From positions 186,001 through 250,000 of the forward strand of contig JANSXP010000001.1 of assembly GCA_024742875.1 (NCBI GenBank): DNA of 64,000 bases. The letters run 5' to 3'. Shown piece by piece: positions 1 to 64,000 of this stretch. The notes under the pieces are model-generated. The model worked only from the letters and a program-made list of their open reading frames with translations. It had not been told where the DNA came from and did no database searches. Position 1 is the first letter of the stretch; each line of letters begins with the position of its first letter. The position numbers and the translations under genes are program-made. The DNA comes from Planctomycetaceae bacterium (GTDB lineage Bacteria > Planctomycetota > Planctomycetia > Planctomycetales > Planctomycetaceae).

Positions 1-3000
1 CCGATTCCACAGAATCCGTGATGCGGCCGCGCTGTTTACGATCGACCACCACGCGGTCGACGATCACTTCCAGCTCGTGCTCGCGGCGATGATCAATTTT
101 GGGGGCGTCGTCAATGTTGTAGGTCGTGCCATCGACGCGCAGTCGGGTGTAGCCGTTTTTCTGCAGCCGCTCGTAGACCGTGTCGTAGGTTGTGTGGTGG
201 TCGACATCGATGGGGGACAGCAGCAGTAGTTTAGCGCGCGCGGGGAGCTTGAGAATGGCTTCCACGATTTCGTCGGTTGTCTGCTTTTGCGCCGGCTGGC
301 CGCACGTCGGGCAGTGAACGGTACCCAGCCGCGCGTAGAGCACCCGCAGATAGTCATAGATTTCTGTGACCGTGCCCACGGTGGATCGCGGTGTGGCGCC
401 GACCGTTTTTTGCTCAATGGCGATGGCCGGGCTGAGTCCCTGAATGCTGTCCACGCGAGGTTTGGGCATCTGACCGAGAAACTGCCGCGCGTAGGCCGAT
501 AGACTTTCAACGTAGCGGCGTTGTCCTTCGGCGTAGAGCGTGTCCATGGCCAGGGACGTTTTGCCGCTGCCGCTGGGACCGCAGAAAACGCTCATCTCTC
601 CCCGAGGCACGTTGACGTCCACGCTCTGCAGATTGTGCTGCGCGGCACCGCTGATCTGAATCCGCTGGCTAAAGACGAATGGGTCGGCTTTGGATTTGCC
701 GCTTTGTGATTTGCGGCTGCCGGCCAGAGGTTTCATGCCGGGAAGCACGCTACGAAGAGCGGCCCCTGTATGTGACTGTTTGCACCGGGCCACGGTTTCC
801 GGCGTTCCCTCGCAGACCACCGTGCCCCCGCCAGCGCCGCCCTCGGGCCCCATGTCGATGATCCAGTCAGCCGTCTTGATGACGTCCAGATTGTGTTCCA
901 CCACGATGACCGTGTTGCCGCGTTCCACAAAACCGTGGAGGACCTCAAGCAGCTTGTGCACGTCGGCAAAGTGCAGGCCGGTGGTGGGTTCGTCCAGCAG
1001 ATACAGGGTCTGTCCGGTCGAGCGTTTTCCAAGTTCGCGGGCGAGTTTGATCCGCTGTGCTTCACCGCCGGAAAGTGTGGGAGAGGGCTGGCCGAGCTGC
1101 ATGTAGTCCAGCCCGACATCGATCAGGGTCTGCAGCAGTTTTTGAATTTTGGGCACGTTTTCAAAGATCGGCAGGGCGTCGCGGATCTCCATGTTGAGGA
1201 CGTCGGCGATGCTGTGATCTTTATATTTGACCTCCAGTGTTTCGTGACTGAAGCGACGGCCCTCGCAGACGTCGCACGGCACCCAAATGTCCGCCAGAAA
1301 GTCCATCTCCAGTTTCGTGGCCCCGTGACCTTCACACGCTTCGCAGCGACCGCCGGACACGTTGAAACTGAATCGTCCCGGCTTGTAGCCCCGCATTCTG
1401 GATTGCGGCAGCGCGGTATACAGCTTGCGGATTTCATCGAAGACTTTGACGTAGGTGGCTGGGTTGCTGCGGGGCGTGCGACCAATGGGTGACTGATCGA
1501 TATCAATGGCTTTGTCGATTTTGGCCAGCCCGTTGATACGATCGTGCGGGCCGGGATCTCCATTGCCTCGGTTGACGTCCCGATTGAGCGTCTGCCACAG
1601 AATGTCTTTGGTGAGCGAGCTTTTGCCACTGCCGCTGACACCTGTCACGCACACGAAGCGTCCCAGAGGAAAGCGGACATCAACGCCTTTGAGGTTATTG
1701 TGACGCGCGTTTTTGACCGTGATAAAATCTTTGGTGCCCGCGACCGTATCCGTGGCCTGCGCACCTTTGGTGGTCGCCTTCTTTTTGGTCGCTTTCTTCT
1801 TTGCCGCTTTGGCGTCTGCCCCGCGACGCTGCGTGGGGACGTCAATACTGAGACGGCCACTCAGATACTGACCGGTGACACTGCGTTTGCTTTTGAGTAC
1901 ATCGTTGACGGAGCCTTCCACGACAAGTTCGCCCCCGCGAATGCCGGGTCCTGGGCCAAAGTCCACCACATGATCGGCCGCCCGCATGGTCTCTTCGTCG
2001 TGCTCGACCACAATGACGGTGTTGCCCTGATCGCGCAGCCGTTCCAGGCTTTCGAGCAGCATGGTGTTGTCACGCGGGTGCAGGCCGATGGATGGTTCAT
2101 CCAGAATGTAGACCACGCCCACCAGACCGCAGCCGATCTGTCCGGCCAGACGAATGCGCTGGGACTCACCACCGCTGAGCGTGGGAGCAGAACGTTCCAA
2201 AGAAAGATAGTGCAGACCGCACTGCAGCAGGAAGCCGAGGCGGCCACGAATTTCCTTCAGTGCCTCTTCGGCGATGAGTTGCTGGGTGTCGTCGAGTTTC
2301 AAAGATGCGAAGAACTCGCTCGCCTCCTGAATGCTGAGCGCACAAACCTGCGGCAGGCTCAGCTCTTTGGGCAGGCCGCGTTTGGCAAAAGCCCGACTGG
2401 TGGTGGTCAGTTTGACGTGGCGTGCCTGCTGATTGAGTCGTTCTCCCTGGCAGGAAGGGCAGCGGACGACTTCCAGATGCTTTTCCATGGCCCGGCGGAG
2501 CATGGGGTTTTTGGCCGCCCGATAGTTTTCCAGCTGTTTGTTGACCCAGCCTTCCCACTTGCCACCGTGCTTGTAGACACCGCCGCGGGTCTTCCAGCTG
2601 AACGTGATGTGTTTATCGCCCGTGCCGTACAGCCACAGCCGCCGCGCTTTTTCGGGGAGGTCTGTCCATTTGGTCTTCAGCAGCGTGTCGGCCTGCATGC
2701 CAACCTGTTTCTCAATGGCTTCGGCCGCCCCTTTGAGAATATGGCGAGGCCAGCGGCCGATCTTTTTTAAAGACGGCAAAAACAGGGTGGCGCCATTCTG
2801 GATGGACTTTTTCTCGTCCACGATGATGGCCGAAGCGGCAAAGCCATGTCGCATCCCCAGACCATTGCAGTCCAGGCACATGCCGAGTGGACTGTTAAAG
2901 CTGAACAGCTGGGGCGACGGCGGCTCGTAGCTCATGCCGCTTTCCGCGCAGGCGTAGTTGGCGCTGTACAGTCGATCGACAAACGCTTTGGCGGCCCCCC

Positions 3001-3751
3001 TTTTCCCCTCTTCGGGTGTGTCGCGGGGCACGGCGCAGATCAGTCGGCCATCCGCCAGTTTGAGCGCCTGTTCGACGGCCTCGGCCAGCCGACTGCGATG
3101 AGCGGGGCCGGACGACAGCCGATCGATGACGACTTCAATGTTGTGTTTGTGATGACGTTTCAGCTTCAGGTCATCACTCAGTGAAACCACGTCACCGTCG
3201 ACGCGTGCTCGCAGGTAGCCGCGTTTGAGCAGATCTTCAAACAGGTCTTTGAATTCGCCCTTCTGGTTTTGCACGATGGGGGCGAGCACCAGATATTTTG
3301 TGCCCTCCGGCAGACTACTGATGCTGTCGATGATGGAGTCGGTGGACTGCGCCTTGATGGGTTTGCCACTGACATAGCAATAGCCCTGGCCGACGCGAGC
3401 AAACAGCACGCGGAGATAGTCGAAGATCTCCGTGATGGTGCCCACCGTGCTGCGGGGATTGCGGCTGGTGGATTTTTGTTGAATGGAAATCGATGGGGCC
3501 AGCCCCGAGATGGAATCCACATTGGGTTTGGGCAACTGGCCCATGAACTGCCTGGCGTAGGTCGACAGCGACTCCACGTAGCGTCGCTGACCCTCGGCAT
3601 ACAGCGTGTCGAAGGCGAGCGAGCTTTTGCCGGAGCCACTGACGCCCGTCATGACGATCAGTTTGTTGCGGGGCAGGCTCAGGCTGACATTGCGGAGATT
3701 ATGCTCGCGGGCGCCACGAATGACGATTTCGCTGGAGACGGCAGAATTCAC
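1..3751 (-). CDS. uvrA: Excinuclease ABC subunit A, tandem-fused double UvrA (3' end outside window)
   Basis: DNA-damage recognition ATPase of nucleotide excision repair. The frame stays open for 1250 codons from a GTG at 3751 (an in-frame TGA lies 16 codons upstream) to the window edge, whereas ordinary UvrA is about 940 residues. Unit one has Walker [10 protein letters not shown] near residue 36, signature LSGGE near 524, a second Walker [10 protein letters not shown] near 703, a four-Cys zinc module (CEAC...CDVC) near 805-830, and a second LSGGE with LDEPTTGLH near 893-920. A second UvrA then starts near residue 1020: [10 protein letters not shown] near 1060, followed by the [17 protein letters not shown] block. 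Both halves repeat the N-terminal UvrA segment, so this is a head-to-tail duplication, not a frameshift artefact. The first unit lacks the CPTCG pair that the second carries after its ATPase start. Chlamydial UvrA is also double-sized, so the fusion fits a PVC bacterium. Confidence 0.95.
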
Positions 3752-4123
3752 TGGGAAATGCTTAAAAACACTGGGGTTCTGGTCTGTTCGATCAACTCAC
3801 TGCCGTCGATAAGGCCCCGCTTTGGTGTCGATACACTCGGATTTTGGGGGCAGGGCGGTGGCGGACTGGGCATTCTACGCCCGGCTGTGAAAACTCCAAC
3901 CAAGAGGTGAAGTTGGGGGGGCCAAAAGACTTCGCAGTGCAGAGCAAAAAAGCTACGGCGAGTTCTGCTGCCACCAGCACGACGCTGGTCAGCTTTACCG
4001 GCGCGGGCCGCGGCGTCTGATTCCACTGGTTCGAAATACCCTTACTGGACCCGTCGAGGTTCATCAGTAAGCTCGGACTGAGCCTGTCCCCGCTCACGCT
4101 AGACTCAGTTTCTGGAGGAACCG
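3752..4123. other. Divergent intergenic region uvrA / secreted protein
   Basis: This 372-nt gap separates the start of uvrA (-) from the start of the small secreted protein (+), so promoters for both should lie here. I see no convincing -35/-10 pair, RNA gene or repeat. A minus-strand open frame at 3792-4097 has one short hydrophobic stretch but no ribosome site or recognisable domain, and I do not call it. Confidence 0.5.
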
Positions 4124-4621
4124 ATGCGAAACCTGATTGTGGCTACGCTAGTCCTGATCGCCTGCCCGACAGTCGATGCTGTTGCCCAGCCTTTTGAGGA
4201 TCAGATCGACGGCAAAACAGGCTTCATTCCCAGCACCGGGCAGATCATCGAAGATGTTCGTGTGGTTTCACTCCAGGACACCACGTTTCTCGTGACGCGC
4301 CCTGTGATCATGACGTTTGGCGGCCGGACTTACCCCAAGATGCAGACATGGATGAGGCTGGGAGAGAAGACGGACTTTTTTGTTGTCGATTCGAGGGGCC
4401 AGGCCGAGCAACTGAAAAAGAGACATACATCTGAGAAGATGCTCGAGCAGGATGCTGAAGCAGCAGCGAAAGTCAAATACCGCTTCTTTGAACATCCCTC
4501 CCGAAATGCTGATCCCTTTGAGGGGAAATCGCTGGTGGCCTATACGCAGTTCTTTGGGCATTTTGGCGACGGCCCTCAGCATTGGGCGACGCCGCTTTCT
4601 TTCAAGCGACACACAGGCTGA
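4124..4621 (+). CDS. Small secreted protein of unknown function
   Basis: The product has 165 residues. The N-terminus (MRNLIVATLVLIACPTVDAVAQ) reads as a Sec signal peptide with likely cleavage after AVA-Q, so the protein should be exported. A strong ribosome site (TGGAGGAA, about 6 nt before the ATG) supports both the start and the reality of the gene. The mature part is mixed in composition, with a lysine- and glutamate-rich helix around residues 95-120 and an aromatic tail. I recognise no domain. The end may be altered: in the +1 frame just before the stop, a plausible coding tail continues for about ten codons, so a small indel near 4600-4620 is possible. It stands alone, about 450 nt before the desaturase. 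Confidence 0.7.
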   Translation: MRNLIVATLVLIACPTVDAVAQPFEDQIDGKTGFIPSTGQIIEDVRVVSLQDTTFLVTRPVIMTFGGRTYPKMQTWMRLGEKTDFFVVDSRGQAEQLKKRHTSEKMLEQDAEAAAKVKYRFFEHPSRNADPFEGKSLVAYTQFFGHFGDGPQHWATPLSFKRHTG

Positions 4622-5076
4622 ATGATCTCGTTGCCAACATCGCTTGAGACTGCCTTCAGCATGAGCCCGGCCGCCAGGACTTCGGTCGCTCCTGGAGCAC
4701 TTGTTGCCAGCCGCAACATGAGAGTTGTGCCGCATTCGTGAATCTGTGTTTCTGGATTCACTGGGCCAGATGACGATCGTCGTCCACGTTCATTGCGGGC
4801 CCCTATTCTGCTTCAGTCTGTTACGTCCTGAGAGTCTGGTGCCAGGTGTCGCGGTACGGAGCGGGTAAATTGAGCTCGTATTGAATTCCAGTCGCATCGC
4901 GCCGGACCGAGTACCACATTTGGTTGTCTGGACGCTGAGTAAAAAATCTCACGGCAATTGGGTGCCATGCTCCGCTTTCGGAGTGAACGATTTGTGCGTT
5001 GCGCGGTTTGGCAGACGAAGACAGCGTGATTGAACGAAATGGCCGGCTGTGGTCGCGGGCAACAGACTGGCAAAGG
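4622..5076. other. Intergenic region before the desaturase
   Basis: No gene, RNA or repeat is visible in this stretch. The desaturase frame is open back to a TTG at 4999, so part of the 3' end could be coding if that codon starts the gene. I judge that less likely, because the residues in between resemble nothing in the family and no ribosome site precedes the TTG. Confidence 0.4.
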
Positions 5077-5886
5077 ATGGGAAAGATGCGAACTCGAGGT
5101 CTGCAAATTCGCCGAGATCATCGATTGCGGTGTGTCCCGTGGCGCGATCTGTTGAAGCTCACACCTGGAGAACGCATCCACGAACTGCTGCTCTCGCTGC
5201 CGTGGCTGTTGGCAACGCTGGCCCTGCTGCAGGCTGGCTGGTACCCCCTCGCACTTTTGACGGTGGTCTTCTTTTTTCTCACCGGCCTGAGGCAGGTGCA
5301 CAATGCCTGTCACTTTATGCTGGGCGTTCCTCGCTGGGCGTGCGATGTGTTTTTGTTTGTCATGAGCGTGCTGATGCTCTCCGCCATGCATGCCGTGCAG
5401 GTCACGCACATGCATCACCACAGACATTGTCTGGATGACGATGATATTGAGGCGGCCACAGCGAAGATGAGTGCCTGGCGTGCCATTCTGTTTGGCCCCC
5501 TGCATCCCATCCGGCTGCATATCCACGGTTTTCAGCTGGGCAGCTTCTCAAAGAAGTGCTGGATTGTCGCTGAACTGGCCGCCATGGCGGTCACGCTGGG
5601 TCTGGTGCTGCTGTCTGACAGCGTGACTTTGAAGGTGTTTGCAGCACTGATGCTGATGGGCGAGTGTCTGACAGGATTTTTCGCGGTGTGGACGGTGCAT
5701 CATGACTGCGAACACACCGCCATTGCCCGCACCCAGCGAGGCCGATGGAAGAACCTCGTGTCTTACAACATGTTCTTTCACCTGGAGCACCATCTGTTTC
5801 CCGCTGTGCCGACGTGTCACCTGCAGGAACTGGCTCGACGTCTGGACCGCGTTGATCCTGATCTGCGACGGCCGTCAGTGTTTTGA
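5077..5886 (+). CDS. Fatty acid desaturase family membrane protein
   Basis: Probable integral-membrane di-iron oxygenase that introduces a double bond or hydroxyl group into an acyl chain or related lipid. It carries the three histidine clusters of the family in order: HNACH (HxxxH) after the second hydrophobic segment, HMHHHRH about 40 residues later, and FFHLEHHLFP near the C-terminus. WTVHHDCEH adds further histidines before the last box. Four to five hydrophobic segments place it in the membrane. The ATG at 5077 (MGKMRT) is the likely start; an in-frame ATG at 5086 and a TTG at 4999 are alternatives. At about 269 residues it is short for a desaturase, like compact bacterial and carotenoid-type members. 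The substrate cannot be told, and the neighbours do not help. Confidence 0.85.
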   Translation: MGKMRTRGLQIRRDHRLRCVPWRDLLKLTPGERIHELLLSLPWLLATLALLQAGWYPLALLTVVFFFLTGLRQVHNACHFMLGVPRWACDVFLFVMSVLMLSAMHAVQVTHMHHHRHCLDDDDIEAATAKMSAWRAILFGPLHPIRLHIHGFQLGSFSKKCWIVAELAAMAVTLGLVLLSDSVTLKVFAALMLMGECLTGFFAVWTVHHDCEHTAIARTQRGRWKNLVSYNMFFHLEHHLFPAVPTCHLQELARRLDRVDPDLRRPSVF

Positions 5887-6068
5887 AGGATCCGACGGTT
5901 GAAATTCCCATGCGCCGCGGCTGTGCCCGCTGGCCTGTTCCATTGCGTCTGTGTCTGTGACTTTCGAGAATCGGTCTGGCCTGACCCTCTATTCGATTTC
6001 TGCGGCAGGCTGGGCCAACGCAACTGCTGGTCGTCAAAACAGGACCACTTTTTTCCGGCAGCGTGAGC

Positions 6069-6998
6069 ATGATGCTGAAACAACCTCAGGACGTGCGGAT
6101 TCTGGTGATCGGTTCGGTGAACATGGACCTTGTGTTTCGTGTGGCGCAACTGCCTCGGCCGGGTGAAACGCTGACGGGGCAGTCGCTCGTGCAGTTGCCC
6201 GGCGGCAAAGGGGCCAATCAGGCGGTCGCCGCCGCGCGGCTGGGCGCTCAGGTGAGCATGATTGGCCGTGTGGGCGATGATGAGTTGGGAACGGCCCTGC
6301 TGGGCCACCTGAAGAATGACGGTGTGGAGACAGCAACCCTCCATGTGACTGCGGCGACGTCCAGTGGAGTGGCCATCATTGGCGTAGAGAACAGCGGGCA
6401 AAACTGCATCACCGTGATCCCCGAAGCCAATGGGCGGCTGACGCCAGACGATGTCGAGCGTTCCTCCTTGCTTTTCGCGGAAGCCGACATTGTTCTGCTG
6501 CAGCTGGAGGTTCCTCTGCCAGCCGTCGTGCAAGCTGTGGAACTGGCCCGACAGCACCATGTCACTGTCATGCTGGATCCCGCCCCGGCGGTGGAGCAAC
6601 TACCACCGGAACTGCTGCAGGCAGACGTCCTGTGTCCCAATGAAACCGAAGCCAGCCTGCTGACAGGAATCGAGGTTCACGATCTGGCTTCTGCTGAGTC
6701 GGCCGCCAGAAGTCTCCAGGGCACAACCGGTGGCCATGTCCTGCTGACAATGGGCGGTGACGGTGTGATGGTGGTCATGTCTGATGGGACGTGCGAACAC
6801 GTGCCAGCGGTCGACGTTGATGCGGTGGATACCACGGCCGCCGGAGATGCGTTTGCCGGAGCCGTGGGCGTCGTTCTGGCCATGGGTGGTTCTGTCGTGG
6901 AAGCGGCCAGGTTTGGCTGCCGAGCCGGAGCACTGGCCGCCTCCCGCTCAGGCGCGCAGCCCGCGATGCCCACATGGGCGGAGGTCTCGGAGCGTTGA
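6069..6998 (+). CDS. rbsK: Ribokinase (PfkB family)
   Basis: Phosphorylates D-ribose at O5 with ATP. The protein shows the PfkB signatures: an N-terminal IGSVNMDLVF strand, the sugar-binding PGGKGANQAVAAARLG motif, NETEA in the middle, and the C-terminal DTTAAGDAFAG with the catalytic aspartate and anion hole. Length (about 309 residues) is standard. Start is ATG at 6069; a GTG two codons upstream and an ATG one codon downstream are equally possible, since no clear ribosome site is visible. It stands alone on the plus strand with no ribose transporter or D-ribose pyranase beside it, so the exact sugar is inferred from motif similarity. Its 3' end faces pyruvate carboxylase, with a repeat array between. 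Confidence 0.9.
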   Translation: MMLKQPQDVRILVIGSVNMDLVFRVAQLPRPGETLTGQSLVQLPGGKGANQAVAAARLGAQVSMIGRVGDDELGTALLGHLKNDGVETATLHVTAATSSGVAIIGVENSGQNCITVIPEANGRLTPDDVERSSLLFAEADIVLLQLEVPLPAVVQAVELARQHHVTVMLDPAPAVEQLPPELLQADVLCPNETEASLLTGIEVHDLASAESAARSLQGTTGGHVLLTMGGDGVMVVMSDGTCEHVPAVDVDAVDTTAAGDAFAGAVGVVLAMGGSVVEAARFGCRAGALAASRSGAQPAMPTWAEVSER

Positions 6999-7091
6999 AT
7001 GGACTGTAAGGATGTCCACAGGCTGCAGGTCGCAATCGACAGCCTCGCCGCTGCTGGGGTGAAACGAAGTGCCTCGGCACTCAACAGGTAA

Positions 7092-7449
7092 GCGCGGTGC
7101 CATATCGACTGTCCTGACGAACAGCGACTCAGCGTAACGTCGCGGCGAATGGGCGTACTCTCGTTATCGGCAATCCTCCGCCATCATCTGCCGCGACGTC
7201 GCGGCCCATGCGCGGTCCCACGTCGATTTTCTGAGCGAACAACGCGTTGGCGGAGCGGCGCGACTCGGCGCAGCGACGTTCCCTTTTCATCGAGCCCCCC
7301 ACGCCATCGTCCGCCGCGACGTCGCGGCCCATGCGCGGAACCACGTCGATTGTCGTAGCGAACAACGCGTAAGCGGAGCGGCGCGACTCGGCGCAGCGAC
7401 GTCCCCTTTTTATCGAGCCTCCACGCCATCGTCCGCCGCGACGTCGCGG
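7092..7449. repeat. Intergenic repeat array, about 120-nt period (array 1)
   Basis: Three consecutive related units fill the space between the ribokinase stop and the pyruvate carboxylase stop. The anchor GCGCGG(N)NCCA recurs at 7092 (degenerate), 7210 and 7333. Each unit carries an AGCGAACAACGCGT-like block and, in the two good copies, GCGCGACTCGGCGCAGCGACG. The units are punctuated by a perfect 14-nt palindrome, CCGCGACGTCGCGG, at 7191, 7314 and 7436, giving periods of 123 and 122 nt. The last palindrome ends three bases before the pyruvate carboxylase stop codon. Open frames across it reflect only the GC-rich repeat. A second array of the same family lies at 14889-15128. Confidence 0.85.
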
Positions 7450-7451
7450 CC

Positions 7452-10400
7452 TTAGGCGAAAGTGACGAGGAGGTCGCCGGTTTCGACCTGGCTGCCGCCT
7501 TTCACAAGCACTTCGCCGATTTTGCCGTCCTGTTCGGCATTGATCATGGTTTCCATTTTCATGGCTTCCAGGGTCAGCAGCTTCTGCCCTTTCTTCACGC
7601 TGTCGCCAGGCTGGACGGCCACGGCGACCACCATGCCGGGCATGGTCGAGCCCACGTGGTTGCTGTTGGAGGGGTCGGCTTTGACCGCTTTGACGACGTC
7701 TGTTTCGATGCTCCTGTCGGTGATGGTGACTTCACGGGGCTGGCCGTTGAGTTCGAAGAACACGGTGCGAGTGCCGTCGGCATGCGCGTTGCCGATGGTG
7801 AGGAATTTGATGATGAGTGTCTTGCCCGCTTCGATATCGATGGCAATTTCTTCGCCCGGTTCCAGGCCGTAGAAGAAGTTGGGCGTGGGCAGGATGCTGA
7901 CATCACCGTAGTCGTGCTGATGGGCGGCGAAGTCTTCAAAGACACGTTCGTAGAGGAGCCACTGGACGACTTCTCGTTCAAGGGCCTCGCGTTTGAGCAG
8001 CTCGGAGACTTTGGTACGGGCGGCGTCGAAATCGGCGGGGGGGAGGGTTTCGCCGGGGCGGCCGGCGAATTCTTCCTTGCCCAGCAGAACGCGTTTTTTG
8101 ACTTCCTCGGGGAAGCCGCCGGGGGGCTGACCCATGCCGCCGCTGATGAGGTCGATGACACTCGCGGGGAAGGCAATGTCGCGGTCGCCGCTGAGGACGT
8201 CTTCGTTGGTGAGTTCGTTGGCCACCATGAACAGGGCCATGTCGCCCACCGCTTTGCTGGTGGGTGTGACTTTGACGATGTCTCCGAACAGCTGGTTGAC
8301 ACCGGCGTAGACTTTGCAGACTTCGGCCCAGCGGTCGGCCAGGCCTAAAGCGCGGGCCTGCTGGAACAGGTTGGTGTACTGACCGCCTGGCATTTCGTGT
8401 TCGTAGAGGTCGGCCGTGGCGGGCAGCACCTGACTTTCGAACGGCGTATAGAACTCGCGGGTGGCCCGCCAGTAGTCGGCGACCGCATCGATGGCGTCGG
8501 TGTCCAGGCCCGTGTCGCGATCTCCAAAGCGGAGCATTTCCGCCACGGTGTTGAGGTTGGGCTGGGAGGTGCCGCCGGACATGGGTGCCATGGCACAGTC
8601 GGCGATGTCCAGTCCCACTTTGCTGCCTTCCAGGATAGAGGCCGCCTGAATGCCGGCCGTGTCGTGCGTGTGGAAGTGCACAGGGATGCCCACTTCCTCT
8701 CGGAGTGTTTTGACCAGGGCCGAGGCGGCCGCCGGTTTGCACAGACCGGCCATGTCTTTGATGGCCAGGATGTGGGCGCCCATGCTTTCCAGTTCTTTGG
8801 CCAGGCCCACGTAGTACTGCATGTCGTACTTGTCGCGGTGGGGGTTGGTGAGATCGCCGCTGTAGCAGATGCTGGCTTCGCACAGCATACCGCTGTCGAT
8901 GACCGCCTCCATGGCGATTTTCATGTTGGGCACATAGTTGAGAGCATCGAAGACACGGAACAGATCCATGCCGCACTGGGCCGCCTCTTTGACGCAGGCC
9001 GCCACGACGTTGTCGGGATAGTTGGTGTATCCCAGGGCGCTGGAGGCCCGCAACAGCATCTGGGTGAGAATGTTGGGCACTTTGGCGCGGACATCGGCGA
9101 GACGCTGCCAGGGGCACTCTTTGAGAAATCGCATGGACGTGTCGAAGGTGGCACCGCCCCACATTTCGAGGCTGAACAAATCGCTGCAGTTGCGAGCGTA
9201 GGCATCGCAGATCTGGAGCAGATCGTACGTTCGCATGCGGGTGGCCAGCAGTGACTGATGGGCGTCACGGAACGTGGTGTCCGTGATCATCAGGCGATCC
9301 TGTTCGCGAATCCACTGGGAGAACTTTTCGGCGCCCAGTTCGTGGAACTTGTCACGGGAACCTTTGGGCAAAGGCTGGTTGTAATCAACCGGGGGCAGCG
9401 GGGAAGGTTCACGGCGAACGGCCACCGGACGATCTTTGACCAGCTCGTTGCCGTTGACCATGGTCTCGGCCAGATAGGTGAGAACTTTGGTGGCCCGGTT
9501 TTTGCGGGCATCAAATTTGAACAGATCAGGCGTTTCGTCGATGAAGCGGGTGGTGCAGTCACCGGCGGTGAACGTGGGGTGGCTGAGCGTCTTCAGCAGG
9601 AAGGGGATGTTGGTTTTGACGCCGCGGATGCGAAACTCGCGTAGTGCGCGTTTCATGATGCCGATGGACCCGGCAAAATTGCGTCCGCGAGCGGTGACTT
9701 TGGTGAGCAGTGAGTCGTAGAACGGATTGACGACAGCGCCGGAGAACGCGCTGCCGGCGTCCAGACGCACGCCCATGCCGCTGGCCGAGCGATAGTGGGC
9801 CACGCGACCGTAGTCGGGCATGAAGCTGTTTTCCGGGTCTTCGGTGGTGACGCGGCACTGCAGGGCAAAGCCGTTGACTTTGACGGATTCCTGGGAGGGG
9901 ATGTCGATCTCGGGGTCGCTCAGTTTTTTGCCCTGGGCAACCATGATTTGAGATTTGACAACATCGATGCCGGTGACTTCTTCGGTCACCGTGTGTTCGA
10001 CCTGAATGCGGGGGTTGACTTCAATGAAGTAGAACTTCTCTTCGTCGGCATCAACGAGGAATTCGACGGTGCCCGCGCAGCTGTAACTGGCCTGCTGGCC
10101 GATGGCGATGGCAGCGTCCAGAATGCCCTGACGAAGTTCTTCGCTCAGGTCTGGTGCGGGGGCCAGTTCGATGACTTTCTGATGCCGTCGCTGGACAGAG
10201 CAGTCGCGTTCGAACAGGTGTACGAGCGTGCCGTGTTCGTCTCCGAGCAGCTGCACTTCGATGTGTTTGGCGCGGGCGATGAATTTTTCGATGAAGACGT
10301 CGGCGCTGCCGAAGGCCGTCTGGGCTTCGTTACGGGCGCTTTCAAAGGCCTGAGGGAATTCCTCGGCCGTGCGGACGACCCGCATGCCGCGACCGCCGCC

Positions 10401-10895
10401 GCCATGCGACGCTTTGATCATGACGGGAAAGCCCACTTTTTCCGCGGCCGCCTGGGCTTCGGCGAGGTCATCCACAGCGCCCTGAGTCCCGCCAAGAATC
10501 GGGACCTCGGCCTTGATGGCGATGGCGCGGGCCGACGTTTTGTCGCCGAGGTTTTCCAGCGCGTTGACGGACGGTCCGACAAATTTGATGCCGGCAGCCT
10601 CGCATGCGCGGGCGAAGTCAGCGCGCTCGGACAGAAAACCGTAGCCGGGATGGATGGCGTCCACGCCCACGTCCTGAGCCAGTTTGACGATGGCGTCGAT
10701 GTCGAGGTACGCGCGGATGGGCTCTCCCTGCTTGCCGATTTTGTAGGCTTCGTCCGCTTTGAAGCGGTGCAGGGCGTAGCGGTCTTCGTGGGAGTAGATG
10801 GCGACCGTGCGGATGCCGAGTTCCGTCGCACTACGGAAAACCCGAATGGCAATTTCGGAGCGGTTGGCGACGAGCAGTTTGTTGATGGTGGTCAT
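7452..10895 (-). CDS. pyc: Pyruvate carboxylase
   Basis: Biotin enzyme that carboxylates pyruvate to oxaloacetate with ATP and bicarbonate, refilling the TCA cycle and feeding gluconeogenesis. All parts are in one 1147-residue chain, the usual length. The biotin carboxylase domain starts at residue 1 (KLLVANRSEIAIRVFRSA), with the ATP-grasp glycine loop SHGGGGRGMR and the EVNPRIQVEHTVTEE block. The carboxyltransferase domain begins DTTFRDAHQSLLATRMRT near residue 535. A C-terminal biotinyl domain has AMKMETM, with the biotinylated lysine near 1113. I place the start at the ATG at 10895 because the 28 residues upstream (open to 10979) do not resemble the family. The gene is monocistronic; its stop nearly touches repeat array 1. 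Confidence 0.97.
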   Translation of the reverse strand: MTTINKLLVANRSEIAIRVFRSATELGIRTVAIYSHEDRYALHRFKADEAYKIGKQGEPIRAYLDIDAIVKLAQDVGVDAIHPGYGFLSERADFARACEAAGIKFVGPSVNALENLGDKTSARAIAIKAEVPILGGTQGAVDDLAEAQAAAEKVGFPVMIKASHGGGGRGMRVVRTAEEFPQAFESARNEAQTAFGSADVFIEKFIARAKHIEVQLLGDEHGTLVHLFERDCSVQRRHQKVIELAPAPDLSEELRQGILDAAIAIGQQASYSCAGTVEFLVDADEEKFYFIEVNPRIQVEHTVTEEVTGIDVVKSQIMVAQGKKLSDPEIDIPSQESVKVNGFALQCRVTTEDPENSFMPDYGRVAHYRSASGMGVRLDAGSAFSGAVVNPFYDSLLTKVTARGRNFAGSIGIMKRALREFRIRGVKTNIPFLLKTLSHPTFTAGDCTTRFIDETPDLFKFDARKNRATKVLTYLAETMVNGNELVKDRPVAVRREPSPLPPVDYNQPLPKGSRDKFHELGAEKFSQWIREQDRLMITDTTFRDAHQSLLATRMRTYDLLQICDAYARNCSDLFSLEMWGGATFDTSMRFLKECPWQRLADVRAKVPNILTQMLLRASSALGYTNYPDNVVAACVKEAAQCGMDLFRVFDALNYVPNMKIAMEAVIDSGMLCEASICYSGDLTNPHRDKYDMQYYVGLAKELESMGAHILAIKDMAGLCKPAAASALVKTLREEVGIPVHFHTHDTAGIQAASILEGSKVGLDIADCAMAPMSGGTSQPNLNTVAEMLRFGDRDTGLDTDAIDAVADYWRATREFYTPFESQVLPATADLYEHEMPGGQYTNLFQQARALGLADRWAEVCKVYAGVNQLFGDIVKVTPTSKAVGDMALFMVANELTNEDVLSGDRDIAFPASVIDLISGGMGQPPGGFPEEVKKRVLLGKEEFAGRPGETLPPADFDAARTKVSELLKREALEREVVQWLLYERVFEDFAAHQHDYGDVSILPTPNFFYGLEPGEEIAIDIEAGKTLIIKFLTIGNAHADGTRTVFFELNGQPREVTITDRSIETDVVKAVKADPSNSNHVGSTMPGMVVAVAVQPGDSVKKGQKLLTLEAMKMETMINAEQDGKIGEVLVKGGSQVETGDLLVTFA

Positions 10896-11301
10896 AAGAA
10901 CGGCTGGCTGGTGAAAACAGTTGACTTCAGTGATTCGGCATTCGCATCTCGCACCGACTCGCGAGCGTAGTTTAGCCATCGACAGGGAGACTGACCAGCA
11001 GGCTCAGCCGCTTCTACGGCTGGCTTTCCCTCTGTTCCGTGTGGTTCTGGTAAAGCGCGTAAGCCACGGTGGGCCGTGGTCGACACGACGACGGCGTGCT
11101 CGTCTCTTTGTTTTCGGACGCGAGGTGGCCTCCGCTTGCGGGGATGACAAGTAGAGGGGCAGGGGGATGATAAGCCTCCGTGCGGGTTTGCCGTAATTGC
11201 CGTGACTTTCGGCGGTTGTTCAGCGGCTGTACGGCAGACTCCTCCAATGAGTTGTCTGAGGTTGGTACAGAGTTCGTTTTTTGTGCAGGTGAGAGTGTGC
11301 G
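10896..11301. other. Divergent intergenic region pyc / glycosyltransferase remnant
   Basis: No gene is supported in this 406-nt gap. It holds a small perfect hairpin (CCACGG, 4-nt loop, CCGTGG at 11064-11079) of unknown role. Promoters for pyc and for the former glycosyltransferase gene should lie here, but no clear box stands out. Confidence 0.4.
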
Positions 11302-12263
11302 ATGACAGCTTCACGGGTGGAATGCGGTGCGGAGGGTTTACCCCGGGATCGCTCGACGTCTGAGTGGCCTGAGGTGGGGGACGTGAGCGTGGTGATTCCC
11401 ATCTACAATGGGGCCGACTATCTGCGGGAGACACTGGATTCGGTGTTAGTGCAGTCTGTGTCGCCGCGACAGATTATTGTGGTGGATGACGGGTCAACCG
11501 ATCCTCGTGTGCAGCAGATCTGCATCGCTACGATTCACAGATCACGGTGTTGTCTCAGGCCAATCAGGGACAGTCGGTGGCCAGAAATCGGGGCGTCGAG
11601 GCCAGTACGGGGCGGTGGATCGCCATTCTTGATGCCGACGATGTGTGGCACCCGGACAAGTTGAAGCAGCAGCTGGCCGTCTGTCATGACGCGGACGTGG
11701 TGTACACGGGCGTGCGTCTGTTTGGGGCCGTCGAACGCGTGGCCACGACTCAGCACGTGGGACCGGAAACCATGCCACGGCCGACATCCGCACAGACCTT
11801 TGCCGGGCTGCTGCAGGATAACTTCATTACGCATTCCAGCGTGCTGATCCGGCGGTCGGCCTGGGAACGGGTGGGCGGCTATGACGTACGACTGCAGCGC
11901 GCAGTGGATTGGGACCTGTGACTGCGGCTGGCGGCCGCTGGCTGTCGCTTTCGCTGCGCACCCGAAGCGCTGACCCTGTATCGCTGGCGAAACGACTCTC
12001 TGTCCAGGCAGCATCAGGCGGCCTGCCGAGACCGGGTGAAGGTTCTGCGGCGGGCGCTGGCCGGTCCGGCAGCCGGCCGCTTGAGTGCCCAGGTTCGCCG
12101 CACCGCGTTCGCGGAAGTCTGGCGGGTCTGTGGCTGGTTTGCCGAGCCCGACAACCCGTGGCTGGCTCTGCAGAGTTATGCTCGGTCTTTGTGTTACCGG
12201 CCGTGGTCACGGGTTGTGTGGCGGGCCATCGTACGGACGCTCATCCGATCAGTTCGGAAATGA
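11302..12263 (+). pseudogene. Decayed family 2 glycosyltransferase (frameshift plus nonsense codon)
   Basis: Family 2 glycosyltransferases have a GT-A fold and transfer sugars from nucleotide donors. The start (ATG at 11302, AGGTGAGAG before it) leads into [20 protein letters not shown] and [10 protein letters not shown], the typical N-terminus. Around 11500-11515 the frame breaks: the sequence continues one base out of phase as [23 protein letters not shown], then [18 protein letters not shown], including the DxD-type DADD. At 11919-11921 a TGA stands where the family has Trp (DWDL-stop-LRLAAAG). The same frame then stays open with coherent protein sequence to a TGA at 12261. Two independent lesions argue for a pseudogene rather than one sequencing error. 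Its last 23 nt overlap the 3' end of the opposing DUF1501 gene. Confidence 0.85.
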
Positions 12264-13644
12264 CGTTTCCGCCAAACTGGCTGAGTTGTTTGAACCGCCC
12301 GGCGTGGTAGTAGGTCAGTTTGTTGTCGTCCAGCCCCAATAGATGCAGCAGGGTGACGTGGACGTCGCGGATGTGGTGGACACAGTCGACAGCTTTCAGG
12401 CCGACGTCGTCGGTCGCGCCGATGGTGTGACCGGCGTTGACGCCGCCTCCGGCGAACCACATGGCCATGGCTTCGGCGTTGTGGTCACGTCCGTAAGACT
12501 TGCCACCACCGCGCAGACCGTTGTCCGGTGTGCGACCGAATTCTCCGCAAAAGACAATCAGTGTCTCCCTGAGCAGATCCCGCTGTTTGAGGTCTTTGAT
12601 GAGCGCGGCAATCGGGCGATCGACGGAATTGATCAGCGACCCGTGGGCCCGCTCGATGTAATCGTGGCTGTCCCAGTTGCCGGCATAGGCCTGAACAAAG
12701 CGGACCCCTTTTTCGATCAGCCTGCGAGCCAGCAGACACTTACGGCCGAAGGCGTCCGTTTTTTGATCGCCGATGCCGTACAGCTGAAGCGTGTGTTGGG
12801 ATTCGCCCTCCAGATCAAGGACCTCCGGCACCTCAGTCTGCATGCGGTAGGCCAGTTCGTAAGACTTCAGCCGGGCCTCCAGGTCACTGCGTCCGGGGCG
12901 GGCGTTCAGATGCTGCTGGTTGAGCTGACCGAGCAGATCCAGATTGGCGCGCTGGTCTTCACTGGTCACACCCGGCGGCGGATTCAGATCCAGAATGGGA
13001 CTGCCGGCCGGTCGCAGCGGTGTCCCCTGAAACTGCGCGGGCAGAAATCCGTTGGACCAGTTGGCCGCGCCGCCCTGAGGGTAGCTGGAACGCGGCAGCA
13101 CGACAAAGCCGGGCAGATTCTGGTTTTCTGTGCCCAGACCATAGTTGACCCAGGCCCCCACGCCTGGATCTCCGCCGAAGCGATTGCCCGTGTTCACATG
13201 GTAGCAGGCGGTAGGGTGATTGACGGATTCCACATGGCAACCGCGAAAAAAGCAGATGTCGTCAACACAGTGCTGCAGTTGTTCCCATGGCGTGCTGATG
13301 TCCGCACCGGATTCGCCCGCTTTGACAAAATCGAACGGGCTTTTCACGAAGTAGCGTTTGCCGGAGGACATCGCACTTTGTTCTTCCCCGCTGCGGCTGA
13401 ATTCCTGCAGATGACGTTTGGCCAGTTCCGGCTTGGGGTCAAAGGTATCGATGTGTGAGGGGCCGCCTTCCATCATCAGGAAGATGCAGTTTTTGGCTTT
13501 GGCCGGATGATGAGGACCGGTCGCGCTGGTGGTGTTTGTCTCGTCGGCCTGCAGCAGCGAAGACAAAGCCACAGAGCCTAAAGAGGCTCCCAGCCCAAAC
13601 AGCGCATCACGACGACTGGGGCGGGCGTAGGCGGAATTCGTCAC
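12241..13644 (-). CDS. DUF1501 domain-containing exported protein
   Basis: Member of the sulfatase-like/alkaline-phosphatase-fold DUF1501 family that is heavily expanded in planctomycetes; the substrate is unknown. The N-terminus SRRDALFGLGASLGSVALSSLL looks like a twin-arginine-type export signal (SRRD then a hydrophobic run). Family hallmarks include IFLMMEGGPSHIDTFDPKP, NHPTACYHVNTG, an ETLIVFCGEFGRTP motif and GRDHNAEAMAMWFAGGGV near the end. I choose GTG at 13644 because GGAG sits 6 nt upstream; the frame is open to 13722, but that extension is unlike a leader. Length from this start is 467 residues, typical. Planctomycete DUF1501 genes usually follow DUF1553/DUF1549 partners; none is present here, so this is a solitary copy. 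Confidence 0.93.
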   Translation of the reverse strand: MTNSAYARPSRRDALFGLGASLGSVALSSLLQADETNTTSATGPHHPAKAKNCIFLMMEGGPSHIDTFDPKPELAKRHLQEFSRSGEEQSAMSSGKRYFVKSPFDFVKAGESGADISTPWEQLQHCVDDICFFRGCHVESVNHPTACYHVNTGNRFGGDPGVGAWVNYGLGTENQNLPGFVVLPRSSYPQGGAANWSNGFLPAQFQGTPLRPAGSPILDLNPPPGVTSEDQRANLDLLGQLNQQHLNARPGRSDLEARLKSYELAYRMQTEVPEVLDLEGESQHTLQLYGIGDQKTDAFGRKCLLARRLIEKGVRFVQAYAGNWDSHDYIERAHGSLINSVDRPIAALIKDLKQRDLLRETLIVFCGEFGRTPDNGLRGGGKSYGRDHNAEAMAMWFAGGGVNAGHTIGATDDVGLKAVDCVHHIRDVHVTLLHLLGLDDNKLTYYHAGRFKQLSQFGGNVISELIG

Positions 13645-14019
13645 GCGGGACTCCTGGATAGTGGACAGCACAGTGCAGTCAGAAAGGGTGAGGGGCAGGT
13701 CGGCTGCGGGAGGGACCCTCATTATGATGCTGGTTCAGCGGGAATGAAAGTGGAGCCTGCCCGGTGCCGTTCTGTCGTTTCGGATCACACGCCTCGGACG
13801 ACGGGCCGGACGACACAGCAGGCCGGTGACCGGCATTTTCACGTTTGGCGCTGGAGATGTCAGCAATTCTCCAGGGCCACAGTGGTTTACGCTCAGAAGA
13901 CCGCCTACAGTGACCGCGCCGCGGCGAACCTTCGAAACACCAGGGGGTCTGTGGTGACACGATCTGCCAGCCGTTTGGGTTGGCGTGACGCATTATCCTG
14001 ACTGAGTTCTGCTGGTCCG
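13645..14019. other. Divergent intergenic region DUF1501 / MBL-fold hydrolase
   Basis: This 375-nt gap should carry both promoters. Open frames on both strands are short and lack ribosome sites. I see no RNA gene, repeat or clear operator. Confidence 0.4.
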
Positions 14020-14856
14020 ATGCTTGAGAATCTGCCCCTCCAATCTGTCAAACACAAGGCGCTGACCGTCGAAGGCTGGTCGCGCGCCGCCGTGCAGAGC
14101 TACTGGCGGATCCCTGAGCTCAAACTGGGCTTCGATATGGGCGGCAGCCCGTGGTCCTTCATGGGCACGCAGCAGTTTTTTATCTCGCACGCGCACCTTG
14201 ACCATCTGGCGGCGCTGCCCGCTTACGTGGCCCGGCGGCGGATGATGAAAATGGATCCGCCGGTGATCTATCTGCCGGCGGATGTGGTGGACAACGTCCG
14301 CAGGATGCTCAATGCGTGGCAGCGGCTGGACCGTGGCCGGATGATCTGCGACCTGGTGCCCGTGCAGGACGGTGATCTGATTGAGCTGTCGCGTGAGCAC
14401 AAGGTGCGGGTGTTCAAAACCAAACACACGGTGCCGTCGGTTGGCTTTCTGGTGTACGACTGCCGGAAGAAACTGAAGCCCGAGTATCACGGGCTGGCCG
14501 GACACGAGATTCGCGACCTGCGCTTTAAAGGCACCGAAGTGACGGAAGAAACCCTGACGCCGCTGGTGGCCTACACGGGTGACACGGCGCCGGCCGGACT
14601 GGACTCGCATCCGGACGTGCTGAAAGCAGAAATCCTGATCACGGAAATGACCTTCTTTCGGCCGGAACACCGCAAAGAGAAGATTCACAAATTTGGCCAC
14701 ATGCACCTGGACGACATTCTGGATCGCGCGGACCGCTTCGAAAACGAACTGATCATCCTCGCGCATCTGAGCACCCGCACGCATGAGGCGCAGGCGCGAC
14801 ACGCGCTGAAAAGCCGAGTCCCCGAACACCTGCTCGAGCGCATTAAGCTGTGGTAG
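14020..14856 (+). CDS. MBL-fold hydrolase, ribonuclease Z-like
   Basis: Metallo-beta-lactamase-fold metal hydrolase resembling tRNase Z, which trims tRNA 3' trailers. The metal-binding motif is present as [14 protein letters not shown] (HxHxDH). Later motifs fit the family: [10 protein letters not shown], the YTGDT strand with its aspartate ligand, [14 protein letters not shown] and the C-terminal AHLSTRT histidine. The length of 278 residues is a little below standard RNase Z (about 300-310), and I do not clearly see the long flexible exosite arm, so it may instead be a related MBL hydrolase with another substrate. The gene is alone on the plus strand and its stop is followed at once by repeat array 2. 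Confidence 0.8.
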
Positions 14857-14888
14857 CGTGAGGTGGCGTTGTGCGGGCCGCGGGCCAA

Positions 14889-15128
14889 GCGCGGTGCCAC
14901 GCAAGACTCCGTTGCGAGCAACGCGAGCGCCTGGGCGCAGAGACGCTTCACGCAGCTTTGTCCCACCTACGCCACTGTCCGCCGCGACTCGCGGCCGAGC
15001 GGCCAAGCGCGGTGCAATTCCAATCGTCGTAGCGAGCAACGCGAGCGCCTCGGCGCGGAGACTCACCACGCAGCTTGGTCGCACCCACGCCATAGTCCGC
15101 CGCGACTCGCGGCCGAGCGGCCGAGCGG
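14889..15128. repeat. Intergenic repeat array, 118-nt period (array 2)
   Basis: Two direct units of about 118 nt lie between the convergent stops of the MBL-fold gene and the aldehyde dehydrogenase gene. GCGCGGTGC anchors begin at 14889 and 15007, each followed by GCGAGCAACGCGAGCGCC and TGGGCGCAG/TCGGCGCGG blocks. An interrupted palindrome CCGCGACTCGCGG falls at 14982 and 15100, again 118 nt apart. The order and spacing of these blocks match array 1 (7092-7449) in the same orientation, so both belong to one dispersed family. The array runs directly into the aldehyde dehydrogenase stop codon. Confidence 0.85.
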
Positions 15129-16565
15129 CTAGTGAGCGGGAGGGAGGCTGTTTTGGTAGGCGCGGTTGCGGTAGAGGAAGTCGATGATGTTGCCTTCGTG
15201 GGGCTGCAGCCAGTTGAGGGCACAGGTGGGGACGGGGCCGATGTTGAGTCGATCGATGTGTCGGGCGTCAACCAGATCGTGCGACCATTCCACGTCGTTG
15301 GTGATGGCGGTGCCGACCAGGGTGGGCCCGATCTTTTTGAGCATCTGATCCTGTGGGCATTTGGTGACCGAGGCGAATGGGAACATGAATTCCGTGTTGG
15401 CCATGGGGTCGTCCACATCGCTGACGTGGAGGATGGTGGGGCGCAGGTAATCGCAGCGTTCGTGCTGGATGAGGCGATCGCCGTTGCGGTACTGGGCGGT
15501 GGCTTCGGTGACAGCACCCGATTTGCAGCCGTCTTCGATCATGTTGTTCATGGCTTCGGCGGCACCCTGCATGGTGAAGGCCGCCAGGGCCGCGTTTTCG
15601 TCCGTAGTGGGCAGGACGTCGATGGGACCCAGTTTCTGGGCGAGGGCATCGGCGATTTCTTCGGTGTGACGAGACGCCCAGATGCCGGAGCAGTTGATGC
15701 AGCTGCGGCCACCGTTGATGAGCACACTCTTGACCATGATGTCCAGGTAGTCTTCCCACTGATCGACGATGTCGTCACCGAGGAGGATTTTGCTGAAGCC
15801 AGGGCCGTGGGCCTGTACGCGGGGATTGGCGGCGTATTTTTCGACGGTGGCGGTGCCGCCGAAGATCATGGCACGCTCGCATTTTTCCAGGACGGCGTTG
15901 CCGACTTCGTGAGGTCCGGGGTAGAGGCAGAAGGCTTCGCGGGGGACGCCGGCGGCGGCGAACGCTTCGTACATGCGGTAGGGCGTCCAGGGTTCACTGG
16001 AACCGGGTTTGAGGACGAGTCCGACCTGCAGGGGAATGGCGGGCAGCCAGAGGGTGTGCACGCCGGGGGAGTTGGACGGCAGGACCAGTCCGAGCGTGTC
16101 GGTGGTGGCCTGAAAACTGACCATGACGCCGCGGTCTTCCATGCCGAATCCTTTGTGGAGGATGTCGAGCGGCAGGCCGCGGGTGAGGGCGTCCAGGGTG
16201 GCGCCCATGTTTTTGAGGACGAAGGCAATCTTGCCCATGTTGCCTTTGGCCATGTTGAGTGGCAGGCCGGTGGTGGCAGACTGGATTTCGCAGAACTGGT
16301 CGGGGGTCTGGGTGCCGTTGCCCAGAGGCAGTTCGGCTTCGAGGAACAAATCGGCCGCTTTGACGCACATGTCGATCAGCTGCGTGGGCGTGAATTCTCG
16401 CAGAATGGCGCGGGCGTTGGCCGATTTGCGTGCGTCCATTTTGACCAGGCCAGCGTTGGCCTGATGCATCTGCGCCATGACTTCGCCAGTTTCGAAGTGG
16501 ACGACGTCAGCCTTTTCCAGTGATTCGTAAGGCTTGCCCCAGCGGATAACGGGAATATCAATCAT
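15129..16565 (-). CDS. Aldehyde dehydrogenase family protein (divergent)
   Basis: NAD(P)-dependent oxidoreductase of the aldehyde dehydrogenase superfamily, 478 residues, soluble. The cofactor-domain segments LVLPSNSPGVHTLWLPAIPL and LVLKPGSSEPWTP match the family's P(W/S)NxP and KPS motifs. The catalytic cysteine most likely lies in INGGRSCINCSG, which differs from the canonical FxNxGQxC and offers two cysteines three apart. The C-terminal DPMANTEFMFPFASV corresponds to the usual EIFGPV region. The ATG at 16565 (MIDIPVIRWG) is the start with protein-like sequence; the frame extends to 16613 without a ribosome site. It stands alone, so the substrate is unknown. Annotation as a generic aldehyde dehydrogenase is safe, a specific activity is not. 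Confidence 0.87.
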   Translation of the reverse strand: MIDIPVIRWGKPYESLEKADVVHFETGEVMAQMHQANAGLVKMDARKSANARAILREFTPTQLIDMCVKAADLFLEAELPLGNGTQTPDQFCEIQSATTGLPLNMAKGNMGKIAFVLKNMGATLDALTRGLPLDILHKGFGMEDRGVMVSFQATTDTLGLVLPSNSPGVHTLWLPAIPLQVGLVLKPGSSEPWTPYRMYEAFAAAGVPREAFCLYPGPHEVGNAVLEKCERAMIFGGTATVEKYAANPRVQAHGPGFSKILLGDDIVDQWEDYLDIMVKSVLINGGRSCINCSGIWASRHTEEIADALAQKLGPIDVLPTTDENAALAAFTMQGAAEAMNNMIEDGCKSGAVTEATAQYRNGDRLIQHERCDYLRPTILHVSDVDDPMANTEFMFPFASVTKCPQDQMLKKIGPTLVGTAITNDVEWSHDLVDARHIDRLNIGPVPTCALNWLQPHEGNIIDFLYRNRAYQNSLPPAH

Positions 16566-16803
16566 GGGTTTGGTGGATGGGTCTGCAGGAGGTAAGGAAG
16601 GATGAGACCTCACATATTAGAGCCGGTCGATCACAATTCAAATCGGTCAACCGCCTGCCCGCAAGAAGGCGAGAAGCGTCGGCTGGGGAGGCAGGAATTG
16701 GTGAGACAACGTGTGCAGGTTGGTGGAATGTGTGAATCGGAGGAGCGATTTTCGGTTAATCGCCCAGCGACGAAATCCGCGTACTGGGGTGGGGCACAAC
16801 ACA

Positions 16804-17058
16804 ATGGGGCTTGCGACATTCTCAGTGGGTGAGATTGACCGCATCATTCAGATGGCCTGGGAAGATCGCACCAGTTTTGACGTGATCCAGCGGCAGTTCG
16901 GTTTGACGCCTGGGCAAACGATCAAGCTTATGCGGCGGGAACTGTCGCCACGTTCGTTCAAAATGTGGCGAGCGCGCACGGCTGGGCGAAAAACGAAGCA
17001 TGGCGCGGTGCGAGGCTTTGGGATGGGACGATTTCGCGCACCGTCTCAGAAGGACTGA
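16804..17058 (+). CDS. TIGR03643/DUF2805 family small protein
   Basis: An 84-residue cytosolic protein. The core (IDRIIQMAWEDRTSFDVI, then GLTPGQTIKLMRREL, SFKMWRARTAGRKTKH) is the recognisable conserved block of the TIGR03643/DUF2805 family, whose function is not known. The central part looks like a helix-turn-helix, and the C-terminus is basic (Arg/Lys rich), so nucleic-acid binding is a reasonable guess. The ATG at 16804 fits the family start; upstream open sequence to 16711 does not. It lies between the divergently placed aldehyde dehydrogenase and the 3' end of the peroxidase operon and has no evident partner. Confidence 0.85.
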   Translation: MGLATFSVGEIDRIIQMAWEDRTSFDVIQRQFGLTPGQTIKLMRRELSPRSFKMWRARTAGRKTKHGAVRGFGMGRFRAPSQKD

Positions 17059-17145
17059 GGAGCAATGCAGTGACGGAACGTGAGGCGGTGCGGATGACGA
17101 GGGTTTGACTTGTCGTTCCTCGGTCTTTCCAGTTGTTGAGTTGTG

Positions 17146-18306
17146 CTACCTGGTCCCCGGGCGGACGAATGGATCGGCAAACCGTGGGTCCTGCAGCAGG
17201 GCCTGGTCGGTGAGCGTTTCCAGAAACACGGCCAGCGCGACTTTTTGACGTTCCGGAATGGCGATTCCGTTGGCGGCCGCATCGGCGAGGCGATCGTCCA
17301 GATTGGGATGTGGTCGGACGCTCCAGTTGTAGTGTTCCAGCACGCGGTCGAGTGTGGCAAAGCGGCCATCGTGCATGTAGGGGCCCGTGAGCGCAACGTT
17401 GCGCAGGGAGGGCGACTTGAAAGCGCCGTCGTGCGCACGATTGCCGGTGACCCTGCCTTTGCCCGTGTCGCTTTCGATCACTTCTGCGTCCACGCCGTTG
17501 ACGGTCGCTTTGTCGACAAAGAAAAAGGCCGACTGCGGATCGCCATTGGGCTGAGTTCGCAGATGGCAGGTGGCGCAGCCGCCGCGATGCAGAAACTGCT
17601 GTTTGCCGAGATTCTCTTCGTCTGTGAAATTGGGGAACGGATCGTCGATGTGATCCACCTGCGAGACTCCTTCGTCAAAGCGTGAGCGGCAGGACACGAT
17701 GGAGCGAATGAACTGAGCCAGCGCTTTGGCGATGCGGTCGGTGGTGACGGTTTCTGTGCCAAACGCGTCTTTGAACAGCGGTGGATACAGCGGGTCTCGC
17801 TGCAACTGCCGGACGAGCACCGGCAGTGAGTGACCCATTTCGATTTCGTTTTCGATGGGCAGCAGCACCTGCCGTTCGAGGGTCGCCGCGCGTTCGTCCC
17901 AGAAGAACTTTCCGCTGGCGTAGTAACGCGCATTCACCAGGCTCATGCTGTTGCGGGTCACCGGCCGCCCGTCGAAACCGATGCTGACTGCGCGAGGCTC
18001 GGCGAAGGCGTGCTGCTGTTGATGACAGGAGGCGCACGAGGTGGTGCCGTTGGCAGACAGCGACGTGTCATAGAACAGCACCCGCCCGAGTGTTGCGCCG
18101 TGGTCGGTGATGGGATTGTCGGGCGGCGTGTTGTCAAACTTTGAGGCGACCGCGGCAAAGTGGGTTGGCAGTTTGATGTCCGCGTAGCGGTATGGCGTGT
18201 CGGGCAGTTGCAGTTGCCGAGACGATTTCCCCCCATCTTCCGCAGGCAAAGTGGTTGCTGCCAGGCCCGATGCGAGCATGACGATGAGGAAAGACTTAAA
18301 TATCAA
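17146..18306 (-). CDS. Di-heme cytochrome c peroxidase / MauG family protein
   Basis: Exported c-type cytochrome of the CCP/MauG family, which reduces peroxide or oxidises a protein partner in the periplasm. It carries two CxxCH heme sites, SCASCHQQQHAFAEP near residue 90 and GCATCHLRTQ near 242, plus the conserved SLRNVALTGPYMHDGRFATL segment before the C-terminus. The start is a TTG at 18306: GGGAGGT sits 5-6 nt upstream and the first residues (LIFKSFLIVMLASGLAATTL) form a signal peptide. The upstream open frame to 18576 only overlaps the preceding gene. The TTG lies inside the end of the ykgJ-like gene (11-nt overlap), so translation is probably coupled. Last gene of a three-gene operon. 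Confidence 0.93.
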   Translation of the reverse strand: MIFKSFLIVMLASGLAATTLPAEDGGKSSRQLQLPDTPYRYADIKLPTHFAAVASKFDNTPPDNPITDHGATLGRVLFYDTSLSANGTTSCASCHQQQHAFAEPRAVSIGFDGRPVTRNSMSLVNARYYASGKFFWDERAATLERQVLLPIENEIEMGHSLPVLVRQLQRDPLYPPLFKDAFGTETVTTDRIAKALAQFIRSIVSCRSRFDEGVSQVDHIDDPFPNFTDEENLGKQQFLHRGGCATCHLRTQPNGDPQSAFFFVDKATVNGVDAEVIESDTGKGRVTGNRAHDGAFKSPSLRNVALTGPYMHDGRFATLDRVLEHYNWSVRPHPNLDDRLADAAANGIAIPERQKVALAVFLETLTDQALLQDPRFADPFVRPGTR

Positions 18307-18598
18307 TGCCCACCTCCCGTCGCGCCATCCGGCAGGCGTCAGTGCCAACTTCGAACCGGCGGCAGGCGGCGGGCCGCAGATCGTAGTGGCGACACGCTCG
18401 CGCGGTTTCGTCAAACCAGACGCAGGGCAGCGGATCGAAGTGCTGATCGGCCGCGATGCGCTCGTGCGCCGGCTGCAGCAGCTCTGCAGGAACGCTGCGG
18501 ACCGTTTCTTCGCCCGGCTCGAAGGGGGGCACCGGTGTTCGCATGCAGCAGGCGCCGCAGTCATCACACGAGTCAATCAGGGGCAGACGGCCAATCAC
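18296..18598 (-). CDS. YkgJ family cysteine cluster protein
   Basis: Small (100-residue) cytosolic protein with the CxxCxxCC signature (C11, C14, C17, C18 in SCDDCGACC) and two more cysteines downstream (PCVWFD, ACRHYDLRPAACRRF), the pattern of the YkgJ zinc- or iron-chelating family (PF03692). The biochemical role of the family is not settled. The GTG start overlaps the stop of the upstream YdjY-like gene in a 4-nt GTGA arrangement, and its own 3' end contains the ribosome site and TTG start of the peroxidase gene. This tight packing argues that all three proteins work together, for example with this one supplying or protecting a metal for the peroxidase branch; that role is inference. Confidence 0.9.
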   Translation of the reverse strand: MIGRLPLIDSCDDCGACCMRTPVPPFEPGEETVRSVPAELLQPAHERIAADQHFDPLPCVWFDETARACRHYDLRPAACRRFEVGTDACRMARREVGIDI

Positions 18599-19668
18599 GG
18601 GACCCTCTTTTTGCCGGGAACGTTTGCCTTGTTGGCGGGCGTCTGTTCGCTCGCCGCGGCAGCCGCGGGCGTTTTTTCTTTGGCCGGCGGATCGGCCGGC
18701 GGTGTGGTGTCGGGAACCAGTTCAATAATCACGGGTGTGCCACGCGGTGGCATGCGTTCGGTCCATGCTTCCCACGCCTGTCCGCCGTCTGCCGCTGAAC
18801 TGGGTTCGCGAATGTCGACCAGCGCGCCGGTGAAGTTGGCCACGCACAGTACGTAGCCACTGTCGGCGGCGTAGATTTTTTCGCCCGTCTCTTCAATGGT
18901 GTAGGTGTAGCTGCCGGTGAATACGAATTCCGCGTTCATGGGGGTGGGCTGAGACTCTTTGTGAAACTGCTCGATGGCCGCCTGGTACATTTTGTCATCG
19001 CACTTGGCAAGCAGGGTCTTTTTTTGGTCGTCCGTCATCTGCCCGTACCACAGGATTTCTTTGTTGTATGGATCGTAGCGCAGTTCAAGAAAGGGAAACT
19101 CAATGCCGGCTGGCGGCTCAGCGAGGGGAACGGAGTAGTAGCGGGACACGTTTTTGCGCATCCATGTCTGCGCTTTTTCGCGGCGTTGTTGGCCGTCCGC
19201 GTCGACCCAGTGCAGGTAGATGTCAATGCGGGGACCTTTGGGAGGAACAAATTCCGGTGTGAACGAGACGGGCGATCCGGCTTTAGCGCCGGTGGCCAGC
19301 AGCGCCATGTGGATGGCTTTGGGAGCCGCGCGTATCCACAGCAGTGACTCGTGCGCTTTTTCGGCGCGTTCGTTGTAGCACAGCATTTCCAGCAGGCAGT
19401 CGTTGCACGCGACCTGAGTTCGCAGCAGAACTTTGTCCCGCTGTTTGGTTAGCCAAACGGTTTGCTCCGGATTGAGGGCCACAGCGTCGTCCAGCACGGA
19501 CTTCAGTTCTGCCGACAGCGGGGCCAGCGGTCGCGGGGGGCTCGGGTCTGCCGGGTCAGGCCCGCCGGGAAGGCCGCCAGGCCCAGGTGGCTGAGCGGAC
19601 AGCGGAGTCAGACAGGCGGTGCAGAGCACCACAGGAAGGATTCTGAAGAGCGTGGACTGAGAGGACAT
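18595..19668 (-). CDS. YdjY domain-containing secreted protein
   Basis: A 357-residue exported protein. MSSQSTLFRILPVVLCTACLTPLSAQ is a signal peptide, followed by a Pro/Gly-rich linker (PPGPGGLPGGPDP). A first domain (residues about 60-125) includes QVACNDCLLEMLCYN with three cysteines. The YdjY-like core follows: AHESLLWIRAAPKAIHMALL, then GAKAGSPVSF and the PRIDIYLHWVDADG strand. The tail is Pro/Ala/Lys-rich low complexity. The ATG at 19668 has GGAG 8 nt upstream; the 17 residues before it (open to 19719) are not leader-like. The function of YdjY domains is unknown. As the first gene of the operon with YkgJ and the di-heme peroxidase it may be a structural partner or substrate of the peroxidase. 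Confidence 0.87.
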   Translation of the reverse strand: MSSQSTLFRILPVVLCTACLTPLSAQPPGPGGLPGGPDPADPSPPRPLAPLSAELKSVLDDAVALNPEQTVWLTKQRDKVLLRTQVACNDCLLEMLCYNERAEKAHESLLWIRAAPKAIHMALLATGAKAGSPVSFTPEFVPPKGPRIDIYLHWVDADGQQRREKAQTWMRKNVSRYYSVPLAEPPAGIEFPFLELRYDPYNKEILWYGQMTDDQKKTLLAKCDDKMYQAAIEQFHKESQPTPMNAEFVFTGSYTYTIEETGEKIYAADSGYVLCVANFTGALVDIREPSSAADGGQAWEAWTERMPPRGTPVIIELVPDTTPPADPPAKEKTPAAAAASEQTPANKANVPGKKRVP

Positions 19669-19829
19669 TGGGGATCTCCCGGGATGCCCGTGATTGTTCC
19701 GGGCCGGTAGCGGTCGCATCTGTTGTGTCTATGATACCCAGGACCAGTCGGTCAACAATATGCCAGTCGATAATCTTCCGGCGGGCGGCCCGACGTTTGG
19801 CAAACAGCTGGTGAGCAGAAAGCGGTCCA

Positions 19830-20624
19830 ATGCTGCAGGGGAAAACGGCCTTCGTGACGGGCAGCACTCAGGGTGTGGGGCGGGAGATGGCTCGTGCGAT
19901 TGTGGGGGCCGGCGGCCGCGTCGTGCTGCACGGGCTGGCAGACGACGACCACGCCCGGCAAATCGTGGCGGACTGTGGGGAAGCCGACATCGTGTTTGGT
20001 GATCTGGCGGGCGAACTGCCGGATTGTGTGCACGCCGTCATGGACGCTGCGCTGGTTGCCTGTGACGACATTGATCTTTTGGTCTGCAACGCGGGCACGT
20101 ACATCGACCGGCCGTTTCTGGAGATGGATTTTGCGACCTTTGACCGCACCATGAAGCTGAACGTTTACTCTCAGTATGTGCTCATTCAGGCGTTTGCCCG
20201 CCGCTGGGTGGAGCAGGGGGTGGCTGGCCGGGTTGTGGTGACAGGTTCCATCAACGGGCGACTGGCCGAACCCACTCATGTGGCTTACGACACTTCCAAA
20301 GGCGCTGTGGAGTCCATGGTGCGATCACTGGCCGTTGCGCTGGCGCCACGAGGCATTCGTGTGAACGGCGTCGCTCCCGGGCTGTTTGAAACGCCGCTGA
20401 CCGCACCCGCACTTCATACCGGCGGGCTGCGATCGTGGATGGAACTGCACACGCCCAATGGCCGCGTCCCCACAGCGGATGCCGTGGGTGGCACGACCGT
20501 TTTTCTGCTCAGTGATGCGGCTGAGCATATCGCTGGGCAAATGATTTTCGTGGATGGCGGCATGAGCATCTGGCAGCAGCCGGATCCTCCGGCCACGTGG
20601 CCTGATGAGTCGTCGATCGGTTGA
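19830..20624 (+). CDS. SDR family oxidoreductase
   Basis: Classical short-chain dehydrogenase/reductase using NAD(P)(H), 264 residues, cytosolic. It has the cofactor motif TGSTQGVG at residues 10-17, the structural NAG in LLVCNAGTY, the catalytic serine in VVTGSINGR, YDTSK as the YxxxK catalytic pair, and the PG motif in RVNGVAPGLFETPL. The C-terminal HIAGQMIFVDGGMS is also typical of the FabG-like branch. The substrate is unknown; sugar acids and 3-oxoacyl compounds are both possible for this subgroup. No clear ribosome site precedes the ATG. The following epimerase gene is 196 nt away, so co-transcription is possible but not evident. Confidence 0.92.
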   Translation: MLQGKTAFVTGSTQGVGREMARAIVGAGGRVVLHGLADDDHARQIVADCGEADIVFGDLAGELPDCVHAVMDAALVACDDIDLLVCNAGTYIDRPFLEMDFATFDRTMKLNVYSQYVLIQAFARRWVEQGVAGRVVVTGSINGRLAEPTHVAYDTSKGAVESMVRSLAVALAPRGIRVNGVAPGLFETPLTAPALHTGGLRSWMELHTPNGRVPTADAVGGTTVFLLSDAAEHIAGQMIFVDGGMSIWQQPDPPATWPDESSIG

Positions 20625-20820
20625 GAGTCGACCGATTCCGGGGAAACGGTTCGCGGATCCTCCTTTGGCGGCGTAAAACTGTCGTAACGCGATAACTCGT
20701 CGTGACGGATTCAGTCGCGTGATCCACAGAGGGCTGGTATGGTGAGTGGGGTGAGCCACAGCGTCTGCCGCTGACCCTGGACACCCTGTTCGGCTCAGGA
20801 TTCTCAGAAAGTAAGCATTC

Positions 20821-21798
20821 ATGGCGAAGTGCCTTGTGACCGGCGGAGCCGGATTTATCGGCAGTCATCTGACAGAGCGACTGCTCAGCCAGAACCACGA
20901 AGTGGTGGTGCTGGACAATTTGAGCACCGGTCGCGACAGCAATCTGGACGCTGTGCGCGATCATCCCAACCTGACAATTCGCTCAGGTTCCATTACGGAC
21001 TCGGTGCTGCTGGGAGAAGCGGCGCACGGCGCCGAAGTGATTTACCACCTGGCCGCCGCGGTGGGCGTGAAGCTGGTGGCTGAAGACCCGCTGCGGACGA
21101 TTGAAACCAACATCTATCCCACGGATCAGCTGCTGCGATTTGCCGCCCAGGGCAATGTCCGCAAGTTCTTTCTGGCTTCCACCAGTGAGGTCTACGGCAA
21201 GCATCCTGGCGATGCGTGGGTGGAAGATGACGGGCTGTATTTTGGCCCGACCAGTCGCCCTCGCTGGGCTTACGGCTGCTCCAAAGCGATCGACGAGTTT
21301 CTGGCACTGGCCTACCATCAGAAGTATGGTTTGGGCGTGACGATCGGCCGGTTCTTTAATGTGGTTGGTCCACGGCAGGTGGGCAACTATGGCATGGTGG
21401 TGCCACGGTTTGTGGAATCAGCACTGAAGGGTGGTCCGGTAACAGTTTACGATGACGGCAGTCAGGTCCGCTGTTTCGGCCACGTGAGTGAAGTGGTGGA
21501 CTGCGTCTACTCGCTGGTGGAGAATGACGCGTCCGCGGGCTCCGTATTCAACATCGGCAGCAACCAGGCGGTTTCCATTCTGGAGCTGGCGCAGGCTGTG
21601 ATTGATAAAATTGACCCGGACATTGAGATCCGCTTTATTCCCTACAACGAAGCCTACGGCGCGGACTTCGAGGACGTCCAGCGGCGTGTTCCCAATACCG
21701 ATCGACTGTATGAATTCGCCGGCCAGCGCCCCGCTATGACGCTGGACAGGATTCTGGACGACGTCATCGCATGGAAAAAGGCCGAACTGAGTCTGTAG
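20821..21798 (+). CDS. NAD-dependent epimerase/dehydratase (nucleotide-sugar type)
   Basis: Extended SDR of the GalE/RmlB/UXS group, 325 residues, acting on a nucleotide-diphosphate sugar. The N-terminus has the [11 protein letters not shown] dinucleotide loop and [10 protein letters not shown], and the active site is an STSEVYG segment followed by YGCSK (YxxxK). The segment [11 protein letters not shown] and the late [18 protein letters not shown] are typical of UDP-glucuronate decarboxylase and UDP-glucose 4-epimerase relatives. I cannot separate these activities by eye. It probably supplies an activated sugar for surface polysaccharide. The 196-nt gap before it shows nothing recognisable. 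Confidence 0.9.
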
Positions 21799-21880
21799 CC
21801 GCTTCCCCTGCCGTCTGGTTAAGGCCGTTGTGCGAGTAGCCGCTGTTCGAGCTTCTGTTGTCTGACCCGGTCAGTCGATT

Positions 21881-22786
21881 CTATTTGGGGCCGGGAAACA
21901 CGTGGCCGGTGGCTTCGGTCTCGATGGCGTACAGAGATTTGCGGGCCGTGACGTACAGCGTTTTGTTGTCTTTGCCGCCGAACGCGACGTTTGCCGGGTG
22001 TTCGGGCACTTTGATGATGCCCAGCTGTTTGCCAGACGGGGCGAACACCTGCAGTCCCAGCGCGGTGGTGATGTACAGGTTGCCTTTGGTGTCAATTGTG
22101 AGTCCGTCGCCTCCGGCACTGGTGGCTCCCTCTGGCTGCGTCACTTCACAGAACAGGCGCCCTTCGGACAGCTTGCCGGGGCCCTGCACGTCATACGCCC
22201 ACATTTGCTTTTCCATGCTGGGGATCACGTACAGCGTTTTTTCATCGGGCGACAGGATGATGCCGTTGGGTGCCGTGCGATCGTCAATCAGGCGTGTGAC
22301 GGTGCCATCAGCCGCGCGATAGTAAACGGCTTCCGTGCCCTGAGGCCACGGCTGGGGGGCGCGATACCGCGGGTCGGTGAAGTAAATGCCGCCCGTTCTG
22401 TCGATGACCAGATCATTGGGAGCGTTGAAGCGTTTGCCGCCGTATTGCGTGGCCAGTGAGGTTGCCTTTCCGGTTGCCGGGTCGTATTGCTTGAGCTGGC
22501 CGTCCATTTCGCACGCCAGCAGGCGACCGCCGACAAACATCAGGCCATTGCAGTGGCCAGAGGGCTCGGCAAACACGGACAGCTTGCCGGCCGCATCCAG
22601 TTTGTGGATGCGGTTGTTGGGGATGTCGGTGAAATACAGGTTGCCCGCGCCATCGGCCGCCGGGCCCTCTGTGAAAGCGAAATCTGTGTGCAGCTGTCGC
22701 GGCTCACCCACTGTGCCAATGCCTTCGATCTGCTGAGCGAAACCGGAGGAAATCAGAACGGGCAGAAGCAAAACGGAACGAAGCAT
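21881..22786 (-). CDS. SMP-30/gluconolactonase family exported protein
   Basis: Six-bladed beta-propeller hydrolase family whose known members open sugar lactones with a bound divalent metal. MLRSVLLLPVLISSGFAQQ is a signal peptide, so this copy works outside the cytoplasm, as many planctomycete homologues do. Family features are FTEGPAADGAGNLYFTD (metal-ligand Glu), the central NAPNDLVIDRTGGIYFTDPRY with the conserved Asn-Asp, APNGIILSPDEKTLYV and GGDGLTIDTKGNLYITT. The length of 301 residues is normal. The ATG at 22786 is chosen because it begins the signal peptide; the frame is open to 22903. Substrate specificity is unknown. The ClC gene upstream on the same strand is 185 nt away. Confidence 0.9.
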   Translation of the reverse strand: MLRSVLLLPVLISSGFAQQIEGIGTVGEPRQLHTDFAFTEGPAADGAGNLYFTDIPNNRIHKLDAAGKLSVFAEPSGHCNGLMFVGGRLLACEMDGQLKQYDPATGKATSLATQYGGKRFNAPNDLVIDRTGGIYFTDPRYRAPQPWPQGTEAVYYRAADGTVTRLIDDRTAPNGIILSPDEKTLYVIPSMEKQMWAYDVQGPGKLSEGRLFCEVTQPEGATSAGGDGLTIDTKGNLYITTALGLQVFAPSGKQLGIIKVPEHPANVAFGGKDNKTLYVTARKSLYAIETEATGHVFPGPK

Positions 22787-22971
22787 GATGAGGTCTCGCC
22801 GGAAGGAAGAGTGGCTGGGTACGGGTCGGCCGTCAAAGTCCGGGCACGCGGGACGTGCCACAGCCGCTGGAAAGCCCACCAGCTTGTCCCATTTTCGATG
22901 CATTCACAAGCCAGTCAGCGTGTCGACTGATCGAAGGCCGGCGATTCGACGTGATTCCATGTCGCTTGACG

Positions 22972-24801
22972 TTATTCGGCCTGCTCCCGCACGGCTTCCT
23001 GCTGGGTGGCCAGCTGCCGGTTGTAGGCACCGATGGTTTCCTTGCGTCGCAGCAAGCCCAGCAGGCGGCCGCCGTCGTCCGGATCCATCACGGGCAGCTC
23101 GTCAATATTCTGAGCGGTGAACTTGCGGAGGGCGACGTTCAGGTCATCGGTTGGCAGTACGCTGATAAATGGGGACGTCATCACATCGGCGGCGTCTGCC
23201 AGCTGCCAGATGGTTTCGTCGTAGATATAGCTGCGAACGTCATCGGAAGAAAAGATGCCCACCATCTGCCCGTCGCTGTTGACGACAGGAAAGTAGTGCT
23301 GGTGCGTGGTGCTGAGCAGTTTGACAATCTTTGCCAGCGGCATCGCTTCGGGAACCATTTCGATCTTTCGCTGCCGCTGGTAGACGTCCTCCACCTTGAT
23401 GCCTTCGAGTACGTCCACGATAAAGTCGCCCCGGTGAGCGGGCGACTCCAGCCGCGAGGGAACCTGCTTGCGATACAGCGTTGTGCCGTTGCACAGCAGG
23501 AAGCAGAGCGTTGACACCCACATGGTGGGCAGCAGCAGGTGATAGCTGCCCGTCATTTCCGAAACCATGATGATGGTGGACACCGGCGCTCGGGCGATGC
23601 CGGCAAAAAATCCGGCCATCGCCACAATGCCGAACGCCCCCGGATTGATCGGATGCCACCAGATCTGCTGCACCACTTTGCCCACTGCGACTCCCACGCA
23701 GCCGCCAATCACCATGGATGGACCAAACACGCCCCCCGATCCGCCGGAACTGATGGTCAGTGACGTGGTGAGAATCTTGATCAGCCCCACGGTCACCAAA
23801 AGCCCGATGCCGATTTGTTCCGGCGACTCCAGGGCGGTCTGCAGAGTGCCGTAACCGGTCGACAGCACAGACAGTGCGGCGCGGTCTTCATCGAGGAAAT
23901 AATATAGTCCCACACCCACCAGACCGGCCGCCAGTGCGCCGATGGCCGGTTTGAGGACGCGTGGCCCTGGCAGTTTTTCGAACAGCGTATGGATGCCGTA
24001 AAAGCCACGAATGTAGGCGATGCCCACAACGGCCAGCACAATCGACATCACGCCGTAGGGCAGCAGTTCCGAAAGCGACTGCATTTCGTAATCCGGCAGC
24101 TGGCCGAACACGTGGCCAAACGTCATATCGGTCGGCAGAAAGACACCATAAACCGAGTAGGCGACGATGGAAGAAATGGCGGTCGGCACGATGACGTCAG
24201 ACTCGATGTCACCATCACGGTACATGATTTCACCGGCAAAGATGGCGCCCGCCAGCGGCGCTCGGAAGATGGCCCCCACACCGGCCCCCATGCCGGCAGC
24301 CATCATGAGTCGGCGATCGCGGGCCGACAGCCTGAGCGTCTGACCCAGAAAGGAACCCAGCGCCGCGCCGATTTGGGCGATGGGACCCTCACGCCCACCG
24401 GAGCCGCCAGTTCCCAGGGTGATGGCCGAGGCCAGCGTTTTGATGATTGCCACTTTAAAGGAGATATTGCCCCGGTTGTGATGGAACGCTTCGATCGCTC
24501 CGTCGGTTCCGTGCCCTTCCGCCTCCGGGGCGAACGTGTAAACGAGCAGGCCGGAGAGCAGCCCGCCGACCGTCAGCAGGGCCAGCAGCCATCCCAGGCT
24601 CAGGGGGGCGTCGCCAGCATGAAACAGGTGAAATTCACCCTTGGCGCCGCCGGGGCTAAAGCCCGCGATTTCCCCCACGGTGTAGTGAGCCACGGCCTGC
24701 CCCAGCAGGTCGAACAAAATGGCGCCCGCTCCGGCCGTGACACCCACACCCAGCGACAGCACAAACCATTTGCCACTCACCTGTTCCGCAAAGGATTTCA
24801 T
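22972..24801 (-). CDS. ClC family chloride channel/transporter with C-terminal CBS pair
   Basis: Polytopic membrane protein (609 residues) that moves chloride, as a channel or Cl-/H+ exchanger. The three ion-selectivity motifs are visible: GTGGSGGREGPIAQIG near residues 130-145 (the glutamate in GREGP is the gating residue), the central GAGVGAIFRAPLAGAIFAGE, and SGGSGGVFGPSMVIGG. About ten hydrophobic helices span residues 12-430. The last 150 residues form two CBS domains (MPLAKIVKLLSTTHQHYFPVV and LNVALRKFTAQNIDELPV), which usually bind adenine nucleotides and regulate transport. The ATG at 24801 is the only sensible start. Solitary gene. Confidence 0.95.
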   Translation of the reverse strand: MKSFAEQVSGKWFVLSLGVGVTAGAGAILFDLLGQAVAHYTVGEIAGFSPGGAKGEFHLFHAGDAPLSLGWLLALLTVGGLLSGLLVYTFAPEAEGHGTDGAIEAFHHNRGNISFKVAIIKTLASAITLGTGGSGGREGPIAQIGAALGSFLGQTLRLSARDRRLMMAAGMGAGVGAIFRAPLAGAIFAGEIMYRDGDIESDVIVPTAISSIVAYSVYGVFLPTDMTFGHVFGQLPDYEMQSLSELLPYGVMSIVLAVVGIAYIRGFYGIHTLFEKLPGPRVLKPAIGALAAGLVGVGLYYFLDEDRAALSVLSTGYGTLQTALESPEQIGIGLLVTVGLIKILTTSLTISSGGSGGVFGPSMVIGGCVGVAVGKVVQQIWWHPINPGAFGIVAMAGFFAGIARAPVSTIIMVSEMTGSYHLLLPTMWVSTLCFLLCNGTTLYRKQVPSRLESPAHRGDFIVDVLEGIKVEDVYQRQRKIEMVPEAMPLAKIVKLLSTTHQHYFPVVNSDGQMVGIFSSDDVRSYIYDETIWQLADAADVMTSPFISVLPTDDLNVALRKFTAQNIDELPVMDPDDGGRLLGLLRRKETIGAYNRQLATQQEAVREQAE

Positions 24802-25099
24802 GCTGGGGCGTATTCAGGGCAAAATGGCGAAGGACGTTGCGCTTGGACGCGTCGCGGCGCGCTCTGGCGCTGCACAGGCGTGGTGACAGGCTCGCTGCGT
24901 CCGCAGAAACAGGGTGAATGAGCGAGAGTCCGTAGTGGACGGCGGCTGCGTCGGAAAGTCAAACTGAGAACAGCCCGCTCGCCAAAATCGGGCAAACAAT
25001 TTGAGCCGACTCAACAAAAGCGTTCGTTGTCTGTCGCTGCGCGGGCCGTCGAATGTGATACGCTCGTCCCAACAGCGGGCCCTGTTTGAGGTGAGAAGC
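24802..25099. other. Divergent intergenic region ClC / PQQ-like protein
   Basis: About 300 nt between two divergent starts. I see no RNA gene, repeat or strong promoter box. GAGGTGAG at its right edge is the ribosome site of the downstream gene. Confidence 0.4.
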
Positions 25100-26497
25100 A
25101 TGTCCCCGTCGATACGTTTGCTTATTGGCCTGCTGGCGACCGGTTCGCTGTGTCAGGCGGGCGGTGACCACAACTGGCCCCAGTTTCGCGGACCGCTTGC
25201 GCGCGGGATCGGGCACGGCCGCCCACCCGTGACGTGGGATCTGCAGACGTCAAAAAATGTGGCCTGGAAGACGAACATTCCCGGTCTGGGTCATGCCTCG
25301 CCGATTGTCTGGGGAGATCGCGTTTATGTGGCCACGGCCGTCAGTCATGCGGATCAGGAGCCCACACTCGAAACCGGCTGGCTGGGAGGCAGTGGGAAGT
25401 CTCCCGACGAAGACAGTGAGTGGACCTGGCAGCTTTTGGCCTGCGATCTGAACAGCGGAGAAATCGTGTGGACCAAAGATGTCTGCTCGGGGGCGCCCGC
25501 GATCAAACGCCATCTGAAAGCGACTCACGCCAACTGCACGCCAGCGACGGACGGCAAACATTTGGTCGCCTTTTTTGGTTCGGAAGGACTGTACTGCTTT
25601 GATCTGTCGGGCCAGTTGCTGTGGCAGAAGGATTTCGGAAAGCTGGTGTCCGGTCCGTACGATGTGGACAACCTGGAATGGGGGTTCGCCAGTTCGCCCA
25701 TCATTTACGATGGCCGGGTGATCGTGCAGTGTGACTGCCTGAACACGAATTTTGTGGCCGTGCTGGACGTCAAGACGGGCGAAGAACTTCTGCGGATTGA
25801 ACGTGAAGCAGAAGTGGCCACGTGGTCCACGCCCGCCATTGCCACGGACAGTAAGGGGGCGCAGATTGTGTGCAACGGCTACCGCCAGATGGCCGGCTAT
25901 CGGCTGCGCACCGGAGAGAGGCTGTGGCATCTGAACGGCGGCGGTGATGTGCCGGTACCCACACCGCAGGTCATCGATGAACTGGTTGTGCTGACCAACG
26001 GGCACAGCGCGTCGCCCACGTATGCGGTGAAGTCCGAGGCGCGGGGAGACATCACGCCGACCCGCAACCAGCCACCGCCAGCCGGTCTGGCGTGGTCGGA
26101 GCGCTACGATGGCTCTTACATGCCCACGCCCATCATTGTGGACGGTCTGCTGTATGCCTGCAATGACGACGGGCGGCTGGCCGTGCGACAGCTGGCCGAT
26201 GGCAAGCGCGTGTATCGGCAGCGTGTCGGCACCGGCGCTCGGGTGTATTCTGCGTCGGCTGTGAGCGCCGGCGGGCACATTTATTTCTGTAGCGAACGCG
26301 GTGAAGTGACCGTGGTGCGAACAGGGCGGGACTTTGAGGTGGCGGGGCGTAACGAAATGGGCGAGGTCGTGATGGCCACCCCTGCGCTGTCAGGCGACAG
26401 TCTGATCATTCGTACGGTGAACCATCTGGTCTGCATTCGACCGACCGGCGAGCGACCGTCCGACGACAGTGTGTCACGGGAGCGCTGTTCGCCCTGA
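25100..26497 (+). CDS. PQQ-like beta-propeller repeat exported protein
   Basis: A 465-residue exported beta-propeller of the PQQ-dehydrogenase-like fold. Residues 1-20 (MSPSIRLLIGLLATGSLCQAG) are a signal peptide. The opening NWPQFRGP is the hallmark of planctomycete outer-membrane-associated PQQ-like proteins, and blades contain repeats such as ACDLNSGEIVW, CFDLSGQLLW and VLDVKTGEELL. No PQQ-binding or metal-binding catalytic set is evident, so it is probably a binding or scaffold propeller rather than a dehydrogenase. Start is ATG at 25100 with GAGGTGAG upstream; the 33 preceding open codons are not leader-like. The sulfatase gene starts 99 nt after it on the same strand and may be co-transcribed. 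Confidence 0.9.
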   Translation: MSPSIRLLIGLLATGSLCQAGGDHNWPQFRGPLARGIGHGRPPVTWDLQTSKNVAWKTNIPGLGHASPIVWGDRVYVATAVSHADQEPTLETGWLGGSGKSPDEDSEWTWQLLACDLNSGEIVWTKDVCSGAPAIKRHLKATHANCTPATDGKHLVAFFGSEGLYCFDLSGQLLWQKDFGKLVSGPYDVDNLEWGFASSPIIYDGRVIVQCDCLNTNFVAVLDVKTGEELLRIEREAEVATWSTPAIATDSKGAQIVCNGYRQMAGYRLRTGERLWHLNGGGDVPVPTPQVIDELVVLTNGHSASPTYAVKSEARGDITPTRNQPPPAGLAWSERYDGSYMPTPIIVDGLLYACNDDGRLAVRQLADGKRVYRQRVGTGARVYSASAVSAGGHIYFCSERGEVTVVRTGRDFEVAGRNEMGEVVMATPALSGDSLIIRTVNHLVCIRPTGERPSDDSVSRERCSP

Positions 26498-26596
26498 CAG
26501 TTTGCTGGCAAAGTGGCCGCACAGCGGCGGCCGGTTGCAATTGGCGGGCAACTTTGCTGCCATTGACGCGCCTGCTGTCTGCTACCGGAGCCATTT

Positions 26597-28366
26597 ATGA
26601 TTCGTCGCCTGAGTGTTTGCCTTTTGATTCTTCCGTTTCTGTCTGTCTGTGCGGCCGCCGCACCACCCAACGTGGTGATTGTGATCACAGACGATCAGGG
26701 CTACGGCGACCTGTCGTGCCACGGCAATCCCATTCTGAAGACGCCACAGATTGATGCGCTGCACGCGGACAGTGTGCGGCTGAAGGACTATCACGTGTCG
26801 CCCACGTGTTCGCCGACGCGGTCCGCCTTTCTGACGGGCCACTGGACGAATCGTACGGGCGTGTGGCACACGATCATGGGGCGGTCCATGCTGCGGGAAA
26901 ACGAAGTCACCATGGGGCAGGTGTTTAAAGATGCCGGCTACGCCACGGGAATGTTTGGCAAGTGGCATCTGGGAGACAACTATCCTTATCGCCCGGAGGA
27001 TCGCGGCTACACCGAGGTCATGCGGCATGGTGGCGGTGGTGTGGGCCAGACGCCCGACTACTGGGACAACGCTTATTTTGATGGAAGCTACTGGCACAAC
27101 GGCACGCCGGAGCCCGTCAAAGGGTTCTGCACGGACGTCTTTTTTGATTATGCCAAACGTTTCATTAAGCAGTCCGCTCAGGACAACAAGCCGTTTCTGG
27201 CGTATATCGCCACCAATGCCCCACACGGTCCCATGCACGCGCCCGAGGAGGACGCTGCCAAATACGCCAGCGTCAGGAACGTGGGCCTGCAGCACTTCTA
27301 CGGCATGATCTCCAACATTGATGACAACGTAGGAGCTCTGCGGGCGTTTCTGAAGGAAGAAGGCCTGGCCGACAACACCATCTTCATTTTCACTACGGAC
27401 AACGGATCGTCATCCGGCTGGAAGACGTTCAACGCCGACATGCGGGCCGGCAAAGGCAGTGAATACGATGGTGGCCATCGGGTTCCGTTTTTTGTTTACT
27501 GGCCGGAAGGCGGACTGACGGGTGGTCGTGACGTGGAGCCCATCACGGCACACGTGGATATTCTCCCCTCACTGATTGATCTGTGCGGCATCCGCTCACC
27601 GACAGGTGTGAAATTTGACGGCACCAGTCTGAAGTCACTGCTGCACGGCCAGGCAGCGGACTGGCCGGACCGCATTTTGGTGACCGACTCACAGCGAGTG
27701 AAAGATCCCATCAAATGGCGCAAAAGCTCGGTGATGACATCTCAGTGGCGGCTGATCAACGGCAAAGAGCTATACGACATTAAATCGGATCCCGGTCAGA
27801 AAACCGATGTGGCCTCCGGTCATCCGGCCGTCGTGCAGCGACTGACAAAATTCTACGAGCAGTGGTGGGCCGATCTGCTGCCCACATTCAGCAATGCCAC
27901 GGCCATTTATCTGGGGCACCCACAGGACAATCCGGCGCGACTGACATCACACGACTGGATTACGACCGGGTCCACACCATGGAATCAAAGCCACATTCGC
28001 AAAGCACAAAATGGCAAAAGCGCCACGGGCTTCTGGAACGTTTATGTGCACGAAACGGGGGACTACGAAGTGCGATTGCGACGCTGGCCTGAGTCAGCCG
28101 ATCTGGCCATTGACGCCGCGCTGCCGCCTGGCGACCCGGTGCCCGGCAGCAAGGCCTTTCGCATGACGCCTGGTAAAGCCATTTCGCCCAGTCGTGCCAC
28201 ACTGAAAATCGGGGAGACGAGCGCAGAGGCTCCCGTGAAGGCGGGCGATAAGGAAGTGGTCTTCCACATGAAGCTCACCAAAGGCAAGACTCGCATGGCG
28301 GCCCTGTTTATCGCCGACGACGGTGAGCAGCACGGCGCGTACTACGCTTATGTGACAAAAAAATAG
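26597..28366 (+). CDS. Sulfatase (arylsulfatase family), exported
   Basis: Formylglycine-dependent sulfatase that removes sulfate esters, most likely from sulfated polysaccharides. MIRRLSVCLLILPFLSVCAAAA is a signal peptide. NVVIVITDDQGYGDLSC carries the metal aspartates (D32, D33). The active site is C71-S-P-T-R75 (CxPxR), the cysteine converted to formylglycine, followed by SAFLTG. Later motifs include GKWHLGD, APHGPMHAP and FTTDNGSSSG. The last 160 residues extend beyond the sulfatase core as a beta-rich domain, as in planctomycete homologues. GGAG lies 9 nt before the ATG. Planctomycetes carry many such genes for algal glycan use; no other glycan-degrading gene lies beside it except a SASA esterase 22 kb away. 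Confidence 0.95.
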   Translation: MIRRLSVCLLILPFLSVCAAAAPPNVVIVITDDQGYGDLSCHGNPILKTPQIDALHADSVRLKDYHVSPTCSPTRSAFLTGHWTNRTGVWHTIMGRSMLRENEVTMGQVFKDAGYATGMFGKWHLGDNYPYRPEDRGYTEVMRHGGGGVGQTPDYWDNAYFDGSYWHNGTPEPVKGFCTDVFFDYAKRFIKQSAQDNKPFLAYIATNAPHGPMHAPEEDAAKYASVRNVGLQHFYGMISNIDDNVGALRAFLKEEGLADNTIFIFTTDNGSSSGWKTFNADMRAGKGSEYDGGHRVPFFVYWPEGGLTGGRDVEPITAHVDILPSLIDLCGIRSPTGVKFDGTSLKSLLHGQAADWPDRILVTDSQRVKDPIKWRKSSVMTSQWRLINGKELYDIKSDPGQKTDVASGHPAVVQRLTKFYEQWWADLLPTFSNATAIYLGHPQDNPARLTSHDWITTGSTPWNQSHIRKAQNGKSATGFWNVYVHETGDYEVRLRRWPESADLAIDAALPPGDPVPGSKAFRMTPGKAISPSRATLKIGETSAEAPVKAGDKEVVFHMKLTKGKTRMAALFIADDGEQHGAYYAYVTKK

Positions 28367-28422
28367 GTCGCAGGACGGGGCCGATGCGTGCTGTTGGCAT
28401 CTGCTCCAGCGCGTCGTCAGCG

Positions 28423-29136
28423 TCAGGCGGGCTTTCTGGCGGTGACCAGAAAGTACCGCGGACTGCGGGAATTCAAAGGCGTGACTTCCGGTGACGCCTT
28501 CTTTTTGGGATTTCCCACGGTTGCCTTATAGACGGCCTTCAAAAAGCGGTTGGATGGCATCTGGCTTTGACGCTGCCCGTAGGTCTGCTCCAGTGAGGCT
28601 TCGAATCCGGCGGCCTGCAGTTCGGCAATCAATTCGGCCGGGGTGAATTCCTGGGTGTGAAACGGGTTTTCCGGCTTGTCGGTCAGCGACCGCGCCGACG
28701 GCGAGGTCACCGGTCGGTTGGGGCTGGAGACCAGCAGCGTGCCGCCCGGCTGAACCAGCTTGAACAGGTTGGTCAAAGCGCCCCGGTAATCGGGCACGTG
28801 CTCGATGGTTTCAAAACACGAGATCAGATCAAACTGCCGGCCACACTCAAACTTTGTGATGTCACCGATCAGGTAGCACGCTTTTTCCGATGAGTAGTTG
28901 TCTTTGGCAGCCTGCAAAACCTCAGCGTTCAGGTCCACGCCCAGATAGTCGATGGCACCGGCTTCCAGATACATGGGAGCCGCATAGCCAATTCCGCAGG
29001 CAATATCGAGAACTGACTTGCCGGCAGCCAGCCGGCAGGCAAATCGGTAACGTTCCACATGGTCGGCCTCCATGCGGGCATCGGCTTTGCCGGGGACAAA
29101 AAACTCGCCGGTAAACGTGGGCGTTGCTGTGGTCAC
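28423..29136 (-). CDS. Class I SAM-dependent methyltransferase
   Basis: Rossmann-fold methyltransferase (237 residues) of the Methyltransf_11/UbiE-like type. Motif I is VLDIACGIGYAAP, motif II LGVDLNAEVLQAA, the post-I acidic loop GDITKFECGRQFDLISC and motif III FKLVQPGGTLLVSSPN. The C-terminal part is basic. The start is a GTG at 29136 preceded by AAAAAGGAG with 6-nt spacing. It follows the polytopic membrane protein gene on the same strand by 51 nt and is probably in one operon with it; the pair may modify or export an envelope glycan or lipid, which is inference. Confidence 0.9.
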   Translation of the reverse strand: MTTATPTFTGEFFVPGKADARMEADHVERYRFACRLAAGKSVLDIACGIGYAAPMYLEAGAIDYLGVDLNAEVLQAAKDNYSSEKACYLIGDITKFECGRQFDLISCFETIEHVPDYRGALTNLFKLVQPGGTLLVSSPNRPVTSPSARSLTDKPENPFHTQEFTPAELIAELQAAGFEASLEQTYGQRQSQMPSNRFLKAVYKATVGNPKKKASPEVTPLNSRSPRYFLVTARKPA

Positions 29137-29187
29137 ACGAAACTCCTTTTTCGAGGAGACAGTGATACCACGGACGACCGGAAAAGG

Positions 29188-30912
29188 TCAATCCGTAGAT
29201 TCTTGGCTCCGCGGCACCAGGCGATATACGTCGATACCGATGGGGTCCTCCAGAATCAGTTCCACACGTGTTTGCGGGGTGCTCAGTCGCCGCATGGCCT
29301 GCGGGCCACAGTAAATGCGGGCCACCACAATCATCTGCACGTCCCGCCGGACAAATTCGCGGATCACGTCTGCTGATGGGAACTGCTGTGTGACCTGCTG
29401 CCGCAGCATGATATAGGACGGCGGAAAAAAGCCTGAGTAACCATTCAGCAGTGGCACGCGGTGCTCCAGCCCGTAGCACATCCAGCGGGTGGTGATGTCG
29501 TAATTGGCCACCGCGCTGCCGCCCGACATCGGCAGGCAAACGATGGGGCGGTCCGGCGCCGCGTTCTCCCTGACAAATGTCGTCCATGTCCTGTGCTGGG
29601 CGACTTCCGGGATGCCCCCACGTCCGCCAGCCTGAGGCAGCACTTCGGCCGCCACGATGACGGCTGATGGCAGGACCAGCGAGGCCAGCAGCACGTTGCC
29701 TTTCCACGCAGACTGGCATTTGCGGCTGAGCCATTCACTGCCTCGTGTCACCGCCGCCAGGCCTTCCACCGCCAGCAGAACGACAGCGAGCTGCACAAAA
29801 TACGCGAAGCGGTAGACACTGCGGACCTGATCCACACCGGGAACATATTCCATCAGTTCCGACCACGGTTGCCACCCGAACAGGCTGAGCGTGGGGCCCT
29901 GAGAAAAAGCAAACGCCACCAGCCCTGTGACGCTGACAAATGCCGTCCAGCAGCGTCGCCCCGGTCGCCATAGTCCCGTCACCATGCCAAGCAGTGCGAG
30001 CGTCATTCGCACCCAGCCGGGGCAGAACTGCCGTGAGGGTTTGGCGTCAAAGCGAGACACCCGAGTCAGTGAGCCAGCCGGGGACGCCAGATAGTGAGTC
30101 GGGTGGGCCGACAGGCTGCGAATCAACTTCTCCCTGCGGGCGAAGTTCTGACTGTCGGCTGCCTGCGAAATGGGAATCACAATGGGCAGAACGATGGTGG
30201 CGGCGGTGATCAGCGCGAGGGCCGTCGCCCGCAGAAAGGCCGAGTGTCGCAGGTGTCGCACCAGCAGCAGCGCACCAAAGGGGGCCAGCAGGGAGAGAAA
30301 CAGAGCGTGATGAACGCACAGCGCGAAACAGCTGGCGAAAGCCGCTCCCGTTTCCACTCCTCGCCGCCAGGTGGCCCCCTGGTTCATCTGCATCAGGCAG
30401 CTCCAGAACCAGAGAATGCCCCACAGTGGTACCAGTTGACTCACATCGATGCGCTGCCAGACAATGGGCAGCAGCATGACGGCCGTTCCCCCGCAGACCT
30501 GCAGCAGCGGACGGTAACCCAGACGCCTCAATAACAGCCCGGCGAACACCCCATTCAATGCGACGGACAACACGAGCCAGCATTTGTAGGCGGTGATGAT
30601 GGAGCCTGTCGTCCAGACGATGGGGGCCATCAGCAGCGTGGCGGGTTGGGGTTCGGAGTAAGCGAAAGCCGCCTGAGAAGGATGGAAAATCGGGGCGTTC
30701 CAGTAGTCCGAAAAACCGTGCTGCAGCTGATCCGCATTCCAGCCGATCGTCCAGGCGTTAAACAGAGGGACGGTGGCGACATCTGTTGAACTCAGCGGGA
30801 CAGACGTGGATTGAACCAGTTCCGCCCGGAACAGAAACCCGCTGCAGGCCAGAAACCAGAGTGTGGTCCAGATTGCAGTCCGGCGGGACTGTCTTGCGTT
30901 CGAGAGAAACAT
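29188..30912 (-). CDS. Polytopic membrane protein, possibly GT-C type glycosyltransferase
   Basis: About 574 residues with ten or more hydrophobic segments between residues 15 and 400, and a 170-residue soluble C-terminal part. The topology (many helices first, extracytoplasmic domain last) and the acidic pair LSSTDVATVPLFN in the first loop resemble GT-C membrane glycosyltransferases of the PMT/ArnT/mannosyltransferase type, but I see no decisive motif, so the call is tentative. I use the ATG at 30912 (MFLSNARQSRR); a TTG at 30945 is an alternative. It is upstream of, and probably co-transcribed with, the methyltransferase gene. Confidence 0.7.
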   Translation of the reverse strand: MFLSNARQSRRTAIWTTLWFLACSGFLFRAELVQSTSVPLSSTDVATVPLFNAWTIGWNADQLQHGFSDYWNAPIFHPSQAAFAYSEPQPATLLMAPIVWTTGSIITAYKCWLVLSVALNGVFAGLLLRRLGYRPLLQVCGGTAVMLLPIVWQRIDVSQLVPLWGILWFWSCLMQMNQGATWRRGVETGAAFASCFALCVHHALFLSLLAPFGALLLVRHLRHSAFLRATALALITAATIVLPIVIPISQAADSQNFARREKLIRSLSAHPTHYLASPAGSLTRVSRFDAKPSRQFCPGWVRMTLALLGMVTGLWRPGRRCWTAFVSVTGLVAFAFSQGPTLSLFGWQPWSELMEYVPGVDQVRSVYRFAYFVQLAVVLLAVEGLAAVTRGSEWLSRKCQSAWKGNVLLASLVLPSAVIVAAEVLPQAGGRGGIPEVAQHRTWTTFVRENAAPDRPIVCLPMSGGSAVANYDITTRWMCYGLEHRVPLLNGYSGFFPPSYIMLRQQVTQQFPSADVIREFVRRDVQMIVVARIYCGPQAMRRLSTPQTRVELILEDPIGIDVYRLVPRSQESTD

Positions 30913-31140
30913 GGCTGTTTTTTTCTCAGTCACGGTGCTGTTCAAGTCTATACAATAGCGTGTTCATGTGTACGCACCTAGGCGGCGGGTATATGGGTGG
31001 GTTCGTGGTGTTATTGCAGGAATTTAATCGCTTAAGGCAGATTCTGGCGGATTCAGAGGACAGATTATTGCCGATGTGGGGTAATGTGCGTAGCCTCGTC
31101 TATGTGCATGTATTCTTTCTGTTCCTTTCACGGAGAAATT
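30913..31140 (+). promoter_or_regulatory. AT-richer leader and candidate promoter of the DUF1559 gene
   Basis: This 228-nt gap is more AT-rich than its surroundings and leads into the DUF1559 gene. A TACAAT box at 30951-30956 resembles a -10 element, but no good -35 lies 17 nt upstream. If used, the transcript would have a 5' leader of about 180 nt. CACGGAGAAATT just before the ATG supplies the ribosome site. Confidence 0.3.
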
Positions 31141-32238
31141 ATGATGAAGATGGTTCGACGAAAGGCGTTTACGCTGATCGAACTGCTAGTGGTGATCGCG
31201 ATCATTGCGATCCTGATCGCCCTGCTGCTGCCTGCCGTTCAGCAGGCTCGAGAAGCTGCTCGCCGAACACAGTGTAAAAACAACTTGAAGCAATTCGGTC
31301 TGGCAATCCACAACTACCACGACGTTTACAACTGCATCCCTCTGGGCTGTACGGTTGCTGGTGGTAACGTTGGTTCTGGTTCCAACCAGTTCCGTCGCTG
31401 GAGTGCTCACCTGCCACTGCTGCCATACATTGAACAGGACAACCTGTACAAGGCGTCCGTCAATGCCCTGGCTCCTGCCGGCAACCCCACTGCACCATGG
31501 CACAACGCGGTCCCTGCCGTTGTGACGCAGACTCCTCATCTGCTGTGCCCATCGGATGGTATCATCTCGGGTAACAATCAGGGTCGACCTGCCCAGACCA
31601 ACTACATGTTTGCTCGCGGTGACAACGCATGGGACTACAACCAGGCGTGGCACGGTAATGGTGGTCGCGGTCTTCGCGGCTTCTTCAAAGGTGTGAAAAA
31701 CAACGGACAGGGCGGTTCTCCCCGTCGTTTCCGTGACGTGACGGACGGTCTGTCCAACACGATTGCCATGGGTGAGCGAATCAAGGCCATCAATGGCGGT
31801 CGCAGTGTGTTCGATGGAACCACGACAACGACAGTCAGCCAGGGCGGACGTCGTCGTCCGGCTGACTGTAAAGCGTCTGTCGGTGCCAATGGCCAGTACG
31901 TTGATGTCGGCAACGGCAACGGCTCCAAGCTGGCTGGCGTTCGAGCTTATGATGGTGCTCCTCCGTTCACTATGGTGACAACCATCCTCGCACCAAACAG
32001 TGCTTCCTGTAAGCACCAGAACAACAATGCTCATGACCGCGACGGCATCATGACCATGACCAGCCGCCACACCGGTGGTGCTCAGGTTCTGCTGGGTGAC
32101 GGATCGGTTCGCTTCCTGAGCGAAAACATCGATACCGGTGACCTGACGGCTCAGCCTGTGACAGGCGGCCGCAGCCCATACGGAATTATGGGTGCTCTCG
32201 GTAGTGTTTCTGGTGGTGAAACCCTGGGCGAGTTCTAA
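31141..32238 (+). CDS. DUF1559 domain-containing type IV pilin-like protein
   Basis: Pseudopilin-like surface or envelope protein (365 residues) of the DUF1559 (SBP_bac_10) family, strongly expanded in planctomycetes. The N-terminus is a class III prepilin signal: short basic leader MMKMVRRKA, then [20 protein letters not shown] with the conserved Glu at +5, for cleavage before Phe. [20 protein letters not shown] follows as in all family members. The C-terminal DUF1559 hallmark [19 protein letters not shown] is present. The ATG at 31141 has GGAG upstream. Codon choice differs from the neighbours: GGT and GCT dominate for Gly and Ala, suggesting high expression. A terminator follows directly. 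The next gene encodes a small lipoprotein, the usual partner. Confidence 0.96.
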
Positions 32239-32271
32239 GCCAGACGTTACACTATCGGAAATTCAAAATAC

Positions 32272-32301
32272 GGCGGGCTACGCAAGTAGCTCGCCCTTTT
32301 C
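32272..32301 (+). terminator. Rho-independent terminator after the DUF1559 gene
   Basis: GGCGGGCTAC (32272-32281), a GCAA loop and GTAGCTCGCC (32286-32295) form a 10-bp stem with one G-U pair, followed by CTTTTCTTTCT. It lies between the DUF1559 gene and the lipoprotein gene, so it would attenuate rather than fully isolate the downstream genes if they share the promoter. Confidence 0.75.
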
Positions 32302-32328
32302 TTTCTGGTCTTCTTCCCTGGGCTGATT

Positions 32329-32799
32329 ATGAGTCGGATTTTTGGTTGTTCAATATTGTGTTTGCTGGTTGCTGCAGCCGGCTGCGGCGGCGGTGGAGCC
32401 ACAGGTGGCGTGCCGGTCTACGAAGTCACGGGGACTGTGACCATGGCCGGCGCCCCACTGGGTGACGCGGTCGTCTCGTTTGCCCCTGAGGACGGTCAGC
32501 CCACAGCCACGGGGCGTACCAAGGAAGACGGTTCGTTTTTCCTGACGACTTACAGCTACGGCGACGGCGCCGCGGAAGGCAAATTCAAGGTGCTCGTCTC
32601 CAAGACGGTCATGGCGAATGCTTCCAGTGATGACGACGCTCACGGGGATGACTACGAAGCGGGCTCCGATCACTCAGGTGGCGGTGCAGCGGGCGAAGCT
32701 CAGATGGTGCCACCGAACTACAATGACAAAGATCAGACACCGCTGTCCGTGGAAGTCAAAAAGGATGGCGATAACAATTTCGAACTTGTGATTCAGTAG
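32329..32799 (+). CDS. Small lipoprotein with carboxypeptidase-regulatory-like fold
   Basis: A 156-residue exported lipoprotein. MSRIFGCSILCLLVAAAGC has a lipobox (VAAAGC), so the cysteine at 19 should be lipidated. The body contains the repeat typical of planctomycete transthyretin-like/CarboxypepD_reg-like lipoproteins: VTGTVTMAGAPLGDAVVSF, then TGRTKEDGSFFLTTY and GKFKVLVSK. A flexible acidic, Gly- and His-containing stretch lies at residues 97-125. Proteins of this kind are commonly encoded right after DUF1559 pilins and are presumed envelope partners. The ATG at 32329 has no strong ribosome site. The next gene starts 6 nt after the stop. Confidence 0.88.
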   Translation: MSRIFGCSILCLLVAAAGCGGGGATGGVPVYEVTGTVTMAGAPLGDAVVSFAPEDGQPTATGRTKEDGSFFLTTYSYGDGAAEGKFKVLVSKTVMANASSDDDAHGDDYEAGSDHSGGGAAGEAQMVPPNYNDKDQTPLSVEVKKDGDNNFELVIQ

Positions 32800-32805
32800 G
32801 CCGCA

Positions 32806-35784
32806 ATGGTCCGTTCTGTCACGATGCGAAAGCTGCCTTTGCTGAAGGCGGCTTTTTTTGTGTCTGTGTGCTGCCTGATCGGCTGCTCGCAGTCGAAACC
32901 GCCGGAGGAAATTCTGCGGACCGCATCGCTTGCGCTCAGCCGGGGCGATTACGCTCAGGTCGAGCGGCTGGCGGACTCCATGCCGGCGGACGCCGAACAA
33001 TGGCAGGCCGTGATGCTGCTGTCAGCCGAAGCGGCCACGAAACAGGGCCAGGCCCGTGAAGCGCTGTCCCGCTATGAACAGGTCAACGAGAAAGATCCGG
33101 CCAGCAAAGAAGGGCAGGAGGCCGCGTTTTATCGCGCCGAAACACTGCTGGGACTGGCCGAACTCACTGAAGCCGAAGCGGCCTACGAGCAGGTCCTCAC
33201 GACGTCCCCCACCGATGGAATTACGAATGCCCGTCTGGCGTTTTTGAAGGCGCTCACCGGCCGGGAATGGGAAGCACTGCCGCACTATTTTGTGCTGATC
33301 AAGCGGGGGGATGCGGATTTCGGGGAGCTCGCGCTGGCGGCGGATGTGGGCCGCGCGCTGGAGCAGCCGGAATTTCTCGAGAACTGTCGCAAGCTGAATC
33401 CCGATGATCCCGGCGTGCGACAGGCGGTGGTGTCGCTGGCCTGGCATGATGGCGATCAGGACGCGCAGGACCAGTTGGAAGAACTGGTCCGTCAGTCGCC
33501 CGAGATGATCAGCGCGCAGGCACGACTCGGTGAGTTTCTGGTGGATGCCGTTGATCCTGGCGAGTTTCTCAGGTGGCACGCTCAGTTGCCTCCGGCGGCG
33601 GACAGCGATCCGGGCATCTGGCTGGTCCGTGGGTTGTGGGCTCGCAAACAGGGAAAGCTGCCGGTTGCGGTGGACTGCTTTTATGAGTCCATCATTCGCA
33701 CGCCCTTTCATCGCCGCGCCTATCATGTACTCGCGCAGGCATTGATTGTGCTCGAAGACGAACGGGCGGAAGACGTGCTGGCTTATTCAGAACGCATGAT
33801 TGCCCTGACGCAGTCGGTCGATCAGGTATTGATCAACGAGGGTGGCAGTGAGCCCGCGTTTCGTCGCACGGCGGAACTGCTGGAGGAGCTGGGGCGGATC
33901 TGGGAGGCGTGTGCATGGGCGGTGGTGGCTCGTGACGCTTTTCCCGGTGCGTCCTGGCCGACAGAGCTGTTTGATCGCAACACTGCCAGGCTGACCGAGG
34001 ACCTTCCATGGATTGAGCGGGAGAAAAACCTGGTGGCCGGTCGCACGCCCGGCAGCGTGCCCGAATTTTTCCAGCTGCTGGACGCGCAGTCGGCCGCACC
34101 GTCGACCGGTCGGCTGGCCGACACGCTGGACAGCCGCATTCAGTTTGTCGACACCCGTCTGATTCCGTTTGAGTATTACAACGCCCACGACGAGGCCACA
34201 AAAGGCCTGCGGACCCAGGAGCAGACAGGTGGGGCGGTGGGCGTCCTGGATGTCGACAGTGATGGGCGGCCGGATGTGCTGCTCACGCAGGGAACCGAAT
34301 GGCAGTCCGGCTCCGCCGTCCCTGCTGCGGACTCCCGTCTTTCTGACCGGCTGTTTCGCAATCGAGAGGATCGGTTCGAAGATATCACGGATGTTTTGGG
34401 GGGTGACAGCGGCTTTGGGCAGGGCTGTTCTGTGGTGGACTTCAACAACGATGGCTTTGATGACATCTATGTGGCCAACGTGGGGGCCAATGCGCTGTAC
34501 CAGAACATGGGTGATGGCACATTTGTCAATATCACCGATTCGCTGTCACTGGCACCGGCCGCATGGACGGTCAGCACACTGTGTATGGATCTGAACGGTG
34601 ACGGCCATCCGGATCTGTTTGATGTGAATTACCTCAGTGGAGATGATCTGTATGTGATGATCTGCGGCGGTCGAGCGTGTTCGCCGTCCGTGTTTCCCGG
34701 AGCTCAGGATCAGCTGCTGATCAGTAACGGTCAGGGGGGCTTTGAGAGAATCGATGGGGCGACGCCGGATCGGGATTCGAAGGGCCTGGGCATCGTCGCC
34801 TTTCAGCAGAACCCCGGCGACCGGCCGATGATCTTCATCGCCAACGATCAGGTGGCCAACTATTTTCTGGTGAATTCGCCGGCGGACAATCAGTGGAACA
34901 TCGAGCTGGCCAATCAGGCGATGATCAACGGGCTGGCGCTCAATGATGTGGGGCTCGCCATGGCGTGCATGGGAGTGGCAGTGGACGACTGGGACAACAA
35001 CGGGCTGTACGACCTGTTTGTGACCAACTTTCACGCCGAACCCAACACGCTGTACCTGCAGGACGCGCCCGGTCTGTTTCTGGACAATACCCGCGCCGCG
35101 GGGCTGCAGGCCGCCAGCATTCCCTACACGGGCTGGGGGACGCAGGCGCTGGATGCCGATCTGGATGGCTGGTCGGATCTGGTGCTGACCAACGGTCACG
35201 TGGATGACTATCGGGATGAAGGCGGCGAGTACCACATGCGGCCGCAGTTCTTTCAGAATGTCCAGGGCCGGTTTCGTGAACTGACCGCGTCAGCGGCCGG
35301 CCCCTGGTTTGGCGAAAAGTTTCTGGGCCGCGGCCTGGCACGGCTGGACTGGAATATGGATGGCCGGCCGGAGTTCATTGTGTCCAACATGAACGCACGG
35401 GTGTCTGTGATGAAAAACGAGTCGACCGGTGTGGGGCGATTTCTGAAGGTTCGTCTGGCGGCCGTGGCCACGGCCAGGGACGCCATAGGGGCCCGCGTCA
35501 CCGTGCAGGCGGGCGGCAACACCTGGGTGCGACAACTGACGGCCGGTGATGGCTATCTGGCCAGCAACGAGCGGGAACTGCTGTTTGGGCTGGGCACAGC
35601 CGCCACGATCGAACGGATTGATGTTGAATGGCCCTCCGGTGCCACATCTGTCATCAAAGACCTTTCGCCTGATTGTCGACTGCAACTGGTGGAGGGCCTG
35701 CCCACAGCCACCTGTGTGCGGGAAGAAGTGCTCTCGGCGGTTGACGTTTCTCTTCCGGATGTCTCTGCGGAACCGTCACCATGA
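32806..35784 (+). CDS. CRTAC1-type protein: lipoprotein with TPR, FG-GAP/VCBS and ASPIC/UnbV domains (copy 1)
   Basis: A 992-residue envelope protein. The N-terminal AFFVSVCCLIGCSQSK is a lipoprotein signal with a possible lipidated cysteine. Residues about 30-400 are TPR-like helical repeats (SRGDYAQVERLADSMP, AEAAYEQVLTTSP). Residues about 475-880 are FG-GAP/VCBS propeller repeats with calcium-type loops (DVDSDGRPDVLLTQG, DFNNDGFDDIYVAN, DLNGDGHPDLFDVN, DADLDGWSDLVLTN). The C-terminal ASPIC/UnbV domain shows RDAIGARVTVQAGG and LTAGDGYLASNERELLFGLG. Start is ATG at 32806 (an ATG at 32824 is also in frame). It overlaps the next, similar gene by 4 nt (ATGA), so the two are translationally coupled. 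It probably works in extracellular binding or complex formation; the partner is unknown. Confidence 0.92.
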   Translation: MVRSVTMRKLPLLKAAFFVSVCCLIGCSQSKPPEEILRTASLALSRGDYAQVERLADSMPADAEQWQAVMLLSAEAATKQGQAREALSRYEQVNEKDPASKEGQEAAFYRAETLLGLAELTEAEAAYEQVLTTSPTDGITNARLAFLKALTGREWEALPHYFVLIKRGDADFGELALAADVGRALEQPEFLENCRKLNPDDPGVRQAVVSLAWHDGDQDAQDQLEELVRQSPEMISAQARLGEFLVDAVDPGEFLRWHAQLPPAADSDPGIWLVRGLWARKQGKLPVAVDCFYESIIRTPFHRRAYHVLAQALIVLEDERAEDVLAYSERMIALTQSVDQVLINEGGSEPAFRRTAELLEELGRIWEACAWAVVARDAFPGASWPTELFDRNTARLTEDLPWIEREKNLVAGRTPGSVPEFFQLLDAQSAAPSTGRLADTLDSRIQFVDTRLIPFEYYNAHDEATKGLRTQEQTGGAVGVLDVDSDGRPDVLLTQGTEWQSGSAVPAADSRLSDRLFRNREDRFEDITDVLGGDSGFGQGCSVVDFNNDGFDDIYVANVGANALYQNMGDGTFVNITDSLSLAPAAWTVSTLCMDLNGDGHPDLFDVNYLSGDDLYVMICGGRACSPSVFPGAQDQLLISNGQGGFERIDGATPDRDSKGLGIVAFQQNPGDRPMIFIANDQVANYFLVNSPADNQWNIELANQAMINGLALNDVGLAMACMGVAVDDWDNNGLYDLFVTNFHAEPNTLYLQDAPGLFLDNTRAAGLQAASIPYTGWGTQALDADLDGWSDLVLTNGHVDDYRDEGGEYHMRPQFFQNVQGRFRELTASAAGPWFGEKFLGRGLARLDWNMDGRPEFIVSNMNARVSVMKNESTGVGRFLKVRLAAVATARDAIGARVTVQAGGNTWVRQLTAGDGYLASNERELLFGLGTAATIERIDVEWPSGATSVIKDLSPDCRLQLVEGLPTATCVREEVLSAVDVSLPDVSAEPSP

Positions 35785-38696
35785 GCGGTGTGAAGTGGCG
35801 ACTGCATCCAGCAGGCCTGCTTCTGGCAGGTCTGGCGCTGGCAGGTCTGGCGCTGGCGGCATGGCTGCTGTTTCCGCAGGGGGCATCCGATGCGGACGAA
35901 TTGGCACGCAAGGCGTCTTTGCTGGCGGCTCGTGGAGACACGGCCGCCGCCCGGGAACTGGCGGAGCAGTGTCTGCAGGCCAGCGACACGCAGCCAGACG
36001 CGCGGCTGCTGCTGGGCCAGCTGGATTTTGTCGACGGCGAATGGGAGGCCGCGCTGAACCATCTGCTGCAGATTTCTGCCGATGAGCGGCAACCGTGGGT
36101 CGAAGGGCGGCAGCTGGCTGCCACCATTTATCATCGGCACGTCTATCAGCTGAGCAGGGCAGAGGCCGCCTATCGGGACGTGCTGTCTGCTCGACCACAG
36201 GATCCGCAGGCGCTGGAAAACTATGCCCAGCTGCTGGGGCTGTGTGGCCGGCGAACAGAAGCGATTCCCCTGGTCCTGAAACTGATTAAAGGCGGCCACG
36301 ACACAGACCTGCTGATGCTGCTGTCGCGGGAGTCGGGTTCGCTCACAGATCCTGGCCTGCTGCAGGCTGCCGCTCAGGTCAGTCCGCAGGATCCCAATCC
36401 TCTGCTGGGTCTGGCCACCGCCGCAATGCTGGATCTTGACTTTGTGACCGCGCAGCAGACACTTGATCAGGCGACCGCACTCAGCGCGCAACTGCCGGTG
36501 CTGATGGAAATGCGGGGCCGCGTGCTGCTGGCGACCGAACAGAGCGATCCGCTTTTGGCGTGGGCCGCCGCGCTGCCGGATGAGCGGTCGGCGGAAGTTT
36601 GGTTCGTACTGGGCGAACTGGCCGAGCGGCTGGGCGATTCCGACGGGGCGCTGCGCTGTTGCTGGGAAGGTTTGAAGCAGCGGCCCGAATCTCTGGCGGC
36701 CATGAATCGGATCGCGCGGCTGCTGACCGCCCAGGGAAGGCCTGAAGAAGCCAGCCTGTTTTTTGAGCGGGTGGAACAGCTGAACGCCTTTCGTGGCCAC
36801 CAGCGGCTGGCGATTATGTCAGAAGAGCGTCCCACGTTTGATCAGTTTCTGGCCATGATTGAAAGCTACCATCTGGTGGGTCGGCACTGGGAGGCGCTGG
36901 CGTGGGGGCGGCTGGCCCGGGAGATGCAGCCGGATCATGGTCCGCTGAATGATCTGCTCAGTCGCATCGAGGCGACCGTTGACACGCTGCCGCTGCAGCT
37001 GACGGTCGATGCCGCCAATCCGGCACTCGCGATTGACCTGTCTGATTTGCCACTGCCTGCGCTGCAGTCACGTTCTGCCACACAGAACGGCACGTCCACT
37101 TCGCCGGAGATTGCGTTTGTGCGGCAGACGACGGAGGTTGGCTTTGATTTTCAGTACTTTGCCGGCAGCGATCAGGTGACCAACCGCATGTACGAATTTG
37201 GTGGCGGCGGGATTGGAGTCATCGACTTCGATCACGATGGCTGGCCGGACGTGTATTGCACTCAGGGCGAACAGATCAACTCCCCGATCATTGATTCGCA
37301 AACCCATCATGACGCGTTGTTTCGCAATTTGCGTCAGCGTCTGATGGACGTGTCGCGGGAAGCCGGACTGCAGCAGGTGGATCAGTTCGGCCAGGGAGTC
37401 GCGGCCGGTGACGTCAACGGTGATGGATTCGCCGATCTGTATGTGGCCGGCACGCAAAACAATCAGCTGTGGCTCAACAATGGCGATGGTACGTTTACCG
37501 CTGGCGACCACGCATTTTCGCAGCGAACGTCCGAATGGACGACCAGCTGTCTGCTGGCCGATCTGAATGGTGATGGTCACACCGACATCTACGATGTCAA
37601 CTATCTCACCGGCGAACGCGTGTTTGAACGCCTGTGTGCCGATGAACACGGGCAAAACGCCATGTGTTCGCCCTATGACTTTGACGCGGCCGTGGATCGG
37701 GTGTGGCTGTCTGACGGGGCAGGCGGATGGCAGTCGGCGGCCAACTTCCTCCAGCCGCCTCCCGCCGGCAAGGGACTGGGCATCGTGGCGTTTAACGGAG
37801 GCGATGACCGGCTGTCGCTGTTTGTGTCCAACGATACGGTGGCCAATTTCTTTTACACGGCCAGCACGGCCGTGACCGACACGATGCGGGAGTCGGCTCT
37901 GACTGCGGGACTCGCGTTCAACGGTGACGGCAAGGCGGAAGCCTGTATGGGGATCGCGGCCGGGGACGGCGATGGCGACGGAGCCATTGATCTTCTGGTG
38001 ACCAATTTTCTGCACGAATCCAACACGCTGTACAGTGCCGCCGGGCCGGGCGTGTTTCGTGACCGCACGCGTGAACTGGGTCTGCAGGAACCCTCACTGC
38101 CCGTGCTGGGCTGGGGCACGCAGTTCCTTGACGCCAATCTGGATGGTCGTCAGGAGTTGTTTGTGGCCAACGGCTACACGCACGATCTGAGTCGTTTTGA
38201 CACGCCCTATGCCATGCGGGCGCATCTGTACGAGTTCACGCAGGAACGATTCACACGCCTGCCGATTGCGCAGCTGGGTGAGTGGGCGGGGCAGAAATTC
38301 GTCGCTCGTGCGGCCGCACGACTGGACTGGAATCGTGACGGCCGTTGCGATTTAGCGGTGGGCATGCTGCAGTCGCCCAGCTGTCTGCTCACCAATACGA
38401 CCGAAACCACGGGCCGGTTTCTGAGTTTGAATCTGGTGGCCACCGGCAGTGCCCGCGATGCACTGGGGACCGTCATCCGACTGGCCGACAGCGACGGTGT
38501 GCACCAGCTGACCGCCGGCGATGGGTATCAGGCCAGCAACCAGCGGTGTGTGCTGATCGGCTGCGGTGATCGGGACCGTCTGAGTCAGATCACAATCCAC
38601 TGGCCGTCGGGACGACAGCAGGTGCTCACGGACGTCGCCACCAATGCGCAATGGACGCTGGTCGAAGGCCGTCGCCCCGTGATTGTCCCTCGGTAA
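35781..38696 (+). CDS. CRTAC1-type protein: membrane-anchored TPR, FG-GAP/VCBS and ASPIC/UnbV domains (copy 2)
   Basis: A 971-residue paralogue of the preceding gene with the same domain order, so the pair arose by tandem duplication and then diverged. Here the N-terminus is an uncleaved-looking hydrophobic anchor (LLLAGLALAGLALAAWLL, encoded by a 15-bp direct repeat) rather than a lipobox. TPR-like repeats follow (AARELAEQCLQASDTQPDA and others, residues 40-390), then calcium-loop FG-GAP repeats (DFDHDGWPDVYCTQG, DVNGDGFADLYVAG, DLNGDGHTDIYDVN) and a C-terminal UnbV domain (RDALGTVIRLADSDG, LTAGDGYQASNQ). The start ATG overlaps the stop of copy 1. The next gene (MFS-spermidine synthase) starts 33 nt downstream, consistent with one operon. 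Confidence 0.92.
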   Translation: MSGVKWRLHPAGLLLAGLALAGLALAAWLLFPQGASDADELARKASLLAARGDTAAARELAEQCLQASDTQPDARLLLGQLDFVDGEWEAALNHLLQISADERQPWVEGRQLAATIYHRHVYQLSRAEAAYRDVLSARPQDPQALENYAQLLGLCGRRTEAIPLVLKLIKGGHDTDLLMLLSRESGSLTDPGLLQAAAQVSPQDPNPLLGLATAAMLDLDFVTAQQTLDQATALSAQLPVLMEMRGRVLLATEQSDPLLAWAAALPDERSAEVWFVLGELAERLGDSDGALRCCWEGLKQRPESLAAMNRIARLLTAQGRPEEASLFFERVEQLNAFRGHQRLAIMSEERPTFDQFLAMIESYHLVGRHWEALAWGRLAREMQPDHGPLNDLLSRIEATVDTLPLQLTVDAANPALAIDLSDLPLPALQSRSATQNGTSTSPEIAFVRQTTEVGFDFQYFAGSDQVTNRMYEFGGGGIGVIDFDHDGWPDVYCTQGEQINSPIIDSQTHHDALFRNLRQRLMDVSREAGLQQVDQFGQGVAAGDVNGDGFADLYVAGTQNNQLWLNNGDGTFTAGDHAFSQRTSEWTTSCLLADLNGDGHTDIYDVNYLTGERVFERLCADEHGQNAMCSPYDFDAAVDRVWLSDGAGGWQSAANFLQPPPAGKGLGIVAFNGGDDRLSLFVSNDTVANFFYTASTAVTDTMRESALTAGLAFNGDGKAEACMGIAAGDGDGDGAIDLLVTNFLHESNTLYSAAGPGVFRDRTRELGLQEPSLPVLGWGTQFLDANLDGRQELFVANGYTHDLSRFDTPYAMRAHLYEFTQERFTRLPIAQLGEWAGQKFVARAAARLDWNRDGRCDLAVGMLQSPSCLLTNTTETTGRFLSLNLVATGSARDALGTVIRLADSDGVHQLTAGDGYQASNQRCVLIGCGDRDRLSQITIHWPSGRQQVLTDVATNAQWTLVEGRRPVIVPR

Positions 38697-38729
38697 AACA
38701 ACAGCCCCGCCTGCGGAATTGACACTGTC

Positions 38730-41402
38730 ATGAGAGATGCTTCGTCCACCACCAGCCCGCTTCGCACGCTGTTGTGTGGATTGATCGTGTTTTTATCCGG
38801 CACCGCCTCGCTGACGTACGAAATTGTCTGGCAGCGGGAAATGTTTCATCTGTTTGGCGCCAGTGCGCGAGCCACGGCCGCCATCCTGACGGCCATTTTT
38901 CTGGGGATCGCCTTCGGCAGTCTGCTGATTCGCTCCCTTGCGGCCACCAGTCAGCGTCCCCTGCTGCTGCTGGCTGTTCTGGAAGGCACGATTGGCGTGT
39001 GGGGCCTGCTCGTCCCTCGACTGCTGACGATGTCCGAGGGCCTCTACGTGTCGACGGCGCACCGCATCGGCGAAGACTCGCCCTGGCTGACGCTCGCGCG
39101 ATATGCGTTTGCCATTATCCCGCTGCTGCCGGCCACGCTGTGCATGGGGGCCACGATTCCCGTGATGGTGAAAGCCTTCGGCCGCGCCGGGTCAGCGTCT
39201 GTGTCCTGGATTTACGGCTGGAATATTCTGGGGGCGGTGACCGGTTCCCTGTCGACGGGGCTGGTCTGGATTCGCTTGCTGGGGCAACAGGAAACCGCCG
39301 GTGTGGCGGTCGCCATGAACGCGGTGATCGTTGTCGGCTGCCTGTGGCTGTCACGACAACGCGGACATGCGTTCACCGCGCCACCGCCTGACGCGTCCCG
39401 TGCCGACAGTGTGGTTGCTGTCCGCGCCCGAATTCCGACCCCGGCGATGCTGTATTTTGTGGCCGGATTTGTGGCACTGGGCCTGGAGGTCGTCTGGCTG
39501 CGCTATCTGGGAATTGTCAATTCCAACTCCAGCGTGACGTTTTCGCTGACGTTGGCGTTTTATCTTTCGGGCATGGGAGTGGGCAGTCTGTTCGTGTATC
39601 CGGCGCTGCGCCGCCGTGCTTCACCGGAGTCGGTCTTCAGCGTGGCCAATGCGGGGGTTGTGGTGGCCTCGCTGCTGACATTCCCTGTCATCTACTGGGC
39701 GCCGCATCTCAATCAGGCGGGCATCGATCTGCCGTCAGCGGCCGGAGAACTGACGCTGTCGAAGCTGTATCGCACGGAAGCCTGGATCGTCTTTCTGCTG
39801 CTGTTTGCTCCCACCATTTTTATGGGGTTGGTGTATCCCGCGGTGTGTGACTGTCTGGAGGGACCGACCGAACGACGGCAGCGGTGGATTGGGCAGTCCT
39901 ACTTTTTTGGCACCCTGGGGTCAGTTGCCGGCATCATTGGCATTTCTCTGTTTGTGATTCCGCAGCTGGGACTGCACGGCACCTTTGCTCTGCTGGTGAC
40001 GCTCTCCGGCGCGCTGTGTGTGATATCCCTCGGTCAGCCGTTGCCAGCCGTCCGTCGCCGCGTGCTGACCGTCCTGATGGTGGGCTGCAGTGCGTTTGCC
40101 TGGTATCAGGCGTGGGACCCGCAGCCAGTTTTGCGCAACACAATTGCTCGCAAAGTGGGAGATCGCTGGATGGAACGCACGCCGGACGGCAAAGCCACGC
40201 AGACGGAAATTGTGCGGTTTCAGGCGGGGGCTTCGGGCACCGCCATCACCAAGTTCGAATCCGAAACAGATGATTACTTCGTCTATGTGGACGACCAGTT
40301 GGTGGCGTCCACCAACATTGAAGCCCGCGTGGATGCCGTCATGCTGGCCCACCTGCCGCTGCTGCTGCATCCACAGCCCACCAGCGAACTGACGGTGGGC
40401 TTTGGCACGGGGGGGACCAGCTATGCGATCACCACTCACGGCGTCCAGGCGTACTGCGCAGAAATTGAGCCCGAGGTTCCGGCGGCCGCCCATCTGCTGG
40501 TGGGACAAAATTACGGCATTCTGGATCGCGACGATTTCCATCTGATTCTCAATGACGCTCGCGATCACCTGCACATCACGCAGCGGCAGTACGACGTGAT
40601 TGCCACTGACGTGACCAATCTGCAGTACAAGCAGAACAGCAGTCTGTACACAGTCGAATATTTTCAGCTGATGAAAGATCGCATGCCGGATGATGGTGTG
40701 GCGTGTGCCTGGATACCGATGGCCGCCATTGCCACTGATGAACTGCGGATTCTGATGAAGAGCTTTCAGCACGTGTTTCCGCATGCCACGCTGTGGTTCA
40801 TGAATCACACGCATACCAACTTCGGCATTCTGATCGGCACACCCGAACGACTGCAGATTGACTACCGGCGATTTGCCGCCGCGTTTGAGATTCCGAAAGT
40901 CAAAGACAGCCTGCAGCAGATTGGCCTCGTGCATCCGATGCAGCTGGTCACCTGCCTGCAGCTGGACGAAGACGGCTACCGCACGTTCTGCGGTGACCTG
41001 CCCCTGCACACAGACAACCGCCCCACGCTGGAGTTTTCTTCACCACTGAGTTTCTATCAGTACAACGAGACGTTCTGTGACAACATGGTGGTGCAGCTGA
41101 AACTGCGGCCGGTCGATTTTCGGCCGCTGGTGATTCATGGTCCGGCCGCAGACGATCCTGTCTGGGAATCGCATCGTGTGGCCGCTCAGGCTGGGTGCGA
41201 TGTGATTCTGGGCATGTATCAGTTTCAAACGCTGTGGCGCCGCCGGCAGGCGGAGGCCGCCACGAGCGTGCTGATTCGATCCATGCAGGCGGCGGAAGCC
41301 GGCATGGCGGCGTGGCCGGAAGATGCCACGCGCGAACGTCTGTACGTGGACTTTTTTGATGATGCCAATAGGCGTTTGCAGTCACGTCTGCCGGGAAACT
41401 GA
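38730..41402 (+). CDS. Fused MFS-type membrane domain and spermidine synthase-like domain
   Basis: An 890-residue inner-membrane protein. Residues 10-450 contain twelve or more hydrophobic segments, starting LLCGLIVFLSGTASLTYEIVWQREM, the usual opening of fused MFS/spermidine synthase proteins. The C-terminal region (about 500-800) resembles polyamine aminopropyltransferases: VGFGTGGTSYAITTHGVQAYCAEIEPEV is the SAM-site strand and loop, DARDHLHITQRQYDVIATDV the conserved follow-on, and a gatekeeper segment NSSLYTVEYFQLMKDRM comes later. The substrate and even catalytic competence of such fusions are uncertain; polyamine production is not proven by motif alone. It probably ends the operon that begins with the DUF1559 or lipoprotein gene. 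The following 254 nt contain a likely new promoter. Confidence 0.9.
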   Translation: MRDASSTTSPLRTLLCGLIVFLSGTASLTYEIVWQREMFHLFGASARATAAILTAIFLGIAFGSLLIRSLAATSQRPLLLLAVLEGTIGVWGLLVPRLLTMSEGLYVSTAHRIGEDSPWLTLARYAFAIIPLLPATLCMGATIPVMVKAFGRAGSASVSWIYGWNILGAVTGSLSTGLVWIRLLGQQETAGVAVAMNAVIVVGCLWLSRQRGHAFTAPPPDASRADSVVAVRARIPTPAMLYFVAGFVALGLEVVWLRYLGIVNSNSSVTFSLTLAFYLSGMGVGSLFVYPALRRRASPESVFSVANAGVVVASLLTFPVIYWAPHLNQAGIDLPSAAGELTLSKLYRTEAWIVFLLLFAPTIFMGLVYPAVCDCLEGPTERRQRWIGQSYFFGTLGSVAGIIGISLFVIPQLGLHGTFALLVTLSGALCVISLGQPLPAVRRRVLTVLMVGCSAFAWYQAWDPQPVLRNTIARKVGDRWMERTPDGKATQTEIVRFQAGASGTAITKFESETDDYFVYVDDQLVASTNIEARVDAVMLAHLPLLLHPQPTSELTVGFGTGGTSYAITTHGVQAYCAEIEPEVPAAAHLLVGQNYGILDRDDFHLILNDARDHLHITQRQYDVIATDVTNLQYKQNSSLYTVEYFQLMKDRMPDDGVACAWIPMAAIATDELRILMKSFQHVFPHATLWFMNHTHTNFGILIGTPERLQIDYRRFAAAFEIPKVKDSLQQIGLVHPMQLVTCLQLDEDGYRTFCGDLPLHTDNRPTLEFSSPLSFYQYNETFCDNMVVQLKLRPVDFRPLVIHGPAADDPVWESHRVAAQAGCDVILGMYQFQTLWRRRQAEAATSVLIRSMQAAEAGMAAWPEDATRERLYVDFFDDANRRLQSRLPGN

Positions 41403-41579
41403 ACAACCAGCCGGCTGTCTGTCATTCGACGTCCGTCGCCTGGCTTTTTCGTGGCGAATAATCCTGACAATGGCGGTGAAAGCGGGAATATCAGCCTTTT
41501 TGAGCCTGAACGGACACTCAGCCGCGACGCGAATTCCTGAAGATGTGGACGTTGATCTGTTAGTTGGTCGATAAAGGCG

Positions 41580-41585
41580 TACAAT
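41580..41585 (+). promoter_or_regulatory. Candidate -10 element before the small exported protein gene
   Basis: TACAAT at 41580-41585, in a locally AT-rich stretch, resembles a -10 box; the same hexamer lies upstream of the DUF1559 gene. No good -35 is present at 17 nt. The rest of the 254-nt gap (41403-41656) shows nothing else recognisable. Confidence 0.25.
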
Positions 41586-41656
41586 GCTGCCATCAGGTGA
41601 GGTCCCCTGGACACCTGCTGGTGCCGCTGGTTGAGTCTTAATCAAAGGAACTTCTG

Positions 41657-42265
41657 ATGCGTCGAACACTTCTGGCCGGTTGGCTGATGCTGTTGCCGAT
41701 GGGTGGTCTGTACCACCTTGTGGCCGGCCCCGCCCACCGAGAGATGGACCTGATCGGTGACTCGCTCCGCGAAGCGAGACAGCACGTTGCCAATGAACAG
41801 TGGTTTGAGGCTGTGCCCGCCTTCGAGAAAGCTCTGGAAGGCATGCCGGAAGAGCTGACCCGCGAAAACCGCGCTCTGCGGCTGGAGCTGGCTCAAGCCA
41901 AAATGAACGCCTCCAAACTGCCGGACGCTCACGCGGATCTGAAAGGACTGCTGGACGAACTGCTGGCTGATGACGAGTCGGCTGACAGGGAGTCGAACGC
42001 ACGGCTCGAACGCGAAGTGCGTGAGACGCTGGCCAACTCTCAGTTTTACATGACATGGCTGATGCGACTGGAAGGTCTGCCCGCTTCTGAGTGGGAGCCG
42101 GAGATTGAATCGGCCCGTCAGAATTACCGCATGCTGGCGGCGACCGCCGAACAGGCGGGTGACTCGGCCGCTCTGGAAGAACAGCAGAAGAATCTGGAAG
42201 CCGCCATCAAACTGGCCCGCCTGGACCTGGGGGATCTGCAGGGACTGCCCCTGCCCAACCAGTGA
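41657..42265 (+). CDS. Small exported helical protein; frame continues past an in-frame UGA
   Basis: 202 residues up to a TGA at 42263-42265. MRRTLLAGWLMLLPMGGLYHLVAG is a signal peptide or anchor. The rest is charged and helical with a TPR-like feel (LREARQHVANEQWFEAVPAFEKALEGMP). I know no named family. AAAGGAA lies 8 nt before the ATG. After the TGA the same frame remains open for 40 codons to TAG at 42386-42388 and encodes a Gly/Lys/Arg/Ser-rich tail beginning Q-G-C-G. This looks like the protein's natural C-terminus, so the TGA is a recent nonsense mutation, a readthrough site or a selenocysteine codon (UxxC). The next gene, a large membrane protein, begins 132 nt after the TAG. Confidence 0.8.
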   Translation: MRRTLLAGWLMLLPMGGLYHLVAGPAHREMDLIGDSLREARQHVANEQWFEAVPAFEKALEGMPEELTRENRALRLELAQAKMNASKLPDAHADLKGLLDELLADDESADRESNARLEREVRETLANSQFYMTWLMRLEGLPASEWEPEIESARQNYRMLAATAEQAGDSAALEEQQKNLEAAIKLARLDLGDLQGLPLPNQ

Positions 42266-42388
42266 CAGGGTTGTGGAACCGGGCGCGGTCGCGCTCGTCG
42301 CAGTGGCAAAGGCAAAGGTAAGTCACCCAAAGCTCAGGATGGCCGCGGAGCTTCGGCCGGACCTCCGGCTGACGGTCAGGGTTCCTAG
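42263..42388 (+). other. In-frame UGA with 40-codon downstream extension
   Basis: The TGA (codon 203 of the preceding gene) is followed in frame by 40 sense codons and a TAG. The extension has 12 Gly, 5 Lys, 5 Arg and one Cys three residues after the TGA, giving UxxC if UGA is read as Sec. Its composition matches the flexible basic tails common in planctomycete exported proteins and is unlike random out-of-frame sequence, since there are no rare or aromatic residues. Whether it is translated is unknown. Confidence 0.55.
42281..42296 (+). promoter_or_regulatory. Hairpin with GGUC loop downstream of the in-frame UGA (SECIS-like candidate)
   Basis: GGGCGC (42281-42286), loop GGTC, GCGCTC (42291-42296) form a 6-bp stem with one G-U pair. 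The loop GGUC starts 22 nt after the UGA; in E. coli fdhF the SelB-binding hairpin also has GGUC in its loop, about 19 nt after its UGA. In GC-rich DNA such a hairpin can arise by chance, so this is a candidate only. Confidence 0.3.
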
Positions 42389-42415
42389 GCTGCCGTCACA
42401 GATGGGATGAAACGG

Positions 42416-42457
42416 AAGGCGTGATTTTCCAGACACCTGGGATCTGACGCCTTTTTT
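42416..42457 (+). terminator. Rho-independent terminator after the small exported protein gene
   Basis: AAGGCGT (42416-42422) pairs with ACGCCTT (42447-42453) and is followed by TTTT. The 24-nt loop can fold a little further. It lies 28 nt after the TAG that ends the UGA extension, as expected if the extension belongs to the gene. Confidence 0.65.
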
Positions 42458-42520
42458 CGTGCGATCAGGAAGATCGCCGCTTCACAGCAGGATGCGAAAC
42501 TCTTTCAGTTACGCGACATC

Positions 42521-45500
42521 ATGAAACGCAACGGACTTTCGACCGGCCTGTCAGTACTGCGGGCCCTCACCGTCCTGGGGGCGATCAGTCTGCCGACCGC
42601 CCACGCTCAGAACGCCACACGAGCCACCACCATTCAGGCCACCCAGCTGCGCAAAGCACTGCAGCAGGCTGGCAGCCTGCCGATTCAGGTGCCTCCCGGA
42701 GCCGTCATCCGATCGGGCACCGTGCTGACACCAGATGGCGCCGCCGTCACGCTGGCGGCAGCCGGTGCGGCCGACCCGGCTGCGGATCCCCAGCGCGCTA
42801 CGCAGCGCAAGGCCGTGCTGAGCAAGCTGACGTTTGATCGTCGTCCGTCCGCCATTCTCAAAGCGTGGTCTGCGCCCCCCAGGAAAGAGGCCGACCCTGC
42901 AACAGATCCTGCAGCAGACAAGGAGCGACCGAAAGACGGCGCCCCGGAGGGTGCCGCCGCGGAAGGTGCCGCTGAAGAAACCACGCCGGAAGAGAAACCG
43001 CTGACGGACGCCGAGAAGAAGGCCAAAGAGGAAGCCGAAAAAACCAAAGCCGCCGCGGAGAAGCTGGCCAAAGAGATGGAGCAGCTCAAAGCCGATGTGG
43101 AGACGCTCAAGCGAAATGTCACGCTGGCCAACTGGCCGGACGTGGGCACGTTCATCGGCTCACTGGAGGAAGACGAGTCCAAAGCGCTCTATCTGAAGCT
43201 GCTGCAGTCACTGCTGGCCGGCCCTCCCGGTCAGCCCAAAGCCCGCAGCGGTCAGATAATCGGTGAGCGCAACGTGATCCGCGCGTCTGATGTCATTGCG
43301 CTGGCCGAGCTTTGTCCTGTGGAAAAACTGGAAGACACGCACATCAGCAGCCTGGCCCGTTTGGCGTCGCTGTGTCAGGCCGAAGGCCAGGCGGAGTACA
43401 TCTTTCTGAAGACGCTCGAAGAGCACGTGGCCGAAAAGGGCGAGAAGAAGCTCGATCAGCGGTCCGCGGCCCGCATTCTGTTTATGGCTGGTCGCATTGA
43501 TCAGGCCAATTCTTTCCTGCCGGATATCGCCGCGGCTGATGCCGACGAGGATCTGGAAGCGCTCAGCATTCTTACGGACGTGTTCTTTCGGAAGTACCAG
43601 CTGGAGTCGGACAAGAGTTATCTGGAGCAATCCTGGCAGGCCGCGCAGTTGCTGCTGGCTGCGGAGAAGGCAGACGAAGCCCAGCAGCGCAAAGCCATGC
43701 AGCGATGTGTGCAACTGGTGCCCCTGATCAAAGAAGAACTGGGGCAGCAGTGGTTGACCGACAGTTTTACCAGTGAACCTCAGCAGGGAATGGAGATCAT
43801 TGCCGGAATTGGCGGTGCGTCGGCGGAGTCCATGAAGCTGCAGCTCAATCGTCCTTCCGAACGTGTGGCCACGCTCAAGCTGCAGCAGACGGCGGTGAAC
43901 GCCCTGCTGGACGAAGCGCCTGATAAGGCAAAATCATGGGGCAGCATGCTGCACCTGCTGGCCGCCAACTGGCTGCGTGAAGCCACGTACTCCCGCAAAT
44001 ACGACAGCACCACATCGCGTGGTCCTACCATGACGCGCGATATGTATGGCAACTATTTTTACAGTGGCACATCTCGCAGCTCGTCGCCACCGCAGGGGAT
44101 GCCGCGGCCGATTTCATCGGGAGAAGTGCTGGATGTGAAGCCGGGCGAAAAATGGCTCACCTACCTGGAGCCTGGCTACCGGTCGCAGTTTTCCATCGAG
44201 ACCGCCCGTCTGCATCTGCGGGTGAAGGAAGAGGCGGAAGCCTTTCCTTACATTGAGACGCTGGCGAAAACCCATCCGGAAGAAGCCACGGAACTGGTGA
44301 AAGAGTTTCTGGACGTCTGGGCGGCCAACCACAATCCGAATTCCGAGCGGCAGCGTACCAGCATCTACATGTTCAGCTTTGGCTACAATCAGCGGGCCCA
44401 GGGCATTCCTCTGACGCGCAGCCGCCAGGTTCGCAATCTGGAAGAGCTGGCCGGCTGGGTGAAACGCATCCGCCAGCTGCCTCTGGAAGACATTGACGAT
44501 CGCTGGATTTCGGCCGCGTTCCGCAATGTGCACAGCTCTGCAGAAGTTTATCAGCTGAGCGACATGGAACGGGTGTTCGGCAATACGGAACAGATGGAGC
44601 CCAAAACGCTGGCCGCACTGCTGCAGACCATGCGAATGAATCTGGCCACCATCTGGCGACAGCCCAAAGTGCAGCAGCAGGCCAAGACCAATCGCAAGCA
44701 GCCGGAAATCGAAGCCGAAGTGGTGCGGGGCTACAAGGCGGCCAACCAGCTGCTGACGCAGGCCATCGAGGCGCATCCGGACAACTGGCAGCTGCAGCTG
44801 GTCAAAGCCTCCATGATGCACGATGAAAACGACTATCAGGCCGAGCTGAAAAAGTCGTCGGGTTTTGCGGGCGTTCGCAAGTCGGCACTGGAAGGTTTCC
44901 AGAAGGCCTTTCAGTTGTATGTGGCCGGTGTGTCCGATCTGAAAGAGACTGAATACAGCATTGAGCCACTGCAAACGTGGTTTTACGCTTCACTGGGAGC
45001 CGTTGATCTGGCGCAGGTCAATCAGGACAAACAGCCCGTTCTGGCACAGATCCCACTGATCAAAGCGGCCTTCGAGCAACTGCCGAGTGAGTCACGGGAA
45101 AAGCATCTGGCGATGTTTGCCAATGACCTGTTCACTCGCATGAGCCGTGTGAATCCGGGCGTGAAGTTCCGCTACGTGCGAGAAGGGCTGGAGATTGTGG
45201 GAGACCATGAACAGGCCGCCGAAGCCCGCAAGGTCTTTACCTACTACAACGACCTGGTGACGGAGATCAAGCTGGAAGCAGAACTGGATGGCGGTCCGGC
45301 CGTGGGGAGTGAGCAGCCGTTTGGTTTGTATGTCAGCCTCAAACACACCAAGGCCATCGAACGTGAATCGGGCGGCTTTGCCAAGTACCTGCAAAACCAG
45401 AACAGTGGCAGCGGCTACTACTACAACTACGGTCGACCAACGGAAAACTACCGCGACAAGTTTGAGCAGACGGTTCGCGATGCTCTGGACGAGCATTTTG

Positions 45501-46447
45501 AGATTTTGTCGGTCACATTTCAGCCGGACAGCGTGAAGTCTCGGGCGACCGCCCAGCCGGACTGGCGAAAGACGTCTTATGCCTACATCCTGCTCAAAGC
45601 GCGGGGGCCGGAGATCGACCGCATCGCGCCTTTGAAACTGGATCTGGATTTCATGGACACGTCCGGATACGCCGTGCTGCCTGTGGAGTCTCAGGCGCTG
45701 CTGGTGGACTGCACGACCACGGATGTCCGTCCGTTCGATCAGCTGTCGCTCACGCAAACACTGGACGAACGTCAGGCTAAAGACGACAAGCTGGTGCTGG
45801 AAGTCAAGGCCGTGGCGCAGGGCCTGATTCCTTCCCTGGATGATCTGATGGAGATGAAGTTCGCCGATTTCGAAGTTGACACTGTGGAAGACAACGGAAT
45901 TTCGGTCTCACGCTTCGATCCGGAGAGCAATCAGCCGGTGGTGGTCTCCGATCGCCTGTGGACGGTGACACTCAAAGACAAACAGGCGTCCGCAGAGGGT
46001 GACCGGCAGTTTATGTTTGCCAGCGCCAAAGTGCCGCTGAAAGAAGAACTGTGGCAGCGGTATGATGATGCGGATCTGGTTGCTGTGGAGCAGTCGGTGA
46101 CGCTGCAGGAACAGTATGATCAGCCTGATCGCACGGCTCAGTTTGTCGCCATCGGCCTGGCCATTCTGGCGATCGCAGGAGGATTTTTGTTCTGGTTCCT
46201 TCGCCGCAGGGATGAGTCAGAAGGGGAAGTCTCGGAGCGTTTTGTTGTGCCCGCCGATGCCACGCCGTTTAACGTGCTCTCGCTGCTGAAGAACATCGAA
46301 GCCAACAACGGGCTCTCGGTGGACAGGCAGCAGGAGCTGGCCACCTCCATCAATCGACTGGAGCGACATTTCTTTGCCGACGAAAAAGACGTGGAGATCC
46401 CCGATCTGCAGGAGCTGGCTCAGACCTGGGTGAAGAAGGCTCGCTGA
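42521..46447 (+). CDS. Large membrane-anchored protein of unknown function (1308 aa)
   Basis: I do not recognise a family. Visible features in order: signal peptide (residues 1-29, ending AHAQ); an Ala/Pro/Glu low-complexity linker (about 95-165); a long charged coiled coil (TDAEKKAKEEAEKTKAAAEK..., about 165-205); a large, mostly helical region (205-900) with TPR-like character; a mixed region; one transmembrane helix near 1210-1230 (AIGLAILAIAGGFLFWFL) followed by RRRDE; and a short cytoplasmic C-terminal domain ending in helices. Topology is therefore a large periplasmic part, one membrane pass and a small cytosolic tail. A strong terminator follows. The neighbours are the small helical exported protein before it and a PilT-type ATPase after it. 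Confidence 0.85.
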   Translation: MKRNGLSTGLSVLRALTVLGAISLPTAHAQNATRATTIQATQLRKALQQAGSLPIQVPPGAVIRSGTVLTPDGAAVTLAAAGAADPAADPQRATQRKAVLSKLTFDRRPSAILKAWSAPPRKEADPATDPAADKERPKDGAPEGAAAEGAAEETTPEEKPLTDAEKKAKEEAEKTKAAAEKLAKEMEQLKADVETLKRNVTLANWPDVGTFIGSLEEDESKALYLKLLQSLLAGPPGQPKARSGQIIGERNVIRASDVIALAELCPVEKLEDTHISSLARLASLCQAEGQAEYIFLKTLEEHVAEKGEKKLDQRSAARILFMAGRIDQANSFLPDIAAADADEDLEALSILTDVFFRKYQLESDKSYLEQSWQAAQLLLAAEKADEAQQRKAMQRCVQLVPLIKEELGQQWLTDSFTSEPQQGMEIIAGIGGASAESMKLQLNRPSERVATLKLQQTAVNALLDEAPDKAKSWGSMLHLLAANWLREATYSRKYDSTTSRGPTMTRDMYGNYFYSGTSRSSSPPQGMPRPISSGEVLDVKPGEKWLTYLEPGYRSQFSIETARLHLRVKEEAEAFPYIETLAKTHPEEATELVKEFLDVWAANHNPNSERQRTSIYMFSFGYNQRAQGIPLTRSRQVRNLEELAGWVKRIRQLPLEDIDDRWISAAFRNVHSSAEVYQLSDMERVFGNTEQMEPKTLAALLQTMRMNLATIWRQPKVQQQAKTNRKQPEIEAEVVRGYKAANQLLTQAIEAHPDNWQLQLVKASMMHDENDYQAELKKSSGFAGVRKSALEGFQKAFQLYVAGVSDLKETEYSIEPLQTWFYASLGAVDLAQVNQDKQPVLAQIPLIKAAFEQLPSESREKHLAMFANDLFTRMSRVNPGVKFRYVREGLEIVGDHEQAAEARKVFTYYNDLVTEIKLEAELDGGPAVGSEQPFGLYVSLKHTKAIERESGGFAKYLQNQNSGSGYYYNYGRPTENYRDKFEQTVRDALDEHFEILSVTFQPDSVKSRATAQPDWRKTSYAYILLKARGPEIDRIAPLKLDLDFMDTSGYAVLPVESQALLVDCTTTDVRPFDQLSLTQTLDERQAKDDKLVLEVKAVAQGLIPSLDDLMEMKFADFEVDTVEDNGISVSRFDPESNQPVVVSDRLWTVTLKDKQASAEGDRQFMFASAKVPLKEELWQRYDDADLVAVEQSVTLQEQYDQPDRTAQFVAIGLAILAIAGGFLFWFLRRRDESEGEVSERFVVPADATPFNVLSLLKNIEANNGLSVDRQQELATSINRLERHFFADEKDVEIPDLQELAQTWVKKAR

Positions 46448-46514
46448 CCGGAAGAGCAGAGACCCGGCGCGCCTTCACTCGGAGGTGCCACGGCGACAGG
46501 GTTGACGTTTCTCA

Positions 46515-46548
46515 GGCGAACGCCACGATGGTGTTCGCCCGTTTTTTT
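46515..46548 (+). terminator. Rho-independent terminator after the 1308-aa gene
   Basis: GGCGAACGCC (46515-46524), a 5-nt loop and GGTGTTCGCC (46530-46539) form a 10-bp stem with one G-T pair, followed by CG and seven T. It separates the large membrane protein gene from the PilT-type ATPase gene. Confidence 0.85.
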
Positions 46549-46568
46549 GTGCTGTGTGAAAGCTGCCC

Positions 46569-47648
46569 ATGGCGGACGACAATGAACTGCGCGATCTGTT
46601 GCTGCGTGCCGTGGATCTGGGAGCGTCTGATCTGCATTTTGTGACGGGGCATCCACCCATTGTGCGTGTCCACGGAGAAATGCGGACACTGGGGGATGGG
46701 CCACTGTCAGCGGACCACGCTCATCGCCAGATGCTGGAACTGTGTGACGCCCTGACGGCAGAAAAATTTGCCTCTGGCAACAATGTGGATTTTGCGCTCA
46801 AGCTGCCCATTGCTGACGGAAAACAAACGCAGCGGTTTCGCGCCAATTACTTCACGGCCGACGGGGAACCGGGCGCCTGTTTTCGTGTGATTCCCGCCGA
46901 GATTCCGGAGCTGGACTGGGCCGGGTTTCCGTTTGAGCTGGCCGAGCGTCTGGTGGGTTTTCGCAATGGTCTGGTGCTGGTGGCGGGCGTCACGGGAGCC
47001 GGCAAGACCACGTCACTGGCGATGCTGGTGAACCTGCTCAATCAAAGTGGGGGTCGTCGCATCATCACGATTGAGGAACCCATTGAATATGTGCACGCAC
47101 GCTATCGCAACTCGGTGGTGACGCAGCGAGAGGTGGGCCGTGACGTGGGCTCTTTTTCTGATGGGCTTAAGTACGGTCTGCGGCAGGATCCGGATGTGCT
47201 GCTGGTGGGTGAGATTCGTGACCCGGAAACCGCGAAGCTGGCGCTGAGCGCGGCCGAAACGGGGCACCTGGTGCTGTCCACGCTGCATACGCGGGATGCC
47301 AAAGGGGCCATCACACGAATGTCCGACTTTTTCCCGGAAGGCATGCAGACCGAAGTCCGTTCTCAACTGTCGATGAGTCTGCGGGCGGTTCTCAGCCAGC
47401 ATCTGGTGCCTGGACTGGAAAAAGGGGGCAAGCGGGAGCTGGCGATGGAAGTGATGATCAACAATTCGCCAATTGCCAGCGGCATTCGTCAGGGGCGATT
47501 TGAGACGATTGATAACAACATTCAAACGGGGGCGGCGGACGGCATGCAGACCTTCGATGATGCCATTTTGGCGCTGCTCAAGCAGAAACGGATCAGTCGT
47601 GACACGGCCGCGAGATTTTTGAAGAATCCCGATTTGCTCGGATGGTAA
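46569..47648 (+). CDS. pilT: PilT/PilU-type type IV pilus retraction ATPase
   Basis: Hexameric secretion ATPase that drives pilus retraction and twitching motility, cytosolic at the inner membrane. 359 residues, standard for PilT. The N-terminal PAS-like domain has GASDLHFVTGHPPIVRVHGEM. Walker A is GVTGAGKTTS at 140-149, followed by the Asp box (IITIEEPIEYVH), Walker B (DPDVLLVGEIRDPETAKLAL) and the His box (TGHLVLSTLHTRDA). The C-terminus lacks the extended AIRNLIRE-type motif of some PilT, so PilU is an alternative. The ATG at 46569 has no strong ribosome site. No other pil gene lies beside it except the DUF1559 pseudopilin 15 kb upstream. Confidence 0.93.
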   Translation: MADDNELRDLLLRAVDLGASDLHFVTGHPPIVRVHGEMRTLGDGPLSADHAHRQMLELCDALTAEKFASGNNVDFALKLPIADGKQTQRFRANYFTADGEPGACFRVIPAEIPELDWAGFPFELAERLVGFRNGLVLVAGVTGAGKTTSLAMLVNLLNQSGGRRIITIEEPIEYVHARYRNSVVTQREVGRDVGSFSDGLKYGLRQDPDVLLVGEIRDPETAKLALSAAETGHLVLSTLHTRDAKGAITRMSDFFPEGMQTEVRSQLSMSLRAVLSQHLVPGLEKGGKRELAMEVMINNSPIASGIRQGRFETIDNNIQTGAADGMQTFDDAILALLKQKRISRDTAARFLKNPDLLGW

Positions 47649-47699
47649 GCTCAGGCCCTGGCGTCCGGTGGCTGCATCCCATCGCCTGGGAATGGCGGG

Positions 47700-48599
47700 C
47701 TACTTCGCGGGCTCTTCAGGAAACTGAAAACGGGGAGACGCCGTCGGGTCAAAGCCCGACAGGTGACCCGTCAGCCGGGTGGCCGGCCGGGTGTAAACCA
47801 GTTGGGTGTCGCCGAAAATTTCTTCGCACAACGCGGCCAGGGCCGGGTCGTAGGCGATCAGTTCCCGACGCGTGTTGACATGATTATGAGAGCCGTCCGC
47901 AGGCCGGTTGTTGTCAAACCAGCTTTGTACGCCTTCGGCCCAGTACTCGTTTTTATTGCTGGCTGCGTATTTGTCTTTCCAGAGACCGGCCTGGATGGCG
48001 TCGTCGTAGGCCTGTCGCAGACGATCGTCAAATGTGGGATCCACCTTGACGATGCCCCGCAGGTGGATGCTGTGCGCAAACTCGTGGATCAGGATGTTTT
48101 CTGTGGGATACGGATCGCCCGGATAGCCCAGCAGATTTTCTTCACCACAGGAGCAGATCGGATCGGTGGCCGATCCGCCCAGTCCGCGTGCGCGGCGGTC
48201 CCAGTAGGCTTTGGGACGCAGATGGGCGTGCTCCGGCACGTCGGTTGTCATTTGCCGGTAGTCCATGACCACCATGCGCGAACCGCCGTCAACCATAGCC
48301 CGTTTGATGTCGGGCCGCTTCGCCAGCATCATGTTGACCAGCCACGCGGCCTCTTTCATGGCGAAATCATCAACATCCCGGGACCCCACAATTGGGTACC
48401 CGCTGGCGGAAATGTACTTTGTGTACAGCGGATGCAGATTCATGCTGGCCGGAGGCGCGGTCACCTGTAACGGGGTCCGTTCGTCCGTCGGTACCGTCTG
48501 TTCGTCGGCCTGCAGGAGTGTTGCTGCGATTGTGACTGTCAGCAGAAGCACGCGAATAACCAAAGCTCGCAGGCGAATAACGGGTCGCGGTGGATGCAT
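47700..48599 (-). CDS. Exported zinc metallopeptidase (gluzincin type)
   Basis: A 299-residue exported protein. The N-terminal VIRVLLLTVTIAATLLQADE is a signal peptide. The zinc site is ILIHEFAHSIHL (H172, E173, H176), and a second conserved acidic block NKNEYWAEGVQSWFD about 40 residues later provides the third ligand glutamate, the gluzincin pattern. CSCGEENLLG just before the active site is a distinctive Cys pair. The arrangement resembles anthrax-lethal-factor-like and other uncharacterised planctomycete peptidases; the substrate is unknown. The gene starts 25 nt from the divergent TVP38-like gene, so the two promoters overlap. Confidence 0.85.
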   Translation of the reverse strand: MHPPRPVIRLRALVIRVLLLTVTIAATLLQADEQTVPTDERTPLQVTAPPASMNLHPLYTKYISASGYPIVGSRDVDDFAMKEAAWLVNMMLAKRPDIKRAMVDGGSRMVVMDYRQMTTDVPEHAHLRPKAYWDRRARGLGGSATDPICSCGEENLLGYPGDPYPTENILIHEFAHSIHLRGIVKVDPTFDDRLRQAYDDAIQAGLWKDKYAASNKNEYWAEGVQSWFDNNRPADGSHNHVNTRRELIAYDPALAALCEEIFGDTQLVYTRPATRLTGHLSGFDPTASPRFQFPEEPAK

Positions 48600-48624
48600 C
48601 AGAACTCAACCTGGGATCGTTATT

Positions 48625-49353
48625 GTGGGATGGAAAAAGTGGGTGCCCTGGCTGGGCATCAGTGTTTGCCTGATTCTGGCCGGATATTCGTGGGCGTCAG
48701 GAGGGCTGCTGCGGGAACTGTTTTCAGGTGACGGCCAGACACAGATCACGCGTGTGCGGGAGTATATCCTCAGTTTCGGTTCGTTTGCGCCCGTTGTCTA
48801 TACCCTGGTGGTCGTCGTGGAAGTGGTCGTCGCGCCATTGCCTGGTCTGGTTTTGTATGCCCCCGGCGGCATCATTTTTGGCACCTGGCTGGGAGGCGGA
48901 CTGTCGCTGTTGGGAAATCTGATTGGTGCAGGCATCGCGTGCGGCGTCACGCGCTCCATCGGAGACAGCTGGCTGAGCCGCTTTTTTGAGGCTGAACAGC
49001 TGGAGACGATGCAGCAGAAACTTCAGGCAAAAGGACCCTGGCTCATCTTTCTGCTGCGACTGAACCCGTTGACGTCTTCAGACGTGATTTCCTATGCGGC
49101 CGGATTCACGCGGATTCCTCTTTCAAAGTTCCTGGTGGCCACAGGCTGCGGGATGGCGCCTTTGTGTTTTCTGCAGGCCTGGCTGGCGGGCAGTCTGCTG
49201 CAGCACTATCCGGATCTGTTTTATCCGCTGGTGGTTGTGATGGTGATCTATACGGTGGGTGTCGTCGTGGCTTTGTACCGGATGCTGGCCAAAGCCAAAA
49301 ACAAAACGGACCGCTGTGTGGCGTCAGCTGCTGATGAATCGCATTCGGGCTGA
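48625..49353 (+). CDS. TVP38/TMEM64 family (DedA-like) membrane protein
   Basis: An inner-membrane protein of about 242 residues with six hydrophobic segments. The VTT/SNARE-associated domain is seen in FAPVVYTLVVVVEVVVAPLP, the glycine-rich APGGIIFGTWLGGGLSLLGN and FLLRLNPLTSSDVISYAAG with the conserved Arg, Pro and Asp. Family members are thought to act as lipid scramblases or transporters. The start is uncertain: GTG at 48625 has GGGA about 9 nt before it, and GTG at 48643 is also possible. Sequence further upstream in this frame overlaps the divergent metallopeptidase gene and is not protein-like. After the stop, 194 nt to 49547 show nothing I can name. Confidence 0.88.
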   Translation: MGWKKWVPWLGISVCLILAGYSWASGGLLRELFSGDGQTQITRVREYILSFGSFAPVVYTLVVVVEVVVAPLPGLVLYAPGGIIFGTWLGGGLSLLGNLIGAGIACGVTRSIGDSWLSRFFEAEQLETMQQKLQAKGPWLIFLLRLNPLTSSDVISYAAGFTRIPLSKFLVATGCGMAPLCFLQAWLAGSLLQHYPDLFYPLVVVMVIYTVGVVVALYRMLAKAKNKTDRCVASAADESHSG

Positions 49354-49547
49354 GGTATGCGACTGTAGCGGCGTCAGAACGTGGCCAAAATGCGTCTGAA
49401 TGGCAGGTGAGCCAGGTCAGCGGACTGCATGGCGGGCCCAAACGGGTCTGGTGACTTTGGTACACCAGACGGCCGTTCATCAGCGTGCCAAACATGGCGG
49501 CCGACTATTCAGCCACCATCCCCCCAGTGGCATTCTGGCGGGCTCAC

Positions 49548-50630
49548 CTATTCCTGCAGCATCTTCAGCATCGCCTTCCCAAACGCCTGCCCTTTCAGGT
49601 AGTACGTCTTACCCGATCCCAGATAGTGATAAGGGCGATCGTTGCCGACTTTGGCCCACTCGGCTTTTTGTTCGGGCGTACCTTTCCAGTACTGCTTTTC
49701 AAACAGCTCCTGCGCGGCCGTGTCGTAGTACTCGGCCGTCGGTACGAACAGTACGTTGCCGGCAAACTCCGGCAGATCGGCGGCCGCTGCCTGGGCCACC
49801 TGAAACGAGCCGCGTTTGGGGATGCCGCCCGTGCTCAGTTCCCCAATGACAAAAGGCGCGTTGGGGGCATCCAGATCTTTGCGAAGGTCCTTGATGAACA
49901 TCTGCAGCCACCGCTTGTAGTCTTCGTAGTCGTTCTCTCGCAGGTCGCGATTGATGATGTCGTTAAAACCCTGATGCCAGACGATGCCCGCGATTTCATA
50001 GTCACGATTTTTCAGCTGCGGAAACAACTCACCGCGACTGGCGAGCGACTTTTTGGTTTCTTCAACCAGCAGCCGATAATAGTGGCCGTAAACGGCTTTC
50101 ACGTCATCCATCGTGGTGGCCGGTTTCTTCTTCTGCGCTCGCTCGAGTCGGGCCTGCAGCTGAGCGTCATCGGGCAGGCCGGCTGTGGGCGGATGAAAGT
50201 CGACCGCAAGGCTCTTGCCGCCCCACGCGACTTTGATGATCAGGATGTCATCGTCCAGTGCTTCGCCCACCGTGTGCCCGAAGCCGAATTCGGGGCCAAT
50301 TGAGTCTTCGCCTTTGGTGCCATAGCCGACGGTCAGCGGACCGTGTTTCTCGCCTCGGGACTTGGTGGGGTAAGTGATCCAGACGTCACTGCGTTCGACC
50401 CATTGATCATCCTGCTTCAGCACGCCATAGGTGCTGCTGATCAGTGGGTCGTCTTTGTAGGTATCAAGGTGCAGCGCTCGTCCCTTGCCTTCCATATTGG
50501 ACTGACCGGTCAGCACAAAGACCTTCACCGGGTCTTTGGCGGACACAATGGCTGGGGCGAGAACGAGGAAAGCGGCCATCAGGCGAACAAATGATGAGCC
50601 GGGCAGGGGGCGGGAGCAGTGGAACAGCAC
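49548..50630 (-). CDS. Sialate O-acetylesterase (SASA) domain exported carbohydrate esterase
   Basis: SGNH-type esterase of the SASA family (PF03629) that removes acetyl groups from glycans; 360 residues. The signal peptide spans residues 1-30 (FVRLMAAFLVLAPAIVSA). VFVLTGQSNMEGKG carries the nucleophile serine (GQSNM), IIKVAWGGKSL the oxyanion glycine, and IVWHQGFND the conserved WHQG block. The catalytic Asp/His pair is probably in the C-terminal YHYLGSGKTYYLKG. GTG at 50630 is the start, with GGAG 8 nt upstream; the frame is open to 50702. Together with the sulfatase it fits a lifestyle of degrading decorated polysaccharides, but it is not in an operon. Confidence 0.9.
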   Translation of the reverse strand: MLFHCSRPLPGSSFVRLMAAFLVLAPAIVSAKDPVKVFVLTGQSNMEGKGRALHLDTYKDDPLISSTYGVLKQDDQWVERSDVWITYPTKSRGEKHGPLTVGYGTKGEDSIGPEFGFGHTVGEALDDDILIIKVAWGGKSLAVDFHPPTAGLPDDAQLQARLERAQKKKPATTMDDVKAVYGHYYRLLVEETKKSLASRGELFPQLKNRDYEIAGIVWHQGFNDIINRDLRENDYEDYKRWLQMFIKDLRKDLDAPNAPFVIGELSTGGIPKRGSFQVAQAAAADLPEFAGNVLFVPTAEYYDTAAQELFEKQYWKGTPEQKAEWAKVGNDRPYHYLGSGKTYYLKGQAFGKAMLKMLQE

Positions 50631-50951
50631 GCGAGTCTCCAGTATGTGGTGGGCCGGAACGGGTGAGTGGGGCGTGTGGGGCGACCGTCCATGATGGGGC
50701 AATCAAGCGCTGTGTCAATTCTCACCAGAGGAGCGAATCTGCGGTTTGGCTTTCTGCTGATTCCTGCTTGCTGGCGCGGCGTGGCCCGTCATTTCTCTGC
50801 AAAATGGGGAAATCACGCGTGCCGCGGCGTTGCAGCAGCCGAAGCAGCAGCGGGCGCTCGGCCAGTCGTGTAACGCGGCCGCGTATGTGCTGGGGACAGG
50901 GAGCAATACCGCCCGCCAGGATGGCCGAAACGATTTTGTGCAGACAATCTT
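50631..50951. other. Divergent intergenic region esterase / ECF sigma factor
   Basis: No gene is supported in this 321-nt gap. It should contain the promoter of the sigma factor gene, possibly autoregulated, but I cannot identify an ECF-type -35/-10 pair. Confidence 0.4.
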
Positions 50952-51560
50952 ATGCAGACGACTGAACAGGCGGATCTGACGGAACGACTGCTGGCAGATG
51001 ACGAAGCCGTGCTCGAGGATGTGCTGCGCGCCTTCGGGCCGATGCTGCTGTGTGTGATGGGCCGCCGTTATCATGGTGTCCTGCCACAGACAGACATCGA
51101 AGATGCGCTATCCATCGGGCTGTATCGGCTCTGGAAGAATCGGGAGCGCTTCGACCGCAGTCGGTCTTCACTGAAGGTGTGGTTTTTTCGAATTGTCGAA
51201 AACGCCATACGAGACGTGCTGCGTCATGGCTGGCACAAGGCAAGGCTGCTGGAAGTGAGGGCCGATGAGTGGCTGCATGAGCCGGGCCGCGCCGGGCCGG
51301 CCGAGGCAGCTGAACACACAACAGATCAGCAGGCCGCACCGACCAACCTGCAGCTGGATCTGCGAGAAATCATTGGAGGCCTGCCCGAGATTCAGCGGCG
51401 AATTATCGTGGCCGATTCAGCGGCACGCGACGGGACCGCCAGCAGTCAGGCGCTGTCTGCGGAATTCAACATTCCTGCCTCCACGATTCGCGTTTATCGC
51501 AAACGCGCGATGGATCGGATCCGCCGCGAACTGACCGAACGTGGACATGACGTCCCCTGA
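50952..51560 (+). CDS. ECF-type RNA polymerase sigma factor
   Basis: A 202-residue sigma-70 family factor. Region 2 lies at about residues 22-95 (DIEDALSIGLYRLWKNRERFD, then LKVWFFRIVENAIRDVLRHGW). Region 4 lies at about 137-195 (LREIIGGLPEIQRRIIVAD, and the helix-turn-helix LSAEFNIPASTIRVYRKRAMDRIRREL). The linker is longer and more acidic than in most ECF factors. The downstream gene, 68 nt away, encodes a membrane protein with a FecR domain, the usual architecture of an ECF factor controlled by its neighbouring anti-sigma/FecR regulator. The target genes are unknown. Confidence 0.92.
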   Translation: MQTTEQADLTERLLADDEAVLEDVLRAFGPMLLCVMGRRYHGVLPQTDIEDALSIGLYRLWKNRERFDRSRSSLKVWFFRIVENAIRDVLRHGWHKARLLEVRADEWLHEPGRAGPAEAAEHTTDQQAAPTNLQLDLREIIGGLPEIQRRIIVADSAARDGTASSQALSAEFNIPASTIRVYRKRAMDRIRRELTERGHDVP

Positions 51561-51628
51561 AACCGGGATGCCCCCGAATGCCAGCTGGCCGCCAGTGCGG
51601 CGGCCCCCTTTGCCGAGCGAGGTTCGTT

Positions 51629-54600
51629 ATGAACACGTCCACCGACGATTTTGAAAACTCAGATCTGCGCCGACAGATCACCGAAGCGCTGCTGCCCGAC
51701 TCACTGTCGGATGGGCAGATCGACCGTCTGCAGACAGAGCAGTTCGCTCCACTGGATGAGCGACAGACGGCACGCGTACTGGCTCACACTCAATCGCTGT
51801 TGCAGCAGAATCCGCACGACTTGCGGGCTGTCGCACGGCGAATCAACTCTCGGAAAGTGGAGGTCACGATGCAAAGGATGGAACGGCCCTCTCAACACAG
51901 ACGCAATCCCAGAGGAGCTGTGGCCGCCCTGGCGGTATCGATGCTCGCTCTGCTGGGAGCCGTGTTCTGGTCTTCCCAGGAATCCTATCGTCAGGAAGCC
52001 CTGCATGCGGCCGCCGCTCGGGCGCGGGCCCTGGCGCTCGACGAAATTCGGGCCGCGTGGATGACGCCCGAAGGACCCAATTCCGGTGTTGCGGCGAATG
52101 CCGCCGCCGTGGTGCGGGTGGCTGTGGGGCAGCAGATTGAAACGGCCGCTCGTGAGCGGCGCCGCGTCACGCTGCCTGATGGCAGTGTGCTCTATGTGAA
52201 CGAACGGACACGCGTCACGGTGGCGACACCGCGGCGACTGGAGGTGGAGCAGGGCGAAGTGTTTGTGGAAGTCGTGCCGCAGTTTGATGAGCAGCAGCAG
52301 AAAGAACGCTTTCAGGTCAAAACTCCCACGCGGACCATCACCGCACTGGGCACCAAATTTGGAGTCGATACAGCCAGCGAAGCGAGCGTGATGGTCACTC
52401 AGGGCCGAGTGGAGGTTTCCGGCGTTGAGGGAGTGCTGGAATCCGGGCAGACGCTGCGGTCGGACGGCCATGGCGCTGCCACAGAGCCACACATCACAAC
52501 CGCCATGCGTTCTTCCGAGCGACTGTCCTGGACGCGGGAGTTGAGGAATGCGGCCGTGGGGGGCTGGGTGCCGGCCAGCGAGCACGCGGGCGGCTCCATC
52601 ATTACGGTCGATCCGGCCGGGCAGGAAATGAAGCTGAGCCTGCGAAAGTATCATGTGGATGTGCATATCGAAGACGGTTTCGCCCGCACGACGATCGATC
52701 AGACCTACTTCAACCACACAGAAAGCCGCCTGGAAGGCACGTTTCATTTTCCGCTGCCACCGGACGCGTCACTGTCCCGTCTGGCGATGTACGTGAACGG
52801 CAAACTGATGGAAGGCGGGATGGCCGAACGACAGCATGCTCGCAACACGTTTGAGCAGATTGTCCACAAGATGAAGGATCCGGCGCTGCTGGAATGGGTG
52901 GACGGCACGACATTCAAAATGCGTGTCTTCCCGCTGGAAGCACGACAGGAAAAGCGGATTGTGCTCAGTTACACGCAGCGACTGGACACCGCATATGGGC
53001 GTTCGACTTATCGGTTCCCGGCGGGACACAGCATGGACCGTGTGGGCCAGTGGTCGACAGCCGTGCGGGTGGCCGGTGGCAAACAGCAGCAGTGGACCAG
53101 CCCCACCCATTCGCTCGCGTCACGCTCTGAACAGGAGGATCTGATCCTGACGGCGGAACAGAAAAACGCGGCCATGGACAAAGACCTGGTACTGGAGCTG
53201 CGGGACGCCGACGATGCCGGAAAGGCGCGGACTCTCTGGACGTCGGCAAAGCACGAAGGGCAGACGTATCTGCTGTTGCGACATCGCCCCGAACTGCCGG
53301 CGAAAAGGAAGCGTTCGCCGAGGAACTGGATCGTTCTGTTTGAAACGGCGGCGGACCGCAATCCTGTGCTCGCCGGAACGCAGGTCGAGATCGTTCGCAC
53401 ACTGCTGAAAAACGCCGAACACGACGATACGTTCAGCATTCTGACAGCCAACACGGAAAGCGGGTGGCTGAATCCAGAACCGCAGCGCTGCACGGCGTCC
53501 AGCATTCGCGCAGCTGTCAGCCAGTTGCAGCAGACACATCTGATCGGAGCGCTGAATCTGGAACACGCGATTACTAAGCTGGCCGGTCGCGTGCAGACGG
53601 AAGCAAATGGCAGGGTCGTCGAGAATCTGATTGTGCACGTGGGATCGGCGATCCCTGTGCTGGGAGAGCAGGACCAGGGAGAGCTGCTCCGCCTGTTGCC
53701 GGATGATGCGGCCTACGTGGGTGTGGGTGTGGGGAAGAACTGGTCCCGGCCGTTCATGAAGGCGGCCGCCGGTCGTACGGGCGGTTATCTGACACAGATC
53801 AATCCGGACAACGAAGTGGCCTGGCGAGCGTTTGAGCTTTCGTCGCTGCTGAATTCTCCCCGCCTGCTGGATGTGGATGTAGCCAGCACTGCCGAGGGTG
53901 GTTCGCCGTGGCTGCCGTATGCGGAAACAATTGTTGAGGGTGAAGAGATCTGCGCGGTGACGCGACTGGCTGCCGGGCAGTCGCTGCCTGAGCGAGTGAC
54001 GGTAACCGGTCAGTTGAATGGCAGGGCCTGGAAGAAAACGCTGAGAGTGCAGAATGTGCAGCAGCAGGCCGACTACCTGCCACGCAGCTGGACGCGTCTG
54101 GAAATCGATCGTCTGCTGGCCGACAGTGGGGCAGAACATCGCAGCGAGATCATTCGGCTGAGCAAGTCGATGTACGTGATGAGTCCGTTCACGTCGCTGC
54201 TGGTGCTGGAGAACGAACAGATGTACACGCAGTACAACGTTGATCGTGGTCGGGACGATCACTGGGCGCTGTATGGCTGTCCGGCCGAGATCAGGGTGGT
54301 GCACGAACCGTTGATCGGACCGGCCACTGTGGCGGACGCCGTGGGGGCCCCATCCGGAGTGGACAGTCTGCGACAGCTGGGACGACTGTCACCGCCCGTC
54401 CATCCCACGACCCATACGATTTATCTTTCCGATGGGTATCGCCTGGATAACCTTTATGGACTGCCCGGAAACGCTGGCAGCATACCCATCGACGTCAACG
54501 GTAACGCAAATGTGTTCTACAGCTGGCCTGCTTACTATGACGCGTCCGGCTTTGATGTGTCGCAGCTGAAGACTCTGGATTTGCTCAGTCTGGATGCGAA

Positions 54601-57600
54601 CGGTGTGTCCGACGTGGAACTGACACTGAGTGCCGTGCCCATGCAGGCCAACGGGACGGTCAACTTTGTGGCGCCGAATCTGAGTTACAGCGTGCCCACG
54701 TCACGTGTGGTTCCGGTTATCGATGAGAGTGTTCGCTTCGCCTATCCCCTGGCGGTCGCTCAGCAGCCCTATCTGGGACCCTTTTATCCGTACTCCGGAG
54801 CCCAGCTGGGCCTTTCTTCCACGCGTCTGTCTGTGCTAAACACCACGCCATCGATTGTGTTGGGACGGCAGGAACAGCCGCTGGGCTTTTCCGTGCAGCA
54901 AATGGACGGCGAAGGCATCCCATGGCAATTCAGCGGCCGGATGCCGCTGGCCTGGGGAAAAGCGCAGCTGGCCTGGGAGGACACGAACTGGTACGTGGAC
55001 TGGGATGCTGACGGATGGCAGCGCGATTTGAGCCGGCCGCAGGTTCAGCAGCTGATGGAACTGGAAGCCAAACTGGAAGCGATCGTGCCATCGCTGGATC
55101 GGGAAAGCTCCCGACAACTGTTCGACCTCAGACGCGTGCAGGTGGAGCGTCTTGTGGAGCAGCGCGTCCAGCTGCAGGAGCAGGCCGTCCAGGAAGAGCT
55201 GGCGGCCGCTTATATTCGGCTGCCGGAATTGCGGCAGCAGCAGCTGTCCGGTCTGTCCAGCGCGTTTCGTTATCAGGGAATCGGGGGACGACCGATTGTC
55301 GCCATAGACCCTGTGCTGACAGGTTCGCTGAGCTGGCGGGATTTGATGAGTTTTGCTCCGGGCCTCAACACCACCCAGGCTGATCGTACGGCGGTGGCCG
55401 CGGAACACGCACTGCAGGATGCCGCTGCCGACAGCCCGAACGGCAATCGGGAAAAACGTGGCAAAGTGGATCCCGCCGCCCGACGGCTGATCGAACAGGC
55501 TCGCTCGGGTGGTTTTGAAACGGTAACACTCAAGTCTGATGGCAAAACACTGCTGCGAATCGTGTGCGATGCCTCCGGCCGACACGCGTGCGAAACGCGT
55601 TCTCCACTGGGGCTGGTTCAAAAGACGTTTTGTGACGGCACGTCAATCAGCCACGCGTATCCGCAGCTGGGTTTGTCTGCCAGACGATCATTCAGCGAGT
55701 TTCACTTCGGGCAGCTGCAGACTCTGGTGCCGTGGCTGGTGCGGTCAGTGGCTGATCTCAGCCGCGAGGCGGACTTGAAGCTGGTTGATGATTGTGTGGT
55801 GGCCATCGTGCCGCACGCTCAGGCCATTGCCGATCCAGACACGAAAGCCGTCCACGTCCATCTGGTCTTTTCTGCCGACGGTCGGCTGAGCGAAAGACGG
55901 GTTGTCGACCCCAACAGTGGTCGCGTCCTTGTGGTGGTGCGATTTGCAGACGACGGCCGTGTGGTCATTCAGCATGACGACAGGACGGAAGAGCTGCCAT
56001 TGACGTGGTCGCGTGAACCGGCCGACGCCCCGCAGCCTGAGGGGACGACGGACGAGCTCGTCGAGCTGCCGATGCCCATTCGATCGGTCGCCTTTGTGGA
56101 TGAGCAGATTTCTCAGGCCGACGGCGAACCGGGTGAACGGTTGCAGCTGGCTCGCATTCTGGCGCTGCTTTCGGAAGGACGTACGGCCGAAGCCCGCGAT
56201 GTGCTGCGGACCGAATTTCTGGAAGGCGGCGATCAGCGAGACGGCCTGTTTGTGTTGCTCAGTCGGATTCCCCAGGGCATGGTCTGGTCCGAAGATGTGC
56301 CCGGCGCTCAGGGACGAAAACGCGAAGTGGATCTGCGACCATCGCCGGAAGGATCTGTGCTGAAGCAGTTCGTCAGACAGCATCTGGAGATGTGGAAGTC
56401 CGGTCCGGCTGTGTTTGATCTGGAGCAAAACGACGACGGTTTTGTGGTCCGACTGGCGCGGGCCCACAATATCTTTGTTCGCTGGAAGTCCGGTCAGGCG
56501 ACCGAATCGCGAACAGAAGCTCAGATCAGCTCTGAACTGCAGAAGGCTCTGGTCGCCATCGCCGATTTGCCGGCCGATGAGCGCACGTGGAGTCTGCTGT
56601 CCGCCATCCAGCAGCAGTTAACCACGGCCGGACAGCGGGCGCTGCTGGCCACCGCTCTGAAGACGTTTGGCGACAGTTCTGTGCTGTCACAGGTGGCCGC
56701 GCAGGAGCGGGCCCGATTGCTGTTCCAGACTGACCGTCCCAAGAAAGCGCGGAAGATCTATCGCGAGCTGCTGCTGACGGCGGCCTCTGACGGGCGCCTA
56801 CCCGTCATTGACGAAAACATGCGGGAGATGTTCGTGGCTGATGGTGGCCAGGCGGCCTGGCAGAAAACCGTGAGCGCCTGTGGCAGGCAATTACTGAAGG
56901 GGCAGCGACTGAGAGCCGCCTTCGATCTGTCTGTGCGTCTGCGAGCCCTGGGGGACACGGACGAGGCGGCCGCACTGCTGGATCAGTTGCTGGCCGTGCT
57001 GCCAGCCGAGCGGCGACCGGGAATTGCCGTGCTGGCCATTGAGCAGCTGCGACAGTTGAAGGATGGCCGGGCGGAAGAGCTGATGGGGCAGGTGCTGCAC
57101 GTGTCGGGGCTGTCCGAGGATCCGCAGTTGTGGCGGTACGCCTCGCTGGTGGCCGATGATCTGGGTCACAAACAGGAGGCTCTGCTGCGAATGGAACATG
57201 CTGTCTGGCTGGAGTACGAGCAGGGCGTCAAATTTGTTGACGTGCAGAAACTTCGGGAGACCTATCAGGGACTGATGCAGCGGTTTGGAGAAGTGATTGA
57301 TGCGGCCGCCACGCTGCAGACGCCTGTCCCTGACGATCTGTATGCCCGACTGATCCGGGCGGCCGATCAGTGGCGAAGTCTGGACTCTGATACGACCACC
57401 TGCTGTCACACGACGGCCCGACTGCTGACCAAATTAAAGCGGTCGGAAGAAGCGTGGCAGTATCTGACGACTCCGCTGGCCGGACGATCGGGAGAAGCGG
57501 CGCCCTGGCGCACGCTGGCCAAAACGCTGGCCGATCAGAAGGATGTGGATCTGGCCGACATGGCGTATGCCCGTGCGTTTGAATTCGAACGCACCAATCC

Positions 57601-57745
57601 GGAGATTCTGCTGGAACACGCGCTGTTCCTGAAGAACGAGAATCGACGGGCGGCCTCCACACGCCTGCTGAAGCAGATTGTGGACACGAGCTGGCAGCCA
57701 CGATTTGCCTCCATCCAGCAACAGGCCCGCGGTTTGCTGCCATAA
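51629..57745 (+). CDS. Giant FecR-VIT-vWA-like-TPR membrane protein (2038 aa)
   Basis: Likely membrane regulator linked to the preceding ECF sigma factor. From the ATG at 51629 (GAGG 8 nt upstream): a cytosolic region 1-95 that could bind sigma; one transmembrane helix near 98-116 (AVAALAVSMLALLGAVF); a FecR domain at about 165-290 (RVTLPDGSVLYVNERTRVTV, RTITALGTKFGVDT); a VIT domain at about 334-455 (VHIEDGFARTTIDQTYFNH, ARNTFEQIV); and a vWA-like region from about 565 whose MIDAS is degenerate (IVLFETAADRN instead of DxSxS). A long middle part follows, then TPR-like helices from about 1500 to the end (AARLLTKLKRSEEAWQYL and similar). Fusing FecR to VIT and TPR modules in one 2-kb-residue chain is unusual outside planctomycetes. 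The stop is 68 nt from the convergent response regulator. Confidence 0.9.
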   Translation: MNTSTDDFENSDLRRQITEALLPDSLSDGQIDRLQTEQFAPLDERQTARVLAHTQSLLQQNPHDLRAVARRINSRKVEVTMQRMERPSQHRRNPRGAVAALAVSMLALLGAVFWSSQESYRQEALHAAAARARALALDEIRAAWMTPEGPNSGVAANAAAVVRVAVGQQIETAARERRRVTLPDGSVLYVNERTRVTVATPRRLEVEQGEVFVEVVPQFDEQQQKERFQVKTPTRTITALGTKFGVDTASEASVMVTQGRVEVSGVEGVLESGQTLRSDGHGAATEPHITTAMRSSERLSWTRELRNAAVGGWVPASEHAGGSIITVDPAGQEMKLSLRKYHVDVHIEDGFARTTIDQTYFNHTESRLEGTFHFPLPPDASLSRLAMYVNGKLMEGGMAERQHARNTFEQIVHKMKDPALLEWVDGTTFKMRVFPLEARQEKRIVLSYTQRLDTAYGRSTYRFPAGHSMDRVGQWSTAVRVAGGKQQQWTSPTHSLASRSEQEDLILTAEQKNAAMDKDLVLELRDADDAGKARTLWTSAKHEGQTYLLLRHRPELPAKRKRSPRNWIVLFETAADRNPVLAGTQVEIVRTLLKNAEHDDTFSILTANTESGWLNPEPQRCTASSIRAAVSQLQQTHLIGALNLEHAITKLAGRVQTEANGRVVENLIVHVGSAIPVLGEQDQGELLRLLPDDAAYVGVGVGKNWSRPFMKAAAGRTGGYLTQINPDNEVAWRAFELSSLLNSPRLLDVDVASTAEGGSPWLPYAETIVEGEEICAVTRLAAGQSLPERVTVTGQLNGRAWKKTLRVQNVQQQADYLPRSWTRLEIDRLLADSGAEHRSEIIRLSKSMYVMSPFTSLLVLENEQMYTQYNVDRGRDDHWALYGCPAEIRVVHEPLIGPATVADAVGAPSGVDSLRQLGRLSPPVHPTTHTIYLSDGYRLDNLYGLPGNAGSIPIDVNGNANVFYSWPAYYDASGFDVSQLKTLDLLSLDANGVSDVELTLSAVPMQANGTVNFVAPNLSYSVPTSRVVPVIDESVRFAYPLAVAQQPYLGPFYPYSGAQLGLSSTRLSVLNTTPSIVLGRQEQPLGFSVQQMDGEGIPWQFSGRMPLAWGKAQLAWEDTNWYVDWDADGWQRDLSRPQVQQLMELEAKLEAIVPSLDRESSRQLFDLRRVQVERLVEQRVQLQEQAVQEELAAAYIRLPELRQQQLSGLSSAFRYQGIGGRPIVAIDPVLTGSLSWRDLMSFAPGLNTTQADRTAVAAEHALQDAAADSPNGNREKRGKVDPAARRLIEQARSGGFETVTLKSDGKTLLRIVCDASGRHACETRSPLGLVQKTFCDGTSISHAYPQLGLSARRSFSEFHFGQLQTLVPWLVRSVADLSREADLKLVDDCVVAIVPHAQAIADPDTKAVHVHLVFSADGRLSERRVVDPNSGRVLVVVRFADDGRVVIQHDDRTEELPLTWSREPADAPQPEGTTDELVELPMPIRSVAFVDEQISQADGEPGERLQLARILALLSEGRTAEARDVLRTEFLEGGDQRDGLFVLLSRIPQGMVWSEDVPGAQGRKREVDLRPSPEGSVLKQFVRQHLEMWKSGPAVFDLEQNDDGFVVRLARAHNIFVRWKSGQATESRTEAQISSELQKALVAIADLPADERTWSLLSAIQQQLTTAGQRALLATALKTFGDSSVLSQVAAQERARLLFQTDRPKKARKIYRELLLTAASDGRLPVIDENMREMFVADGGQAAWQKTVSACGRQLLKGQRLRAAFDLSVRLRALGDTDEAAALLDQLLAVLPAERRPGIAVLAIEQLRQLKDGRAEELMGQVLHVSGLSEDPQLWRYASLVADDLGHKQEALLRMEHAVWLEYEQGVKFVDVQKLRETYQGLMQRFGEVIDAAATLQTPVPDDLYARLIRAADQWRSLDSDTTTCCHTTARLLTKLKRSEEAWQYLTTPLAGRSGEAAPWRTLAKTLADQKDVDLADMAYARAFEFERTNPEILLEHALFLKNENRRAASTRLLKQIVDTSWQPRFASIQQQARGLLP

Positions 57746-57786
57746 CGGCCGTCCGTTTCCTCGCCAGTGCGGACAACACGCAGACA

Positions 57787-57824
57787 GCCGCCGGACGAAC
57801 AGCTCTGCTGCTTTATCCGGCGGC
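57787..57824. terminator. Possible bidirectional terminator between convergent genes
   Basis: GCCGCCGG (57787-57794) and CCGGCGGC (57817-57824) are perfect inverted repeats with a 22-nt loop, placed between the giant VIT gene and the response regulator. The right arm overlaps the last codons of the regulator, whose stop lies in the loop. Neither side has a long T run, so termination strength is doubtful. Confidence 0.4.
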
Positions 57825-58520
57825 TTCCTGTTGCGCGACCAGCGGGTCGTAGCGATAGCCCACACCGTGTACCGTGCAGATCAGCCGTGGAGCGCGGGGA
57901 TCGATCTCCACGCGTTTGCGCAGCTGTGAGATATGCTGGTCGAGCGTGCGGCTGTTGGGGAAGTGGTCTTCGCCCCAGGCATGATTGAAGATGCAGTTGC
58001 GATCGAGCGCCTTGCCGGGGTTGTCGGCCAGCAGCTGAAGAATGCTGACGTCCCGGGGACTCAGATCGATCACGCTGTCGTCACGTCGTGCCCGCAGTTC
58101 GGAGGGGAACACGACCAAATCGCCGATGGAAAATTCGGAAGGCGGATTGGGCTCCGCTGCCTGGCAGCGTCGCGCCACGGCCCGCACGCGGGCGATGACT
58201 TCTTTCACGCTGAAGGGCTTGCTGATGAAATCATCGGCCCCCACGTCGAATCCAGCCAGACGATCCATCTCTTCGGACTTGGCACTGATGAAAATGATGG
58301 GCACCAGCGGCGCTTCCTGACGGATCGTCTGACAGGCCTCGTAGCCGCTGCGCAACGGCATCATGATGTCCAGACAGACAAAATCCGGCTGATGCTGACG
58401 AAACAGGTCGACGGCATGCTGTCCGTCAATGGCGGCTACGACGTCGTAGCCTTCACTGCTGAGCAGCTCAACCAGTCCTTCCCGGGTGAAACGATCGTCT
58501 TCGGCGATGAGAACTTTCAT
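57813..58520 (-). CDS. OmpR/PhoB family response regulator
   Basis: A 235-residue DNA-binding response regulator. Receiver domain: acidic pocket EDD at 7-9, phosphoacceptor D51 in VCLDIMMP, conserved Ser/Thr in FISAKS, and Lys in ISKPFS. A winged-helix effector follows (LSPRDVSILQLLADNPGKAL, then SRTLDQHISQLRKRVE as recognition helix, and TVHGVGYRYDP). Its ATG overlaps the stop of the histidine kinase by 4 nt (ATGA), so the pair is translationally coupled, kinase first. PhoB-like regulators bind direct 7-mers spaced by 11 bp; such an array lies 3.6 kb away at 62087-62141 and is a plausible target. Confidence 0.95.
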   Translation of the reverse strand: MKVLIAEDDRFTREGLVELLSSEGYDVVAAIDGQHAVDLFRQHQPDFVCLDIMMPLRSGYEACQTIRQEAPLVPIIFISAKSEEMDRLAGFDVGADDFISKPFSVKEVIARVRAVARRCQAAEPNPPSEFSIGDLVVFPSELRARRDDSVIDLSPRDVSILQLLADNPGKALDRNCIFNHAWGEDHFPNSRTLDQHISQLRKRVEIDPRAPRLICTVHGVGYRYDPLVAQQEAAG

Positions 58521-60502
58521 GATGCTTCTGCCTGATTCAAAACGGTGGCCTGAAACCAGCAGCCTGATGGCGAGTCTTTGAGGATCAGATCACCGCCATG
58601 CAGTCGTGCCAGTTCCCGGGCGATCGGCAACCCAATGCCCGTGCCGGCTGCGTAGCTGACATTGTTGGAAACGCGGGCAAACGGCTGAAAGACTTCTTCC
58701 CGCTTGGAACGTTCGATGCCAGGTCCATTGTCGCGCACATCAATGATCAGCAGGTCGCCGTCAATCTCTGCGGACACGTCCAGCAGGCCGCCACTGGCCG
58801 CGTACTTTTCCACATTGCTGATCAGGTTGCCCAGAATCTGTTCCACAAAATCCGGGTCGATTGACAGGGTGTGTGTGTCGTCACAATGGGCGCGAATTTC
58901 AATGTGCTGATCCTGCAGGGCAGGGCGAAAGCGATCCACGATCTGTGCGATCAGGTGGCAGGGCCGTTCTTCGCGCGGCTGCAGCTGCAGCGTGCGTCGC
59001 TTCTGTCGGGCGAATGTCAGTACGTTGCCGATGAGGCGACTCAGACGCTGCCCTTCGGACAGAATGATGTTCAGTCGCTGCTGTGGTTTGTCGGTCAGCT
59101 CGGCATCCAGCTGCCCCAGATCGCCTTCGAGCAGTTCGGCGTACATGCGAATGTTGGTCAACGGAGTTTTCAGTTCGTGCGAAACCTGATTCACGAAACT
59201 GACCTGCTGAGTGGCCTCGCGCATGTCCAGGGCGTACTGTCTGACAAACAGAAATCCGCAGACCGCCAGCACAGTGGCGACTGCCGTCAGCAAAGTGACC
59301 AGACTGAGCCACACGCTGCTGCTGGTTCCGGTGGCCAGCTGAGCGGTCGACACAAAACACTGCAGACGCCATGATTCCAGAGGGAAGGCGACCGGCACTT
59401 CACAAAACGGCAGAGCCTGATCGTCCGGTTCAAAACCGCCCCACTGGTAGACAGAATTTCCCGAGGCGTTGACCAGTCGCACGCGTGTTTCCAGATTGCG
59501 ATTGGAGGGACCGTCGACGGTGTCCGGCAGCTGACCGATCAGATCAGAAATCCACCGCGCCCGTTCCAGCGCTGCCCCCACGATTTCTCCGGACGGCCGC
59601 CGCTGCCAGTAGATCAGGTTGACGCCGCGATCCCAGTACCAGTTGAACCAGCCGCTGGAGCCTTCAAAATCGATCCAGGCCGTTGCGGAATTCTGCTGGT
59701 AGGCCTGCTGCACGTCGTTTTGCCACGCGGACTGCTGTGGCGCGGTGACTTGTTGCCCGTTGGCCAACGGTTGCCCGTTGGCAAACGGTTGGCCGTTGTT
59801 CAACGAGTCGTTGTCCGGCAGGGGCGTGTTGGTCAGAGGTGGGTTGGCGAAGGGCACACGGGATTGCCGCGGTGATTCGACCTGTGCGGCCGGCAGCTGT
59901 CCCTGGGGATCCTGCAATGCCGCGTCCAGTGTGGGCAAATTGGGAACGGCCGACTCTGGCAGCACCGTCTGGCTACGTTGGCTGGGTGGCGACACCTGCT
60001 GTCTGGGTCCGGCGGCGCTGCGGCGTGAACGCGGGTTGAAGCCGTTGAAGTTGGTCAGATTACCACCGTTGTCCCCCTGTTCAGCCCGCAGCACTTCATC
60101 GCGGAGGTCGCGGTCAATAAACATTTTGGCCGCATCCACAAGGAACGACTGTTCAGAAAAACTCAGTGGCGATGTGGTCTCTGTGGGATCGGGAAACCGC
60201 AGCAGCCCGTCGGGTGTGAGGACAAACAGCTGCTGCAGTTGCGGCTCGGAGCGATTGATCTGTCGCAGGCCGTCGATGTCGTAGCTGTCCACGGCCGTGA
60301 TCCGCAGGACATCGGCTTCCAGGTCTTCAAAGAACGTGCCGATGTTGCCGTTCACGTCCTGCAGACGATCCATCAGCAGTCCGCGAAACTGCTGCTGCAC
60401 CACCACCTGATCACTTTCCGCAATTCGCAGCACGGCCCACGTCAGCGCGCCCAGAGGCACGACGATGATGAGGGCGATCAGGATGAGAGAGCGATACTTC
60501 AT
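58517..60502 (-). CDS. Membrane sensor histidine kinase
   Basis: A 661-residue sensor. ATG at 60502 begins MKYRSLILIALIIVVPLG, the first transmembrane helix. A large extracytoplasmic part (about 30-395) contains a Pro/Gln/Asn-rich linker with a tandem hexapeptide repeat (GQPFANGQPLANGQQ). A second helix lies at about 400-425 (LSLVTLLTAVATVLAVCGFLF). Then comes the kinase core: H-box SHELKTPLTN with the phosphorylated histidine near residue 442, N-box LGNLISNVEKYA, G1 VRDNGPGIE and G2 GTGIGLPIA. It pairs with the overlapping OmpR/PhoB-type regulator. The input signal is unknown. A terminator-like hairpin separates it from the vWA gene upstream. Confidence 0.94.
   Translation of the reverse strand: MKYRSLILIALIIVVPLGALTWAVLRIAESDQVVVQQQFRGLLMDRLQDVNGNIGTFFEDLEADVLRITAVDSYDIDGLRQINRSEPQLQQLFVLTPDGLLRFPDPTETTSPLSFSEQSFLVDAAKMFIDRDLRDEVLRAEQGDNGGNLTNFNGFNPRSRRSAAGPRQQVSPPSQRSQTVLPESAVPNLPTLDAALQDPQGQLPAAQVESPRQSRVPFANPPLTNTPLPDNDSLNNGQPFANGQPLANGQQVTAPQQSAWQNDVQQAYQQNSATAWIDFEGSSGWFNWYWDRGVNLIYWQRRPSGEIVGAALERARWISDLIGQLPDTVDGPSNRNLETRVRLVNASGNSVYQWGGFEPDDQALPFCEVPVAFPLESWRLQCFVSTAQLATGTSSSVWLSLVTLLTAVATVLAVCGFLFVRQYALDMREATQQVSFVNQVSHELKTPLTNIRMYAELLEGDLGQLDAELTDKPQQRLNIILSEGQRLSRLIGNVLTFARQKRRTLQLQPREERPCHLIAQIVDRFRPALQDQHIEIRAHCDDTHTLSIDPDFVEQILGNLISNVEKYAASGGLLDVSAEIDGDLLIIDVRDNGPGIERSKREEVFQPFARVSNNVSYAAGTGIGLPIARELARLHGGDLILKDSPSGCWFQATVLNQAEAS
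59753..59806. repeat. 18-bp tandem repeat inside the histidine kinase gene
   Basis: Three in-phase copies of an 18-bp unit (TTGCCCGTTGGCCAACGG, then two variants) at 59753, 59771 and 59789. On the coding strand they give repeated Asn-Gly-Gln-Pro hexapeptides in the extracytoplasmic linker. Being a multiple of three, length changes would not break the frame. Confidence 0.85.
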
Positions 60503-60545
60503 GGAATGATCGGAAAGACGGCTGCGAATGCTCACAGCATACCCG

Positions 60546-60600
60546 GAAAACAAAGGCCCTGCAGCGTGAGTGCGGTGATCGCATCACAAATGCAGGGCCT
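60546..60600 (-). terminator. Rho-independent terminator after the vWA gene (minus strand)
   Basis: On the minus strand AGGCCCTGCA and TGCAGGGCCT (plus coordinates 60591-60600 and 60554-60563) form a perfect 10-bp stem with a 27-nt loop, followed by TTGTTTTCC. It lies between the vWA gene and the histidine kinase gene, so the kinase-regulator pair probably has its own promoter or depends on readthrough. Confidence 0.7.
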
Positions 60601-60646
60601 CGTGCAGGCTGTGTGTCAGCGTCCGTCTGACGGTGCGGCCAAACGG

Positions 60647-61999
60647 CTATTTCTTGTCAGACTGCCCTTTGGCACGCTGCTGAAAATCGACCTCATTCTG
60701 ATAGCCACGGAAGCTTTTGCGAGCGCGATTGGCGGCCGCATCCTTGTTGCTGGTGGCTGTCTGCAGCTGGTCCAGCTGCCACTGGTTCTGACGGACCAGA
60801 GCGCTCAGCTTGTCATTCTCGCTGGGGCATTGCAGGGCGTTAATGGTCAGGTTCTTGACGTTGTCTTCCAGGCACATGCGACAGGCGGCAAAGTTGCCTT
60901 CGTCCAGATACTTGGTTGCCAGTTTGCTGCGTTCGCTGGATTCCAGCACAACCACATCCGCGAGCACCTTGTTGTTGATGCTTTCGGTCACTTTAGCGGC
61001 GTCACTGCTGAAGGTCAGTGAAGCGGCTGCGGTGAGGCGATCTTCTTCGTGGGACTTCATGTTGGCGTAGGTGACAACCACAGTGGCCAGATCCAGTTTG
61101 GCGGCGTCTTCTCCGGGAGGCACTTCCAGCTCAATGACCACATGGCGATTTTGTTCGCTGTAGATCTGAGACAGGCGTGTGACGATATTCTGCCCTGTGA
61201 TGTCTGAGTCATTGCCCAGCACGCGAATCGGACGAATGCCTTCGGGAATGCTGATCCGAATGTCGACTTCCTGAGCCACCACAGACACCACGTCATCAAA
61301 TTCCTGGCGGAAAATATCGGCCAGCTCCGACGCTTTCTCGATGAACAGATGGTTGCCACCGCTGGTGCTTGCCAGCTGCACCATGAGGTCTTCGTTGTAA
61401 CCCAGACCCAGCCCCAGCGTGGAGACGGTGATGTTTTCTTTGGTCAGCGACTTGCCCAGGCTCCCCAGCTCGCCGGGTGATGACGGTCCCACGTTGGCCA
61501 GACCGTCTGACAGCAGGATCACGCGGTTGACGCGTTCTTTGTTCAAAAACTTGCGGACTTCCGCTGCGCCTTTGCTCACTCCGGCAAACAGGGCCGTGTT
61601 GCCACCCGGCTGAATGCCGCGAATTTTGGCAATGACGTCTTTCTTTTCCGTCAGCTTGGTGGCCGGCACCAGCACGTTGACCGTGGAGTCATAAGTCACG
61701 ATGGAAACGATGTCGTCCGGATGCAGCAGGTTGATGGCATCAATGGCGGCTTCCCGCGCTTTTTTGATCTTGTCTCCCTGCATCGAGCCGGACTTGTCCA
61801 GCACGAGCGCCAGATTGACGCCGGGGCGTTTCTTTTCTCCGTCCAGCTTGAAGCCTTCCAGGCCCACACGCATCCACGTGTTCTGCTTTTCGCCGGCTTT
61901 GAGAACTTTGTTGACGGGTGAGACGTCCAGAGCCAGTTGATCGGCCGCAGCGGCGCTGCACAGCGTAAGCACGCAGGCGTTGAGGATGAGTGATTTCAT
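60647..61999 (-). CDS. Exported von Willebrand factor A domain protein
   Basis: A 450-residue exported protein. MKSLILNACVLTLCSAAAADQ is a signal peptide. The vWA domain starts with LALVLDKSGSMQGDK, an intact MIDAS (D68-x-S70-x-S72), continues with GGNTALFAG (MIDAS threonine) and RVILLSDGLANVGP (MIDAS aspartate), and ends near residue 255. The C-terminal part is beta-rich, then helical and charged (ERSKLATKYLDEGN). Such proteins resemble the vWA/YfbK group and probably bind a partner through a metal. AAGGAG lies 6 nt before the ATG. The divergent Cys/Tyr-rich gene begins 322 nt away, with the putative operator in between. Confidence 0.92.
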   Translation of the reverse strand: MKSLILNACVLTLCSAAAADQLALDVSPVNKVLKAGEKQNTWMRVGLEGFKLDGEKKRPGVNLALVLDKSGSMQGDKIKKAREAAIDAINLLHPDDIVSIVTYDSTVNVLVPATKLTEKKDVIAKIRGIQPGGNTALFAGVSKGAAEVRKFLNKERVNRVILLSDGLANVGPSSPGELGSLGKSLTKENITVSTLGLGLGYNEDLMVQLASTSGGNHLFIEKASELADIFRQEFDDVVSVVAQEVDIRISIPEGIRPIRVLGNDSDITGQNIVTRLSQIYSEQNRHVVIELEVPPGEDAAKLDLATVVVTYANMKSHEEDRLTAAASLTFSSDAAKVTESINNKVLADVVVLESSERSKLATKYLDEGNFAACRMCLEDNVKNLTINALQCPSENDKLSALVRQNQWQLDQLQTATSNKDAAANRARKSFRGYQNEVDFQQRAKGQSDKK

Positions 62000-62321
62000 T
62001 CAGATCTCCTTGAGGTTCAAATGCCACACTGCAGCGCACGGCTGTCGGCGGGGCGTGATCAGTTCACGGATAGTGATACGCCGTCCGCCTCAGATTGTGG
62101 TCAGGTGGCTGTCAGAAGGATGTCAGAGAGTTGTAAGAAGCCCCGTGCGAGCGTTGAAACTCCGGAAAATACTGCCATTTCTGCGTGCTCACGGATTTCT
62201 CAATTGGCGTGTAACAGATCAGATCCCGTTTCGCTGTGGTGAGTAACACACAAGGGAACAGCGGCCGACCGGCAGACTGCTGTTTTCATTCTGACTCACC
62301 CGCCGGAACTGGAGAATCGAA
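62000..62321. other. Divergent promoter region vWA / Cys-Tyr-rich protein
   Basis: A 322-nt gap between two divergent starts. Its main feature is the 11-mer direct-repeat array at 62087-62141. A TTGAAA at 62154-62159, 12 nt after the array, could be a -35 element, but no matching -10 follows. CTGGAGAATCGAA at the right edge is the ribosome site of the next gene. Confidence 0.5.
62087..62141 (+). promoter_or_regulatory. Five tandem 11-mers resembling a Pho box (candidate response-regulator operator)
   Basis: Five consecutive 11-nt units align exactly: GCCTCAGATTG (62087), TGGTCAGGTGG (62098), CTGTCAGAAGG (62109), ATGTCAGAGAG (62120), TTGTAAGAAGC (62131). The consensus is NTGTCAGAAGG. The 7-nt half-site plus 4-nt spacer and the TGTCA core are those of PhoB-type boxes (CTGTCAT). 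It lies 88 nt from the vWA start and 180 nt from the Cys/Tyr-rich gene start, next to a PhoB-type regulator. Confidence 0.55.
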
Positions 62322-62699
62322 ATGTTGAAGCGAATTGTTCTGGCTCTCGTGCCAATGGCCATGCTGTCCACTGTTGTCAAAGCGGACGACGATCTGACGA
62401 TTGACGTGAACACGATTGCTGACGCGGAAGTGGAAATTGTGGAAGCCGATCTGGACATCGATGTGGACGCCCTGTCGGCGGATGCCGGTGAGGACGCAGA
62501 AACGGATGCCGTGGAAGCGTGTTTCCGCCGCTTTGGTTATCGCCATCGCGGCTGGGGGGGCTATCGCTGGGGTGGCTGGGGTGGCTGCTACAACACCTGC
62601 TACAGCTACTGTCGACCGCTGTACAGCTACAGCTACTGTCGTCCTGTTTATCACACGATCTGCCGCCCGGTTTACTCCTACTACTGGGGCTGCCACTAA
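62322..62699 (+). CDS. Cys/Tyr-rich exported miniprotein
   Basis: 125 residues. MLKRIVLALVPMAMLSTVVKADDD is a signal peptide. Residues 25-65 are strongly acidic with an alternating Asp/Val pattern (DLDIDVDALSADAG). The C-terminal 60 residues are basic and aromatic: RHRGWGGYRWGGWGGC, then repeats of C-R-P-x-Y (CRPLYSYSYCRPVYHTICRP) with seven cysteines overall. The acidic part may be a propeptide or a charge partner for the basic part. GGAG lies 7 nt before the ATG and a good terminator follows, so it is a well-delimited single gene. No named family; similar Gly/Tyr/Cys-rich exported proteins occur in planctomycetes. A wall-associated or cross-linked structural role is possible. Confidence 0.85.
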   Translation: MLKRIVLALVPMAMLSTVVKADDDLTIDVNTIADAEVEIVEADLDIDVDALSADAGEDAETDAVEACFRRFGYRHRGWGGYRWGGWGGCYNTCYSYCRPLYSYSYCRPVYHTICRPVYSYYWGCH

Positions 62700-62731
62700 T
62701 CAGTGAGCCCACCACGGGACCCACTGACCCA

Positions 62732-62769
62732 AGCCCGACCGTTGCCTGGCAGCGTCGGGCTTTTTCTTT
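62732..62769 (+). terminator. Rho-independent terminator after the Cys/Tyr-rich gene
   Basis: AGCCCGAC (62732-62739) pairs with GTCGGGCT (62754-62761), loop of 14 nt, followed by TTTTCTTT. It cleanly separates this gene from the CARDB-like protein gene. Confidence 0.85.
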
Positions 62770-62839
62770 ACCCGCAGGTCAAAACATTTCGCTGACTTCT
62801 GCGGACCCGCCACATCATTCTGATCCGAAAGGACCCATC

Positions 62840-63706
62840 ATGTTTACCAATCAACCCGTTCTGGCCCTCCTCGCGTGGGGGTCGCTCATCATGGCTGGAG
62901 TTTCGGCCAGCGCGCAGGTCGTCGGTCCCGCCGGACCGGTGGCGACTCCCGGTGTTCCGCAGGTGCGACAGTTTCTGCAGCAGCAGCCGCTGTCGGATGT
63001 CCGCGCCAGTCAGCTTCTGGGCATTCCACTGTCAAACTGTCAACACGTGATCGAACTGATGATGCACAATCGAGTGCGAGGCCGCCTGGGCGTCAATGGC
63101 ACCGAGCAACTGCATCTGCCACATCTGAGCGTGGGGCTGCAGCCTGGAGATCTGCAGCTAACCGACGTGCATCTGGTATGTGACGGCGATCATCTGAAAG
63201 GTCCCATTTTTCAACTGGGGCTCAAGAACTGCAGCAACGTTCCCATCGGTAACTTTCATGTGTCTGTGGTGGGTGTGCTGTGCCAGATTCAGCCGCATTC
63301 GCCGTCGGCCACCATCTGCATTCCTCGCATGGAGGCCGGTGAACACACGCAGATTCAGGTTCAGCTGCCCGTCACCTGCATGGCGATGGGCCCGCTGCAG
63401 CAACGAGTGGCGTTTGATACGCTGGTCGTGGCGGTGGACAGTTTCGACGTCCTGCTGGAGTGCGACGAACTGAACAACGTGCAGATTCTGCGTCGCGGTG
63501 AAATTCCACTACTGGCTCCTGTGGTGGAGCAGACGGCTGTTGCACCAGCTGCGCCAGCACCCCAGGCCACACCCGTGGCCCCCGCACCGCCGGCCCCGGT
63601 CCCCGCGCCGGAGCGAAAGTCTCCGCTGGACGACATTGACCTCGATCAGCTGGACCTGGGCAGTGGTGATGGACAGCAGGCCCGCAGTCTGCGGTTTCCC
63701 GGCTGA
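62840..63706 (+). CDS. Exported CARDB-like domain protein
   Basis: 288 residues. MFTNQPVLALLAWGSLIMAGVSASAQ is a signal peptide. A central Ig-like domain (about 100-220) has the CARDB pattern: LQLTDVHLVCDGDHLKGPIFQLGLKN, CSNVPIGNFHVSVVG, then QIQVQLPV and FDVLLECDELNNVQIL. It is followed by a Pro/Ala-rich spacer (APAAPAPQATPVAPAPPAP) and an acidic tail (DDIDLDQLDLG). CARDB domains mediate adhesion or binding outside the cell. Start is ATG at 62840 with AAAGGA 7 nt upstream; the open frame further upstream overlaps the preceding gene and terminator and is not coding. It has five to six cysteines in the Ig domain, possibly disulphide-bonded. Confidence 0.85.
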   Translation: MFTNQPVLALLAWGSLIMAGVSASAQVVGPAGPVATPGVPQVRQFLQQQPLSDVRASQLLGIPLSNCQHVIELMMHNRVRGRLGVNGTEQLHLPHLSVGLQPGDLQLTDVHLVCDGDHLKGPIFQLGLKNCSNVPIGNFHVSVVGVLCQIQPHSPSATICIPRMEAGEHTQIQVQLPVTCMAMGPLQQRVAFDTLVVAVDSFDVLLECDELNNVQILRRGEIPLLAPVVEQTAVAPAAPAPQATPVAPAPPAPVPAPERKSPLDDIDLDQLDLGSGDGQQARSLRFPG

Positions 63707-63738
63707 GGCGAACACCTGCTGTCGGCAGCGGCTGCTGG

Positions 63739-63805
63739 AAAGACCTTCCCGATTTCTCCGTCAGGCCCTCGGGCCTGTGCGAAGGAATTGGCGAAGGTCT
63801 TTTGC
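63739..63805 (+). terminator. Branched hairpin, probable terminator of the CARDB-like gene
   Basis: AAAGACCTTC (63739-63748) pairs perfectly with GAAGGTCTTT (63793-63802), enclosing a second hairpin, CAGGCCC-TC-GGGCCTG. A short T run ends it. Terminator is the simplest reading; the two-level fold could also be a small structured RNA. Confidence 0.55.
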
Positions 63806-63865
63806 CGTTTGCACGGGCCGCGTTAGACTCCCCTTCTGTTAGAACTCAATGGACCGGAGTGCCGG

Positions 63866-64000
63866 GTGACCGAATCCAATGCCAGCCTGATCGAAAAGAT
63901 GGTCCGCCGGGTGCCCCGCGGACGAGTGGCCACCTATGGCCAGATCGCCGCCCTGATTGGCGCCCCACGAAACTCCCGTCAGGTGGGCAGTGTCCTGCGG
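63866..64000 (+). CDS. MGMT family protein, 5' part only
   Basis: The first 45 codons of a gene running off the window. From GTG at 63866 (GGAG about 8 nt upstream) it reads LIEKMVRRVPRGRVATYGQI and then ALIGAPRNSRQVGSVLR, the N-terminal end of the DNA-binding domain of the O6-alkylguanine alkyltransferase/alkyltransferase-like family (VPxGxVxTYGxIA, then GxPxxxRxVGxxL). The PCHR or PWHR active-site loop, which would tell repair methyltransferase from alkyltransferase-like protein, lies beyond the edge. In either case a role in recognising alkylated DNA is likely; a double UvrA lies at the other end of this window. Confidence 0.88.
   Translation, partial: MTESNASLIEKMVRRVPRGRVATYGQIAALIGAPRNSRQVGSVLR

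Follow-up and report, generated by a model that had tools for sequence, protein, structure and literature searches.

An in-frame UGA in a planctomycete gene very probably encodes selenocysteine and marks an apparently new family of tail-bearing proteins

A gene in DNA from a Planctomycetaceae bacterium raises the question of whether the TGA that ends its open reading frame is a stop codon at all. In the 64,000-nucleotide stretch analysed here (the window), an open reading frame on the forward strand (41657–42265) stops at this TGA (42263–42265), behind which the same frame continues for 40 more sense codons to a TAG (42386–42388). The original prediction had seen a candidate selenoprotein in this arrangement, with a Cys three codons behind the TGA and a GGUC-loop hairpin further on. 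The frame past the TGA, its 40 codons, the TAG and the Cys at +3 were all found as described. Read with selenocysteine (Sec), the whole gene (41657–42388, + strand) would encode 243 residues, a reading that draws on the open reading frame and its translation, on relatives with the same tail and on a structure model. The motif U-Q-G-C would then correspond to Sec203–Cys206, and no Cys precedes the site. Homologues with TGA or Cys codons aligned to this place, a covarying hairpin and sel genes in the genome strongly support the selenoprotein prediction, and from these comparisons we put the probability that the UGA at 42263 codes for Sec at about 97%.

Relatives of the gene were collected from genomes and contigs. 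Among 197 related genomes 34 matched, about three of them weakly, and a scan of contigs gave 14 loci. A 39-sequence profile gave matches in 63 of the 392 genomes sampled from the phylum, weak TPR matches included; both genome searches are samples (197 and 392 genomes) rather than a census. Ten loci were dropped as duplicates (L039–L041, L043, L044, L063, L066, L071, L072 and L105), weak matches from the search of relatives (G010, G039, G088, the second one in G000) and from the profile search (G371, G433, G450, G500, besides TPR-like hits) were left unread, and L109 and L112 stand outside the counts, having no Cys or TGA anchor. The 82 distinct loci classified, window included, comprise 50 with a TGA, 31 with a Cys codon and one with neither (L038). 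The TGA lies one codon beside the aligned place in 12 of the 50 TGA loci, and the TGA genes come from records of Planctomycetes and Verrucomicrobia. Since L093–L104 (12 TGA loci) and L081–L083 are near-copies within their groups, the 50 TGA loci are not 50 independent cases.

Aligned across the TGA, the homologues have TGA or Cys at this place and then a tail with a conserved end, as the selenoprotein prediction requires. All TGA and Cys loci keep the tail behind the site, and among the loci read no homologue ends at the TGA position. The end, of the type RGAS-GPPPDG-GS, is present on most members, of the TGA and Cys kinds alike. In the window the tail with its TAG occupies 42266–42388 (+ strand), and in comparison with three genes of the same genus its first 14 and last 15 codons show more silent than replacement changes. 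These comparisons support the view that the tail is translated. A fresh nonsense mutation of a CxxC protein, which the original prediction had also considered, or a sequencing error has only the TGA itself in its favour and can be rejected, as 49 further genes from Planctomycetes and Verrucomicrobia records carry a TGA at or beside the same place together with covarying hairpins. A terminator had been placed behind the TAG rather than behind the TGA: a weak candidate can indeed be read there (AAGGCGT, 42416–42422, and ACGCCTT, 42447–42453, then TTTT), but it is absent from the terminator scan, which considered loops of 3–8 only and listed none on the + strand between 41400 and 42600.

Three Sec arrangements occur in the family. 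UxxC is the commonest and includes the window. L081–L083 have two in-frame TGA codons 18 nt apart, giving Sec-x5-Sec, with the Cys replaced by Asn, and L093–L104, which form one family, have adjacent Cys and Sec (GGCUQGSG) and a different hairpin loop. In L088 a Sec is found with Ser at the place of the Cys. A quick maximum-likelihood tree, built on 81 rows from the part before the site, implies at least nine changes between Sec and Cys, five of which cannot be avoided without breaking well supported branches. Four copies of the gene occur in genome G130 (regions L113–L116), two with Cys (L018, L110), one with Sec (L111) and one with neither (L112); two of the copies stand in complete operons and two are lone. 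Neither Cys nor TGA is found in L038, L109 and L112, and the tails of L038 and L112 are of low complexity, rich in Gly, Lys and Glu. The thiol therefore appears dispensable in some relatives.

The exchange between Sec and Cys is not one for one. Within the approximately 36 codons examined behind the site, at least two further Cys were counted in 30 of the 31 Cys loci, and the Sec forms have one Cys (34 loci), none (13) or a second Sec (3). Twelve of the 13 Sec forms without a later Cys have a Cys just before the Sec. Most Cys forms have between three and five Cys in the place of the single Sec, as in CKGCCSGKC. One selenol thus does duty for several thiols, a pattern more in keeping with a redox couple than with a metal cluster.

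The search of the genome for selA, selB, selD and tRNA-Sec that the original prediction called for returned all four. In the window's own genome, selA (485.5 bits), selB (334.8 bits) and selD (256.3 bits) are all over their cut-offs, tRNA-Sec scores 77.8 bits with a tca anticodon according to ARAGORN, and selD and selA lie within 3.5 kb of each other on contig C22. Across the family, selA scores above the cut-off in the host genome for 49 of the 50 TGA loci, compared with 15 of the 31 Cys loci (16 without); the background is 102 of the 197 relatives. The sole TGA exception is L047, whose genome carries only part of a selA, at the start of a contig. A Fisher test of Sec against selA, L047 excluded and kinship ignored, gives 1.1e-8; on independent pairs only five pairs are available, with a mean of 1.5 agreeing and 0 opposing, which is too few for significance. 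G170 is counted as lacking selA, its full-length selA-like match (194 bits) being below the cut-off. Similar full-length matches below the cut-off, about 146–194 bits with that of G170, were seen in G179, G190 and the genomes of group f5, and perhaps represent another enzyme of the selA family.

The other components were scored in smaller sets. Tested in the 197 relatives only, selB is over the cut-off in nine of the ten TGA genomes first found among them, and also in G130; no selB over the cut-off was detected in G060, a genome 80% complete. In the 24 genomes tested for it, tRNA-Sec exceeds 60 bits in 9 of 11 TGA genomes, in all four Cys genomes with selA and in none of nine Cys genomes without selA. 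The TGA genomes G006 and G050 gave no tRNA-Sec over the cut-off, and two Cys genomes without selA lie just above the family cut-off of 47, with 49.3 (G165) and 47.6 bits (G100).

The hairpin with a GGUC loop that had been predicted behind the UGA is present (42280–42297, + strand), with a stem of 7 bp (42280–42286 paired with 42291–42297), the loop at 42287–42290 and a distance of 21 nt from TGA to loop. Its folding energy is unremarkable (−15.8 kcal/mol for 50 nt, z = 0.19, 119 of 200 shuffles folding at least equally well). As the hairpin is no more stable than shuffled sequence, its support is comparative. A GGTC-loop hairpin with a stem of at least 5 bp was found in 37 of the 50 TGA loci versus none of the 31 Cys loci, and when the tails of the 50 TGA loci are recoded synonymously at random, 1.99 GGTC hairpins are expected where 37 are seen. 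These 37 hairpins represent 27 distinct 18-mers, in which both sides change in six of the seven pairs and 87.8% of the cells pair, a percentage biased by the way the set was chosen, since only hairpins with 5 bp or more in the stem entered it. The 27 distinct hairpins reach a covariation score of 0.576, compared with 0.152 for shuffles; none of 500 shuffles equals the observed score, and sliding the register yields 0.235 at best. Kinship among sequences can raise such a score above that of shuffles, and the compensatory types are not forced by the stem selection.

Across loci the distance from TGA to loop is 18–33 nt. In the double-Sec genes (L081–L083) the first TGA is 39 nt from the loop, and by counting the GGTC hairpin stands 21 nt after the second TGA. 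The other 13 TGA loci have related G-loop hairpins, with a 7-bp stem and a GTC loop in L111 and a stem of 7–8 bp with a GTT loop in six Cys-Sec loci. For the remaining six of the 12 Cys-Sec loci the ungapped scan gave only a 4-bp stem, and a GGTTC-loop stem that is longer but includes one mismatch can be drawn by eye. The model of the bacterial SECIS (bSECIS) set out in section 5 of PMC13188914 has a G in the first two loop positions, a stem of 4–16 bp, a distance of 16–37 nt from the UGA and an MFE of at most −7.5. The comparison with published elements that had been proposed for the window hairpin comes out in its favour, since loop (GGUC), stem (7 bp), distance (21 nt) and energy (−15.8 kcal/mol) all agree with this model and the stem covaries. 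The hairpins of the TGA loci fit the model as given there except for the 39-nt distance, the last six Cys-Sec stems lying at its 4-bp minimum if no mismatch is accepted (PMC13188914). By comparison, SelB and tRNA-Sec would decode the UGA at 42263 at the GGUC-loop hairpin, a putative SECIS inside the coding sequence of the tail. Reading of the UGA as another amino acid, by Trp or a near-cognate tRNA and with no Sec, would account for the open frame and for nothing else; in 31 loci a Cys codon takes the aligned place, the hairpin is confined to TGA loci and selA accompanies TGA, so that we regard it as highly improbable.

Without SECIS decoding UGA is a stop, and the TGA of the window could act mostly in this way, with an anchored protein of 202 residues as the main product and the Sec form minor or selenium-dependent. 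As no Cys precedes the site, the protein ending there would be nothing but a TPR protein. The conservation of the tail in both Sec and Cys forms, the latter of which always make it, renders this unlikely, and such a reading would limit the efficiency of decoding rather than the identity of the residue as Sec.

What could a Sec-containing protein of this kind do? A structure predicted for the window protein from an alignment of 39 rows (mean pLDDT 87.3, with 47–62 in the blocks of the tail) consists of an anchor helix (residues 2–21), TPR-like helices up to residue 196 and a flexible, low-confidence tail bearing Sec203–Cys206. Judging from the anchor helix, the product would be exported and membrane-anchored. 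The model is all-helical, with no thioredoxin-like fold around the U/CxxC motif. Foldseek returned no PDB match at E ≤ 0.001, the weak hits including TPR proteins and BamD. In the four members scanned, no NCBIfam family reached its cut-off (best 17.2 bits of 750) and Pfam gave only TPR models, below cut-off.

The gene order around the family is consistent with membership in an operon. In 18 of 21 hand-chosen regions the order is MoxR, DUF58, an unknown protein, a first and a second VWA protein (VWA_A, VWA_B), this gene and a protein of about 1,300 aa; these are 16 of the 19 regions L113–L131 together with L137 (same genus) and L138. Seven of the ordered regions have the Sec form, ten the Cys form and one neither. 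The 1,300-aa gene was recognised by a short match only in L119 and L126, and L127 is cut at the region end. The exceptions are L113 and L114, which hold the extra copies of G130, and L131, with this gene and the 1,300-aa gene only. MoxR/AAA_3, DUF58 and VWA were confirmed by Pfam in L129. In the window the gene is accompanied only by the partner gene (42521–46447, + strand; 1,308 aa), a homologue of which follows the gene in 19 of the 21 regions and for which Pfam gave no family at E ≤ 0.1. The other five operon genes are on contig C162 (L134, 7433–12289), the seven-gene operon being split in the window's species and whole in G003 of the same genus (L137). The upstream neighbours in the window (35781–41402) encode a TPR/FG-GAP/ASPIC-UnbV protein and a spermine-synthase-domain membrane protein. 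In 36 chosen genomes lacking the gene, only distant VWA_A matches were found (12 of 36, at most 44.6 bits). The gene order supports the assignment of the gene to this operon, and the set seems to be gained and lost as a unit.

Cysteines are also conserved in one of the partners. VWA_A has Cys at three places in 17/19, 17/19 and 19/19 sequences, versus 2/10, 0/12 and 0/14 in distant VWA proteins, and one of them adjoins a MIDAS-like DxSGS motif (CVDVSGSM); in L129 the VWA_A gene lies at 11524–12444. With 10–15 sequences for each protein, VWA_A is the only operon protein with a Cys set near 90%; MoxR, DUF58 and the 1,300-aa protein have single Cys columns at 60–80%, and the unknown protein and VWA_B have no Cys column at 40%. 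The topology of VWA_A was predicted by eye from the positive-inside rule, and its conserved cysteines are candidate partners of the tail.

The operon resembles the poorly understood Bat (Bacteroides aerotolerance) operon, in which MoxR, DUF58 and two VWA proteins are likewise followed, at the BatC position, by a TPR-like anchored protein. It differs in the extra unknown protein between the DUF58 and VWA genes, in scores far below cut-off for BatA (68.3 bits of 380) and BatB (15.9 of 350), and in the 1,300-aa protein, which has no BatD model match at E ≤ 0.1. To our knowledge no Bat protein has a Sec/Cys tail. Mammalian thioredoxin reductase has a C-terminal Gly-Cys-Sec-Gly arm and perhaps works alike, with a Cys/Sec couple on a mobile tail; 12 relatives (L093–L104) read Gly-Cys-Sec-Gln. 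That enzyme is unrelated, and the family described here has no reductase domain in the same chain.

Taken together, we consider it likely that the gene encodes an anchored, exported selenoprotein whose TPR-like domain probably docks on the co-encoded MoxR/VWA complex and whose Sec tail may act as a reductant. The Sec-x-x-Cys couple of the flexible tail would reduce disulfides or oxidised thiols of this complex or of its clients, and in relatives the redox couple would be provided by Cys clusters, Cys-Sec or Sec-x5-Sec. The specific role of a thiol/selenol reductant of the periplasmic VWA complex, suggested by motifs and gene order, has in our view roughly even odds. A rather less probable alternative is that the Sec is real and the tail serves to bind or detoxify a metal, selenium or an oxidant, for instance peroxide. 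The Cys-rich Cys forms (CKGCCSGKC) would also suit a metal, and the model lacks a thioredoxin-like fold; set against this, one thiol or none beside the Sec does not give enough ligands to build the same metal site, and the gene keeps a fixed place in the order with the MoxR and VWA genes. More tentatively than the reductant role itself, the family across Planctomycetes and Verrucomicrobia may be the redox arm of a Bat-like MoxR/VWA machine, its Sec tail feeding electrons to the conserved VWA cysteines, one of them beside the metal site.

The window protein shares with known UxxC bacterial selenoproteins a UGA closely followed by a hairpin, homologues with Cys, the UxxC motif and the Sec machinery in the genome. 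Most characterised selenoproteins of the 2026 bacterial catalogue, as presented there, are thioredoxin-like (PMC13188914), in contrast to the all-helical, TPR-like protein with its motif on a flexible tail. None of the table entries of that catalogue, which lists 119 families and subfamilies in Table 1, was recognisable as this family by name, domain or motif, sequences being compared only through NCBIfam (PMC13188914). We found no paper describing the family in the open-licence PMC literature, judged on titles and abstract openings; two planctomycetes are reported to have selenoproteins (PMC4807772). By name, domain and motif the family is thus set apart from the catalogued ones and appears to be new.

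Gene callers that stop at UGA cut members of this family short. The family adds three Sec arrangements (UxxC, CU and U-x5-U) and their repeated exchange with Cys clusters, and it links selenium with a Bat-like operon. According to an earlier proposal, Bat proteins either bring oxidised periplasmic proteins back to the reduced state or export reducing power; the Leptospira test described in the same source lent this proposal no support, with no lowered oxygen tolerance on loss, and their function is said there to remain "elusive" (PMC3557215). A selenol at a defined residue would make the redox role of the operon directly testable, and if the redox-arm reading is true, it would give molecular substance to the old proposal of periplasmic reducing power supplied by Bat proteins.
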